Origin: a virus
DNA length: 31,914 nucleotides
IMG/VR virus record: IMGVR_UViG_3300025778_000056
Span: 1 to 31,914 of that record
Strand: one strand, 5' to 3'
Both the position numbers and the translations under genes were made by a program. Below are positions 1 through 31,914 of the stretch, piece after piece. Every line of letters begins with the position of its first letter. Positions within the stretch are counted from its first letter, which is position 1. A model generated the notes under the pieces. It worked only from the letters and a program-made list of their open reading frames with translations. It did no database searches and was not told where the DNA came from.

Positions 1-90
1 CTTACGCATTTTTTCTACAGGCTTACCCTCAGCCTTTTCTTCTTTTATACGTTTTTGTTTTGCATGAATGTTATCGTATAGTCCAACCAT
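1..90 (-). CDS. Small phage protein, N-terminal fragment (runs off left edge)
   Basis: An ATG at 88-90 opens a reading frame that stays open to the left edge, giving 30 residues that start MVGLYDNIHAKQKR and are very rich in lysine and glutamate. I recall short phage proteins starting with the same (M)GLYDNIHAKQKRI pattern, all of unknown function, so this is probably their member here. It lies directly downstream of the GroES-like gene, whose stop codon is at 91-93, and should be the next gene of the leftward operon. The C-terminus is outside the window. No function can be given. Confidence 0.7.
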   Translation of the reverse strand, partial: MVGLYDNIHAKQKRIKEEKAEGKPVEKMRK

Positions 91-348
91 TTAAACCTCC
101 ATTACTGCACAAATGTCTGCTTCTTGGATGATCTGGTAGTCCTGACCATCAATCTTTTGTGTAGGCCAGTCTAAGTAGTCTCCATTGCCATATTTGATGA
201 GATCACCAACTTGGCATTGGTCAACATCTGGACCTATTGCAACAATCACACCCTCGTTAAAGGGTTCTTTGTTATCAATGTAAATAATATCAGAAATGTT
301 TCTGACGTGTGGCTTGACCACAACACGATCAAACAGAGGTTTTAGCAT
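91..348 (-). CDS. GroES-like co-chaperonin
   Basis: This 85-residue protein has the Cpn10 pattern: an N-terminal LFDRVVVKP strand (about residues 4-12), a central GVIVAIGPD segment, a VGDLIKYG segment and a C-terminal strand reaching the final residues. GroES caps the GroEL barrel. A phage version would be expected to modify host GroEL for folding of the large coat or tail proteins; no GroEL gene is in the window. The frame is open for 10 codons further upstream, but I chose the ATG at 348 because GGGAGAAGG lies a few bases before it and the conserved fold starts there. The mobile loop and the usual GG turn are hard to see, so it is a divergent member. It overlaps the upstream Cys-rich gene by 20 bases. 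Confidence 0.82.
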   Translation of the reverse strand: MLKPLFDRVVVKPHVRNISDIIYIDNKEPFNEGVIVAIGPDVDQCQVGDLIKYGNGDYLDWPTQKIDGQDYQIIQEADICAVMEV

Positions 349-589
349 TTGGCCTTCTCCCTCTTTTTGGACTCGCAACTACTGGTAATTCAATCAGTTT
401 GCGACTCATGGTAGAAAAAACACCTGAATCACATGACTCAGGTGAAGTCTTGGCAACTGCCTCCAAGCTCTTTGCAAATTCTCCACACCATTCATTTTCA
501 TGTCTGTTTTGGTAAGTAGGAAATCTTCTACAACTACCTAAATTACTGCCCATGAAATAAACGCATGTCTTACAATTGTTTTCAGCCAT
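329..589 (-). CDS. Small four-cysteine protein, unknown function
   Basis: The 86-residue product has four cysteines in its first half arranged C6-x2-C9-x10-C20-x14-C35, followed by GEF. It ends in a basic tail (KRGRRPNAK). The cysteine pattern suggests a bound metal, either zinc or an iron-sulfur centre; this is inference. Short phage proteins with a CxxC...GxCxRxP...WCGEF pattern are familiar to me but have no assigned role. The start was placed at the ATG at 589 because the protein body begins there; a start five codons upstream (604) is possible. It overlaps the GroES-like start by 20 bases, so translation of the two is probably coupled. Confidence 0.7.
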   Translation of the reverse strand: MAENNCKTCVYFMGSNLGSCRRFPTYQNRHENEWCGEFAKSLEAVAKTSPESCDSGVFSTMSRKLIELPVVASPKRGRRPNAKTSV

Positions 590-614
590 CGAGTGCCCTC
601 TCACTTGTTGGTTA

Positions 615-650
615 GAAAGCCCTTTAGTCCTACATGACTTTAGGGCTTTC
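615..650. repeat. Intergenic hairpin
   Basis: GAAAGCCCT (615-623) and AGGGCTTTC (642-650) are perfect complements. Inside them AGTC/GACT can add four more pairs. The hairpin fills the gap between two leftward genes. A run of five T follows on the plus strand (653-657), but no T run follows in the direction of the leftward operon. It may be an RNA-processing or stability element, or a weak plus-strand terminator. Confidence 0.5.
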
Positions 651-655
651 GATTT

Positions 656-991
656 TTACATGTCCTGAACGTGAGGTATACGTTTGTGTTCGTAAACAGT
701 AGCTTCTGATGTGCCACCCTTCATTTCACCCAAACGCCCATCGTGATGACCCATGTGGCTTGCTTCACGCTCACCAATGCCATCAGCCTTACCCATGCCA
801 ACTCCACCCATGATAGGCCTTTTACGCTCTCCTGAGGTATCAGAAGACAATGCACCCTTGGGAGCTTTTTCACCTGACATGCCAGTCTTAAAGGTCTCAG
901 TATCCTCTTTAGGAACTCTGACCTTTTTCATGCCAGTCATGTCACTTGATGTAACACCCTTTGGCTCTTTTTCCATTTTTGGATAACCCAT
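656..991 (-). CDS. Low-complexity hydrophilic protein, unknown function
   Basis: The 111-residue protein is built from Lys, Gly, Glu, Ser and Met with no clear hydrophobic core. It carries loosely repeated units of the type K-G-x-x-S-S-D-x-(S/T)-G (around residues 11-20 and 45-54) and a His/Met-rich stretch near residues 79-90. It looks intrinsically disordered. AAGGA precedes the ATG at 991. The next gene downstream is separated by a hairpin. No family was recognised. The antisense open frame here (753-986) is judged a by-product of the biased composition. Confidence 0.6.
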   Translation of the reverse strand: MGYPKMEKEPKGVTSSDMTGMKKVRVPKEDTETFKTGMSGEKAPKGALSSDTSGERKRPIMGGVGMGKADGIGEREASHMGHHDGRLGEMKGGTSEATVYEHKRIPHVQDM

Positions 992-1010
992 TTTTAAATC
1001 CTTGCAAGGT

Positions 1011-1340
1011 TTATGGTATGTATACAGCCTTCATTACCCTTTGAGGCTTACCACTTCTACCATTTCTTCTGTCTCCAGTGTCAATGATGAGCTTCTTCCT
1101 CAATAGGGCTTGATACCTAGCTGTAACACTACTATAGGGCAAATGATTCAGTTCTGCAAGCACTTCATCAGAAATACATCCATCTGGATGGCTTCTAATG
1201 ACCTCCCAGACGATTTTTTCTAGGCTTTTGGTATCTACAGACACAGATGCCTCTTTTGACGTGTCTATGGCATCCTTACGCACCAAGAACTTGGGAATTG
1301 TGCCAAAAGCAGGCAAGCCCATCATATTGAATAAGTCCAT
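1011..1340 (-). CDS. Putative winged helix-turn-helix protein
   Basis: The 109-residue protein contains, from about residue 40 to 95, a pattern typical of a winged-helix DNA-binding domain: a first helix (LEKIVWEVIRSHP), a turn-helix segment (ISDEVLAELNHLPYSSVTARYQAL) and a basic wing ending in RRNGRSGKPQ. Such phage proteins may be regulators or DNA-metabolism accessories. GAGGTG lies seven bases before the ATG at 1340. It sits directly after the SSB-like gene in the recombination operon with an 8-base gap, so a role together with DNA handling is plausible. The exact target is unknown. Confidence 0.7.
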   Translation of the reverse strand: MDLFNMMGLPAFGTIPKFLVRKDAIDTSKEASVSVDTKSLEKIVWEVIRSHPDGCISDEVLAELNHLPYSSVTARYQALLRKKLIIDTGDRRNGRSGKPQRVMKAVYIP

Positions 1341-1348
1341 GTTTCACC

Positions 1349-1612
1349 TCAAAAAGGAATATTGTCATCTTCAGGAATGTAGTTAGGCCTTGCTTGACGA
1401 GGCTTCTGAAAGTCATCTTGTGGCTTTGGATCATTGATGTAAGCCCATCCATCCCAGCCTCCCTCCTTGAGAGGTGTACAGTCCAATTTAAGCATTGGTC
1501 CATTCTTGGTTTCAATAACTGATCCAATTCTTGTGTACCTGTTCTTTTTCATGCCCTCAGCATTGGTGTAAGAACCTGTGATTACGCTAATCTCTTTTAA
1601 TACTTTACTCAT
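1349..1612 (-). CDS. SSB-like single-stranded DNA-binding protein (putative)
   Basis: This 87-residue protein ends in PEDDNIPF, which closely matches the acidic tail of bacterial SSB proteins (DDDIPF) through which they recruit partner proteins. The body (about residues 5-60) is rich in alternating polar and hydrophobic residues with aromatic and basic positions (for example W53, W56, Y58), compatible with a small OB-fold, but I could not match it directly to SSB. The start overlaps the stop of the exonuclease gene in an ATGA arrangement, and an Erf-type annealing gene lies upstream. That context supports a role coating single strands during recombination or replication. It is smaller than typical SSB (about 110-180 residues). 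The tail is seen; the function is inferred. Confidence 0.65.
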   Translation of the reverse strand: MSKVLKEISVITGSYTNAEGMKKNRYTRIGSVIETKNGPMLKLDCTPLKEGGWDGWAYINDPKPQDDFQKPRQARPNYIPEDDNIPF

Positions 1613-2220
1613 TGCATTTGCTCCAAAATTTTAACTTTTTGCTCAACTTCTTCTAAAAACTTAGTAACTTCTAGCTCTAACATCTTTCCATAAACGTTAT
1701 CAAACTCCAACCTTTCTACAAAGATTTGTAAATTTGGTGTAAATCTTGGATCAAAACTTACGAAATCACACCATTTTCTACCTGTACAAATCATTTGCCA
1801 CATCATTTGTGGGACATACTTAGTAGGAATCTTTCTGGTAATCAGGGTATCGAGGTGTGTGGCACTGTTTGGGCACTTGATTTCCACGAGACCCTCAGAA
1901 CCAACCAATCCATCTGGACTAGCACCAGTCATTGCAATTGTTGGATGGTCAATAAAGCCTGTCTCATCCACAAATAGACCACGTTTAAGCTCATAAGCCT
2001 GACGTGCTAATGGTTCAGTAGCTGTTCCCCATTCCATTGCAGGGCTTGTATATGACTCTCCCTTGGTATTGGTAATCCTTTCCAATACAAGCTGAGTTGC
2101 ATAGTTTTCTCTGCTTGCACTTGGACCTGATTTAGTCTTAGCAATAATGTCTGCTACTCTGCTTGCTGTGGCTTTTCCAAGCCTTTGGGCAAACCATGTG
2201 GGTGTACCTTGTTCAATCAT
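1609..2220 (-). CDS. YqaJ/lambda-exonuclease-like recombination nuclease
   Basis: The 203-residue protein shows the YqaJ-type PD-(D/E)XK nuclease core. A conserved start EQGTPTWFAQRLGKATAS (residues 3-20) is followed by a middle region (AMEWGTATEPLARQAYE), the catalytic GASPDGL segment with the metal-binding Asp, and EIKCP with the E-x-K pair. This family degrades one strand of double-stranded DNA to give a 3' overhang, which an annealing protein then pairs; here that is the Erf-type protein upstream. Start choice: the ATG at 2220 is preceded by AAAGGAG at good spacing and fits the family start. An in-frame ATG at 2241, which overlaps the upstream stop as ATGA, is an alternative. The stop overlaps the SSB-like start. 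Confidence 0.88.
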   Translation of the reverse strand: MIEQGTPTWFAQRLGKATASRVADIIAKTKSGPSASRENYATQLVLERITNTKGESYTSPAMEWGTATEPLARQAYELKRGLFVDETGFIDHPTIAMTGASPDGLVGSEGLVEIKCPNSATHLDTLITRKIPTKYVPQMMWQMICTGRKWCDFVSFDPRFTPNLQIFVERLEFDNVYGKMLELEVTKFLEEVEQKVKILEQMQ

Positions 2221-2237
2221 GTGTTTTTCTCCTTTAG

Positions 2238-2354
2238 TCATGCTTGTCCCCTTGCTTTAATTGCTTTTTCAACCAAATAATGCACAAATGAATAAATAAT
2301 AGAAAACAACATAAGTTGACCCAAAGTAATGGGTTGATTTAATATTTCGTTCAT
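2238..2354 (-). CDS. 38-residue single-span membrane protein
   Basis: This short gene starts at the ATG at 2354, which overlaps the stop of the upstream gene in an ATGA arrangement. It ends in another ATGA overlap with an in-frame ATG of the exonuclease gene at 2241. The product MNEILNQPITLGQ... has one hydrophobic stretch (about residues 12-26, LMLFSIIYSFVHYLV) and a basic C-terminus (KAIKARGQA). A small inner-membrane protein with a cytoplasmic basic tail is likely. The position between recombination genes does not tell its role. Both flanking overlaps are what make it credible. Confidence 0.65.
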   Translation of the reverse strand: MNEILNQPITLGQLMLFSIIYSFVHYLVEKAIKARGQA

Positions 2355-2602
2355 TCTTGTCTCTTTATAGCTAATGCAATTCGGGTACGTTCTTGATGAA
2401 GAATGTCTAATGTTTTTCTTTGTATTGGCTCTCCTGTGCCTTGCATAACAATTTTGATACATTCCTCATGTTCTTTTTTTGCTATTAGTTTGGCAAATAG
2501 TTCTAACATTGAATGAGTAAAACCTATTGGCGAACCATGCTCTGCAAACAAAAAACCTGCTTGTTCAGCCATGTTTATGATTTCTTCTTTAGTCATTGTC
2601 AT
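2351..2602 (-). CDS. Small phage protein, MTKEEII family-like, unknown function
   Basis: The product begins (MTM)TKEEIINMAEQAGFLF and is about 81-83 residues, mostly helical. Short phage proteins with the start MT(R/K)E(D/E)IIxMAxxAG are common in phages of Burkholderiales and enterobacteria and have no known role. Two ATGs six bases apart (2602 and 2596) are possible starts; both lie inside the last codons of the preceding small gene, so coupling is likely. The stop overlaps the next ATG as ATGA. Part of an operon otherwise devoted to recombination. Confidence 0.65.
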   Translation of the reverse strand: MTMTKEEIINMAEQAGFLFAEHGSPIGFTHSMLELFAKLIAKKEHEECIKIVMQGTGEPIQRKTLDILHQERTRIALAIKRQE

Positions 2603-2744
2603 TGCTTTCACATTTCTCACAACTTGGGTGATCTGGGTCTCTGCAATCTGGATGCTTTAACAGCTCCCTTCTGTACCTTTCCTCACTAGCCTCAACAGCA
2701 CTCCAATAGTCTCTTTCATATTCGTAGTCACTCACTAAAGTCAT
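2589..2744 (-). CDS. 51-residue charged protein with Cys/His motif
   Basis: An ATG at 2744 overlaps the Erf-like gene's stop (ATGA) and opens a 51-codon frame to TAA at 2589-2591. The product begins MTLVSDYEYERDYW, is strongly acidic and basic in alternation, and ends with HPDCRDPDHPSCEKCES. It thus has three cysteines and two histidines within 15 residues, which could bind zinc; this is inference. Its end overlaps the start of the next gene. No family recognised. The tight coupling on both sides is the main argument that it is real. Confidence 0.65.
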   Translation of the reverse strand: MTLVSDYEYERDYWSAVEASEERYRRELLKHPDCRDPDHPSCEKCESNDND

Positions 2745-3310
2745 TCTGTTACCCTACCTTTCATTTCATTCTTGACTGCAATTACTCTGTCTTGGTGTGC
2801 TTTGTCACTTTGGCAAGCCTGAAATGCTATTCTGTAACTAGCAACTAATTGCTCTTGATTCTGTGCTTCTTTCATCTTCTCAATCAGTTTGTCTAGCTCC
2901 TTGACATTGACATGGCTCACAATCTTGGTCTCAACCTTTCTGCTTGCTTGGTTACCATCGTCATCTTCTGGTGCAATGCCACAGGATGCCATCAGGGAAT
3001 ATCTTCTTGCATACGTCAGAGCTGAAGCATACCCCTGTGGATCATGTTTCACAGCAGGAAAATGCAAAAGCCCACACTCCAACATCTCACCAGACTCATG
3101 GACAAATATGGTCTCCACAATCACTCCATCAGCACACTCAAATGTCTTTTGTAGTAAGAAGATGCCATTGTCATTTAAAGCATCTATAACAGCTTCCACA
3201 CATCCAGCTAGGTCAACGTACCTAGATTTGAAATGAGGGTTTATGGACTGCTTTAAGGCAGGATTAAAGGCCTTTTGAGCTTTGACTAAGGCAGTTGCGA
3301 TGTTTTTCAT
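2741..3310 (-). CDS. Erf-family single-strand annealing protein
   Basis: The 189-residue protein matches the ERF superfamily, named for P22 Erf. It has an N-terminal helix with KAFNPALKQSINPHFKSRYVDL (residues 14-35), strands with IVETIFVHESGEMLE, and the signature GYASALTYARRYSLMASCGIAPEDDDG (around residues 93-119). These proteins form rings on single-stranded DNA and anneal complementary strands. With the YqaJ-type nuclease and the SSB-like protein downstream, this makes a complete phage recombination set, used to circularise or repair the genome. The C-terminal part (about 130-189) is helical and variable. The stop overlaps the next small gene. Confidence 0.9.
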   Translation of the reverse strand: MKNIATALVKAQKAFNPALKQSINPHFKSRYVDLAGCVEAVIDALNDNGIFLLQKTFECADGVIVETIFVHESGEMLECGLLHFPAVKHDPQGYASALTYARRYSLMASCGIAPEDDDGNQASRKVETKIVSHVNVKELDKLIEKMKEAQNQEQLVASYRIAFQACQSDKAHQDRVIAVKNEMKGRVTE

Positions 3311-3510
3311 AGTTTGTCCATTTCTTCATAAATATTGAGTTCAGTTACAACCATATTGACCACATCGTAAGGCTTGACATATAAGTAATTAGAAACTGCA
3401 ACCATTGTTTCAATCAATGCGTTTAATGTTGTGCCCATATCTTGACCAATAAATAAAGACATAATCTCGTCATGGAGTTGGTCAGTTGTTTTTTGTTTTA
3501 CTTTTTTCAT
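3307..3510 (-). CDS. 67-residue helical protein, unknown function
   Basis: The product is predicted all-helical from its pattern, with a basic start (MKKVKQKT) and an acidic C-terminus (NIYEEMDKL). No motif was recognised. Its start overlaps the upstream stop as ATGA and its stop overlaps the Erf-like start by four bases. It is therefore translationally linked to the annealing protein and may serve it. Confidence 0.6.
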   Translation of the reverse strand: MKKVKQKTTDQLHDEIMSLFIGQDMGTTLNALIETMVAVSNYLYVKPYDVVNMVVTELNIYEEMDKL

Positions 3511-3695
3511 TCTCTCTCTCCTAATAATTCTTTTTCTAACCTTTGGATTTCTTCACGTTGAATGTTAATCATCTCGCAAAGTTCCTCAATCTGGCTTTTT
3601 AAGTAGCCTAGCTGAAAGTTCAACTTGTTGACTGGGTCATTAACATAGGCTTGTGTTGCTTCTTCAGACTGTCTAATGATTTTGGAGGCATCCAT
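3507..3695 (-). CDS. 62-residue coiled-coil protein
   Basis: From the ATG at 3695 the product is MDASKIIRQSEEATQAY... and its second half (about residues 24-62) is a continuous amphipathic helix with heptad-like Leu/Ile/Met spacing (LNFQLGYLKSQIEELCEMI, then QREEIQRLEKELLGERE). A dimeric coiled coil is likely. The frame is open for 20 codons upstream, but GGAG at eight bases before ATG 3695 supports this start. Function unknown; operon position next to recombination genes. Confidence 0.62.
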   Translation of the reverse strand: MDASKIIRQSEEATQAYVNDPVNKLNFQLGYLKSQIEELCEMINIQREEIQRLEKELLGERE

Positions 3696-3758
3696 TATGG
3701 TCTCCAAATAAACATATCTAACAAAATAACGATCACTGCGATTAGGTATACGCATAAT

Positions 3759-3962
3759 TCAGTCCTTGTAAACATCTTGGGAAGTGGTTTCTCGATGCAA
3801 GCCCCATACTCCATAGTATTGTGAAAGGCCTCGTTCAATGTTCTGTGATATTTTTCCATTCAGGTCTCCTGTTACTGTCAATGCTTGATTAATGATGTGA
3901 TTAGGATAGGGAACGCCAACTCTAACTTGGTCTAGTATCAAGTTGGCTTGTTCTTTAATCAT
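3759..3962 (-). CDS. 67-residue phage protein, unknown function
   Basis: The product starts MIKEQANLILDQVRVG and contains NQALTVTGDL at about residues 25-34. A phrase of the type (T/A)LxxTGDL is frequent in small phage proteins of unknown role, including replication-region genes. The protein is mainly helical with a polar C-terminus. It is followed by a gap of 63 bases before the next chosen start and preceded by a gap of eight bases. No further call is possible. Confidence 0.55.
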   Translation of the reverse strand: MIKEQANLILDQVRVGVPYPNHIINQALTVTGDLNGKISQNIERGLSQYYGVWGLHRETTSQDVYKD

Positions 3963-3970
3963 AAGAATTA

Positions 3971-4174
3971 TTAATTTAAAAATGAGTTATCACTAATAGA
4001 TTCAAGAATACTTATTAAAGCAATGTATTCTCCATAGGCAACAATACGATCAAAATCTGTTCTATCTTTAATTTGATTTGTGCCATTAGTAGAAACAAAT
4101 TTCCAAGTGTTTTCCATCTTAGTTACTTGTATTTCTAACTCATTGCGTAGTGCTTGTTTACTAAATTTAATCAT
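3971..4174 (-). CDS. 67-residue protein, unknown function
   Basis: The product begins MIKFSKQALRNELEIQV and is moderately charged, with a hydrophobic helix near the C-terminus (YGEYIALISILESI, about residues 47-60). No family recognised. An AAGGAG lies upstream of the ATG at 4174, within the gap after the preceding small gene. It is the second gene of the leftward early operon. Confidence 0.55.
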   Translation of the reverse strand: MIKFSKQALRNELEIQVTKMENTWKFVSTNGTNQIKDRTDFDRIVAYGEYIALISILESISDNSFLN

Positions 4175-4185
4175 TTCTAATCTCC

Positions 4186-4347
4186 TTAATTGTTGTTAGA
4201 AGATGAAAGAAACCAAACACCACGATGACGAACATGGTAACGACCAGATTCATTACGAAATAAATCAATAGCTTCATTAAAATCTAAAGCTACACATTGA
4301 CCTAAAAAGTCTCTGTCTCTATAAACATCAAAATAATGTAATTTCAT
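4186..4347 (-). CDS. 53-residue protein, first gene of the leftward operon
   Basis: An ATG at 4347 opens a 53-codon frame ending in TAA at 4186-4188. The product starts MKLHYFDVYRDRDFLGQCVAL and continues with DFNEAIDLFRNESGRYHVRHRG, ending in SSSNNN. It resembles small phage proteins with alternating strands and one helix; I do not recognise the family. It is the first gene after the divergent promoter region and its upstream sequence AAGAAAGAAG could act as a ribosome site. Downstream, GGAG for the next gene overlaps its stop region. Confidence 0.6.
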   Translation of the reverse strand: MKLHYFDVYRDRDFLGQCVALDFNEAIDLFRNESGRYHVRHRGVWFLSSSNNN

Positions 4348-4397
4348 TTTTGCTTCTTTCTTAAAAGACCCTTATGCAATGTGCTAGGGCATGTATG

Positions 4398-4477
4398 AAC
4401 TATAAGCGATCTAATATAGCAAAGCAACAACAATATAATTGACCTTATAGTTTACTAGGTTATTATGTGGCTTATAA
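4398..4477. promoter_or_regulatory. Candidate operator half-sites between divergent promoters
   Basis: AACTATAAG (4398-4406) and CTTATAGTT (4444-4452) are perfect inverted copies. A third copy of the core, CTTATA, is at 4471-4476 on top of the rightward -10 box. The first copy covers the leftward -10 box and the second covers the rightward -35 box. This is where a Cro-like repressor encoded just downstream would be expected to bind. Binding is inferred from position and symmetry only. Confidence 0.45.
4399..4427 (-). promoter_or_regulatory. Leftward early promoter
   Basis: Read on the minus strand, TTGCTT (4427-4422) is followed after 17 bases by TATAGT (4404-4399). This fits a sigma-70 promoter for the whole leftward early operon starting at 4347, with a leader of about 45 bases. 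Confidence 0.55.
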
Positions 4478-4478
4478 T
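4451..4478 (+). promoter_or_regulatory. Rightward promoter of the Cro-like gene
   Basis: TTTACT (4451-4456), a 16-base spacer and a perfect TATAAT (4473-4478) form a good sigma-70 promoter. The expected transcript start is at about 4485, the A of the Cro-like ATG, so this mRNA would be leaderless. A second possible pair, TTGACC (4439-4444) with TATTAT (4461-4466), would start about 12 bases earlier. Confidence 0.6.
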
Positions 4479-4484
4479 GTACAC

Positions 4485-4637
4485 ATGGACAAAAATAAAT
4501 TTATTAAACTTGCTGGCTCACAAGTTGAGCTTGGGCGTATTCTAGGAATAAAGCAATCAGCTATTAGCCAATGGAAAACAGTACCCCAAGCAAGAATTTG
4601 GCAATTGAAAGTCTTAAAACCTGAATGGTTTTTGTAA
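4485..4637 (+). CDS. Cro-like repressor (P22 Cro type)
   Basis: This 50-residue protein (MDKNKFIKLAGSQVELGRIL...) is almost entirely one helix-turn-helix. SQVELGRILG (12-21) forms the first helix, the turn follows, and KQSAISQWK (23-31) is the recognition helix; after it comes VPQARIWQLKVLKPEWF. The pattern SQ-x-x-L-(A/G)-x-x-L-G-I-x-Q-x-A-(I/V)-S-QWK and the final W(L)E(I)-like helix match the P22 Cro / YdaS-like group. It would bind operators in the divergent promoter region and turn down early transcription. No good ribosome site precedes the ATG, and the -10 box ends only six bases upstream, which suggests leaderless translation. No CI-like partner gene is in the window. Confidence 0.78.
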   Translation: MDKNKFIKLAGSQVELGRILGIKQSAISQWKTVPQARIWQLKVLKPEWFL

Positions 4638-4701
4638 ATTCAGGTTATACTTTATTTGGAACAAGGCTAGATGAGGACTGATCCCCTTATCGAAAAGAGA
4701 C

Positions 4702-4753
4702 TACAGACCCCTCCTGCCTTTGTTTTCTTCAGGGTCTGACTTTAGGGTCTGTA
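4702..4753 (+). promoter_or_regulatory. Leader hairpin with two alternative partners at the replication-gene start
   Basis: TACAGACCC (4702-4710) is perfectly complementary to GGGTCTGTA (4745-4753), which ends at the base before the ATG and covers the weak AGGG ribosome site. Its inner part CAGACCC (4704-4710) can instead pair with an upstream copy, GGGTCTG (4732-4738). The two pairings exclude each other and would hide or free the ribosome site. Confidence 0.45.
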
Positions 4754-5470
4754 ATGCACTATTACCAGTTTCATATTGGTGACTACAAGTCACATACGCA
4801 TCATTTAAATGTCATAGAAGATTGTGCTTTACGCAGACTTCTTGACCATTACTACCTCCATGAATCTCCCATAAAGCAACGCAATATTGCTAGACAAATT
4901 GGGATGTTGGAATATGAAGCAGAAGTTTTGTCCATTTTGGATGAGTTTTTCATTTCCACAGAAAATGGCTTCGTAAATCCAAGGGCAGATGAGGAAATTG
5001 CCAATTACCACTCTAAGGTTGACCAAGCATCTAGAGCTGGGAAAGCATCTGCTCAACGTAGGTTGAACACTCGTTCAACAGAAAGTGAACAGACGTTCAA
5101 CGCCCGTTCAACGGGCGTTCAACCAACCATTAACCATGAACCATTAACCAAGAACCATATATATAGTGATTTTGAAAAAATACTGAAAACAAAGCGAATA
5201 CCCTTAACTGACACACTCATAGCATCTATTCAACTTGAGGCTGACAAGGCTAAATGGTCAATCGAGGATGCTTTAAAAGAATGCTGTATTCGAGGATGGT
5301 CCACATTTAAGGCAGACTGGGTTATCAAGCCTGACATCATTCACCAGACAGTTCCTAGCAAACAAGGCAGAGACCCAACCCTTATAAAGCTAGAAAATGA
5401 TGCCAAAAACGCAGTTTCAATGCCTGATGAGATAAAAGCTAAATTTAAGATGATTAAGGGAAAAGTATGA
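4754..5470 (+). CDS. Phage replication protein, DUF1376 (YdaU-like)
   Basis: The 238-residue protein opens with a DUF1376 domain (about 1-80): MHYYQFHIGDYKSHTHHLNVIEDCALRRLLDHYYLHE, the HxGDYxxxTxHLxxxEDxAxRRLLDxYYLxE pattern of YdaU-type proteins. A low-complexity linker (about 95-135, rich in Asn, Thr, Arg) is encoded by the iteron cluster. The C-terminal domain (about 140-200) has a conserved DALKECCIRGWSTFKADWV segment, common in phage replication proteins next to helicase loaders. This layout (origin DNA inside the gene, between two domains) resembles lambda O. No helicase or loader gene is nearby, so host DnaB is probably used. The stop overlaps the next gene as ATGA. Confidence 0.75.
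   Translation: MHYYQFHIGDYKSHTHHLNVIEDCALRRLLDHYYLHESPIKQRNIARQIGMLEYEAEVLSILDEFFISTENGFVNPRADEEIANYHSKVDQASRAGKASAQRRLNTRSTESEQTFNARSTGVQPTINHEPLTKNHIYSDFEKILKTKRIPLTDTLIASIQLEADKAKWSIEDALKECCIRGWSTFKADWVIKPDIIHQTVPSKQGRDPTLIKLENDAKNAVSMPDEIKAKFKMIKGKV
5062..5200. repeat. Iteron cluster and AT-rich stretch: candidate replication origin
   Basis: GTTCAAC occurs at 5073-5079, 5095-5101, 5106-5112 and 5117-5123. The spacing is 22, 11 and 11 bases, so all copies are in phase with an 11-base period. An inverted copy, GTTGAAC, is at 5062-5068, and AACGCCCGTT-C-AACGGGCGTT (5099-5119) is a perfect palindrome around one base. Two copies of CCATTAACCA follow at 5127 and 5141. From about 5158 the DNA becomes AT-rich (ATATATATAG, then runs of A). 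This is the layout of lambda-type origins inside the initiator gene. Function is inferred. Confidence 0.6.
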
Positions 5471-6549
5471 AATTAATATCGACAATTGAACAAGACGAGA
5501 TTACTAAGAAATTATCACAATCATTTGATTATGAATTTGATGGTTCAGTTTCTTTTCAAGTACCCCTATTTGATGTTCCTGAACAATTTCAAATAGGCTT
5601 AATCGTAGGAGCTTCTGGATCAGGCAAGTCTAGTATCCTAAATACGATTGGTAAGGCTTCTAAAATCGAATGGAACAGCTCCAAAGCAATTTGTAGTCAT
5701 TTTGCTACCTCAGATGAGGCTCAAGACAAATTAAACGCTGTAGGGCTTAATTCAATCCCTTCATGGCTTAAACCTTATCATGTTTTGTCCACAGGAGAAA
5801 GGTTTAGGGCAGATTTGTCTAGATCATTGGTTGACAATGCAATCATTGATGAATTTACCAGTGTTGTTGACAGAAATGTAGCCAAGTCTTGCTCTTATGC
5901 AATCAATAGGTACATCAGAAAGTCAAACATTCAAAAAATGGTGTTTGCTTCTTGCCATTACGACATCATAGAATGGCTTCAACCAGATTGGGTTTTTGAT
6001 ACCAATACACACCGACTTACAGTCGGAAGGGGGTTAGAAAGGCCATCTTTACAGTTGGAAGTCGTTCCTTGCAATACCGAGGCATGGACAATCTTTTGCA
6101 ACCATCACTATCTCTCATCAAAGCTCAATAAAGGTTCACGATGTTGGCTCGCAACATGGGAAAACCAAGTTGTTGGATTTGCCTCAGCTATCCCTTTTCC
6201 CTCTGGATCACTGAAAAACGCATGGAAAGGCCACAGAACAGTGGTTTTACCTGATTTCCAAGGATTAGGCATTGGTGTACGATTAAGTGATGCAATAGGT
6301 CAAATATTTGTAAATGAGGGTTACAGATATTTCAGCAAATCAAGTCATGTCAGATTAGGTGAATATAGAAACAACAGCCCTAAATGGAGACCAACAGCTC
6401 ACAACATGAAAGACAGAAAACAATACTATAAAAAATTAAACGATATAGCCAATGGCGTATCTACAACTAAAGACTTTTATTCATCTGAATTGCGTAAAAA
6501 ACATGCTTCAAGGATTTGTTATTGCCATGAATACATCGGAATTTGTTGA
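5467..6549 (+). CDS. Soluble ABC ATPase fused to a GNAT-type acyltransferase
   Basis: The first half of this 360-residue protein is an ABC-type ATPase: Walker A GASGSGKSS (48-56), signature LSTGE (107-111), Walker B AIIDEF (125-130) and switch His164 in FASCHYD. There are no membrane spans and no permease gene, so it is not a transporter. The second half (about 200-310) is GNAT-like, with HHYLSSKL (213-220), a strand pair WLATWENQVVGFASAIP, and the acetyl-CoA-binding type loop VVLPDFQGLGIG (259-270), followed by SSHVR...NNSPKW. Phage Mom, which modifies adenine in DNA, has a GNAT-derived fold, and ABC-GNAT fusions are found in some phages. A DNA-modification role is therefore a reasonable hypothesis, not proven. 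The start overlaps the replication gene's stop; AAGGG precedes it. Confidence 0.8.
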   Translation: MKLISTIEQDEITKKLSQSFDYEFDGSVSFQVPLFDVPEQFQIGLIVGASGSGKSSILNTIGKASKIEWNSSKAICSHFATSDEAQDKLNAVGLNSIPSWLKPYHVLSTGERFRADLSRSLVDNAIIDEFTSVVDRNVAKSCSYAINRYIRKSNIQKMVFASCHYDIIEWLQPDWVFDTNTHRLTVGRGLERPSLQLEVVPCNTEAWTIFCNHHYLSSKLNKGSRCWLATWENQVVGFASAIPFPSGSLKNAWKGHRTVVLPDFQGLGIGVRLSDAIGQIFVNEGYRYFSKSSHVRLGEYRNNSPKWRPTAHNMKDRKQYYKKLNDIANGVSTTKDFYSSELRKKHASRICYCHEYIGIC

Positions 6550-6703
6550 ACACTATGCAAATTTAGCCCTTAAGCCTGAATGGATTGATTACGTCAGGCA
6601 TCAGGTTAGGGAAATGGAAAAACACAGAATGTTTACAGGCTTAGGTAAAGCAGTTGCCCAAAGAATTAAGGAAATGAATGTTTCACGTCACATTCAAAGT
6701 TGA
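6527..6703 (+). CDS. 58-residue helical protein, unknown function
   Basis: From the ATG at 6527 the product reads MNTSEFVEHYANLALKPEWIDYVRHQV and continues with a basic helical part ending NVSRHIQS. It overlaps the end of the ABC-GNAT gene by 23 bases and the start of the RusA gene by 26 bases, so it is locked into the rightward operon. A start at 6503 is possible. AAGGA lies 12 bases before 6527, slightly far. The KPEWIDYVRHQVREME segment reminds me of small phage proteins near replication genes without known function. Confidence 0.6.
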   Translation: MNTSEFVEHYANLALKPEWIDYVRHQVREMEKHRMFTGLGKAVAQRIKEMNVSRHIQS

Positions 6704-7097
6704 TGGTCCTCCTCATGGCAAAGGCAGACCAAGGTTTGCCAGAATGGGCAATTTTGTCAGAACTTACACTGATGACAAAACCAAGTTTTATGAGGATTTA
6801 GTCAGGCTTTCTGCTCAAAAATCAATGGGTATGTCTGAACCTCTTAAAACAGCTTTAGACGCATTTATTTATATCTCCCTGCCTATTCCATCAAGTTACT
6901 CTAAAAAACGCACTGAGGCTTGTTTAAGTGGCTTAGAAAAGCCTATTAAGAAGCCAGACATTGATAATGTTGCTAAATCAGTGCTGGATGGGTGCAATGG
7001 AGTAATTTTTGTATCAGATTCTCAGATTGTTAATTTACATATCACCAAGACTTATGGTGTTCCTCATGTTGAGGTATTGATTAGGGAGACAGAATGA
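6678..7097 (+). CDS. rusA: RusA-like Holliday junction resolvase
   Basis: This 139-residue protein shows the RusA pattern: an N-terminal strand with GPPHGKGRPRFAR (10-22) and the acidic core KKPDIDNVAKSVLDGCNG (91-108) followed by VSDSQIVNL (112-120). Asp94, Asp96 and Asp114 correspond to the metal-binding aspartates of E. coli RusA. It cuts four-way DNA junctions symmetrically, which resolves branched DNA before packaging or after recombination. AAGGAA precedes the ATG. It overlaps both neighbours and belongs to the replication operon. Length is normal for the family (about 120-140). Confidence 0.9.
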   Translation: MFHVTFKVDGPPHGKGRPRFARMGNFVRTYTDDKTKFYEDLVRLSAQKSMGMSEPLKTALDAFIYISLPIPSSYSKKRTEACLSGLEKPIKKPDIDNVAKSVLDGCNGVIFVSDSQIVNLHITKTYGVPHVEVLIRETE

Positions 7098-7201
7098 ATA
7101 CTTTTTTAATTATTCTGATACTTTTTTTTGGATTATTTTTTGTATTGATGATCTTAATTGCATCATGGGCAGTGATTGAGGAGCTATCCAATGACACCTG
7201 A
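7094..7201 (+). CDS. 35-residue single-span membrane protein
   Basis: The ATG at 7094 overlaps the RusA stop as ATGA and has AGGGAG at ideal spacing. The product MNTFLIILILFFGLFFVLMI... is hydrophobic from residue 4 to 27 and ends in an acidic tail (EELSNDT). It is a short inner-membrane protein. The stop lies 11 bases past the next gene's ATG. Role unknown; strong start signals make it a credible gene. Confidence 0.68.
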   Translation: MNTFLIILILFFGLFFVLMILIASWAVIEELSNDT

Positions 7202-7517
7202 AAGACATGCCCAATATATTTACGACAATGCTACCCAATATGGCTGGGCTAAATCAAACAGAATTGGTGTTGAACTTAAACTAAAAACAGCTAAGGCCAT
7301 GATTATGAAACAAGTAGCTGAGGAATTTAACCAGATTTCAGCTCAAGAAAGGGAGGCTTTAATTCATCCTGAGTACACCAAGCTAATCAATGATCTGATG
7401 CAAGCAGTAGCCATAGAGGAAGAACTCAAGTACAAGTTAGAGGCTTCTAGGCTGTCTATTGACATTTGGAGGACTAGAGAGGCATCTGAGAGACTTGGTA
7501 TAAGATCACATGAATGA
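7191..7517 (+). CDS. 108-residue helical phage protein, unknown function
   Basis: The product starts MTPERHAQYIYDNATQYGWAK and is helical throughout, with a coiled-coil-like central part (residues about 60-95: LINDLMQAVAIEEELKYKLEASRLSI) and IWRTREASER near the end. GGAG eight bases upstream supports the ATG at 7191. I recognise similar small proteins in phage replication regions without a known function. It overlaps the preceding membrane-protein gene and the following HNH-like gene (ATGA). Confidence 0.65.
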   Translation: MTPERHAQYIYDNATQYGWAKSNRIGVELKLKTAKAMIMKQVAEEFNQISAQEREALIHPEYTKLINDLMQAVAIEEELKYKLEASRLSIDIWRTREASERLGIRSHE

Positions 7518-7864
7518 TGTATCCTAAAACCCAATATATTCGCTCTAAGCACCTTTTACAGCTCGTTGCGATGATGAATTGCCAAAGGTGTGGGTTTCAT
7601 TTGGCACAGGCTTGTCACTCAAATTGGCATGGAGGAAAGGGTAGAGGAATAAAGGCTAGCGATAACTATATCGCCGCGCTCTGCCAGACCTGCCACCACG
7701 ACATCGACCAAGGCCATCTAATGACCAAGCAAGAAAGAATGCACGAATGGTATCAAGCTCACCTAAAGACCTTGCACTTCCTCTTGATCACTGATCAATG
7801 GCCTCGCAACATCCCAGTCACTGACCTCTATTTAGCCTTTTCTGAGGCTGGGAATACCTGCTGA
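7514..7864 (+). CDS. HNH-like zinc protein (putative nuclease)
   Basis: The 116-residue protein has two zinc pairs, C23-x2-C26 and C57-x2-C60 followed by His61 and His62. Between them lies ACHSNWHGGKGRGIKASDNYIAALC, with a His that could be catalytic, and DQGHLM follows. This is the layout of HNH-type nucleases seen in phage proteins such as the DUF968/Ref-like group; the precise family is uncertain. A role in nicking or processing phage DNA alongside RusA is plausible. It is the last rightward gene; its final 33 bases overlap the end of the oppositely oriented gene at 7832. Confidence 0.62.
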   Translation: MMYPKTQYIRSKHLLQLVAMMNCQRCGFHLAQACHSNWHGGKGRGIKASDNYIAALCQTCHHDIDQGHLMTKQERMHEWYQAHLKTLHFLLITDQWPRNIPVTDLYLAFSEAGNTC

Positions 7865-8047
7865 AGGCTGACCAGATGGGCTATGACGAGGATGAGCATG
7901 GCTCATGTCTGTCTTTTCATGTGCTTTGAGTTCTTTCTCAATCTTCATCACATGTTCTCTCTCTTTTTGCCATTCTTTTTGAACAACATAATGTGAATCA
8001 TTGTCTTTTTTAGACTCACCACGAGTGACTTTAAAGTTTGTTGCCAT
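7832..8047 (-). CDS. 71-residue charged protein, unknown function
   Basis: The product begins MATNFKVTRGESKKDNDSHYVVQKEWQKE and has a charged helix (about 20-45) followed by a His/Pro/Ser-rich end. It is likely soluble and partly disordered. It follows the endolysin by two bases and is the last gene of the leftward late transcript seen here. Its 3' end overlaps the 3' end of the rightward HNH-like gene. No family known to me. Confidence 0.6.
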   Translation of the reverse strand: MATNFKVTRGESKKDNDSHYVVQKEWQKEREHVMKIEKELKAHEKTDMSHAHPRHSPSGQPSAGIPSLRKG

Positions 8048-8049
8048 AA

Positions 8050-8646
8050 TTATCCTAAAACGCTGAGTGCGTGTTTTGTTAAAGAAATCCTATCCTCAAG
8101 GCCAATTGTTCCACCATTGATTCTCTTAGTCAAACCTACCCAATCTTCCCTTTCAGCAAAGGCATTGCATCCATGTGTTGACCAAAACCAACCAGCACTA
8201 AGGCTTGCATACATGGGAGTTGCTACCAAGTCAGGGTTTTGAACTATGTCCTTTTGGATAGATTGTCCACAGTGATAATAGTTGTCGTGACCAGTCAGTT
8301 GAATTAAGCCTCTGCCATGAAAACGCCACCCATCACCTGATGCTTCATCCCTATTGCCCATTCGCTTTTGGTATATCCTGTTAGCAATCATCTCTGGGTG
8401 ATGTGCGTACTTCTGTAGCTCCTCAGAATCTTTAAAATGATGAGCAAATAACTTAGCAAGCGTTTCAGGCCTATAGTTAAGATTCTCTTGTAACGCCTTA
8501 AAGTGATTGGATTCATGGGCACATTGTCCTATAAAGGCTGATTGTTGTTTAGTGTCACTGATTCCAAATGCTGTAAACGTAGTAGTCAATGGCTCTGACC
8601 ACTCAATACCTATTCCTAGAGCATGGAGCTTCTCAGGGCTTAACAT
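8050..8646 (-). CDS. Endolysin, GH19 chitinase-like
   Basis: The 198-residue enzyme matches the phage branch of glycoside hydrolase family 19. It has AHESNHFKALQENLNY (43-58) with the catalytic Glu45, the region GDGWRFHGRGLIQLTGHDNY (104-123) and a C-terminal WVGLTKRINGG. These enzymes cut the glycan chains of peptidoglycan at the end of infection. No signal peptide is visible, so it needs a holin or other membrane lesion. No separate cell-wall-binding domain is present, as is usual in phages of Gram-negative hosts. It overlaps the end of the Rz-like gene by 14 bases. Confidence 0.9.
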   Translation of the reverse strand: MLSPEKLHALGIGIEWSEPLTTTFTAFGISDTKQQSAFIGQCAHESNHFKALQENLNYRPETLAKLFAHHFKDSEELQKYAHHPEMIANRIYQKRMGNRDEASGDGWRFHGRGLIQLTGHDNYYHCGQSIQKDIVQNPDLVATPMYASLSAGWFWSTHGCNAFAEREDWVGLTKRINGGTIGLEDRISLTKHALSVLG

Positions 8647-9094
8647 TGACCATCTCCCTTACTTTTTGGTAGGTGTCGATACAGGCATTGAGCTGAGTGA
8701 TTGCTGTGTCTCCTTCTGTTGCGATGGAGACAATATCTTTAATAACCTGTCTGTCAGATTGGCTGTCATTGGCTGAATCTCCTCTGGCAGTGGAGGCATC
8801 TGTACTGGCTTGTATGGCACAACTGGAGGGGAGGTGCAACTCACCAGAGTCAATACGAGCATTAATAGTAGATTGCTTGGTTTTAACGTCATTTTTAGCC
8901 TTTAAAAGTGCAATAGTCGTTTGTGTAATTTTCTTATTTAAATCTACTTCTTTTGCTCTAGCTTCTTCATTAAGTCTTGCAATTTCTGCTTGATCTTCTG
9001 CCACTCGTTCTTGATAGCCTGAATGATGTCCATAGAAATAAACTCCTAAAACAGTGCAAATAGCACCAATGATGAACCAAGGATTAAATAACAT
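8633..9094 (-). CDS. Inner-membrane spanin (Rz-like)
   Basis: The 153-residue protein starts with MLFNPWFIIGAICTVLGVYFYG, one N-terminal membrane span, followed by a long charged helical periplasmic part (about 25-75, coiled-coil type). A Ser/Asp-rich region and a C-terminal helical segment with Cys follow. This is the design of i-spanins, which pair with an outer-membrane lipoprotein to fuse inner and outer membranes. The ATG at 9094 was chosen because AAGGGC precedes it and the span begins there; 13 extra codons upstream are possible. The Rz1-like gene is nested inside it in another frame. Confidence 0.82.
   Translation of the reverse strand: MLFNPWFIIGAICTVLGVYFYGHHSGYQERVAEDQAEIARLNEEARAKEVDLNKKITQTTIALLKAKNDVKTKQSTINARIDSGELHLPSSCAIQASTDASTARGDSANDSQSDRQVIKDIVSIATEGDTAITQLNACIDTYQKVREMVNVKP
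8659..8892 (-). CDS. Outer-membrane spanin lipoprotein (Rz1-like), nested in the Rz-like gene
   Basis: The 77-residue product has a basic start, a hydrophobic stretch LLLMLVLTLVSC with a lipobox (L-V-S-C, Cys19), and then a proline-rich segment (TSPPVVPYKPVQMPPLPEE) typical of Rz1. After cleavage it would be a lipoprotein of about 59 residues in the outer membrane. The gene lies wholly within the i-spanin gene in a different frame, as in lambda. The C-terminal helix (about 45-65) would meet the i-spanin. Confidence 0.85.
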   Translation of the reverse strand: MTLKPSNLLLMLVLTLVSCTSPPVVPYKPVQMPPLPEEIQPMTANLTDRLLKILSPSQQKETQQSLSSMPVSTPTKK

Positions 9095-9548
9095 GACTTG
9101 CCCTTGCTTGTGACATTCTTTCTCTTTCCTCATCTGACTCTAGCACAGGAAGACCTGATGGAGGAGGAGGAGGTGTCCATGCCTGATTTGGGTCAATGCT
9201 AAAACCAGATGTCGAATTATTGAAACTCATAGGTTGACTATAAGGTGAACCATAAGGTTGACCCATAGGTTGACCCATGCAAGGGTTAAAAGGCATTGGA
9301 GGAGGACTAGGAGGCACACTAGACTTGCCTGTAAGGACCAAGCTCACTACTGTGAATATCTGTGCCATAGCCATAGAAAGAATGGCTAGGATAGCCTTGT
9401 CAGCAGGAGCTTCAGTAAACAAAGGCTGTTCAATAAAAACAATACTGTATGAAAACAGCACTGTTACGAGGACAAGAATAAAACAAAACGTCTTTAGGAT
9501 AAACGCTTTGGTTTCAATGTCTACTTGTTCAGGGGTTTTGTGTGCCAT
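9084..9548 (-). CDS. Two-span membrane protein with proline-rich tail, holin candidate
   Basis: From the ATG at 9548 this is a 154-residue protein starting MAHKTPEQVDIETKAF. It has two hydrophobic spans (about 16-38 and 52-74) joined by a short acidic loop. A cytoplasmic or periplasmic tail follows, rich in Pro, Gly, Met and Gln, with repeats of the type MGQPMGQPYGSPYSQP and a PPPPPSG run. Position between lysis genes makes a holin or antiholin possible, but the family is not recognised. The start lies within the last codons of the lipoprotein gene upstream. The frame is open for 39 codons further, but that stretch encodes the lipoprotein in another frame. Confidence 0.6.
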   Translation of the reverse strand: MAHKTPEQVDIETKAFILKTFCFILVLVTVLFSYSIVFIEQPLFTEAPADKAILAILSMAMAQIFTVVSLVLTGKSSVPPSPPPMPFNPCMGQPMGQPYGSPYSQPMSFNNSTSGFSIDPNQAWTPPPPPSGLPVLESDEERERMSQARASHVI

Positions 9549-9702
9549 TTTTTGGTTTGTTGAAAAATTCTGGGCAATTTTGCGATGCAACACAAAGGGG
9601 AGGCTTGCAATCCTCTTGCTCCCAATTCTTAGGGTCTTGGCAATGGTATCTATATCTATCTTCACAAGACACCAACAAAAGAGTTAAAAGTAACCACTTC
9701 AT
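9529..9702 (-). CDS. 57-residue lipoprotein, EDRYRY...CQDP type
   Basis: The ATG at 9702 overlaps the stop of the upstream gene as ATGA. The product starts MKWLLLTLLLVSCEDRYRYH: a short signal peptide with lipobox L-V-S-C (Cys13). After it come four more cysteines (21, 32, 37, 43) in CQDPKNW...DCKPPLC...NCP. I recall very similar short lipoproteins with EDRYRYxCQDP in other phage genomes, always without a known role. It probably sits in the outer or inner membrane; a link to lysis or superinfection exclusion is a guess. The end overlaps the two-span membrane gene by 20 bases. Confidence 0.75.
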   Translation of the reverse strand: MKWLLLTLLLVSCEDRYRYHCQDPKNWEQEDCKPPLCVASQNCPEFFNKPKNGTQNP

Positions 9703-9938
9703 TTTCCTTCAATCCTTGCTAAAGCCTTATTCACCCTAATTTCCATCATTTTGATGTCAATGTACATCCAAGACAAAATTGGAATAAACAAAAGAATGAC
9801 CACCATCAAAATCACGACAACATAGACGAAAAACGTACGATCATCATCATTACCCATACCCATCCTATCATCAGAGCTGTCAGAGTTATAGCTATTGCCT
9901 TGTCCTGAATTTCCTCTTGACGTTGACGTTTTTGCCAT
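9699..9938 (-). CDS. 79-residue single-span membrane protein
   Basis: The first 34 residues are Ser/Asn/Asp-rich (ending DDRMGMGNDDDRT); then one strong span FFVYVVVILMVVILLFIPILSWMYI (about 36-60) and a basic helical end. I recall phage membrane proteins with the phrase NDDDRTFFVYVVV in similar positions. Role unknown; a holin partner is possible. It overlaps the preceding gene by 127 bases in another frame, an unusually long overlap for this genome. Confidence 0.62.
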   Translation of the reverse strand: MAKTSTSRGNSGQGNSYNSDSSDDRMGMGNDDDRTFFVYVVVILMVVILLFIPILSWMYIDIKMMEIRVNKALARIEGK

Positions 9939-10537
9939 GCTATTTTCTTTTTCTTGTCTAACTCTGCCTTTCTAGCCAATGCTTGTTGATTAGCAATATG
10001 ACCTACCATTTTGTTAACCCTCGAATAAAGGTCTTTCATTTCCTCTGGTACATGGTAGACCATGTACTCCCTCATCTCCTCATTCAACTTTTCCATCTGC
10101 AAGTTAGCAATAACTAGCTTGATTGCAATGTCTTGTCCTTCTTCACCACTAGCTGTTAATGCAATTTCCTCTTGTTCCTTAGCATAAGCCTTTAAACCAT
10201 TGTAGGCATGAAAAAACTTAGTCAAAGCATCAGCAACTTGAGCATAAATTTGATTTTCATCAAAATCTGCTTTTTTCTTTTTGCCAGCATTTAAAGGCTT
10301 TTTTTGTACATTTTGTGCAATTTCTGGTTTTATTTTCTTGTTAAAACCAAAAATATTACCAAAAAATGCCCAGATGCCTTTTGCATCTTTTTGAATGCCT
10401 TTTACATCCTTGACAACTCCATCAATCTCTTTTTTGGCATCGACAACAAATTGTCTGCCTTCCTTGTACATTTCGCATGACTCTTTAACGAGTTTGAATG
10501 CTGAAGTGGCAAGGGCAACAAGAGTAAATGGATCAAT
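9812..10537 (-). CDS. Phage protein with C-terminal membrane span; probable ATT start
   Basis: From the first ATG (10471) the product is 219 residues, MYKEGRQFVVDAKKEIDGV. The frame continues 22 codons further up to a TAA and encodes (I)DPFTLVALATSAFKLVKES. That closely resembles the usual start of this type of phage protein as I remember it (M-x-DP-x-T-A-x-ALATSA). The first codon there is ATT at 10537-10535, with AGGGGG six bases upstream, so ATT probably initiates and gives 241 residues. The middle is helical and charged, with a Lys-rich stretch (KKKKADFDENQ). A C-terminal span lies in AIAITLTALMIGWVWVMMMIV. Function unknown. Confidence 0.65.
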   Translation of the reverse strand: MDPFTLVALATSAFKLVKESCEMYKEGRQFVVDAKKEIDGVVKDVKGIQKDAKGIWAFFGNIFGFNKKIKPEIAQNVQKKPLNAGKKKKADFDENQIYAQVADALTKFFHAYNGLKAYAKEQEEIALTASGEEGQDIAIKLVIANLQMEKLNEEMREYMVYHVPEEMKDLYSRVNKMVGHIANQQALARKAELDKKKKIAWQKRQRQEEIQDKAIAITLTALMIGWVWVMMMIVRFSSMLS

Positions 10538-10540
10538 TTT

Positions 10541-10726
10541 TTACCCCCTAGTAATCAAATGAATCAAGAGTCCAATGATTGCACCAGCTCCTCCTATGAG
10601 GATGCCTTCTAGACGCTTTAAACGTGCGTTAACGCCACGCATTTCCTTTTCAATGCCTTCATACCTTACAGCACAGATATCAATGTGTGAGTCGATTTTG
10701 CTCTCCACCTCAGCTAGGCTCATCAT
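10541..10726 (-). CDS. XhlA-like small membrane protein
   Basis: This 61-residue protein has an N-terminal coiled coil (about 5-40, with GVNARLKRLEG) and a C-terminal membrane span IGGAGAIIGLLIHLI. The layout is that of XhlA/hemolysin-type proteins, which associate with holins on the cytoplasmic membrane, and its place at the head of the lysis region fits. The start overlaps the fibre gene's stop (ATGA); a second ATG is one codon downstream. Its stop is three bases before the proposed ATT start of the next gene, and the AGGGGG at its end would be that gene's ribosome site. Confidence 0.65.
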   Translation of the reverse strand: MMSLAEVESKIDSHIDICAVRYEGIEKEMRGVNARLKRLEGILIGGAGAIIGLLIHLITRG

Positions 10727-11568
10727 AAGCCTCTTAAGAATGCAATTGAAAAGGTTGTGTCAGCTACTGTGCTTGGAGTGGTGCTCAGTGATCCACCAGA
10801 AGACTGGGCAACAACACCTTGGATGTAATCAGTTGATCCATTGCATTTAACAATGGTTGAGCAGACTGGGGTGCTTCCCAAGGCTGAGGAGGCCGCGACG
10901 TTATAGTCCACCAACGTGCTCCCATTCTGCAATACCCCACACCCTACCTGATACCCAGCACTGGTGCTTGAAATGGTGCAACTCACGTTCACTTGGTAAT
11001 ACCCTGCCACATTAGGTGTGTAGCAATAATTTGACTGTACCCAAATGCTATTAGTGTCATAGTTCACTGTCTCATACTGGATAACAGTCACTGTTGAACT
11101 AGGGATCGACTGAGCTGTGATTTGGTGAACAAATGCTACAGGAGGACTTGCAACACCTGTGCCTCCACTTGTTCTACCTAAAACACCTGAAAATGAGACA
11201 TTAGGAGTTGTTCCAGTAGTCACAGAAATGGGTGATGTTCCAGTCACTGATGAGACTGCTGTGGTGTTTCCATAATAGCTAGATAGACCAGCAATGTTGT
11301 CATAAGTGCCAATCAGGTTTGATGAGCTATCAGTCAACACAAATTTGTAGTTATAGCCTTGAGTTAGCCAAATCTCATAAGGAGGTCTGCCATCAGTGCC
11401 TAAGATAATAGGATTGGTGTTTGGAATCGTGCCTGCTGAGTCTGTGTAGGTTGCTAGTGGAGTGCTAGAACCTGCTAAATAAGTGTAGAGAAAGCCACCA
11501 TTGAGAGGCAATCCTGTAGAAGTAGTTTGTGCTACTGCGTTGAAGATAGGGGAAAGATTGACGCTCAT
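10723..11568 (-). CDS. Tail fibre-like protein with C1q-like end
   Basis: The 281-residue protein opens with a domain common in podovirus fibres (about 1-95): NGGFLYTYLAGSSTPLATYTDSAGT, PNTNPIILGTDGRPPYEIWL and YKFVLTDSSSNLIGTYDN. A Thr/Ser/Gly linker follows. The last 135 residues look like a C1q/TNF-type beta-sandwich (FTPNVAGYYQVNVSC-like strand written here as YTPNVAGYYQVNVSC; STIVKCNGSTDYIQG; final FSIAFLRGL). Such trimeric heads bind host surface structures. AAGGA precedes the ATG, which overlaps the upstream stop as ATGA. It closes the virion block, next to lysis genes, as fibre genes often do. Confidence 0.78.
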   Translation of the reverse strand: MSVNLSPIFNAVAQTTSTGLPLNGGFLYTYLAGSSTPLATYTDSAGTIPNTNPIILGTDGRPPYEIWLTQGYNYKFVLTDSSSNLIGTYDNIAGLSSYYGNTTAVSSVTGTSPISVTTGTTPNVSFSGVLGRTSGGTGVASPPVAFVHQITAQSIPSSTVTVIQYETVNYDTNSIWVQSNYCYTPNVAGYYQVNVSCTISSTSAGYQVGCGVLQNGSTLVDYNVAASSALGSTPVCSTIVKCNGSTDYIQGVVAQSSGGSLSTTPSTVADTTFSIAFLRGL

Positions 11569-13577
11569 TGTGAATCCTTAATTGACAAACCTGTATAGGG
11601 ATTTATTGATTTTTCAGCAGTTGCACCACTTCTAGCTTGTTTTACCTTTTCTTTAGCAAATTGTACAAATGGAATTGATGCTCCACCAGTTTTTGATGCT
11701 AAAAAACTTTCGCCTATGTTCTGTGCCGCTTGCCCCAAATACCCAGACAATGTATTTGAATGATTAAATACACCTGTTTTTGGTTGTGAAACTTTTGCAC
11801 CAAGTCCATTAATTTCAGCCAAATCTTGTGCTCCTTCTGCACCATGAATATCATAAAGTTTTTCTTTTTGTTTATCTAAAAACTTATTTAATGATGCTGG
11901 TGTAAAGTTTTTACTTTCACCAACAAAACCAGCTTTTTCTTTTGCTGAAATTATGTGCCCAGCTTTAATGGCTTCATGTGCCAAACTATCTTTACCCACT
12001 TCATCAATCATTCGTCTGACTGCTTCAGGAGTTGCATTAGTTACATATTTGTCATGGAACTTAGAAGCATTCAGACTTTCTAAGCCTTTTTCAGCTTCTT
12101 CTGGTGAGACTGCCTCACGCACTGCCGCTTTATAGGCTGGATTATTCTTAATCACATTCATACGTTCAGCATACAAAGCTCTTGCTTGATCTGCTAAAGG
12201 CTTAATAGATTGCAAATTATCTGGCAATGGCAATGTCTCAAGTTGTTGACGAATGATGTGTGCCGCAGCCCTACCAGTCCCTTTTGGGTTATCCCTCATT
12301 TCACTTGCTAAATTACTTCTTAAATTTTCGTAATCTTCAAAAGTCATGCTTCCATTTTTAACCAAATCGTCAATGTCACGTTTAATGCTTGGTAAATGTT
12401 CTTCATAAGCATTCTTTTTTAAGGCACGTTTTAATTCTGATTCAATATTTGTTTTTAATTGTGTAACATCAATAGGAAATTGACCAGCATTAGCATCTTC
12501 TAGCTTTTTATAGGCTTGTTTAATTGCTTGTAATCTTTGGTTATCCTTTTCAACTAAACCATTTATTTCAGCTTGTCCTATTCCACTTGGTGAACGATCA
12601 GTAACATTTTCAGCATGTTTGTCTAATAAATTATCAAATGCTTCAGAAAATTGTTTGGGTTGATTTTCAAAATGTTGTCCTAAAGTATCTTGATGTTTAC
12701 TTCTATTGTTCCATTCTTCAGCATATCTTGAAGTATGATTTGTTCTTTGACCAGCAGTCAAATCTATACCATGTTTTTCTTCTAACTTTCTAGTTTCTAA
12801 AGCAGGTAAATTAACTTCTTCTAGTGGAATATTACTAGCAACTGCTTTTAGTTCTGGACTAGCATCAGCAAGTGCTGATTGTAGTTGTGTAGCACGTTCA
12901 GTAACTGCTGAACCACCACTTTGCAAACCACTCATAGGTTGTTGTTCAATTCTTACTGTGCCAACTTTATTCTTTATTGCATTAGCTGTTGATTTTGGTA
13001 AATTTCCAAATTGTGACCAAAGTTGCTGTGTAGCTCGACCTGCTAATGGTGTCATACCCATAAGTTCAGGAACACCTGCTTGAGGTATTTTTAAAGGTTC
13101 AACTTTACCTTGTAGCCATTCCAAATAGTCTTGCCCTTCCTTAGTGCTAGGTTGTAGCCAATCTGCACTTTTGAGAAATTCTGATGCAATACGCTCCCCA
13201 ATAGGGCCGGGGGCCTTACCTGTCGAAATTGCTTCTGGCAAACTTTGTGCAACTCCCTTAACAGTTGCTACTAAAGGCAAAACAGCACCTGACACTAATG
13301 ACAATCCAGCTTCACCAGCACCTATAGCCTTTTTACTAAATGAATCTAAAAATTGCTCATATTGACTGCGATTTTGTGTCGATTTAGTAGGAGCTGATGG
13401 TTTATAGTTTTTGATCGTACTAATGTCAGGATCATTTTCATAATCATGGTATTCAAGATTTGGATTTTTACCTGACATTGTGCTTTTTTTAGGCGAAATT
13501 AAGCTAGTATCCATTCCTGATGGAGTGTAACTTTTTAAAACAGCTAGGTCTGGGTCTGATTCATAATCGTAAGCCAT
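11565..13577 (-). CDS. Large ejection-type virion protein (P22 gp16 position)
   Basis: The 670-residue protein is mostly helical and rich in Lys, Glu, Ala and Gln, with a glycine/alanine hydrophobic segment near residues 90-115 (AIGAGEAGLSLVSGAVLPLVATV) that might cross a membrane. The first 60 residues hold a duplicated motif: DYESDPDLAVLKSYTPS at the start and DYENDPDISTIKNYKPS about 40 residues later. No lysozyme or protease motif was found. It occupies the place of gp16 in the P22 order, after two other ejection-type genes. I infer that it is injected with the DNA. The stop/start pair with the upstream gene overlaps (TAATG). Confidence 0.6.
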   Translation of the reverse strand: MAYDYESDPDLAVLKSYTPSGMDTSLISPKKSTMSGKNPNLEYHDYENDPDISTIKNYKPSAPTKSTQNRSQYEQFLDSFSKKAIGAGEAGLSLVSGAVLPLVATVKGVAQSLPEAISTGKAPGPIGERIASEFLKSADWLQPSTKEGQDYLEWLQGKVEPLKIPQAGVPELMGMTPLAGRATQQLWSQFGNLPKSTANAIKNKVGTVRIEQQPMSGLQSGGSAVTERATQLQSALADASPELKAVASNIPLEEVNLPALETRKLEEKHGIDLTAGQRTNHTSRYAEEWNNRSKHQDTLGQHFENQPKQFSEAFDNLLDKHAENVTDRSPSGIGQAEINGLVEKDNQRLQAIKQAYKKLEDANAGQFPIDVTQLKTNIESELKRALKKNAYEEHLPSIKRDIDDLVKNGSMTFEDYENLRSNLASEMRDNPKGTGRAAAHIIRQQLETLPLPDNLQSIKPLADQARALYAERMNVIKNNPAYKAAVREAVSPEEAEKGLESLNASKFHDKYVTNATPEAVRRMIDEVGKDSLAHEAIKAGHIISAKEKAGFVGESKNFTPASLNKFLDKQKEKLYDIHGAEGAQDLAEINGLGAKVSQPKTGVFNHSNTLSGYLGQAAQNIGESFLASKTGGASIPFVQFAKEKVKQARSGATAEKSINPYTGLSIKDSQ

Positions 13578-15169
13578 TAAAAATCACCTTTTTCTAGTCG
13601 TTTCATGTTAAACATCTTTTCTTTCAATTTAGCATGATCGCTTGGACTTATTCCACTTAGTATTTCATTAACTTTTTCTTTTTTTGCTTTTGGTGTTAAA
13701 TTGCTTGAATTAACATTTTGAATCATAAATATTCTTGGATCGTAATTATTTTTCCAAGCCTCTTTAAATGCTAAAGTATTAGCATGACCATTAATATCAC
13801 CTTTGTTTTTAATGTATTTATCATAAGCAGTTGAATATTTTTCAAATGCTGTACTTGTAGCATCAGTTCTGTCAATAATTGACTGTAAAGCACCAGCAGT
13901 AATGTTTTCACTACCATTAGCTAATTGATTCATTTGTTGACCATGTACATTGTCAACACCCATAATTGCACCTTGTTGAATAGAATTTTGTGCAAGGTTT
14001 TTAATCAACTTGTCTAATTGTTCATTACCAGCAAGCCATTTACCAGCACCACGCAAAACTTGTTCTGGTTTACTTCCTGCTGTAGCTTCAATGTTTTGTC
14101 TAATTAAATTTGTTGTTTGTTTAGCATCTTGAGCTAATGTTGCTTTGTCAATAACTTGGGCATGATGACTTACACCAGCATCATAAGCAGATTGTTGTTG
14201 CTTATTAAGTTGTGTAATTCCACTAGTAGGAATAGTCATTAAATCATGTACAAGTGGTTCAAATCTAGATTTAGGTTGTGACATTTGTTGTGGCGTAATA
14301 CCTTTGGGTAAAGGTCCTGCCATTCCTACTGTACCTTTAATATTTGCCAACATATCATCTTTTGTTGGAATTTTCTTTTCTTCTGGGTTAGCTTGTCCTA
14401 CTGGCACAGGATTGCCATTAGCATCAATTTGATATTTCACTCCATTCAATTCAAAAATACTACTTGGATTTGCACCTTGCAATGTTGTTGCAGTAGCAGA
14501 TAATGGATTTACTTTAATCAATTGACCTTGAGCATTGGTTGTAATATTTGGAGCTTGTTGTGTTAACAAACCTTGTGCTCCAGTTCCAATTCTTGTGAAG
14601 TTTTGATAAATGTTAGGTAATTGTTCTGGGTTATTGTCAATTTTTGCAGTGATATGACCAAAATGCTCTAATGATTCAGATGGATCAAGACCTGCTTTCA
14701 CTGCTGTTTCAAAATCTTCTGCATTTAATTGATGTAATCTTTTTTTGGCTGATTGGGCAATTTTTTCATCAGGTGATTTGGCTAACTTTGTTAATCCAAG
14801 TATTTCTGGATCAGATGCTCTTGCTGATGAAATATCAAGTAATCTGCTTAATTTTTCTCCTGATAACTTTAATTTAGCTGATCCAGCTTGTGATTGTGCT
14901 GTCTGTGATTCTGATAGAGCTTGTGCAATTTTTGGATCAACTGTGCCTTCAGCTAATTTAGTTGCCGCTGCTGATTGTCGTAATAATTGTGGTTTCTGTT
15001 GTTCAGCAAATTCAGTTTCAGCTTGTTGTTGCCTTAAAGCCAAAGGATTAACTTGTTGTGCTTGCTGATAGGCTTGAGCACTTCTAGCAAAGTTCATAAT
15101 ATCAGCTAGACTCATTCCTTGTGGAGCTTGAGTCTTAGATGCTACATCTGAAAAATTAAAGTCTGCCAT
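13577..15169 (-). CDS. Ejection-type virion protein (P22 gp20 position)
   Basis: The 530-residue protein has long Gln/Ala/Lys-rich helical stretches at the N-terminus (SAQAYQQAQQVNPLALRQQQAETEF), a beta-like middle with ELNGVKYQIDANGNPVPV (about 237-254), and a helical C-terminal half with KFEAWKNNYDPRIF-like phrase read here as KEAWKNNYDPRIF. Such composition is typical of podovirus internal (injected) proteins; no enzyme motif is visible. Order and company (gp7-like before, a long helical protein after) support the call, sequence identity to gp20 does not. Ends with KRLEKGDF. Confidence 0.6.
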   Translation of the reverse strand: MADFNFSDVASKTQAPQGMSLADIMNFARSAQAYQQAQQVNPLALRQQQAETEFAEQQKPQLLRQSAAATKLAEGTVDPKIAQALSESQTAQSQAGSAKLKLSGEKLSRLLDISSARASDPEILGLTKLAKSPDEKIAQSAKKRLHQLNAEDFETAVKAGLDPSESLEHFGHITAKIDNNPEQLPNIYQNFTRIGTGAQGLLTQQAPNITTNAQGQLIKVNPLSATATTLQGANPSSIFELNGVKYQIDANGNPVPVGQANPEEKKIPTKDDMLANIKGTVGMAGPLPKGITPQQMSQPKSRFEPLVHDLMTIPTSGITQLNKQQQSAYDAGVSHHAQVIDKATLAQDAKQTTNLIRQNIEATAGSKPEQVLRGAGKWLAGNEQLDKLIKNLAQNSIQQGAIMGVDNVHGQQMNQLANGSENITAGALQSIIDRTDATSTAFEKYSTAYDKYIKNKGDINGHANTLAFKEAWKNNYDPRIFMIQNVNSSNLTPKAKKEKVNEILSGISPSDHAKLKEKMFNMKRLEKGDF

Positions 15170-15177
15170 GTTAGTCC

Positions 15178-15996
15178 TTATTGATTAGAGCTAGGGACAA
15201 CACCACCAGTGTTGAAATAACTTGCAATACCATTAGGTTGATTCAAGTTATAAGATGATCCTTGATTTACACCATTAGGGTTTCCAGAAGCTAATAAGGC
15301 TGAAAGTGTTAAGTTGTTGCCTATGCCAGAGGCAGTGTTTCCATACGCATTAGCCGCGCCTACTTGTCCTGCGGCCTGTGCGTTGGCTGACCCCACCCCA
15401 AGTTGTGCAATATTCGTTGCATTTCCTGTAGAAAGATTGGATAGCCCTGTAACAGCATTCTGACCAATACCAGCAATACCTGCTAACTTGTTATAGATGT
15501 TAGTTTGCTGAGTCTGACCTTGGTTAAAGGCTTGGTTTTGCTGACCCATGTAATTAGTCAAGGCATTTTGATATGCTCCTTGAGCAGTGTTTTGTGTATA
15601 GTCTTGTAAACCTTTAAGAGCATTACCACCAATAAGTCCACCAGTTGCATTGTTTGCTAGATTAGTAGCAGTTTGGCCTTGTTGCAATTGGAACTGGTAA
15701 TTAGGTGCTAGATTAGCATTCAGGTCTTGAGCTGTAAAAGGCTGATAAGTTGACGTTGGTGTTGTCAAATAAGGCATTTGCTGATTTAAACCAGCTAAAC
15801 CTTGTGCTCCAGTTTGCTGGTAAGGAGCATAATTAGGAGCAAGGTTTTGATAATTAGCTTGAAGTTGTTGTTGAGCATTTTGGGATGCGTTGGCTTGTGT
15901 CTGTGCCGCACTCTTGCTCGCATTCGCACTATTAATCCCACCCAACAAGTTAATACCTGCTGAAGCTAATAGTGCATCTCCTGTAGTAAAACCCAT
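15178..15996 (-). CDS. DNA-transfer (ejection) protein, P22 gp7-like
   Basis: The 272-residue protein has an N-terminal glycine-rich hydrophobic segment (ALLASAGINLLGG), an Ala/Gln-rich helix (SAAQTQANASQNAQQQLQANY), and a conserved middle with YAPYQQTGAQGLAGLN, PFTAQDL and PNYQFQLQQGQ. These phrases are typical of phage DNA-transfer proteins of the gp7/p33 type that leave the virion during infection. The rest is low-complexity Asn/Gln/Gly. The ATG at 15996 has AAAGGAG six bases upstream; a TTG two codons before it is too close to that site. First of three ejection-type genes in the P22 order. Confidence 0.75.
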   Translation of the reverse strand: MGFTTGDALLASAGINLLGGINSANASKSAAQTQANASQNAQQQLQANYQNLAPNYAPYQQTGAQGLAGLNQQMPYLTTPTSTYQPFTAQDLNANLAPNYQFQLQQGQTATNLANNATGGLIGGNALKGLQDYTQNTAQGAYQNALTNYMGQQNQAFNQGQTQQTNIYNKLAGIAGIGQNAVTGLSNLSTGNATNIAQLGVGSANAQAAGQVGAANAYGNTASGIGNNLTLSALLASGNPNGVNQGSSYNLNQPNGIASYFNTGGVVPSSNQ

Positions 15997-16026
15997 GATC
16001 AACTCCTTTGGCTTAATTATCGCCTT

Positions 16027-16470
16027 TTACAACAATTTGGTGAATACTTTATCAATACATTTAAAGCCCATAAATTCAAACAACTTTGAATTATCCAAAT
16101 GAACCTTTGTGTTGTAAACAATCCTATTCACACCCATTTCTTTTAACAGTTTTTCAGCAAACTGAAACATTCTTAAACCATTTCTGCCTTTTCGATATTC
16201 TTTTTTTAAAAAATAAATATCTTCTGAAGCAGTCAAACAAGTTTTGTAATGCAAATGTGGAGAAATAAAGAAAATCACATAACCAATAAGCTCATCATCT
16301 TGTTTACAAGTTATGAACTTCATTCTTCCACCTTGCCACAAATGCAAGTAAACATCCCAATCTGGGTCTAATGGAAACTCTTTAGTTACTGACAATTCCT
16401 CATAATGCTCAACAATGACCTTTTTTAGGTCTTCCAAATTTTCTAACCAATCATCATCTTTTAGAATCAT
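16027..16470 (-). CDS. GNAT-family acetyltransferase
   Basis: The 147-residue protein has the GNAT layout: an N-terminal helix-loop, a strand with MKFITCKQDDELIGYVIFFI (about 50-69), a strand EDIYFLKKEYRKGRNGLRMF (about 83-102) holding the acetyl-CoA-binding loop R-K-G-R-N-G, and a last strand/helix with NSKLFEFMGFKCIDKVFTKLL. Acetyl transfer to an unknown acceptor is the expected activity. Genes of this type occur within the head/tail block of several podovirus genomes; whether the target is a virion protein or a host molecule is unknown. It overlaps its upstream neighbour as ATGA. Confidence 0.8.
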   Translation of the reverse strand: MILKDDDWLENLEDLKKVIVEHYEELSVTKEFPLDPDWDVYLHLWQGGRMKFITCKQDDELIGYVIFFISPHLHYKTCLTASEDIYFLKKEYRKGRNGLRMFQFAEKLLKEMGVNRIVYNTKVHLDNSKLFEFMGFKCIDKVFTKLL

Positions 16471-16688
16471 AGATTGTAAAAAGGCACTTTGTACTGTTTA
16501 CCATTTACAGTCACTTGCATGTACCCTGCTGGTGTTGAAGGTAGAGCTGGTGTTGTAGTGGTTGCTGAGAAATTTAGCATGTTCAAGAAAAATTGTTGCC
16601 AAGGCCTTGTAGGTCTTTTGGAACTTGCATCCAAAAACTCAGCTTGTGGGTAAGGATTAGTCTGTGGTGAGCCATAGGTATTAGCCAT
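16467..16688 (-). CDS. Small virion-region protein, unknown function
   Basis: The 73-residue product starts MANTYGSPQTNPYPQAEFLD, has a central RPTRPWQQFFLNMLNF, and ends in a beta-like hairpin (YMQVTVNGKQYKVPFYNL). It sits between the gp10-like protein and the GNAT gene with overlapping codons on both sides (TAATG before, ATGA after). Small proteins with the phrase (R)PWxxFFxxLxx are found next to tail genes in many podoviruses and may be structural. No function known. Confidence 0.6.
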   Translation of the reverse strand: MANTYGSPQTNPYPQAEFLDASSKRPTRPWQQFFLNMLNFSATTTTPALPSTPAGYMQVTVNGKQYKVPFYNL

Positions 16689-19600
16689 TAGTTCTCTCCT
16701 TGACTAGCCTTGAGGTTAGCAGAAATGATCGTAGCATTCACTGGATCAGTTACCACTACCTCAAAAATCTTGTCCCTAGACCATCCTAAACGCCTCCAGA
16801 TGGCACGATTCTTGTACTTGCCAATTTTACCAATGGATACCCAGTGCTCCTTAGACCATGTTGATCCACCATCATTGGACCATCTGAGCATGGCTTTAGG
16901 ATCAACACCTTGTGAACCTTCAAAGGCAGGACTAGGAATATTGTAGGCAGGAAACTGTAAAGTCAAAGCATTCAGCAAGGCAGTAGCTGTTTGAGCACTT
17001 GTAACTTGATGGTTTGCTGTGTACTGTGTTGGATAGCCTCCAGAGCCATTTACAGGTGTTCCTACAGTGACTTGAGTTGTGGTAACCCTGTTAGTCAAAG
17101 CAGTAGTTAAATTGACTGCAAAAGGCTGTATTGACGTTGGAGGTGCAAGTGTGTCGTTAGTGTTGTACCAAATGTAGAAGTGGCACTTGTTAGTGTAAAA
17201 GCTAGGAATGGTTTCCCATGTAGCTAACTGATAGTAAGGACTTGCTGTCAGTGGTGTTGTGTTTGCTGTGTAGGTGTTGATCAATCCTACACCAAATGAT
17301 CCAATAGGATTCGTAGCATCACCAGCACCAATGGTTACTAAGTTCATTGGACCATACAAATTCATACATGCTTTAGGCCATGTGCCATTTGTCGTAGCTT
17401 GTGCCATGACACCTTCAATTGCAAGGTAACCACCAGCACTGTTGCCAGCTACCATAAGGCCAAATTGTGCTACTTGTTGTTGTAGACTTGCCCACAAAGC
17501 ATTTTGACTTGGTGCTCCTAAATAACCAGCATTAGGATTTAACAAGAAATTGATAACTTGAGCAATGTCATTTACGTCATTAGGATAGTCACCAGATGGA
17601 GTTAGCCTGTAGTTTGTAGAAATAACGACATAGTTAGCTAACACAATAGGATTGTAAATAGCAGTGTCACTAGCCTTGTCACCACCACTCCATCCACCAC
17701 CATGTATCCAAAGGACAACTCCATTAGGCATTTGACCATTCTTGTTGACAGCATCCCATGAGCTTGGGCTAATGATGTCTACTTTTTGAAGTGGGTCAGT
17801 CCCATAGGGTACGTCAGAAATTGTTGCACCTAAAGAAGGAGCACCTAAAGAAACTCCTGAAAAAGAAGTTGGAGTAGAGGATGGTATAGAGTAGCCTTGG
17901 CCTGTTTGAGAATTTCCACTGATTGCGTATCCTGAGATGGCAATGCCAGCTATGCCTGAAGTGGTATAACTTGCATTTGGGTTTGACAATCCCACTGCTG
18001 GCATAAACTGAATCTGCAATTCCTCAAAATATTGACGTTGCAAATCAGAAACCAAATGTGGTGCTCTCCTTAGTCTCCTAATCTCTTGACCATTGTCAGT
18101 GTAGTTATTAGGGTCTAACTCGTACAAATTACCATTTTGGTAGTCACCAACATAAACTAAACCATTAAATACAGCACAACAGTTGCCACGATGTCTGTGG
18201 TAAACATTATTATTATCTACAGCAAGCCACTTGTGCCACATGCCTGTGGTGTTGTCCCATACCCATGTCAAGTCAATACTTGGAAAGGTAATTACATAGC
18301 ACTCATGGCCTTCTAGTTGATAGGTCCAAGCAATAGCATCTGAGATGTTTTGGTTGACAAGGGTGTTTTCAACTGCGTGAGTGGAGATGCGAGTAGGCAC
18401 ATACCCATTCATCATTACAACTTGGCCTTGGCCTCGTTGGTTTCTAGAGAGGTATGCAAAGGAGTTGCCAACACGAGAGACTGAGAATTTGGCAATGATG
18501 CCATGCTGTGTGGAGGTGCCGGGGATTCGCTGGAAAGGAAACGGAAAGCTCCCCACATCCACCCACACCTCACTCGATACCTCACCTAGTAAGTACACCT
18601 CACGATGGTCAACAATTAGTGATACCAAGTTATCTGGAGCACCATCCTTGCTACTAAACTGCAAAGGAGCTGACAATGTGCTCAACAAATTACTCGATCC
18701 CCATTGCTGTGTATTTGGCCTGTTATAGACAAATATATTGTCCACAATGTCCACCACATCAGCACCTGTAAACGCTCCATCTGTGCTTGGCAAAATCGAA
18801 AAAGCAGAAGCAGTCAGTGTTGATAAGTTACCAAGTGGTGATATGTTAGCAAGGGCAGATGCTCCTGAACCTGATCCACCACTAAAATTCAAAGCAGGGT
18901 TTGATGTATAAAATGATCCACCATTAGCAATTGAATAATCATTGTTAAGGCTGAACGTCAAGGTTATAGAAGCACCTTTGCCTGTTCCACCACTGAATGA
19001 TGTAGCACCACTTGGAGCAACTGTGTAAGTTCCTACATTGTAAATAGAGACACCAGTAATCACACCACTAGAAACTGTTGTGACCTTGAGCTGACAAGCA
19101 GTTGTGTAAGTTCCACCAAAGCCAGTGATGATGTCACCAACTGTGTATCCTGTTCCACCAGATGTAATTGTTGTAGACACAACTCCTATTGAGTTCCAAG
19201 TCACTGATGCAACAGTACCACCAAAAGGAGGGTTAGCAATTGTGACTGAAGGGACTGTTGTATAACCTGTGCCAGCATTTAATAGATTAATTGCTACAAC
19301 ACTGCCATTGGTTACATAGTTGTTGATGGAGTAAAGACCTAAACCATTTCCACTTGTAGGGACTGAGGTAATGATCGTGTTTGGAGGTATGTTTGTGCCT
19401 GTGATGGTCTGACCAACTACCAAAGGTCCAGAAATAATGCCTGTGACATTGATCTGATAACCAGAGATATTACCAATGAAAGAAGTGGTAATGTAGGAGC
19501 TGATGTAAACACTGTACCTGTTAACACCATCTGTGATCATCACATAAAGGCCATTGTCAGCAATGCCAACTCTGCCTGTTGTAGTGGTGAGGTTACCAAG

Positions 19601-19876
19601 GGTAAAAAGGTTGCCAAGAGTATCAAGAGCATAAACACCAGAGCCACAGACTGCAATCAAGTATTTACCACCAGAAAGGGTGCGTAGGCCTCGAACTTCA
19701 GCAGTTTGGGGAAGGGCAGTTAACAGCGTGAGACCCGGCGTAGGGTAGAGTGCCACCACCCCCCTTTGACCTGCTTGCTTGAGTGGGTCTATTTCAGGGC
19801 GAAAGTTAATACACTCCTGATCATCTTGGTAGATGGATGGAGAAGTATACGATGGGCCAACAAACCCAAAGTCCAT
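16688..19876 (-). CDS. P22 gp10-like tail protein with inserted esterase domain
   Basis: The outer parts of this 1062-residue protein match the P22 gp10 (packaged-DNA stabilisation) family: MDFGFVGPSYTSPS...DDQECINFRPE at the start, VWVDVGSFPFPFQRIPGTSTQHGI (437-460), YQLEGHECYVITFP (519-532) and the C-terminal MLRWSNDGGSTWSKEHW (996-1012). Two insertions enlarge it. Residues about 132-345 form a beta-rich, Gly/Thr/Ser repeat region. Residues about 675-980 form an alpha/beta-hydrolase: HGGGW oxyanion motif (725-729), nucleophile elbow GNSAGG with Ser813, and candidate Asp908 and His956. The insertion lies between QFMPAVGL and the DPKAMLRWS segment, which normally are adjacent in the family. 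The protein would sit in the tail and expose an esterase, perhaps removing acyl groups from host surface glycans. That role is inferred. Confidence 0.85.
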   Translation of the reverse strand: MDFGFVGPSYTSPSIYQDDQECINFRPEIDPLKQAGQRGVVALYPTPGLTLLTALPQTAEVRGLRTLSGGKYLIAVCGSGVYALDTLGNLFTLGNLTTTTGRVGIADNGLYVMITDGVNRYSVYISSYITTSFIGNISGYQINVTGIISGPLVVGQTITGTNIPPNTIITSVPTSGNGLGLYSINNYVTNGSVVAINLLNAGTGYTTVPSVTIANPPFGGTVASVTWNSIGVVSTTITSGGTGYTVGDIITGFGGTYTTACQLKVTTVSSGVITGVSIYNVGTYTVAPSGATSFSGGTGKGASITLTFSLNNDYSIANGGSFYTSNPALNFSGGSGSGASALANISPLGNLSTLTASAFSILPSTDGAFTGADVVDIVDNIFVYNRPNTQQWGSSNLLSTLSAPLQFSSKDGAPDNLVSLIVDHREVYLLGEVSSEVWVDVGSFPFPFQRIPGTSTQHGIIAKFSVSRVGNSFAYLSRNQRGQGQVVMMNGYVPTRISTHAVENTLVNQNISDAIAWTYQLEGHECYVITFPSIDLTWVWDNTTGMWHKWLAVDNNNVYHRHRGNCCAVFNGLVYVGDYQNGNLYELDPNNYTDNGQEIRRLRRAPHLVSDLQRQYFEELQIQFMPAVGLSNPNASYTTSGIAGIAISGYAISGNSQTGQGYSIPSSTPTSFSGVSLGAPSLGATISDVPYGTDPLQKVDIISPSSWDAVNKNGQMPNGVVLWIHGGGWSGGDKASDTAIYNPIVLANYVVISTNYRLTPSGDYPNDVNDIAQVINFLLNPNAGYLGAPSQNALWASLQQQVAQFGLMVAGNSAGGYLAIEGVMAQATTNGTWPKACMNLYGPMNLVTIGAGDATNPIGSFGVGLINTYTANTTPLTASPYYQLATWETIPSFYTNKCHFYIWYNTNDTLAPPTSIQPFAVNLTTALTNRVTTTQVTVGTPVNGSGGYPTQYTANHQVTSAQTATALLNALTLQFPAYNIPSPAFEGSQGVDPKAMLRWSNDGGSTWSKEHWVSIGKIGKYKNRAIWRRLGWSRDKIFEVVVTDPVNATIISANLKASQGEN
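16937..17854 (-). other. Inserted alpha/beta-hydrolase (esterase) domain
   Basis: This stretch encodes residues about 675-980 of the gp10-like protein. It begins in a linker, enters with VPYGTDPLQKVDIISP (a start typical of acyl/feruloyl esterase-like hydrolases), has HGGGW, NYRLTP, GNSAGG, then WYNTNDTLAPP with the Asp and YTANHQ with the His. All catalytic parts are present in the right order. Boundaries are approximate. Confidence 0.8.
18842..19483 (-). other. Inserted beta-rich repeat region in the gp10-like protein
   Basis: Residues about 132-345 interrupt the family's N-terminal beta-propeller-like part. First comes a unit of about 60 residues (NISGYQINVTGIISG...GTNIPPNTIITS) that resembles the insertion in the gp4-like protein. 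Then come at least four looser units of the GxGYTxxPxVxI kind (around 202, 241, 282 and 320). Probably surface decoration or an adhesive module; function unknown. Confidence 0.6.
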
Positions 19877-21789
19877 TATAGGCCTACCTTTGCTAAGACT
19901 TCTTGCATTGCTTGGACTAAGTAAACAATTGCCATCGAGCTATCAACAGATTGATAAATTGGCTTTCCTGCCTCATCAACACCATTAGGACTTCCTGCCA
20001 CAGCAGTAGGAATCACTGTTTGCAACTCGTCAGCAATAAAGCCTACATCTGCTTCATTGTTTGAGTTCCAAGTAAATGATCTAGGTGTCAATTCTTTGAT
20101 CTTAGCTATGCCTTCACCTGATGTCAGATTAGCAATGTTTGACTTGAGTCTACGATCAGAAGTTGTTCCATAAGTTGTAGTTGTGCCATTTGTGCTGATT
20201 GCACCTACTGGAGTGACTGAACTTGGTGAGCCATAGCCAAAAAATGCCAAATTACTACCAGTGCTTGCTACTACTGAAGCAATTGCATTACTTGTTGAAC
20301 CACCAACATAAGCACCAAAAGCATTGGTTGAAGATGTTGTTGTCTGGGTATACAACTCAACAGTGTTAGCAAACGTACTTGCAGAACCAAAATAAGATGC
20401 TCCAGTGATTGCTAAACCACCAGAATAACTGTTACCAACAGCACACACAGATGCTAGGCTAGGCACAGTTCCAGTTGGAGTAGTCCACTGACCAGCATTA
20501 TTTAGATAAGTGGTAGTTGATCCTGCTGGTGCTGTAATTCCATAACTTCCCCAGTTAAACGTGCCAGTTAAATAAAAACTAGACCAAGCATAACTTGATG
20601 CTCCTAAGGTCAAGGCATTGTTACTAGCAGGAATGAATGAGGAGTTGTACAAGTACACCTGAGTAGTATTGTTGCCAATTCCAATGGTGCTTGCTGATGC
20701 TCCAATTCCATAAGTAGTACCAGCAGGACCACTAGAGCTAACACCTACACCAACACCACCAAACGTAGAGTTAGTCGTAGTGGTAATTCCACCAGAATAG
20801 GTGTTGCCAGCAGTTGCTACTTGTTGCAATGTAGGAGTTGTGGCTGTCACAGTAGCCCACGTTCCATCACCTCTTAAATAGGTGCTAGATGAGGCTGTGC
20901 CAGTTCCTAGATTAGCAGTAGGCACTTGGCCTGACCAACTTACAGAAAGTGTGCCATTCGAGGTTAAAGGGCTTCCTGAGACTGAGAATCCAGTAGGCAT
21001 GGATAAACCAACTGAAGTCAAACCTGTGCCTGATCCACTTGGAACTACCCAAGCTCCTTGGTTGTTTAAGAACTTGGTAGCATCACCAGTGGATGTGTTT
21101 GGAGCTGTAATGGTTGCGTTGCTCCAATAGAACGTACCAGCTACACCTAAAGATGACCACAATGAAGCAGGAGCACCTAAAGCTATGCCACTGTTACTTG
21201 ATGATCCATTTGAATAAGGTAAGAATGCAGAACCTGACAAAAGGACTGTGTAAGGTGTGCTTCCACCAAAGTTGCTTTGGATACCAACATAATTACCTGT
21301 TGAAGTAATACCATAAACAGTAGTACCTGATGGAGCATTTAATTGGTTACCAATACCTACACCACCAAAGGAGGCATTACCAGTTAAGGTGTTAGACCAA
21401 ATACCATCACCACGAACAAATGATGCGTTATTAGGTGTTCCACTAGCTAGATTAGCCACAGGCACTTGACCTGACCAAGTCACTGCTAAAGTTCCACTTG
21501 TCGTAATGGGTGAGCCTGAAACTGCTAAACCTGTTGGAACACTCAGAGCAACTGAGGTAACTGTGCCAGTTCCACCACCACCTCCTGATGGTGTTGCCCA
21601 AGTTCCATCATTTCTTAAAAAAGTGGTAGTTGAGCCAGTAGGAGCTGTGATTGTATATCCACCCCACACAGCAGTTGCGAATGTAATAGAGTTATTAGGA
21701 AAAGTGCCATTGTAGACAGTTGCATTAACGTCATTGAGCCATGATGCTCGTATGACTGTTGATCCATCAATAAAAGTTGTGCTAGCCAT
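19876..21789 (-). CDS. Tail fibre with S74 intramolecular chaperone
   Basis: The 637-residue fibre starts [23 protein letters not shown], a short virion-attachment type segment. The shaft has repeated units: GTGTVTSVALSVPTGLAVSGSPITTSGTL is followed by WSGQVPVANL, with a second copy about 170 residues later. The C-terminus (about 537-637) is a peptidase S74 domain with TSDRRLKSNI, LTPRSFTWN, DVGFIADELQ and a final helix with IVYLVQAMQEV. S74 domains help trimer folding and then cut themselves off just before the Ser of SDRR (Ser544). The ATG at 21789 overlaps the upstream stop (TAATG); a start nine codons earlier is less likely. Expected to bind the host surface. Confidence 0.85.
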   Translation of the reverse strand: MASTTFIDGSTVIRASWLNDVNATVYNGTFPNNSITFATAVWGGYTITAPTGSTTTFLRNDGTWATPSGGGGGTGTVTSVALSVPTGLAVSGSPITTSGTLAVTWSGQVPVANLASGTPNNASFVRGDGIWSNTLTGNASFGGVGIGNQLNAPSGTTVYGITSTGNYVGIQSNFGGSTPYTVLLSGSAFLPYSNGSSSNSGIALGAPASLWSSLGVAGTFYWSNATITAPNTSTGDATKFLNNQGAWVVPSGSGTGLTSVGLSMPTGFSVSGSPLTSNGTLSVSWSGQVPTANLGTGTASSSTYLRGDGTWATVTATTPTLQQVATAGNTYSGGITTTTNSTFGGVGVGVSSSGPAGTTYGIGASASTIGIGNNTTQVYLYNSSFIPASNNALTLGASSYAWSSFYLTGTFNWGSYGITAPAGSTTTYLNNAGQWTTPTGTVPSLASVCAVGNSYSGGLAITGASYFGSASTFANTVELYTQTTTSSTNAFGAYVGGSTSNAIASVVASTGSNLAFFGYGSPSSVTPVGAISTNGTTTTYGTTSDRRLKSNIANLTSGEGIAKIKELTPRSFTWNSNNEADVGFIADELQTVIPTAVAGSPNGVDEAGKPIYQSVDSSMAIVYLVQAMQEVLAKVGL

Positions 21790-22757
21790 TAAATAAAGCC
21801 TCCATGCAAAATCCAACCAGCATCACGAGTCTTGGTTGAGGTTAATACGTTGTCGTACCTTGCCAAAATGGGAGGTCTCATATTAGTTCTCTTGACTGTG
21901 CTCTTGCCTGTCATTGCATTCTTCTGAATCATTGCAATCTGAGTAGCACTAGCCTTGCCATACATAGGCATCAAATACTCTGCTAGATTCCACCTCAAAG
22001 CCATGTTATAGCCCTCTGGCAATGCAATAACATCGTACATTGTTGTGAATCGAGTAAAGATGTTGTCAGCAAACAAGTGGACTTCACCTTGACTAGGATT
22101 AGGCCACAAAAAGATGTTTCCTAGTGTCTCTGTAGGCTGATAATAGACTGCTTTAGGCCAAGGACCATTGAGTGTTTTAAGCCCAATCATCTCGTATTCT
22201 TCAACATTGAGCACTGAAACTGGGTAATCTAATCTACCTCCAGTGATGGCAACACCATTGGAATTGGTGTTTACCCCTACAAAAGCACTATTAATGGTCA
22301 ATGGTCTCTTGTAATAGCCCACAATCGTAGTAGATGGCACGTTTTGGCTGACATTGAGCAGATATGTGCCAGCTTCAAGGATTTGTCCACCAGCTCCAGT
22401 GCCAAATCCAACAATCGTAGTTCCTGCAATGATTCCTGTGCCTTGCAAGACCATATTCATGGATATAGCACCAGAATTGATGGAGGAAACAGTTAGGATA
22501 TTGCCATTGATTGAGCCAACAAAGTTAGCCTGAATTGATCCAGTTGGACCTATTGAGTATTGGGTTTGGCCTTGAGTGACATTGAAGACGATTTCAGTCT
22601 TGTAGTAGACCATTTGAGACTCGTTAGACCATTGATCTAACATGTCTAATAGCATGTCAAAAGCATCTTGGGCAGATTCTGGTGTGGGAATCTCCCCTGC
22701 CTCAAGTGCTCCAATGTCCTTGAGTGCTCTGCTAACAATGTCAATAGGCATCACCAT
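21789..22757 (-). CDS. P22 gp4-like tail accessory (head-to-tail adaptor) protein
   Basis: The 322-residue protein has the gp4-type start [40 protein letters not shown] (7-46). Further family phrases are [19 protein letters not shown] (53-71), [17 protein letters not shown] and the segment with [24 protein letters not shown]22 gp4 binds below the portal and lets the tail assemble. An insertion of about 70 residues (about 76-148, DNA 22314-22532) interrupts it after the YSIGP strand; it resembles one in the gp10-like protein. The ATG at 22757 follows GGGGG, which overlaps the previous stop. A second ATG two codons in is possible. Confidence 0.85.
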
Positions 22758-22760
22758 ACT

Positions 22761-23063
22761 TTAGCCCCCAAAAGGTTTGAAAGTGTTGAAAACCCAAGGC
22801 AAAGCAGTTTTATCCTTTTGCACTAGCTGTTTTTCTAGATTTGATTGTATGATATTTACACCATCTTGGGTAGTTTCTGCCACTATCCAATCAATAATAT
22901 TTTGCTCTTTTACCTCTGCCAAAGGTGTTTTAAGCTCTGGATTGGTAAATTGATGTGTGCCTTGTTGCTCAACTGTATTTGTACCATCAGTTAAAGACAC
23001 AAAAAACTCAGCATGGGTAATCAAATCCCCATCAGTTTCTATTGATAGTATTTTGAAGTTCAT
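22761..23063 (-). CDS. 100-residue virion-region protein, unknown function
   Basis: The product starts MNFKILSIETDGDLITHAEFFVSLTDGT, with strands followed by a helix (LAEVKEQNIIDWIVAETTQDGVNIIQSNLEKQL) and ends PWVFNTFKPFGG. I have seen this type of protein (strand-turn-strand with DG...HAxFxV, then QNxIxWI) next to fibre genes in podovirus and marine phage genomes; it is probably a fibre-assembly or fibre-associated protein. No enzyme motif. Its start overlaps the stop of the preceding gene (ATGA), with coupling likely. Confidence 0.6.
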   Translation of the reverse strand: MNFKILSIETDGDLITHAEFFVSLTDGTNTVEQQGTHQFTNPELKTPLAEVKEQNIIDWIVAETTQDGVNIIQSNLEKQLVQKDKTALPWVFNTFKPFGG

Positions 23064-23584
23064 GGTGTTGGAGTAGGTGTAGGAGCTACATAATTAGGAT
23101 CGTGAGGCCAAATAACTGTACTAGCAGTAATTAGGCTAGAAATGTCTGTACTTGCATTGATGGCTGTTTTTGTACTTGATGCCAATGTCCTGACTGACTC
23201 TCTCCAAGTCTTCCAGTTGTCAGCCATAGCAGTACCTGTCTCAAGAGCTTTGATGCTCATGTAATCAGTTGGAGACAACAAAGAAAATGCTTGTTGGTCA
23301 ATGGCTGATGTTGCGTTGGCTTTCAAACCAGCTAAGTCTTTAGGTGTTGAAGTGAAATTAATGTCCACCACGTTTCCATTAACTGTTGGTGCAGACTCTG
23401 TAACCCAATAATACTTATCGTCTGGCCTAGCACCATAAACCACTTCCATCACACCCAAGGCATTCTTTTCTTCTTGGGTTGCTAGTTGAAACCAGTTGTT
23501 AGCGTAGGTCACATCATTAACTGTGAACTGACTACCCTCTTGGATAATCTGTTGTACTGTGTTGTCTTTTACGATTGCAAACAT
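23060..23584 (-). CDS. Tail-fibre assembly-like protein
   Basis: The 174-residue protein begins MFAIVKDNTVQQIIQEGSQFTVNDVTYANNWF and has a YYWVTE strand (58-63), then an acidic/helical part with DWxxWRESVRTLASS-like text read here as DNWKTWRESVRTLASS. It ends in a Pro/Thr repeat (PTPTPTP). The overall pattern of an N-terminal strand-rich part followed by a helix ending in W-x-x-WR resembles tail-fibre chaperone proteins that help distal fibres fold. The neighbour upstream is a large fibre-like protein. Assignment is by resemblance only. Confidence 0.55.
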   Translation of the reverse strand: MFAIVKDNTVQQIIQEGSQFTVNDVTYANNWFQLATQEEKNALGVMEVVYGARPDDKYYWVTESAPTVNGNVVDINFTSTPKDLAGLKANATSAIDQQAFSLLSPTDYMSIKALETGTAMADNWKTWRESVRTLASSTKTAINASTDISSLITASTVIWPHDPNYVAPTPTPTP

Positions 23585-23593
23585 GATTGCTCC

Positions 23594-25891
23594 TTAGAAT
23601 GCGTTACTGTAAGCAAATGGATTTGATGCAAAGGCGGCATAAATGTAGGTATAGCCACTTAAATTAGTGTCGCCACCATTGTAGTCACCAACTAATTGAA
23701 ATCCATTTGATAGACCATTGATACCATTTGAACCTGTTGATGCCTCAGCGTTTGAACTATTGGGTTGCAATCTTAATGCTTCAAGATTGTATGGACTTCT
23801 TGATGTGTCAAATACTGTCCAACTACCGCCACCACTAGGGCCTGACAATCTAACCATTACCCATTTAGGTTGAAATCCAGTATAAATAAATTGATTAGAT
23901 GAATTACCAGAATAAGTACCAAACGAACTAAACCCAGCTACTGGTGCGAAACAATAAGAAACAATATTATCTCCATTTGTATACCAAGACGATCCAATTG
24001 AAAATACTGATGATGTTGGTGTGGTGTTATTCCAAACATTTTCAACGTCTGGAATGGCAGATGAGTTTAATATTGCACGTTTTGTATTTCCAATAGAAAC
24101 ATGGTAAACATCCCAGTTATATGTTCCGCTTGTTCTGTCTTTTTGGATAATCATTTGTGGAACTGCACCAAGTCCATGCCCTATTGTTCCACTTCCATTG
24201 TAAGTCCAAGTAACAATACTAAACCCAGCAGTAGTGCTTACAGATACTGTTGAATTAATTGTTCCATTACTATTCGCTCCAGATGCGTTTTGTGCATTCC
24301 AAACCCATGCAACACAATTATCTGATGATGTTGGGGCAGAATATGTTGTTTCTGCACTTGTGGTGTTGGACTGAATTACATTTGATGTTCCACGAACTGT
24401 ATCTACTAATTGATTGTTATTAGATGATGTTCTGTCTTTGCCCCATGCCAAGCCATATGTAAAGCCAGACTGAGAAAATAAATTAGCACCTGTATTGACT
24501 GCTGAACCCAATTGTAATACTGCGTTCATATAAACATTACCCTGTGGAATACTAGGTGTGGGTAAGTTGTATGTGTTGAGTGCGTTATATCCTGATGGTG
24601 GTGTGTAGGTGAATGGTTGTTGACCAAAGTTTGCAGTACCTGTTGATGCACCACCACTTGTCCGTGTGGACATGGTAAAGAAATATGTTCCTGATGTTAA
24701 ACCTGTAAATGCAGTACCTTGGCTTGTACCATTTTTATAAAATGTTAATGTGCCAGCTCCAGCATCAAATGCAACACCAATTAAATCTCCAGATGTATAT
24801 GTTGCACCATAAGCAGAACCTGAACCATTGTTATATTTATTACCACTAGTGTAATATCCCCAAGATGTTGAAGTACCTCCAACATAATTAGAACTTCCTT
24901 GATCTGTGCAAATTCCAACAGAAAATTCAGAACCTAATGTAACGCAAGTTAATTCACAATAATATTTTCCTGATGCAGACATCCCCATAGTAGATGCTAC
25001 ATATTGACTAACACCTGAAGAACCACTTTGGTTTAAATTTCCATTGGTAATAGTTGGGCCAGAATTGGCATTAGGATTGATGACACAATAATTAGCCGCA
25101 GTTGCACTATACGCTACTGGCACATCATTCATACTGTCGTATGTTGCCCCAGCACTTAAACTAATTCCTGTTGTAGTCCAGTTATTACTATTGCCTGATT
25201 GGTCATATCCTAATGTGGTTGTAGATGTCGTGTTTGCAAATGTTAGATGGAATCCATTAGTACCATAAGTGCCTGTGTACTTTGCTGGACTCCATTGGCC
25301 TGTTGTTGCGTTGGTAGATGCAAATGATGATGGAGTTAATGCTTGGCCATCAATAAAATTTATATCGGTTAAATACCCATCCAAATAGTTTGCCGTTCCA
25401 AAAGATTGACTTCCTATTGCATGATTTGCTGATTGATTTATTCCTAAATTTGAATTTTGGGTTATAGAGCTTCTGTTATCAGTTGAAAATGCAGTAACTT
25501 GTAAACCATTAACATAAACTTTTATTCTGTTTGTAGCAGTAGATTGCGTTGTATCTAATGCAACAACAATATGATACCAAGCTGATGTATCACGAAATAT
25601 CTGTGTTGTACTCAAAAAATATGTGAGCCATCCACTTACATAAAAAGTATCGCCATAGAAAAAAATACCCAACCAACCTGTATCTGTGTTTGTGACTCCA
25701 CCAGAAAACAAGGTGTATTGTGGTGTTCCTAATAAACCTCTTTTAACCCAACCACTCCATGTCCATGTTTGACGATTAGTGGAAGATGATGGAGTTCTAT
25801 TTAAATAGGCAGACGCACTACTTCTAAATCTTAAAGACTTAGATAACAATCCACCACTTACAGGTGCAGATGATTTGCGACTACTAAACAT
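23594..25891 (-). CDS. Large fibre/adhesin: LamG-like, SPRY-like and DUF7483-like domains
   Basis: The 765-residue protein has three recognisable parts. Residues about 15-200 form a LamG/concanavalin-type sandwich (TWTWSGWVKRG, TSAWYHIVVALD, IKVYVNGLQV, YLDGYLTDINFIDGQAL). Residues about 300-425 resemble a SPRY/B30.2 domain (GKYYCELTCVT, FSVGICTD, GDLIGVAFDAGAGTLTFYKNG). Residues about 545-760 match a domain I know from marine phages as DUF7483 (GTIGHGLGAVPQMIIQKDRTSG, NVWNNTTPTSSVF, VSYCFAPVAGFSSFGTY, and a final AFASNPFAYSNAF). All are binding folds, so it is likely a host-receptor or glycan-binding fibre. Overlap with the upstream gene is TAATG. Confidence 0.75.
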   Translation of the reverse strand: MFSSRKSSAPVSGGLLSKSLRFRSSASAYLNRTPSSSTNRQTWTWSGWVKRGLLGTPQYTLFSGGVTNTDTGWLGIFFYGDTFYVSGWLTYFLSTTQIFRDTSAWYHIVVALDTTQSTATNRIKVYVNGLQVTAFSTDNRSSITQNSNLGINQSANHAIGSQSFGTANYLDGYLTDINFIDGQALTPSSFASTNATTGQWSPAKYTGTYGTNGFHLTFANTTSTTTLGYDQSGNSNNWTTTGISLSAGATYDSMNDVPVAYSATAANYCVINPNANSGPTITNGNLNQSGSSGVSQYVASTMGMSASGKYYCELTCVTLGSEFSVGICTDQGSSNYVGGTSTSWGYYTSGNKYNNGSGSAYGATYTSGDLIGVAFDAGAGTLTFYKNGTSQGTAFTGLTSGTYFFTMSTRTSGGASTGTANFGQQPFTYTPPSGYNALNTYNLPTPSIPQGNVYMNAVLQLGSAVNTGANLFSQSGFTYGLAWGKDRTSSNNNQLVDTVRGTSNVIQSNTTSAETTYSAPTSSDNCVAWVWNAQNASGANSNGTINSTVSVSTTAGFSIVTWTYNGSGTIGHGLGAVPQMIIQKDRTSGTYNWDVYHVSIGNTKRAILNSSAIPDVENVWNNTTPTSSVFSIGSSWYTNGDNIVSYCFAPVAGFSSFGTYSGNSSNQFIYTGFQPKWVMVRLSGPSGGGSWTVFDTSRSPYNLEALRLQPNSSNAEASTGSNGINGLSNGFQLVGDYNGGDTNLSGYTYIYAAFASNPFAYSNAF

Positions 25892-26652
25892 TAAAAGTTC
25901 AATCCAAAAACAGAGCCAAAGGTCGAAGTTCCATCACAATAAAAATTAAAAATGTCATACTTACCAGATGTTGATGTTGCAGTAGGTGTTGTTCCACCCG
26001 CCCATTTAAGAGTACCGCCACCCGCCCAAGTGAGCGAGTAAGACCCTGAGTACGTCACAATGATGGTAAACGACTTACCAGCCACAGAGCTTGGCAATGT
26101 GATTGTGCCATTGGCATTTAAAGTAATCTCTTGAACAGTTCCATTAGCCAAACTAATTGTGAATGCTGAACCTGCTGATGGTGCATACAAGGTTTCAACA
26201 TAGTTGGTAACAGTTGGGTTGGTAATGGATGGCGTAGTGGCCAAAGCGACTACAGTCCCTGATCCTGTGGTTGTGTAGGATGTTCCCCAAGCCGATCCTG
26301 TTGAATTGGCGATACCAGCGCCAGGATATGTCTGTGCTGCTGCAGCTGTTGATGTCCAAGTTGTGCCGTTGCTGGTCAATACATTACCAGTTGTGCCTGG
26401 TGCGACCACCTGAAACGCGCTAGTTCCGTTGCCTAATAAAACGTTATTGGCAGCAAATGTCGCAGCACCTGTACCGCCAACCGCGACTGTCAATGGTCCG
26501 TTGATCATTGAGCTTGTGATTGTTGCGGTGTCACCAGTCGTTACAAAGTTGCCAGTGACTGCTGGAATGGTGATGGTGTATGTACCAGCGGTATTTGAAC
26601 CAGTTAACGTTACCGAACCGCCGCTATTGGCTTGGAATACTAGATTGGACAT
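25891..26652 (-). CDS. Short tail fibre-like protein
   Basis: The 253-residue protein starts MSNLVFQANSGGSVTLTGSNTAGTYTITIP, a common fibre opening. It then has the shaft-type phrase GPLTVAVGGTGAATFAANNVLLGNGTSAFQ and TGNVLTSNGTTWTSTAA. A module of about 45 residues (YPGAGIANSTGSAWGTSYTT...PTVTNY) also occurs in the next fibre gene upstream. The end is a compact beta domain (GKSFTIIVTYSGSYSLTWAGG...FNFYCDGTSTFGSVFGLNF). CTGGAG precedes the ATG. Probably a fibre segment or accessory fibre. Confidence 0.7.
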   Translation of the reverse strand: MSNLVFQANSGGSVTLTGSNTAGTYTITIPAVTGNFVTTGDTATITSSMINGPLTVAVGGTGAATFAANNVLLGNGTSAFQVVAPGTTGNVLTSNGTTWTSTAAAAQTYPGAGIANSTGSAWGTSYTTTGSGTVVALATTPSITNPTVTNYVETLYAPSAGSAFTISLANGTVQEITLNANGTITLPSSVAGKSFTIIVTYSGSYSLTWAGGGTLKWAGGTTPTATSTSGKYDIFNFYCDGTSTFGSVFGLNF

Positions 26653-26675
26653 AAAATCTCCAGAATTTTAGACAT

Positions 26676-26694
26676 TTTAAACGATTTGTTTAAA
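26676..26694. repeat. AT-rich palindrome between fibre genes
   Basis: TTTAAAC (26676-26682) and GTTTAAA (26688-26694) are perfect inverted copies around five bases, overlapping the stop codon of the large fibre gene. It has no T run after it in the transcription direction, so it is not a convincing terminator. Confidence 0.35.
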
Positions 26695-29347
26695 TAAGTC
26701 TCCATGTTGATGATGATGGAATCGTCACAGAAACACCAGCAGCCAAGTTCAAAGGCGCTAATGACAACGCATTTGAGTTTGCCGGAATTGAATAACTGCT
26801 AGATACTGTGTTTGAATTACTATGTATTCCATTGCTGCAATACATCTCAGGAGCATCCAGTTCACCACTACTGGGATTATATTGATATTTGGTGCTACTG
26901 GTATAGATTGTTGTGGCCGTACCGCTTGTCTGATTGGCAAACAAAGGGTATCGAGTGGCGTTGGTTGTTGTATCGTCAGATATCGTGCTTGACCCGCCAG
27001 TGGCCGTGCTTGCAATCGTGATCGACCCAGACGCATTGGTGACTGTGATGTTGCTGCCAGCCGTGATTGTGGCCAATGTGTAATTAGTACCATTACCGAT
27101 CAATAACTGACCATTTGTAGGCGTTGTGCCCAATCCTGTACCGCCGTAAGCAATTCCTAGCGTGCCTGAACTGATATTTGATGCGCTTAGACTGGTCAAA
27201 CTAGCCCCAGAACCGCTGAATCCTGTGGCGGTCAATAGTCCTGTGCTAGGGTTAAATTGGTACTTTGTGGAGCTGGTGTACTCGGTTGTAAGGTTTCCAG
27301 CCGTCTGGTTGGCAAATAGTGGATACCGCGTGCCGTTGGTTGTGGTGTCATCGGTGACTGTGGCGTAAGCCGTAGGCGTTGACCAAGTTGGCGCACCTGT
27401 ACCGCCTGAAGTCAATACTTGGCCACTTGATCCTGCTGCGCTAATCGCCAACGCACTAGCACCAGAATAAACAATTCCACCAGCAACGGCCGTAAGATTG
27501 GCATTTGTACCGCCGTTTGCCAATGCGACTTGACCGACAATATTGCCCGCCTGAACGGACAAATTGCTCTTATTGACGTAGATTTGACCGCTAGAGTTCA
27601 CATACGAAACTGTGCCGATCTTTACCGCATAGCCAGTGGGCGGTATTGTGTTCTGGTAATAACCTGCTGAATAAGGCGATAAATAAAGCGTATCTCCAAC
27701 TGTATAAGTCCCAGTATTTACACCTGAAACAACCCCAATCGTGGTCACATAACCCGCAGTACCTGTCGGAATAGCCTGGTTGGCCAATCCAATCACGTTG
27801 GCCGTGGTTAGACTATTGGCAATGGCCAAAGCCACACATGGATAAATAAAACCGCTTGTAGTGCTTGTAATGTAGACGGGTTGACCAACATTGATTGTTG
27901 ATCCAGTATTGTTGTAAACCTTTAACTGGATTTCCTGACCAATGTGCAATTCATTATTGGTGACCCCGTTGTAATAGGCCAAAGCATCTTGAGCTTGGTC
28001 ATAAAACAATTCGCCTTGTGCGTAACTGGGCAAAGATGATTGGGGCGTAAATGTCGCGTAATTAGAAACAGTCGGGTTTGCCAGGCTTGCACCTGTGGCC
28101 AAAGCAATGACCGATCCTGATCCTGATGTCGAATAAGACGTACTCCATGCCGAACCAGTTGAACTAGGAATGCCCGCAGCGGGATAAACCATTGGCGCGG
28201 TGTTGGTGATCGTCACCGCAGCAGAGCCGTTGTAACTTGTTCCGCTTAGATTTGACCCAATCGTCAGACTAAATAGATTACCGCCCAAAGCCACGCCAGA
28301 AATAGTTGAATTGGCCAATTGAGCGTTTGTAATCGTGCCACTCAGCGCAGTAGTCGGAATTGTTGTGGAGGCCGTCATAGCCCCTGTGCCGTTGCCGTAG
28401 ACGTATCCAGTCAGGCTTGTTGCCCCTGTACCGCCATAAGGTACAGAAATCGTAGACGCGTTCCAAGTTCCCGCGGTTAGCGTGCCAACCCCTGTGATTC
28501 CAGTATAAGAACCGCTTACCAGGCTAGATGAAATTGTGCCACTCGTAATCTGACTGGCTGCAATTGCGATGTTTTGCGATGTAGCGCTGGTGATCTGGCC
28601 TTGAGCATTGATCACAAACGTGACTGTTTGACTGGCAGACCCATAAGTGGCCGCGGTCACCCCAGTATTGGTGATGCTGAATGTGTTGGATGCTAGTGTT
28701 AAGCCTGTTCCAGCGTAATAAGTAGAGTTACCTGAAAACTGCACCCAAGGCATAGCCGTCACGCCAATTGTGCCTGTTTGAGCAGCCGTACAAACCCAGC
28801 CAGTATCGGCTTGCCCGCCGTTTAAAAGGACTGTATAAGCGCCTGGCACTTCTGACCATACATCAATATCAACTGCCCTTGTCCAAGCCGTTGCAGACGC
28901 TATATAGATGCCGTTCTGTGCTGATGTGGACTGGTTCTTGACCAATACTCGATCACCAGACAGAGTTGTGTAGCCATCAATGGTTTGTAACCCTGATAGC
29001 GTGATGTTCGTTGTTGTTCCTACTTGACACGCTGCCTTTGGACCAAGCCCTTGAGCAACCGAATCAACATAGTATTTATTCGCAATATCTGTTGAACTGA
29101 CAGGCGATGTGGTAATTGTGCCTGTGGTAGTCGTGATATTAGTGAAAACCCCAGTAGACGGACTTGTTGCCCCAATTGTGCTTGAGTCTATCGTGCTATT
29201 GGTGATTGTCAGCCCTGATTGAATGGGGCTTATGGGGGCGGTGAAAGGTTGGCCCTGACCGATGAAAGTCTGAAACGTGCCATCGACCGCAAAATACGCC
29301 TGAACGGGCAGTAGATTTTGGTCAATAGTTTTGTTAGGGCCAACCAT
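26690..29347 (-). CDS. Large tail fibre protein
   Basis: From the ATG at 29347 this is 885 residues. An attachment-type N-terminus (NKTIDQNLLPVQAYFAVDGTFQTF) is followed by a widespread fibre domain, about residues 85-215: SSTDIANKYYVDSVAQGL, LSGLQTIDGYTTLSGDRVLVKNQ, NGIYIASATAWTRAVDIDVWSEVPGA, DTGWVCTAAQTGTIG. Then come shaft repeats with VPYGGTGATSL-type units. Near the C-terminus a unit of about 50 residues is repeated (DDTTTNGTRYPLFANQT... and DDTTTNATRYPLFANQT...). The start follows the upstream stop (TAACATG); a TTG six codons upstream is possible. No S74 or enzyme domain was seen. Likely a receptor-binding fibre. Confidence 0.8.
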   Translation of the reverse strand: MVGPNKTIDQNLLPVQAYFAVDGTFQTFIGQGQPFTAPISPIQSGLTITNSTIDSSTIGATSPSTGVFTNITTTTGTITTSPVSSTDIANKYYVDSVAQGLGPKAACQVGTTTNITLSGLQTIDGYTTLSGDRVLVKNQSTSAQNGIYIASATAWTRAVDIDVWSEVPGAYTVLLNGGQADTGWVCTAAQTGTIGVTAMPWVQFSGNSTYYAGTGLTLASNTFSITNTGVTAATYGSASQTVTFVINAQGQITSATSQNIAIAASQITSGTISSSLVSGSYTGITGVGTLTAGTWNASTISVPYGGTGATSLTGYVYGNGTGAMTASTTIPTTALSGTITNAQLANSTISGVALGGNLFSLTIGSNLSGTSYNGSAAVTITNTAPMVYPAAGIPSSTGSAWSTSYSTSGSGSVIALATGASLANPTVSNYATFTPQSSLPSYAQGELFYDQAQDALAYYNGVTNNELHIGQEIQLKVYNNTGSTINVGQPVYITSTTSGFIYPCVALAIANSLTTANVIGLANQAIPTGTAGYVTTIGVVSGVNTGTYTVGDTLYLSPYSAGYYQNTIPPTGYAVKIGTVSYVNSSGQIYVNKSNLSVQAGNIVGQVALANGGTNANLTAVAGGIVYSGASALAISAAGSSGQVLTSGGTGAPTWSTPTAYATVTDDTTTNGTRYPLFANQTAGNLTTEYTSSTKYQFNPSTGLLTATGFSGSGASLTSLSASNISSGTLGIAYGGTGLGTTPTNGQLLIGNGTNYTLATITAGSNITVTNASGSITIASTATGGSSTISDDTTTNATRYPLFANQTSGTATTIYTSSTKYQYNPSSGELDAPEMYCSNGIHSNSNTVSSSYSIPANSNALSLAPLNLAAGVSVTIPSSSTWRLI

Positions 29348-29348
29348 G

Positions 29349-29696
29349 TTAGCTTTGATCGCCAACGGCCGTTACATAAAGCAAACCCGCCGTGCCACTA
29401 TTACTGATCGCCGTCATGTAAAAGGGCGTTGTTGGGGTTGCCAAGATAAGGGGCGATGTCATGCCTGCGGGCAAAACATAATCCCCCGGTGTTCCATCAC
29501 TCGGAAACGTTGCGGCGGGGCATGGCGAATAATTCGCAAACTTAACCGCAATGGGCGATGCGCCCGTGTTTAGGAATGAGCAGTAGTTGATCTGATCGTT
29601 TGTCTGATCATCAATCAAAGTGCTTGCATGGGCACTATTGGTGACGCTAAGACAATACGTCTGACCCGCGTTGCGTTGGACTGTTGAACCTGCCAT
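29349..29696 (-). CDS. Virion-region protein, probable beta-rich accessory
   Basis: The 115-residue product MAGSTVQRNAGQTYCLSVTNSAHASTLIDDQ... is strand-rich, with INYCSFLNTGASPIAVKFANYSP in the centre and FYMTAISNSGTAGLLYVTAVGDQS at the end. Small beta-sandwich proteins like this often decorate heads or join fibres. No family recognised. The stop is one base before the fibre's ATG. It lacks a clear ribosome site, so translation may depend on the preceding gene, which ends two bases upstream (TAATCATG). Confidence 0.6.
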   Translation of the reverse strand: MAGSTVQRNAGQTYCLSVTNSAHASTLIDDQTNDQINYCSFLNTGASPIAVKFANYSPCPAATFPSDGTPGDYVLPAGMTSPLILATPTTPFYMTAISNSGTAGLLYVTAVGDQS

Positions 29697-29698
29697 GA

Positions 29699-30025
29699 TT
29701 AAACAGCATTAGTTGGAAGAATTGTGCCTTCTAAACGATCAACACCAAGAGTATAAATACCCGATGCTGGAGTCGCTGAAGAACCTGTGCTATTTGTAAA
29801 TTGAATTGACAATACGTTAGCAGCAGATACCCAAGCATTTGCAATACCAACACCAGTTGTCTGAGCACCTTGCAAGCAAATATTCACAAAATCGTTGACC
29901 AATAAGCCAGGAATTGTAAATGTTTGTGTAGTTTGTGTGCCAGAAACCGCAGCAGGGGTCAAAGTTGGGTAAATAAGGAAAGAATTAAGAATATTTCCCC
30001 TAAGGATTGTTGTTTGTAATGACAT
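29699..30025 (-). CDS. Virion-region protein, unknown function
   Basis: The 108-residue protein starts MSLQTTILRGNILNSFLIYPTLTPAAVSGTQTTQTFTIPGL and continues with NDFVNICLQGAQTTGVGIANAWVSAANVLSIQF. This DxVxI...GxxxxNAxVsAxxxLxIxF pattern is one I know from small phage structural proteins near the coat gene, perhaps decoration or head-closure parts. AAAGGAG sits at good distance before the ATG at 30025. It is the first gene after the terminator-like hairpin, so its level may be set separately from the coat gene. Confidence 0.62.
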   Translation of the reverse strand: MSLQTTILRGNILNSFLIYPTLTPAAVSGTQTTQTFTIPGLLVNDFVNICLQGAQTTGVGIANAWVSAANVLSIQFTNSTGSSATPASGIYTLGVDRLEGTILPTNAV

Positions 30026-30054
30026 AAAAACTCCTTTGTGTTGATTGTATCTTG

Positions 30055-30091
30055 AAAAATAAAAAAAGCCACCCCTTTTAAGAGTGGCTTT
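30055..30091 (-). terminator. Rho-independent terminator downstream of the coat-side genes
   Basis: On the minus strand, GCCAC (30072-30068 region) pairs with GTGGC (30084-30088) and can be extended by three A-T pairs. It is followed by a run of seven T, one A and five more T. This is a good intrinsic terminator for leftward transcription coming from the coat gene and the small gene after it. Read-through would be needed, or a further promoter, for the long fibre and tail genes. Confidence 0.8.
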
Positions 30092-30110
30092 CTCGTTATT
30101 TACTCACAAA

Positions 30111-30551
30111 TTAAGGTAAAAATGTGAGGTCATAGCCGTAAACAAATACGTCACAAGTCGCTGCAATTGTCGTTCCCACGTTGACATACATCGTAGATGG
30201 GTTAGAAATAGCGGTTGCGGGATTTGTCGCGGTTGAGGTTGTCACATAAGGACCACCTGTGTTGCTAGTCAAAGCAGCGGTAGTCAATACTGTTGAACCT
30301 GTAGCAGCTGGCCCTGTGTAAACACCAACAGTAGCCGTAGCAATAGTGGTTGTTGATCCACTAGAGTTCAAGCCGTTGGTGATTAGCACGCTGACGGGCA
30401 CAAATTTAGTCACATCAACTACAGTCATGGCTGTATCACCAGCCACGGCCAAGTTAACGGATTGTGCTGAAGCAATCAAACGCAAGGCTTGGTTTGTGGC
30501 CAAGTTTTGTGGGTGATTGCTGACTGTGGTTGCTGGTCCTGGATTACTCAT
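30111..30551 (-). CDS. Head decoration-like protein (putative)
   Basis: The 146-residue protein starts MSNPGPATTVSNHPQNLATNQALRLIASAQSVNLAVAGDTAM and continues with strands such as VTKFVPVSVLITNGLNSSGSTTTIATATVGVYTGPA. It ends STMYVNVGTTIAATCDVFVYGYDLTFLP. This arrangement (AGDTxxxV, then I-x-x-V-x-V-N-G, ending in VxGxxL) is common in small proteins encoded directly after phage coat genes, possibly head fibres or decoration proteins. It lies between the coat gene and the terminator, so it shares the coat transcript. Function by position only. Confidence 0.62.
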   Translation of the reverse strand: MSNPGPATTVSNHPQNLATNQALRLIASAQSVNLAVAGDTAMTVVDVTKFVPVSVLITNGLNSSGSTTTIATATVGVYTGPAATGSTVLTTAALTSNTGGPYVTTSTATNPATAISNPSTMYVNVGTTIAATCDVFVYGYDLTFLP

Positions 30552-30572
30552 GTTAGTTTTCCTTTAAGTTAA

Positions 30573-31667
30573 TTAAGCTGCAACACGGCAAGCGAGTTCA
30601 GGATAAAGCGGGGCCCAGCCATACAACACATCTAAACGCGTAGGAATACTATCGTTATTGATGGTGTACTGACGAACCACACGCATTGACAAACCGATTT
30701 CCTTGTCAGAAGCGCGACCAGCAAAGTGGACACCCTCTGGCAACTCAAGATCAGCGACTGCCAATGTGAACGCATTGCGGTGCATAATGATATTCTGTGG
30801 TGAGACAGTACCAGTATTGTTGAAAGGTGTTACTGTTGAAGCACCAGCGTTAGTCACGCTAACGTTCTGGAACTGACCAGCAGTAATCACGGCAGGGCTA
30901 ACAGTCACGCTTGTAGTGCCTGATGTTGCCACAGTAGCGGCAGCAGTAACAACAAAGTTGCGTAGCTTGTTAGAACCATAAGCCTGGCGATTCTGGGGGT
31001 TGACAGCGTACACGTTAGCAATTTGGATAACGTCACCAACGTTCAACGATGCGCTTGCAGTTGTTGCTGACAAGGCGATAGTTGAAGATGATGCCCAACC
31101 AGAGGTTAGGAATCCAGTTGCAGTCGATGTATTGCATGACAACACGGCAGTCGAATAAGAACCGAATGTTTGTGAAACAACGTTCTGATCCATCTTCCAG
31201 TTCATACCAGCAGAGTCACGACCCATCAAACCCTTGCGATACTGTTCGCCAATTGCTTCTTGGGGCACAAATAGACCCTTCAAAGAATCAACGATTGTGG
31301 CGCTTGTGAAAGGTTCAACGATACATGAGCGGCGGCCATCCCTAGGTGCGCCTTCAGCGTCAAGGTAAGCAGCAGCAGTCAAGTATGTGATCAAACCTGT
31401 AGGAGGTGTACCAGCTGTACCAACGATATTGGCCGTGTTGTTCTTGGCCATCACCAAGCCGTCACGATCAATCTTGTTAGCAATAGCTGCAACAGCGGGT
31501 TTCAACACGCGGTCACTAAACATATCAAGACTTAGCGCCAAATCTTGCGTGGTGAATTGAGTATCAACGTGGAATTGAGTGCTCAAAGTCACGGGTACGC
31601 TAGACTCATTAAAGTCTTCAACATTCAAAGCCGGGCCTGTTGTCCCGATGAACCTTCCGGGTCGTCT
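30573..31667 (-). CDS. Major capsid protein, P22 coat-like, 3' exon
   Basis: The 364-residue part seen is RRPGRFIGTTGPALNVEDFNESSVPVTL..., which matches the P22 coat (gene 5) family from about its residue 60 on. Family phrases are TGPALNVxDxxExSVPxTL, LSLDMFSDRVLKPAVAAIANKID (about 46-68), the middle I-domain-like part, SPQNIIMHRNAFTLAVADLELPEGV (about 286-310), and the C-terminal QYTINNDSIPTRLDVLYGW. P22 coat is about 430 residues, so about 60 N-terminal residues are missing here. They should lie in a 5' exon to the right, because the sequence just upstream is not coding and folds as a group I intron. The frame ends at TAA near 30573. Translation from the GTG at 31668-31670 is not expected. 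Confidence 0.85.
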   Translation of the reverse strand, partial: RRPGRFIGTTGPALNVEDFNESSVPVTLSTQFHVDTQFTTQDLALSLDMFSDRVLKPAVAAIANKIDRDGLVMAKNNTANIVGTAGTPPTGLITYLTAAAYLDAEGAPRDGRRSCIVEPFTSATIVDSLKGLFVPQEAIGEQYRKGLMGRDSAGMNWKMDQNVVSQTFGSYSTAVLSCNTSTATGFLTSGWASSSTIALSATTASASLNVGDVIQIANVYAVNPQNRQAYGSNKLRNFVVTAAATVATSGTTSVTVSPAVITAGQFQNVSVTNAGASTVTPFNNTGTVSPQNIIMHRNAFTLAVADLELPEGVHFAGRASDKEIGLSMRVVRQYTINNDSIPTRLDVLYGWAPLYPELACRVAA

Positions 31668-31914
31668 CACATTTCAAACCCTGTTACTTTCGGCATTTCA
31701 GCCTACTGACCATTGCTGGCGGGGAAACTTCTTCGAATCTCCCTCTGTGGTTTCATGCTTAGTTATAGCCACAGTTCAGACTATCGCTTACACCTTTCGA
31801 TGTCCCTCTCACTTAGTCGTTCAGGCTGCTTTCGCTTGCCCCTTGTTACCTACTACTAGGACTCCAAGTCAATCAGAGAGGGTTTATACACAGCAAATAT
31901 GATCCTACTGTGTT
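31668..31914 (-). ncRNA. Group I self-splicing intron in the coat gene (3' part; runs off right edge)
   Basis: On the minus strand this stretch forms the group I core in the right order. P2: ACACAG/CUGUGU (31913-31908 with 31893-31888). P3: CCCUCUC/GAGAGGG (31882-31876 with 31810-31804). P5-like hairpin CCUA/UAGG and a P6-like hairpin with a GAAA loop (near 31828-31835). P7: GACUA/UAGUC (31818-31814 with 31783-31779). P8: ACAUC-GAAA-GGUGU (31803-31790). P9: CUGUGG/CCACAG (31774-31769 with 31750-31745). The 3' splice site is at about 31668, where the intron's last G precedes AGACGACCC of the exon. P1 and the 5' splice site lie beyond the edge. No protein frame is visible in this part. Confidence 0.85.

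Follow-up and report, generated by a model that had tools for sequence, protein, structure and literature searches.

A single open reading frame in a 31,914-nt stretch of viral DNA, hereafter the window, encodes an ABC ATPase fused to a GNAT domain, and this protein is probably a phage DNA-modification enzyme. Its most likely reaction is the ATP-dependent transfer of an acyl group to a base of phage DNA. We infer this function from gene exchange in one slot. The gene lies between a DUF1376 gene and a RusA resolvase gene, where relatives of the virus hold other DNA-modification enzymes, so the most likely role of the fusion enzyme is to modify the viral DNA itself as a protection. A survey of homolog neighborhoods, proposed as a check in a preliminary description of the window made from the letters alone, uncovered this slot exchange, the replacement of Mom in Porphyromonas phages, and ParB-like partners of the fusion protein.

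Domain make-up and predicted structure

The preliminary description had read a full ABC ATPase core (Walker A, LSTGE, Walker B, switch His) and a GNAT-like domain with HHY and QGLGIG in this chain, and both readings are borne out (Table 1). The ABC ATPase half comprises residues 1-190, including a D-loop, SVVDR, at residues 132-136, and the GNAT half comprises about residues 192-360. The Pfam model Acetyltransf_1 (GNAT) matches with an E value of 9.4e-8 and 32.8 bits against a cut-off of 20.7, and ABC_tran matches with 23.0 bits, under its cut-off of 25. Membership among the ABC ATPases is established by the Walker A, the signature, the Walker B with its glutamate, the switch histidine, and the nucleotide-binding domain (NBD) fold, and membership in the GNAT superfamily by the Pfam match above the curated cut-off together with the fold. 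A PHROGs family whose function is not known (phrog_11143) matches the protein end to end (E 2.4e-110). By eye, no membrane or permease part of an ABC transporter was recognized in the 360-residue chain. Among 130 nonredundant homologs, K54, S108, G110, D128, E129, and H164 of the ATPase half and Y215, R257, P262, G266, and W307 of the GNAT half are invariant, and conservation of this kind suggests that both the ATPase and the transferase are functional.

Table 1. Positions in the window of the fusion gene, its motifs, and the borders of its slot
Feature	Positions	Strand	Evidence
DUF1376 gene, left slot border	4754..5470	+	PF07120, E 1e-16
ABC ATPase-GNAT fusion gene (P0001)	5467..6549	+	ATG start, 360 aa
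Exchangeable cassette; TAGT glycosyltransferase cassette instead in near-identical virus L381	5472..6545	+	flanks 96-98% nt identical, no match inside
Walker A GASGSGKS, residues 48-55	5608..5631	+	G48, G51, G53, K54 identical in 130/130 homologs
ABC signature LSTGE, residues 107-111	5785..5799	+	S108, G110 in 130/130
Walker B and catalytic Glu NAIIDE, residues 124-129	5836..5853	+	D128, E129 in 130/130
Switch histidine H164	5956..5958	+	130/130
GNAT domain, residues 192-358	6040..6540	+	Pfam above cut-off; fold match Z about 13
HHYL motif, residues 213-216	6103..6114	+	H214 in 129/130, Y215 in 130/130
Acyl-CoA pyrophosphate loop QGLGIG, residues 265-270	6259..6276	+	Q265 in 128/130, G266 in 130/130, G268 in 125/130
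Small conserved backbone ORF between cassette and RusA	6527..6703	+	read from in-frame ATG; L381 has a counterpart before its GNAT gene
RusA resolvase, right slot border	6678..7097	+	PF05866, E 2.3e-29

The whole chain was modeled with AlphaFold2 from 35 sequences (the window protein and viral homologs), giving two domains with a pLDDT of 85.0 and a pTM of 0.64. In fold searches of this model, residues 1-190 resemble ABC NBDs (best Z 14.1, rmsd 2.8, 163 residues aligned) and residues 193-358 resemble GNATs (1y9k_D, Z 13.5, rmsd 3.8, 140 residues aligned). When the GNAT half was modeled alone with 58 sequences (pLDDT 91.9), the top matches were again classical GNATs, 1y9k_D (Z 13.2) and RimI (5isv, Z 12.7), and the modeled half looks like the classical acetyl-CoA type.

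The preliminary description had also brought up Mom-type base-modifying enzymes and suggested comparing the structure with Mom and with classical GNATs. The comparison agrees with the classical side, which matches best; the Mom structure 8bv8 is not among the matches listed for the GNAT-half searches, an absence that counts against nothing. Nothing substantiates a relationship to Mom beyond shared membership in the GNAT superfamily. Pfam gives no match of the fusion protein to Mom (PF25680) up to an E value of 10, and hhalign comparisons return local P values of 0.01-0.1 with probabilities of 0.6-4%. A profile (A3) set against 13 close Mom sequences reached a probability of 0.6% in the wrong register; against 37 diverse Mom sequences, HHYL fell locally in register with the HYS of Mom, at a nonsignificant P of 0.01-0.04. 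By Pfam, the window protein is not a Mom, and the profile comparisons show no significant similarity between the two.

The fold matches bear on the strongest competing explanation, in which the target of the GNAT half is a protein of the host or the phage, as RNA polymerase is for the phage Rac enzyme, and the ABC half only regulates or positions the GNAT half. The best matches of the GNAT half are mostly enzymes that acetylate proteins or small molecules, RimI and SpeG among them, and phage GNATs that act on RNA polymerase have been described (PMC7824862, in excerpt). Even so, we regard a protein substrate as unlikely: the gene swaps with DNA-modification enzymes in its slot and with Mom at the mom position, and ParB-like genes pair with ABC-GNAT in relatives, as described below.

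Exchange with DNA-modification genes

The fusion gene had been placed beside a replication gene and before RusA, and this arrangement holds: the DUF1376 gene, whose replication role is putative, overlaps the start of the fusion gene by 4 nt, and one small ORF separates the latter from RusA downstream. To define the slot between these borders, we sampled 160 loci, namely the best 80 of 221 DUF1376 stretches and the best 80 of 252 RusA stretches. Both flanks were present in order in 72 of them, and merging of identical slot sequences before counting left 54 distinct slots, a set biased toward relatives of the window. Slots with no ORF of at least 140 aa were scored as empty. Occupants were identified by Pfam or PHROGs for cluster representatives and by sequence clustering for the other members; the Mom cluster was assigned with a model built from four Mom sequences.

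Eighteen slots are empty and 36 are filled. Mom occupies 16 and a C5-cytosine methylase 10, three of these with Vut_1; the remainder hold Vut_1 with a queuine-transglycosylase-like gene (one), a TET-associated glycosyltransferase (TAGT; two), an N6/N4 methylase (one), ABC-GNAT (one), and other genes (five: DnaB-like in two, one PAPS-reductase-like, and two of no known kind). Known or predicted DNA-modification enzymes thus account for 30 of the 35 occupants besides ABC-GNAT. The proposal, made in advance of this survey, that the fusion protein might be a DNA-modification enzyme with phage DNA as its substrate, which it may protect, gains support from a slot shared with Mom, methylases, a glycosyltransferase, and a transglycosylase. 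ABC-GNAT is found in only one of the 54 distinct slots, so for the window lineage the argument rests on the identity of the slot. DNA-modification genes number 30 inside the slots (60,292 bp) versus one outside (208,336 bp), a count skewed by the use of models that were themselves derived from slot occupants.

Exchange within one virus species is seen with contig L381. Its flanks are 96-98% identical at the nucleotide level to positions 4559-5471 and 6664-7300 of the window, and between them lie a TAGT glycosyltransferase and a GNAT gene, with no ABC-GNAT. In L461 the right flank is 96% identical to the window and TAGT is present; no DUF1376 was found there. Base composition gives no sign of a foreign origin of the window's cassette (37.8% versus a mean of 41.1%, SD 4.0). 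A conserved 81-aa ORF with no family found precedes TAGT in both viruses (L381:3375-3617 and L461:2249-2491); the copy in L381 was considered as a candidate for the ParB tail described below and rejected, as the tail model gives no match.

With five of the 36 filled slots lacking a DNA-modification assignment, the DUF1376-RusA slot also offers a route to unknown genes of this kind. One 346-aa slot protein (L463:2473-3513) has no Pfam or PHROG match and, judged by its company, is a candidate new DNA-modification enzyme. The PAPS-reductase-like protein (phrog_424) lies at L447:4262-5128. Elsewhere in the window, a second, stand-alone GNAT gene (16027-16470, minus strand, 147 aa, PF00583 E 4.2e-7) sits among structural genes, and a 1062-aa structural-type protein (16688-19876, minus strand) contains a stretch that by eye resembles an alpha/beta hydrolase.

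A second exchange was observed in the Porphyromonas phages 008a and 014a, which are Mu-like (transposase, MuB, Gam). They align over nearly their whole genomes in blocks that are 93.6-99.4% identical, the last being 86.3% identical and ending at 32468 and 32591, respectively. Beyond it, 008a carries ABC-GNAT and a formyltransferase, whereas 014a carries a Mom-family gene (PF25680, E 5.9e-56). The mom gene of phage Mu sits at the right end of its genome (35877-36602 of 36717), and in the P. gingivalis Mu-like phages the ABC-GNAT family replaces Mom at the mom position. In other phages the two co-occur. Of 161 viral loci (81 in a first set, including the window's own, and 80 in a second), 9 have a Mom homolog next to ABC-GNAT or close by in the sampled DNA, confirmed by Pfam in five representatives (L350, L038, L059, L065, and L320). 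Aeromonas phage PX29 has both genes, a Mom homolog at 36309-36881 and ABC-GNAT at 53140-54318. In some phages, then, Mom and ABC-GNAT replace each other and in others they occur together, a pattern consistent with each making its own DNA modification. Near-identical phage pairs that differ in ABC-GNAT versus Mom make the question directly testable by DNA comparison.

Spread of the family and its partners

The ABC-GNAT family is widespread among viruses and among bacterial contigs that contain phage genes. By tblastn, 66 phage records contain matches; the two viral sets comprise 80 loci of 249 confirmed stretches and another 80 of 322, and genome contigs yielded 472 confirmed stretches, of which 80 loci were used. 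This repeated finding in viral, phage, and genome contigs indicates that the ORF at 5467-6549 is not a product of chance. The two halves are separate adjoining genes in P335, Javan141, MismyG, and Oenococcus unk162. Deposited phage records label the family "ABC transporter", "iron siderophore transporter" (the ATPase half), or "hypothetical".

Most genome loci include a ParB-like gene, which lies directly upstream of ABC-GNAT in 66 of 80 by a position rule (six of the remaining 14 have no upstream room) and anywhere in the locus in 70 of 80 by model matches. It is present in 12 of 18 phage loci, of which L087 has the tail alone, and in 10 of the 80 loci of the second viral set. A model search found neither a ParB-like gene nor its tail in the window or in the 80 loci of the first viral set, and the window protein does not fit the subtype of ABC-GNAT with a ParB-like partner. 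In a quick tree, the window falls in a viral branch of 62 rows (support 94), 61 of them without ParB, so the absence is old in the window lineage.

About 40 aa at the C terminus are common to the ParB-like partners; a model of this tail gives matches in 69 of 80 genome loci and 13 of 18 phage loci. In Komp_PAO1_1 and Porphyromonas phage 008a, the tail alone is left, as a tiny ORF just before ABC-GNAT, and in L124 ParB, ABC, and GNAT form one chain that the tail model matches weakly (E 0.0088). The tail may dock on the ABC part. Genes of 42 and 49 aa at L216:32675-32803 and L218:22265-22414 consist of the partner's tail only, and the record annotates that of L216 as an "acr candidate". Apparent ParB-ABC fusions in L150, L151, L160, L176, and L052 were rejected on inspection of the sequences as open-frame read-through, and only L124 was kept. 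In phage MenE, a ParB-like gene abuts Mom, and the tail model does not match it. The ParB-like partners at L085:3911-4522 and L093:2884-3402 are annotated "DNA modification methylase"; both match the ParB-partner model, and Pfam finds ParB_N in that of L085. The ParB-like gene adjoins ABC-GNAT in Gordonia phage Axumite, and an HNH endonuclease gene separates the two in Gordonia phage AnClar (L099:1-2315).

A formyltransferase gene follows ABC-GNAT in 4 of 18 phage loci (L087, L088, L092, and L099); none follows it in the 80 genome loci or the 161 viral loci. ASCH domains, which are predicted readers of modified bases, occur near ABC-GNAT in MismyG and Javan141.

An ABC ATPase joined to an effector is a common defense layout, and family members turn up frequently in genome contigs that contain phage genes. 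Both facts would suit a defense or abortive-infection factor that excludes other phages, with the ABC ATPase as sensor in control of a GNAT toxin directed at tRNA or ribosomes. We consider such a role quite improbable, however: the loci are viral contigs or, in genome contigs, frequently include terminase and portal genes, no partner resembling an antitoxin was seen in them, and the genes that replace ABC-GNAT in the slot are DNA-modification enzymes.

Proposed activity and relation to known systems

Our data allow a mechanism to be proposed for modification of phage DNA by the fusion protein. The ABC ATPase half, its catalytic motifs intact, would probably dimerize on ATP, and the dimer may grip or distort duplex DNA. 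With acyl-CoA as donor, the fused GNAT half would then acylate, and probably acetylate, an exocyclic base amine, presumably N6 of adenine or N4 of cytosine, and the acylated phage DNA would no longer be cut by host nucleases. Help probably comes from the ParB-like protein with its short conserved tail in many relatives and from a formyltransferase in a few phages; the window lineage would work without an adjoining ParB-like protein or formyltransferase. More tentatively, ABC-GNAT may be the core of an ATP-driven system that acylates (acetylates) the bases of double-stranded phage DNA, a DNA counterpart of the logic of TmcA and an alternative to Mom. The system would take two forms. One combines ParB tail, ABC, and GNAT as separate chains or with two or all three of them fused, and in Mu-like and Gordonia phages it gains a formyltransferase that provides a second chemistry; the other is the self-sufficient version in the window. 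If this is true, acylated bases made by an ATP-driven acetyltransferase are a new class of phage DNA modification.

TmcA offers a precedent for an ATPase-GNAT chain that acts on a base, and DpdB for a ParB-like ATPase that aids a base modifier. TmcA, in which a GNAT and an ATPase are fused, produces ac4C in tRNA (PMC12187516, in excerpt), and this speaks for an ABC-based counterpart that acetylates RNA rather than DNA. Such an enzyme is nonetheless very improbable: the slot partners act on DNA, and both the ParB-like partners and the proximity of terminase or RusA suggest DNA as the target. Enzymes of the TmcA/Kre33/NAT10 type likewise combine an ATPase and a GNAT in one chain and act on a nucleic-acid base, but their ATPase is helicase-type and their substrate RNA, whereas the ATPase of the window protein is of the ABC type by motif and fold; Pfam gives no match of the fusion protein to the TmcA/NAT10 families up to an E value of 10. 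The Dpd system includes a ParB-like ATPase, DpdB, that helps a base-modifying enzyme (PMC12839542, in excerpt), and the ParB-like partner may have a similar part in relatives of the window protein; DpdA is a transglycosylase, however, and the window has no ParB-like gene.

The catalytic residues of Mom are its HY motif and an arginine. The window protein has an HY motif and a conserved arginine in similar places, and the two families occupy the same slots. They differ in that the window protein has retained the QxxGxG CoA loop, which the Mom alignment does not show, and has an ATPase of its own. Mom of phage Mu (PF25680, structure 8bv8) belongs to the GNAT superfamily (PMC7824862, in excerpt).

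The closest known counterpart is a prediction. Excerpts from PMC7824862, citing Iyer et al. 2013, state that earlier work had predicted an uncharacterized acyl modification of a DNA base by a GNAT coupled to an ABC ATPase, and name Tenacibaculum phage pT24 as an example; the DNA-modification idea of the preliminary description is therefore not new. No experimental test of the family was found in the literature searched (subscription papers and preprints were outside its scope), and that literature likewise yielded nothing on the slot exchange, the common tail, or the association with a formyltransferase, some of which the 2013 paper may contain. The pT24 record matches at a single place, over 88% of the window protein with 41.8% identity (E 7e-69). 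The window protein, an ABC ATPase coupled to a GNAT and homologous to the pT24 example, is a new member of this predicted family. The domain pair is the same as in the predicted system, but the window version has no ParB-like neighbor and sits in the DUF1376-RusA slot. Newer here are the evidence from that slot, the ParB-like partner with its conserved tail in relatives of the window protein, and the formyltransferase partner.

Follow-up and report, generated by a model that had tools for sequence, protein, structure and literature searches.

Gene context and identity of the hub protein

The window analyzed here covers positions 1 to 31,914 of the IMG/VR virus record IMGVR_UViG_3300025778_000056. 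Its minus strand carries an open reading frame (ORF) for 1,062 amino acids, uninterrupted by stops, whose product is a P22 gp10-type tail hub/nozzle protein (Table 1). This identity is assigned because the protein matches PHROG 578 (head closure Hc3, the P22 gp10 family) and its modeled core matches P22 gp10. The PHROG 578 profile matched the protein in three stretches (E value of 2.9e-96 for the whole protein), the best of which spans residues 356 to 634. A full-length AlphaFold2 (AF2) model, built with 40 viral-contig sequences, was confident for approximately residues 50 to 600, with a pLDDT of ~70 to 92 in the propeller and insert 1. Comparison of this core by VIA-align gave P22 gp10 (8eap, Z 34.8; 8u10, Z 34.1, rmsd 3.0, 328 residues), with further matches to Pan3, Sf6 gp8, and Pam1, and then to the crAss001 muzzle, the Pa223 tail, and the SU10 nozzle. 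At the sequence level, residues 990 to 1062 align across the family and, by way of the insert-free profile, with the C termini of Pan3, Pam1, Sf6, and P22.

The surrounding genes are compatible with this identity. The window hub resembles P22 gp10 and other PHROG 578 proteins (Sf6 gp8 and those of the cyanophages Pam1 and Pan3) in its fold, its conserved N- and C-terminal segments, and the comparable placement of its gene among those for the adaptor, fibre, and ejection proteins. In contrast, the family members with solved structures have 442 to 472 amino acids, with a short loop at the esterase site and without an enzyme domain. The protein would form a hexamer on the adaptor ring of a short-tailed P22-gp10-like phage.

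Table 1. Features of the hub gene and neighboring genes in the window
Feature	Position	Strand	Basis or remark
gp10-type tail hub/nozzle protein, two inserts, 1062 aa	16688..19876	-	PHROG 578 profile; AF2 core vs P22 gp10
N-terminal hub segment, residues 1-127 (platform and propeller start)	19496..19876	-	Aligned in all insert-free members
Insert 1, residues 128-354, beta-rich	18815..19495	-	Common to most close relatives, missing in ~500-aa members
Hub core, residues 355-629 (remaining propeller, first platform strands)	17990..18814	-	
Variable loop TSGIAGIAISGYAISGN, residues 630-656	17909..17989	-	Also in insert-free sister clade
Esterase insert and linkers, residues 657-989	16910..17908	-	~8 residues instead in sister clade (L009-L014, L023)
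Esterase domain as modeled, residues 680-985, BD-FAE/Abhydrolase_3 fold	16922..17839	-	AF2 and VIA-align
HGGGW oxyanion motif, residues 725-729	17690..17704	-	H, G, G, W invariant in 72 bacterial relatives
GNSAGG nucleophile elbow with Ser813, starting at residue 811	17429..17446	-	Ser in 72/72 bacterial relatives
Catalytic Asp908 (predicted)	17153..17155	-	Asp in 71/72 bacterial relatives
Catalytic His956 (predicted)	17009..17011	-	His in 72/72 bacterial relatives
C-terminal hub segment (platform beta-sandwich end), residues 990-1062	16691..16909	-	70-84% identical in most insert-free relatives
DNA-ejection-family protein, downstream of hub	15178-16002		
S74-chaperone fibre, upstream of hub	19876-21816		
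SU10-adaptor-family protein	21789-22757	-	
Major head protein	30573-31670		

Insertion site and relatives with and without the esterase

At least 78 hub loci were collected from IMG/VR. The closest phage records (hub 60 to 64% identical) lack both inserts, and the IMG/VR members comprise proteins of ~500 amino acids with neither insert and proteins of 650 to 840 amino acids with insert 1 only. The esterase was carried by seven of the collected records representing three genotypes, namely the window and L006 (DNA identical in the hub gene), L002/L003/L007, and L004/L005; the L008 and L059 loci stop before the insertion site. In the sister clade (70 to 73% identical), the same hub has a short loop of ~36 residues at the site, and the start of this loop, TSAVAGIAIAGLAVSGN, is still recognizable in the window as TSGIAGIAISGYAISGN, directly before the esterase.

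An earlier note on this DNA had described a complete esterase domain inside a gp10-like tail protein, between two segments that are normally adjacent. Both points hold, as the domain exceeds the cut-offs of two Pfam families, its flanks belong to PHROG 578, and in minimal insert-free members these flanks join directly at the junction GVGL-TTGQG-xNPQAMLRW. The box of residues 675 to 980 that the note drew does contain the domain and is slightly small, since the sequence missing in relatives covers residues ~657 to 989. Among the checks that the note had proposed, a search of relatives for the hub with and without the insert found both forms, and a structure prediction returned an alpha/beta-hydrolase fold. 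The HGGGW and GNSAGG (Ser813) motifs, Asp908, and His956 are all at the positions it had given; the second insert (residues 128 to 354) was absent from it.

As the window is a viral contig of metagenomic origin, assembly could have misjoined the hub gene to an esterase gene from a bacterium or a phage. However, the identical in-frame fusion occurs at the same site on six other contigs, the three genotypes are 85 to 90% identical, and the sequence is free of stops, with purifying selection acting on either side of the junction. Consequently, we give an assembly artefact practically no credence.

The loop at this site varies in length across the family, which suggests that it is exposed. Among 244 sampled members, it had at most 12 residues in 106, 13 to 60 in 120, and 61 to 101 in 10, and ~362 residues were found only in eight esterase-bearing loci, some of which are one contig retrieved repeatedly. 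This sample comprises the best-scoring or first-found matches listed, so other large enzymes at the loop may exist in the family; within the sample, none was found. Stretches of 68 to 101 amino acids at the same place (L288, L304, L316, L317, L337, L347, L352, L264, L297, and L290) appear by eye to be of low complexity or repetitive, and some contain short repeats resembling TTEAGD/TESG. A search of viral contigs with the esterase alone found only the window's own lineage.

By homology, on which the position of the esterase rests because the full-length model is not confident after residue 603, the insertion site would be a variable loop of the head-proximal platform, in the C-terminal half of that domain. 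The enzyme does lie within the hub ORF, as the earlier note had it, with its site now refined to this platform loop rather than the tail tip. In SU10, it is the platform domain that contacts the adaptor ring (PMC9509320).

Family, fold, and predicted catalytic residues of the esterase domain

The insert at residues 657 to 989 holds a complete BD-FAE/Abhydrolase_3 esterase domain. Pfam BD-FAE (PF20434) matched residues 711 to 852 (E value of 1.2e-15, 58.1 bits against a cut-off of 26.8), and Abhydrolase_3 matched residues 721 to 843 above its own Pfam cut-off. The NCBIfam equivalogs and subfamilies of hormone-sensitive lipases (HSL; LipP1 and others) stayed below their cut-offs, the best reaching 43.8 bits against 350. 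The insert is not an SGNH/GDSL hydrolase, its fold and motifs being those of BD-FAE/HSL-type alpha/beta hydrolases.

The predicted catalytic residues were compared with 72 bacterial relatives, ~70 from genome contigs and two from plasmids. His956 is the weakest-aligned member of the triad because ~12 extra residues precede it in the phage esterases; its alignment varies with the set of rows chosen, and the AF2 model is also weak in this loop. Genotype L004 (L004:4001-7177) has HAGSW in place of HGGGW and retains the Ser, Asp, and His.

The lack of confident structure past residue 603 in the full-length model is probably due to there being just three distinct esterase-bearing sequences, and therefore the esterase was modeled separately. 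A joint model of residues 590 to 1062 with mixed rows was dropped, as MAFFT drew bacterial termini onto hub columns, and no usable pattern emerged from a diverse alignment (A2). The separate model (residues 680 to 985; 72 rows including 70 bacterial relatives, plasmid-derived rows left out) reached a pLDDT of 77.9 and a pTM of 0.84, with the strand and helix order of an alpha/beta hydrolase. Ser813 is placed at the turn between strand 128-133 and helix 135-151 (model numbering), and the model is weak near residues 939 to 953 (model 260 to 274). Its top VIA-align match was BD-FAE (6xyc, Z 24.4, rmsd 3.0, 249 residues; 6tkx, Z 24.2), a bifunctional feruloyl/acetyl xylan esterase that deacetylates and deferuloylates xylans (PMC8165983). 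The two share the fold, the Ser-Asp-His triad, and an HGGG-type motif, although BD-FAE is a free-standing bacterial enzyme, only ~18% identical over the structural alignment, whereas the insert sits inside a hub.

Carboxylesterases and lipases of the HSL type matched the model at practically equal Z, and this close resemblance to lipases and general carboxylesterases makes a lipid or other ester substrate possible. The esterase might then act on periplasmic or membrane lipids or on O-acetylated peptidoglycan during genome entry, to which the closeness of the hub to the envelope would be suited. A rumen lipase indeed heads the relatives with known structure in the profile search, yet a GH43-CE enzyme and BD-FAE follow at near scores, with three carbohydrate esterase entries in that range. 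Furthermore, a platform position away from the tip, as judged by homology to SU10 (PMC9509320), better suits surface glycans, and we regard these other targets as unlikely.

Origin and selection

In a tree of the hub core only, the three esterase genotypes form one clade (support of 1.0), sister to the short-loop clade. Since the carriers are monophyletic, the esterase was gained once in this lineage. The third-position GC content (GC3) is 0.30 in the esterase and 0.27 in insert 1, against 0.42 to 0.45 in the hub core, as expected if both inserts had a history distinct from that of the core.

Between genotypes, the esterase retains 78 to 90% protein identity with a dN/dS of 0.04 to 0.11 (dS of 1.2 to 1.9), and the N-terminal linker has a dN/dS of ~0.4 to 0.9; these NG86 ratios are rough, with dS near or above saturation. 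Such purifying selection on the esterase speaks for a functional enzyme. On occasion, an enzyme fold is reused for binding, and the altered oxyanion motif of L004 could be read in the same sense, with a catalytically dead domain kept as a structural or binding module, for instance as a glycan-binding decoration of the hub. However, the Ser, Asp, and His are kept in all three genotypes despite drift of the domain to 78% identity, and the low dN/dS also speaks against a dead module, which we hold to be improbable.

The stretch from residue 631 to residue 709 offers no start codon, and the esterase is therefore not expected as a separate product. This bears on whether the esterase could be a cargo enzyme (moron) that acts inside the infected cell, with the hub fusion as its delivery vehicle. 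A variable cargo gene does lie just downstream of the hub; in the window it encodes a GNAT acetyltransferase, and in L002, L004, L009, and L012 it looks cupin-like by eye. However, hub proteins of the gp10 family remain with the virion, as is generally known for P22, and the esterase lacks a start of its own, which makes a cargo role very unlikely.

Proposed role and comparison with known systems

We consider it likely that the hub carries a virion-borne, six-copy deacetylase that acts on host surface glycans, by analogy with the tailspike deacetylases of other phages. One ancestor of the lineage would have taken a BD-FAE-type carbohydrate esterase into an exposed platform-domain loop of variable length, and the hub would still assemble with it because the core is unchanged. 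Each virion would then display six esterase domains on the outside of the tail, around the adaptor/hub junction. During adsorption, these would most likely strip O-acetyl groups, or acyl groups like them, off the host surface polysaccharide, easing the passage of the tail across the glycan layer or uncovering the separate fibre's receptor. As a first guess from the relative P26218, the host may be a freshwater betaproteobacterium such as Rhodoferax.

Enzymes on phage tails are common, and T4 gp5 has a lysozyme domain built into the tail hub. The T4 and window hubs are alike in bearing an enzyme domain, but T4 gp5 belongs to the central spike of a long contractile tail, and its lysozyme has an unrelated fold and targets peptidoglycan. 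Virion deacetylases on spikes and fibres act on host polysaccharide (PMC8471582, PMC11654681), and those of G7C (gp63.1), Aristophanes (gp41), PP99, and Moo19/B2 do the same work as proposed here. However, these are separate adsorption proteins, none of them in the hub, and Aristophanes gp41 has an SGNH/GDSL fold. The window esterase, in contrast, is not carried by a spike or fibre protein of its own with a particle-binding N terminus and lies inside the hub ORF.

In the literature searched, which covered few subscription journals, we came across no gp10-type hub/nozzle protein with an enzyme inserted in it. The earlier opinion that this is not a standard design calls for some qualification in view of T4 gp5 and of tail tubular protein A from Klebsiella phage KP32, a reported dual-function tail protein (PMC5440376). 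It is possible, and we propose it tentatively, that this is the first catalytic domain inserted in a podovirus hub/nozzle, that the variable platform loop serves generally as a plug-in site, and that the six-copy deacetylase replaces an esterase tailspike.

Virion glycan-modifying enzymes are usually sought in spikes and fibres. If a hub can carry one, annotation based on tailspikes overlooks part of the depolymerase and deacetylase repertoire. The platform loop would then become a natural candidate for the display of a domain, in six copies per short tail, that leaves the fibre genes untouched. Moreover, the sister clades with and without the esterase make its effect on adsorption directly testable.

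Insert 1 and other genes of the locus

An insert at the place of insert 1 (after match state 111) was present in 102 of 283 ORFs. By analogy with SU10 (PMC9509320), it probably fills the slot of the nozzle domain, which lies between blades 2 and 3 of the propeller. Large domain insertions are known in this architecture from SU10 gp17 (PMC9509320) and the crAss001 muzzle gp44 (PMC10172136). These share with the window hub a nozzle architecture with large inserts, but theirs are Ig-like or "crass" domains without an enzyme, on the propeller or distal side, at a site different from the esterase loop. Insert 1 resembles parts of several virion protein families (virion structural PHROGs), among them head decoration and baseplate wedge proteins, and in L077 a second ORF matches hub residues 132 to 192. 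A stretch of this kind also seems to be inserted in the adaptor, because adaptor residues ~76 to 146 and insert 1 match one region of phrog_21413 (profile positions 398 to 464 and 402 to 472, respectively).

An exchangeable gene lies between a conserved ~73-amino-acid post-hub gene and the ejection-protein gene. In the window, it encodes the GNAT acetyltransferase (16027-16470, minus strand), and the apparently cupin-like genes of relatives are at L002:7395-7730, L004:7398-7859, L009:6229-6723, and L012:6413-6751; Xanthomonas phage PBR31 has an acetyltransferase near the equivalent place. A functional pairing of the esterase with the downstream acetyltransferase was rejected, as tblastn found no GNAT in the esterase-bearing L002, L004, and L007, and GNAT is present in the esterase-free L035, L037, and L052 to L054. 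Elsewhere in the window, a virion-type protein of 765 amino acids (23594-25891, minus strand) contains a SPRY domain followed by DUF7483.

Follow-up and report, generated by a model that had tools for sequence, protein, structure and literature searches.

A compact group I intron in the coat gene of a freshwater P22-like phage and, in relatives, a coreless insert that appears to depend on a neighbouring intron

In the genome of a freshwater, P22-like podovirus, the gene coding for the coat protein is almost certainly interrupted by a complete and compact group I intron, which is predicted to be self-splicing. The window analysed here is the entire virus record of 31,914 bases; it may be a fragment, and the contig ends inside the coat gene. 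In one lineage of relatives, a tiny coreless insert in the same gene appears to be dependent on the catalytic core of the intron next to it.

Profile searches matched the coat frame of the window to PF11651 (6.8e-30) and phrog_283 (1.5e-60). As the preliminary description had observed, this frame begins abruptly; its first residues are VRRPGRF. The N-terminus that runs directly into VRRPGRF in intact relatives (...AKIGNTVN), however, comprises 49 residues rather than the about 60 that were thought to be missing, and in the window 232 nt lie between the two. Of the initial set of 80 relatives, nearly all possess this N-terminus without interruption. The intron splits the coat codon V48 after its second base, and the joined exons (AAC ACA GT/A AAT GTG AGA CGA CCC GG, with the slash at the junction) encode NTVNVRRPG, the same as in the intact relatives. 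Its 5' splice site is located 8 nt from the contig end, and these eight bases represent the end of the 5' exon; at this position, intact relatives read, for example, AACACAGTAAACGTT. The 3' exon is an open frame of 365 codons. P1 is formed by exon ACACAGU and intron GCUGUGU with a U.G pair at the splice site, and the intron terminates in an omega-G (GTAACAGGGTTTG/AAATGTG). The features of the interrupted gene are as follows (window coordinates):

31907-31914, minus strand: 3' end of the coat 5' exon, AACACAGT, of which the last 7 nt are the P1 exon strand
31675-31906, minus strand: complete group I intron of 232 nt without an open reading frame, ending in omega-G
30573-31674, minus strand: 3' exon of the P22-like coat gene, beginning with the third base of V48 and including the stop codon
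31888-31894, minus strand: internal guide sequence GCUGUGU, pairing with exon ACACAGU (P1)
31895-31901, minus strand: P10 strand CAUAUUU, which can pair with AAAUGUG of the 3' exon (31674-31668); judged on sequence only, without covariation
31876-31882, minus strand: P3 5' strand CCCUCUC, partner 31810-31804; two-sided changes in 6 of 7 pairs, 99.1% paired
31804-31810, minus strand: P3 3' strand GAGAGGG, pairing with 31876-31882
31814-31818, minus strand: P7 5' strand GACUA, partner 31783-31779, forming a pseudoknot with P3; invariant, 100% paired
31779-31783, minus strand: P7 3' strand UAGUC, pairing with 31814-31818
31842-31868, minus strand: P4-P5 region; P5 with two-sided changes in 4 of 5 pairs, P4 nearly invariant
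31790-31803, minus strand: P8 hairpin; two-sided changes in 5 of 5 pairs, 81.9% paired
31745-31774, minus strand: P9 hairpin; two-sided changes in 5 of 6 pairs, 100% paired
31722-31743, minus strand: P9.1 hairpin; two-sided changes in 6 of 8 pairs

The catalytic core was evaluated in an alignment of 33 sister introns, covering ten helices and 50 pairs from P3 to P9.3. Across these introns, the P3-P9.3 structure with its interleaved P3 and P7 is paired in 95.8% of the cells, and two-sided changes were found in 34 of the 50 pairs. None of 500 shuffles equalled this structure, and when the partners were shifted by 1-3 columns, the pairing fell to 35-47%. The covarying core, P1 with its U.G pair, the omega-G and the exact restoration of NTVNVRRPG in the host gene place the window intron in group I, and they bear out the preliminary description, which had proposed such an intron in the major capsid gene. 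The helices listed there, including the interleaved P3 and P7, are present except for P2, which is absent from the window intron and present in sister introns at most other sites. The stretch upstream of the coat frame is indeed non-coding, but it measures 232 nt instead of 247, and the interval 31580-31914 does not hold as a whole. Furthermore, P1 and the 5' side had been expected beyond the window, whereas the intron is complete at 31906-31675, and the window also includes the last bases of the 5' exon. During splicing, a guanosine would attack after the exon U, P10 would align the 3' exon and the final G would mark the 3' site, with P3-P9.3 serving as the core.

A search of the window with the Rfam model RF00028 gave no match even at E <= 10, and the same was true for three further loci carrying sister introns. 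Nor does the model detect the sister intron that lies in the split ribonucleotide reductase (RNR) gene of Roseobacter phage CRP-118. As a positive control, a different-class intron of the same coat gene in contig L179 was matched with 82 bits. This group I intron is located at coat codon 36 (L179:1380-1676). The Rfam group I model has been described as incomplete in a 2025 study (PMC11878797), and we treated RF00028 as a detection aid and not as a definition of group I introns. The covariance-model check suggested in the preliminary description was thus carried out and is uninformative: because the model misses this whole class of introns, a failed search refutes nothing, and we rejected it as the deciding test.

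Searching viral contigs with a pattern derived from the conserved core gave at least 119 matching stretches, and coat introns were obtained by spliced alignment of the listed pattern matches and later loci. Among the matches listed, coat genes contain 63 core introns, distributed over 11 sites (codons 36, 39, 48 (the window), 51, 85, 109, 205, 354, 382, 386 and 391), with up to three introns per coat gene. All 63 of these listed introns are preceded by U and end in G, and their splicing restores the frame. They are 215-288 nt long, and the longest open stretch is 92 amino acids, partial frames included, so that a typical endonuclease gene cannot fit into the listed coat introns. Likewise, no homing endonuclease frame was found inside the 232-nt window intron. 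The homing endonuclease suspected just outside the window can be set aside for this intron, as its end falls within the window and as the 63 listed coat introns offer no room for a typical one. Nor is the window intron a one-off: sister introns occur at no fewer than 11 sites of the same gene and in other virion genes. We also checked the flanking frames in 57 listed intron contigs without a P22-like coat match; they belonged to another major head protein family in 13 of the 57 contigs, to tape measure proteins in six, to P22-type portal proteins in five and to ribonucleotide reductase in three. In bacterial and archaeal genomes, the core pattern matched three MAG contigs.

Several individual loci were recorded in the course of this survey. 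At L345:4690-4892, two sister introns flank an exon of just 50-60 nt or so; the gene concerned is not the P22-like coat gene. In MW202674.1 (L082:2854-4369), the coat gene is annotated as two P22 coat coding sequences plus a hypothetical protein within the unrecognised intron, and in OR420741.1 (L201:3010-5083) the RNR gene is annotated as two coding sequences, the intron again being unrecognised.

Two other explanations for the window intron were weighed against these data. One holds that the coat gene of the window has become a pseudogene without activity or is an artefact of assembly, which could be suspected from the fact that the window is a contig fragment ending within the gene. We consider this hardly credible in view of the 3' exon, which is still open over its entire length, the sister introns in dozens of contigs, and the identical intron that two other contigs (L125 and L172) carry with exactly the same boundaries. 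According to the other, which takes up the control on coat production suggested in the preliminary description, the intron has a regulatory function and limits or times the synthesis of coat protein. An in-frame stop is located 0-17 codons from the 5' site in all listed coat introns and could couple translation to splicing; such stops are, however, expected merely to protect intron folding, and an intron at this site is missing from nearly all of the initial 80 relatives. A regulatory role appears improbable to us, and we prefer the reading of a self-splicing group I intron in a functional coat gene.

Comparison with other contigs bears on how this intron moves. Relative to contig L013, which is without this intron, the window shows 14 differences in the 60 positions beside the intron and two in the next 60. 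Relative to L125 with its identical intron, there are no differences in the 60 positions beside the intron and then two in 60, while 42 of 240 sites differ further along the coat gene. This pattern indicates joint movement of the intron and the adjoining exon sequence, of the kind produced by homing or recombination. For the window intron, recombination is the most likely mode of spread, and the driver is perhaps an endonuclease with its gene at another location. An HNH-type protein is encoded at 7514-7864 of the window, and nothing ties this protein to the intron.

Annotation of the window brought up two further genes. On the minus strand, 16688-19876 encodes a head-closure protein (Hc3-like, phrog_578) that also has an alpha/beta-hydrolase (BD-FAE/esterase) domain near residues 700-930. 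On the plus strand, 5467-6549 encodes an N-terminal ABC/P-loop-like region together with a GNAT acetyltransferase domain (phrog_11143). In the two contigs sharing the window intron, we additionally noted an 11-nt insert at codon 34 (GAT/CTATAAACCTG/CAG; L125:5918-5939 and L172:570-591), which lies 38 nt upstream of the intron and has U...G ends. It is represented by one distinct sequence, with no covariation in L125 and L172. A P1 for this insert (CGACGAU with GUUGUCG) is not claimed, since the intact L013 can form most of it and covariation is lacking.

The evidence for a coreless insert comes from relatives that carry an intron at codon 51 of the coat gene; the window intron is located at codon 48, and 8 nt of its 5' exon lie in the window. 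A complete scan for the codon-51 intron returned 66 contigs, comprising 50 with an additional insert at codon 40 (L092, L103, L316, L344 and 46 others), 11 with a codon-51 intron lacking the insert and five with the intron in other genes. Coat genes with both the codon-40 insert and the codon-51 intron are referred to as composites in the following. One form of the codon-51 intron is accompanied by the insert in 50 of 50 contigs. The insert has a length of 32-41 nt, is placed after the second base of codon 40 and has no catalytic core of its own. Its final base is G, and the 5' exon ends in U. Where the insert is missing, the codon-51 intron starts with TAA, an in-frame stop; in the composites this intron starts with AAAA or AAAT and the stop sits in the insert.

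Among 21 distinct composites, three helices link the insert to the exons around it. The first, P1', pairs exon GCNGUGRU with insert GYCUCNG, has a U.G pair at the site and is fully paired except for a U.U mismatch that is invariant in 21/21. The second, P10', joins NCCU of the insert to AGGN of the 3' exon and is paired in every cell; its fourth pair occurs as GU, AU, UA, CG and GC. The third, helix X, consists of 9 bp between the 3' half of the insert and the 34-nt exon preceding the codon-51 intron and is paired in all cells but one. Its third pair, located at the third base of codon V48, runs through all four Watson-Crick combinations. When the inserts were permuted among the exons 20,000 times, the observed scores were never reached, and RNAalifold recovered P1', X and the main P1 unprompted. 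On a tree of 29 composites, which is roughened by recombination, each of the varying pairs has changed at least 1-8 times, and all of the pair states listed on it are standard pairs. In addition, V39 is encoded by GTG in all composites compared to 3 of 69 distinct intact genes. We infer that the codon-40 insert is spliced like a group I intron, yet we do not class it as one because it has no core. No natural coreless group I intron was found in the open-access literature.

We consider it probable that the single core of the codon-51 intron removes the coreless 32-41 nt intron and then itself, in series. Splicing, the action of this core on both elements, its operation in cis and the order of events are all predicted from the sequences. 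In sister introns with P2, the order of elements is P1, P2 hairpin, AAAA and P3; the composites have P1', then helix X, the main P1, AAAAA and P3, which means that the position of P2 is taken by X and the main P1 together. The codon-51 core would accordingly be presented first with the insert's own P1', with X and the main P1 replacing P2. Once the core had excised the insert, X would be gone and P1 would be joined directly to P3. The core would then excise itself from the same P1-P3 arrangement that is seen in codon-51 introns without the insert. The U.U mismatch in P1' of every distinct composite counts against this mechanism, and the perfect co-occurrence of insert and intron could partly reflect common descent because the two are only 34 nt apart. 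Two variants were discarded. Splicing directly from codon 40 to the far 3' site, with the small exon skipped, would shift the frame, because codon 40 is split after its second base and the codon-51 intron lies between codons. A loop-loop kiss between the insert and the main intron (CCU with AGG) was dropped, as the AGG can pair with ACCU of the 3' exon as P10.

The codon-40 insert could also be skipped by the ribosome instead of being spliced, in a translational bypass like that of T4 gene 60. An in-frame stop directly after codon 40 or one codon later, insert lengths that are not always multiples of three and the presence of hairpins would all suit such a bypass. The codon before the resumed frame, however, is TGA, which differs from the last codon (GTA, or ATA in L344), and a bypass predicts neither the covariation of P10', nor the U/G rule at the splice sites, nor the co-occurrence with a core 34 nt downstream, which makes it very unlikely. 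Removal of the insert in trans, by a free spliced group I intron rather than by the adjacent core, is a more serious alternative, and engineered group I ribozymes do perform trans excision-splicing according to literature cited in two reports (PMC4094466, PMC6155759). The core nevertheless adjoins the insert in all 50 composites, and helix X together with the missing P2 fits a cis topology, so that we regard removal in trans as possible but doubtful and prefer serial excision by the adjacent codon-51 core.

The window intron is a further case of a known kind, as introns in phage capsid genes have already been reported. In mycobacteriophage LittleE, a group I intron with efficient in vivo splicing is reported from the major capsid gene (Pope et al. 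2013, PMC3706429). It resembles the window intron in its host gene, in the U ending exon 1 and in the G ending the intron, but differs in having an endonuclease frame and in occupying one site of a siphovirus capsid gene; in contrast to the codon-51 relatives analysed here, the LittleE description as consulted is also without a coreless partner insert. Zeta-group crAss-like phages have several introns in one MCP gene (Yutin et al. 2021, PMC7886860), similar to the multiple introns per coat gene found here. While those introns were recognised via endonuclease domains (PMC7886860), the coat introns of this study have no open reading frame, measure 215-288 nt and belong nearly all to one Rfam-undetected family distributed over at least 11 sites across relatives. 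The intron of Roseobacter phage CRP-118 (OR420741) shares this core family, with 71.8% identity over about 107 nt; it interrupts a different host gene, lying between the two annotated RNR halves, and is unannotated in the record.

The proposed serial excision can likewise be compared to known systems. In trans excision-splicing (PMC4094466, PMC6155759), too, a short stretch inside an RNA is cut out by a group I core via P1- and P10-type pairing; that system is described as engineered and acts in trans, whereas the natural case proposed here would act on the same transcript, after which the core would remove itself. Trans-spliced group I introns are known from mitochondrial cox1 of Helicosporidium, Isoetes and Trichoplax (PMC2813288), and these are also a natural departure from the scheme of one contiguous intron with one core (PMC2813288). 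In cox1, one core comes in two pieces, while in the composites one core appears to serve two introns.

Overall, members of this intron family have settled at 11 or more sites within a single essential and highly expressed gene. The family is compact, free of open reading frames and invisible to Rfam, so that coat genes with such an intron can be expected to be annotated as broken or split. If the proposed mechanism is true, the coreless element would stand to group I introns as minimal group III introns stand to group II introns. The composites would then be a natural example, open to testing, of a single ribozyme working on two introns, and would bear on the origin of dependent introns from autonomous ones.
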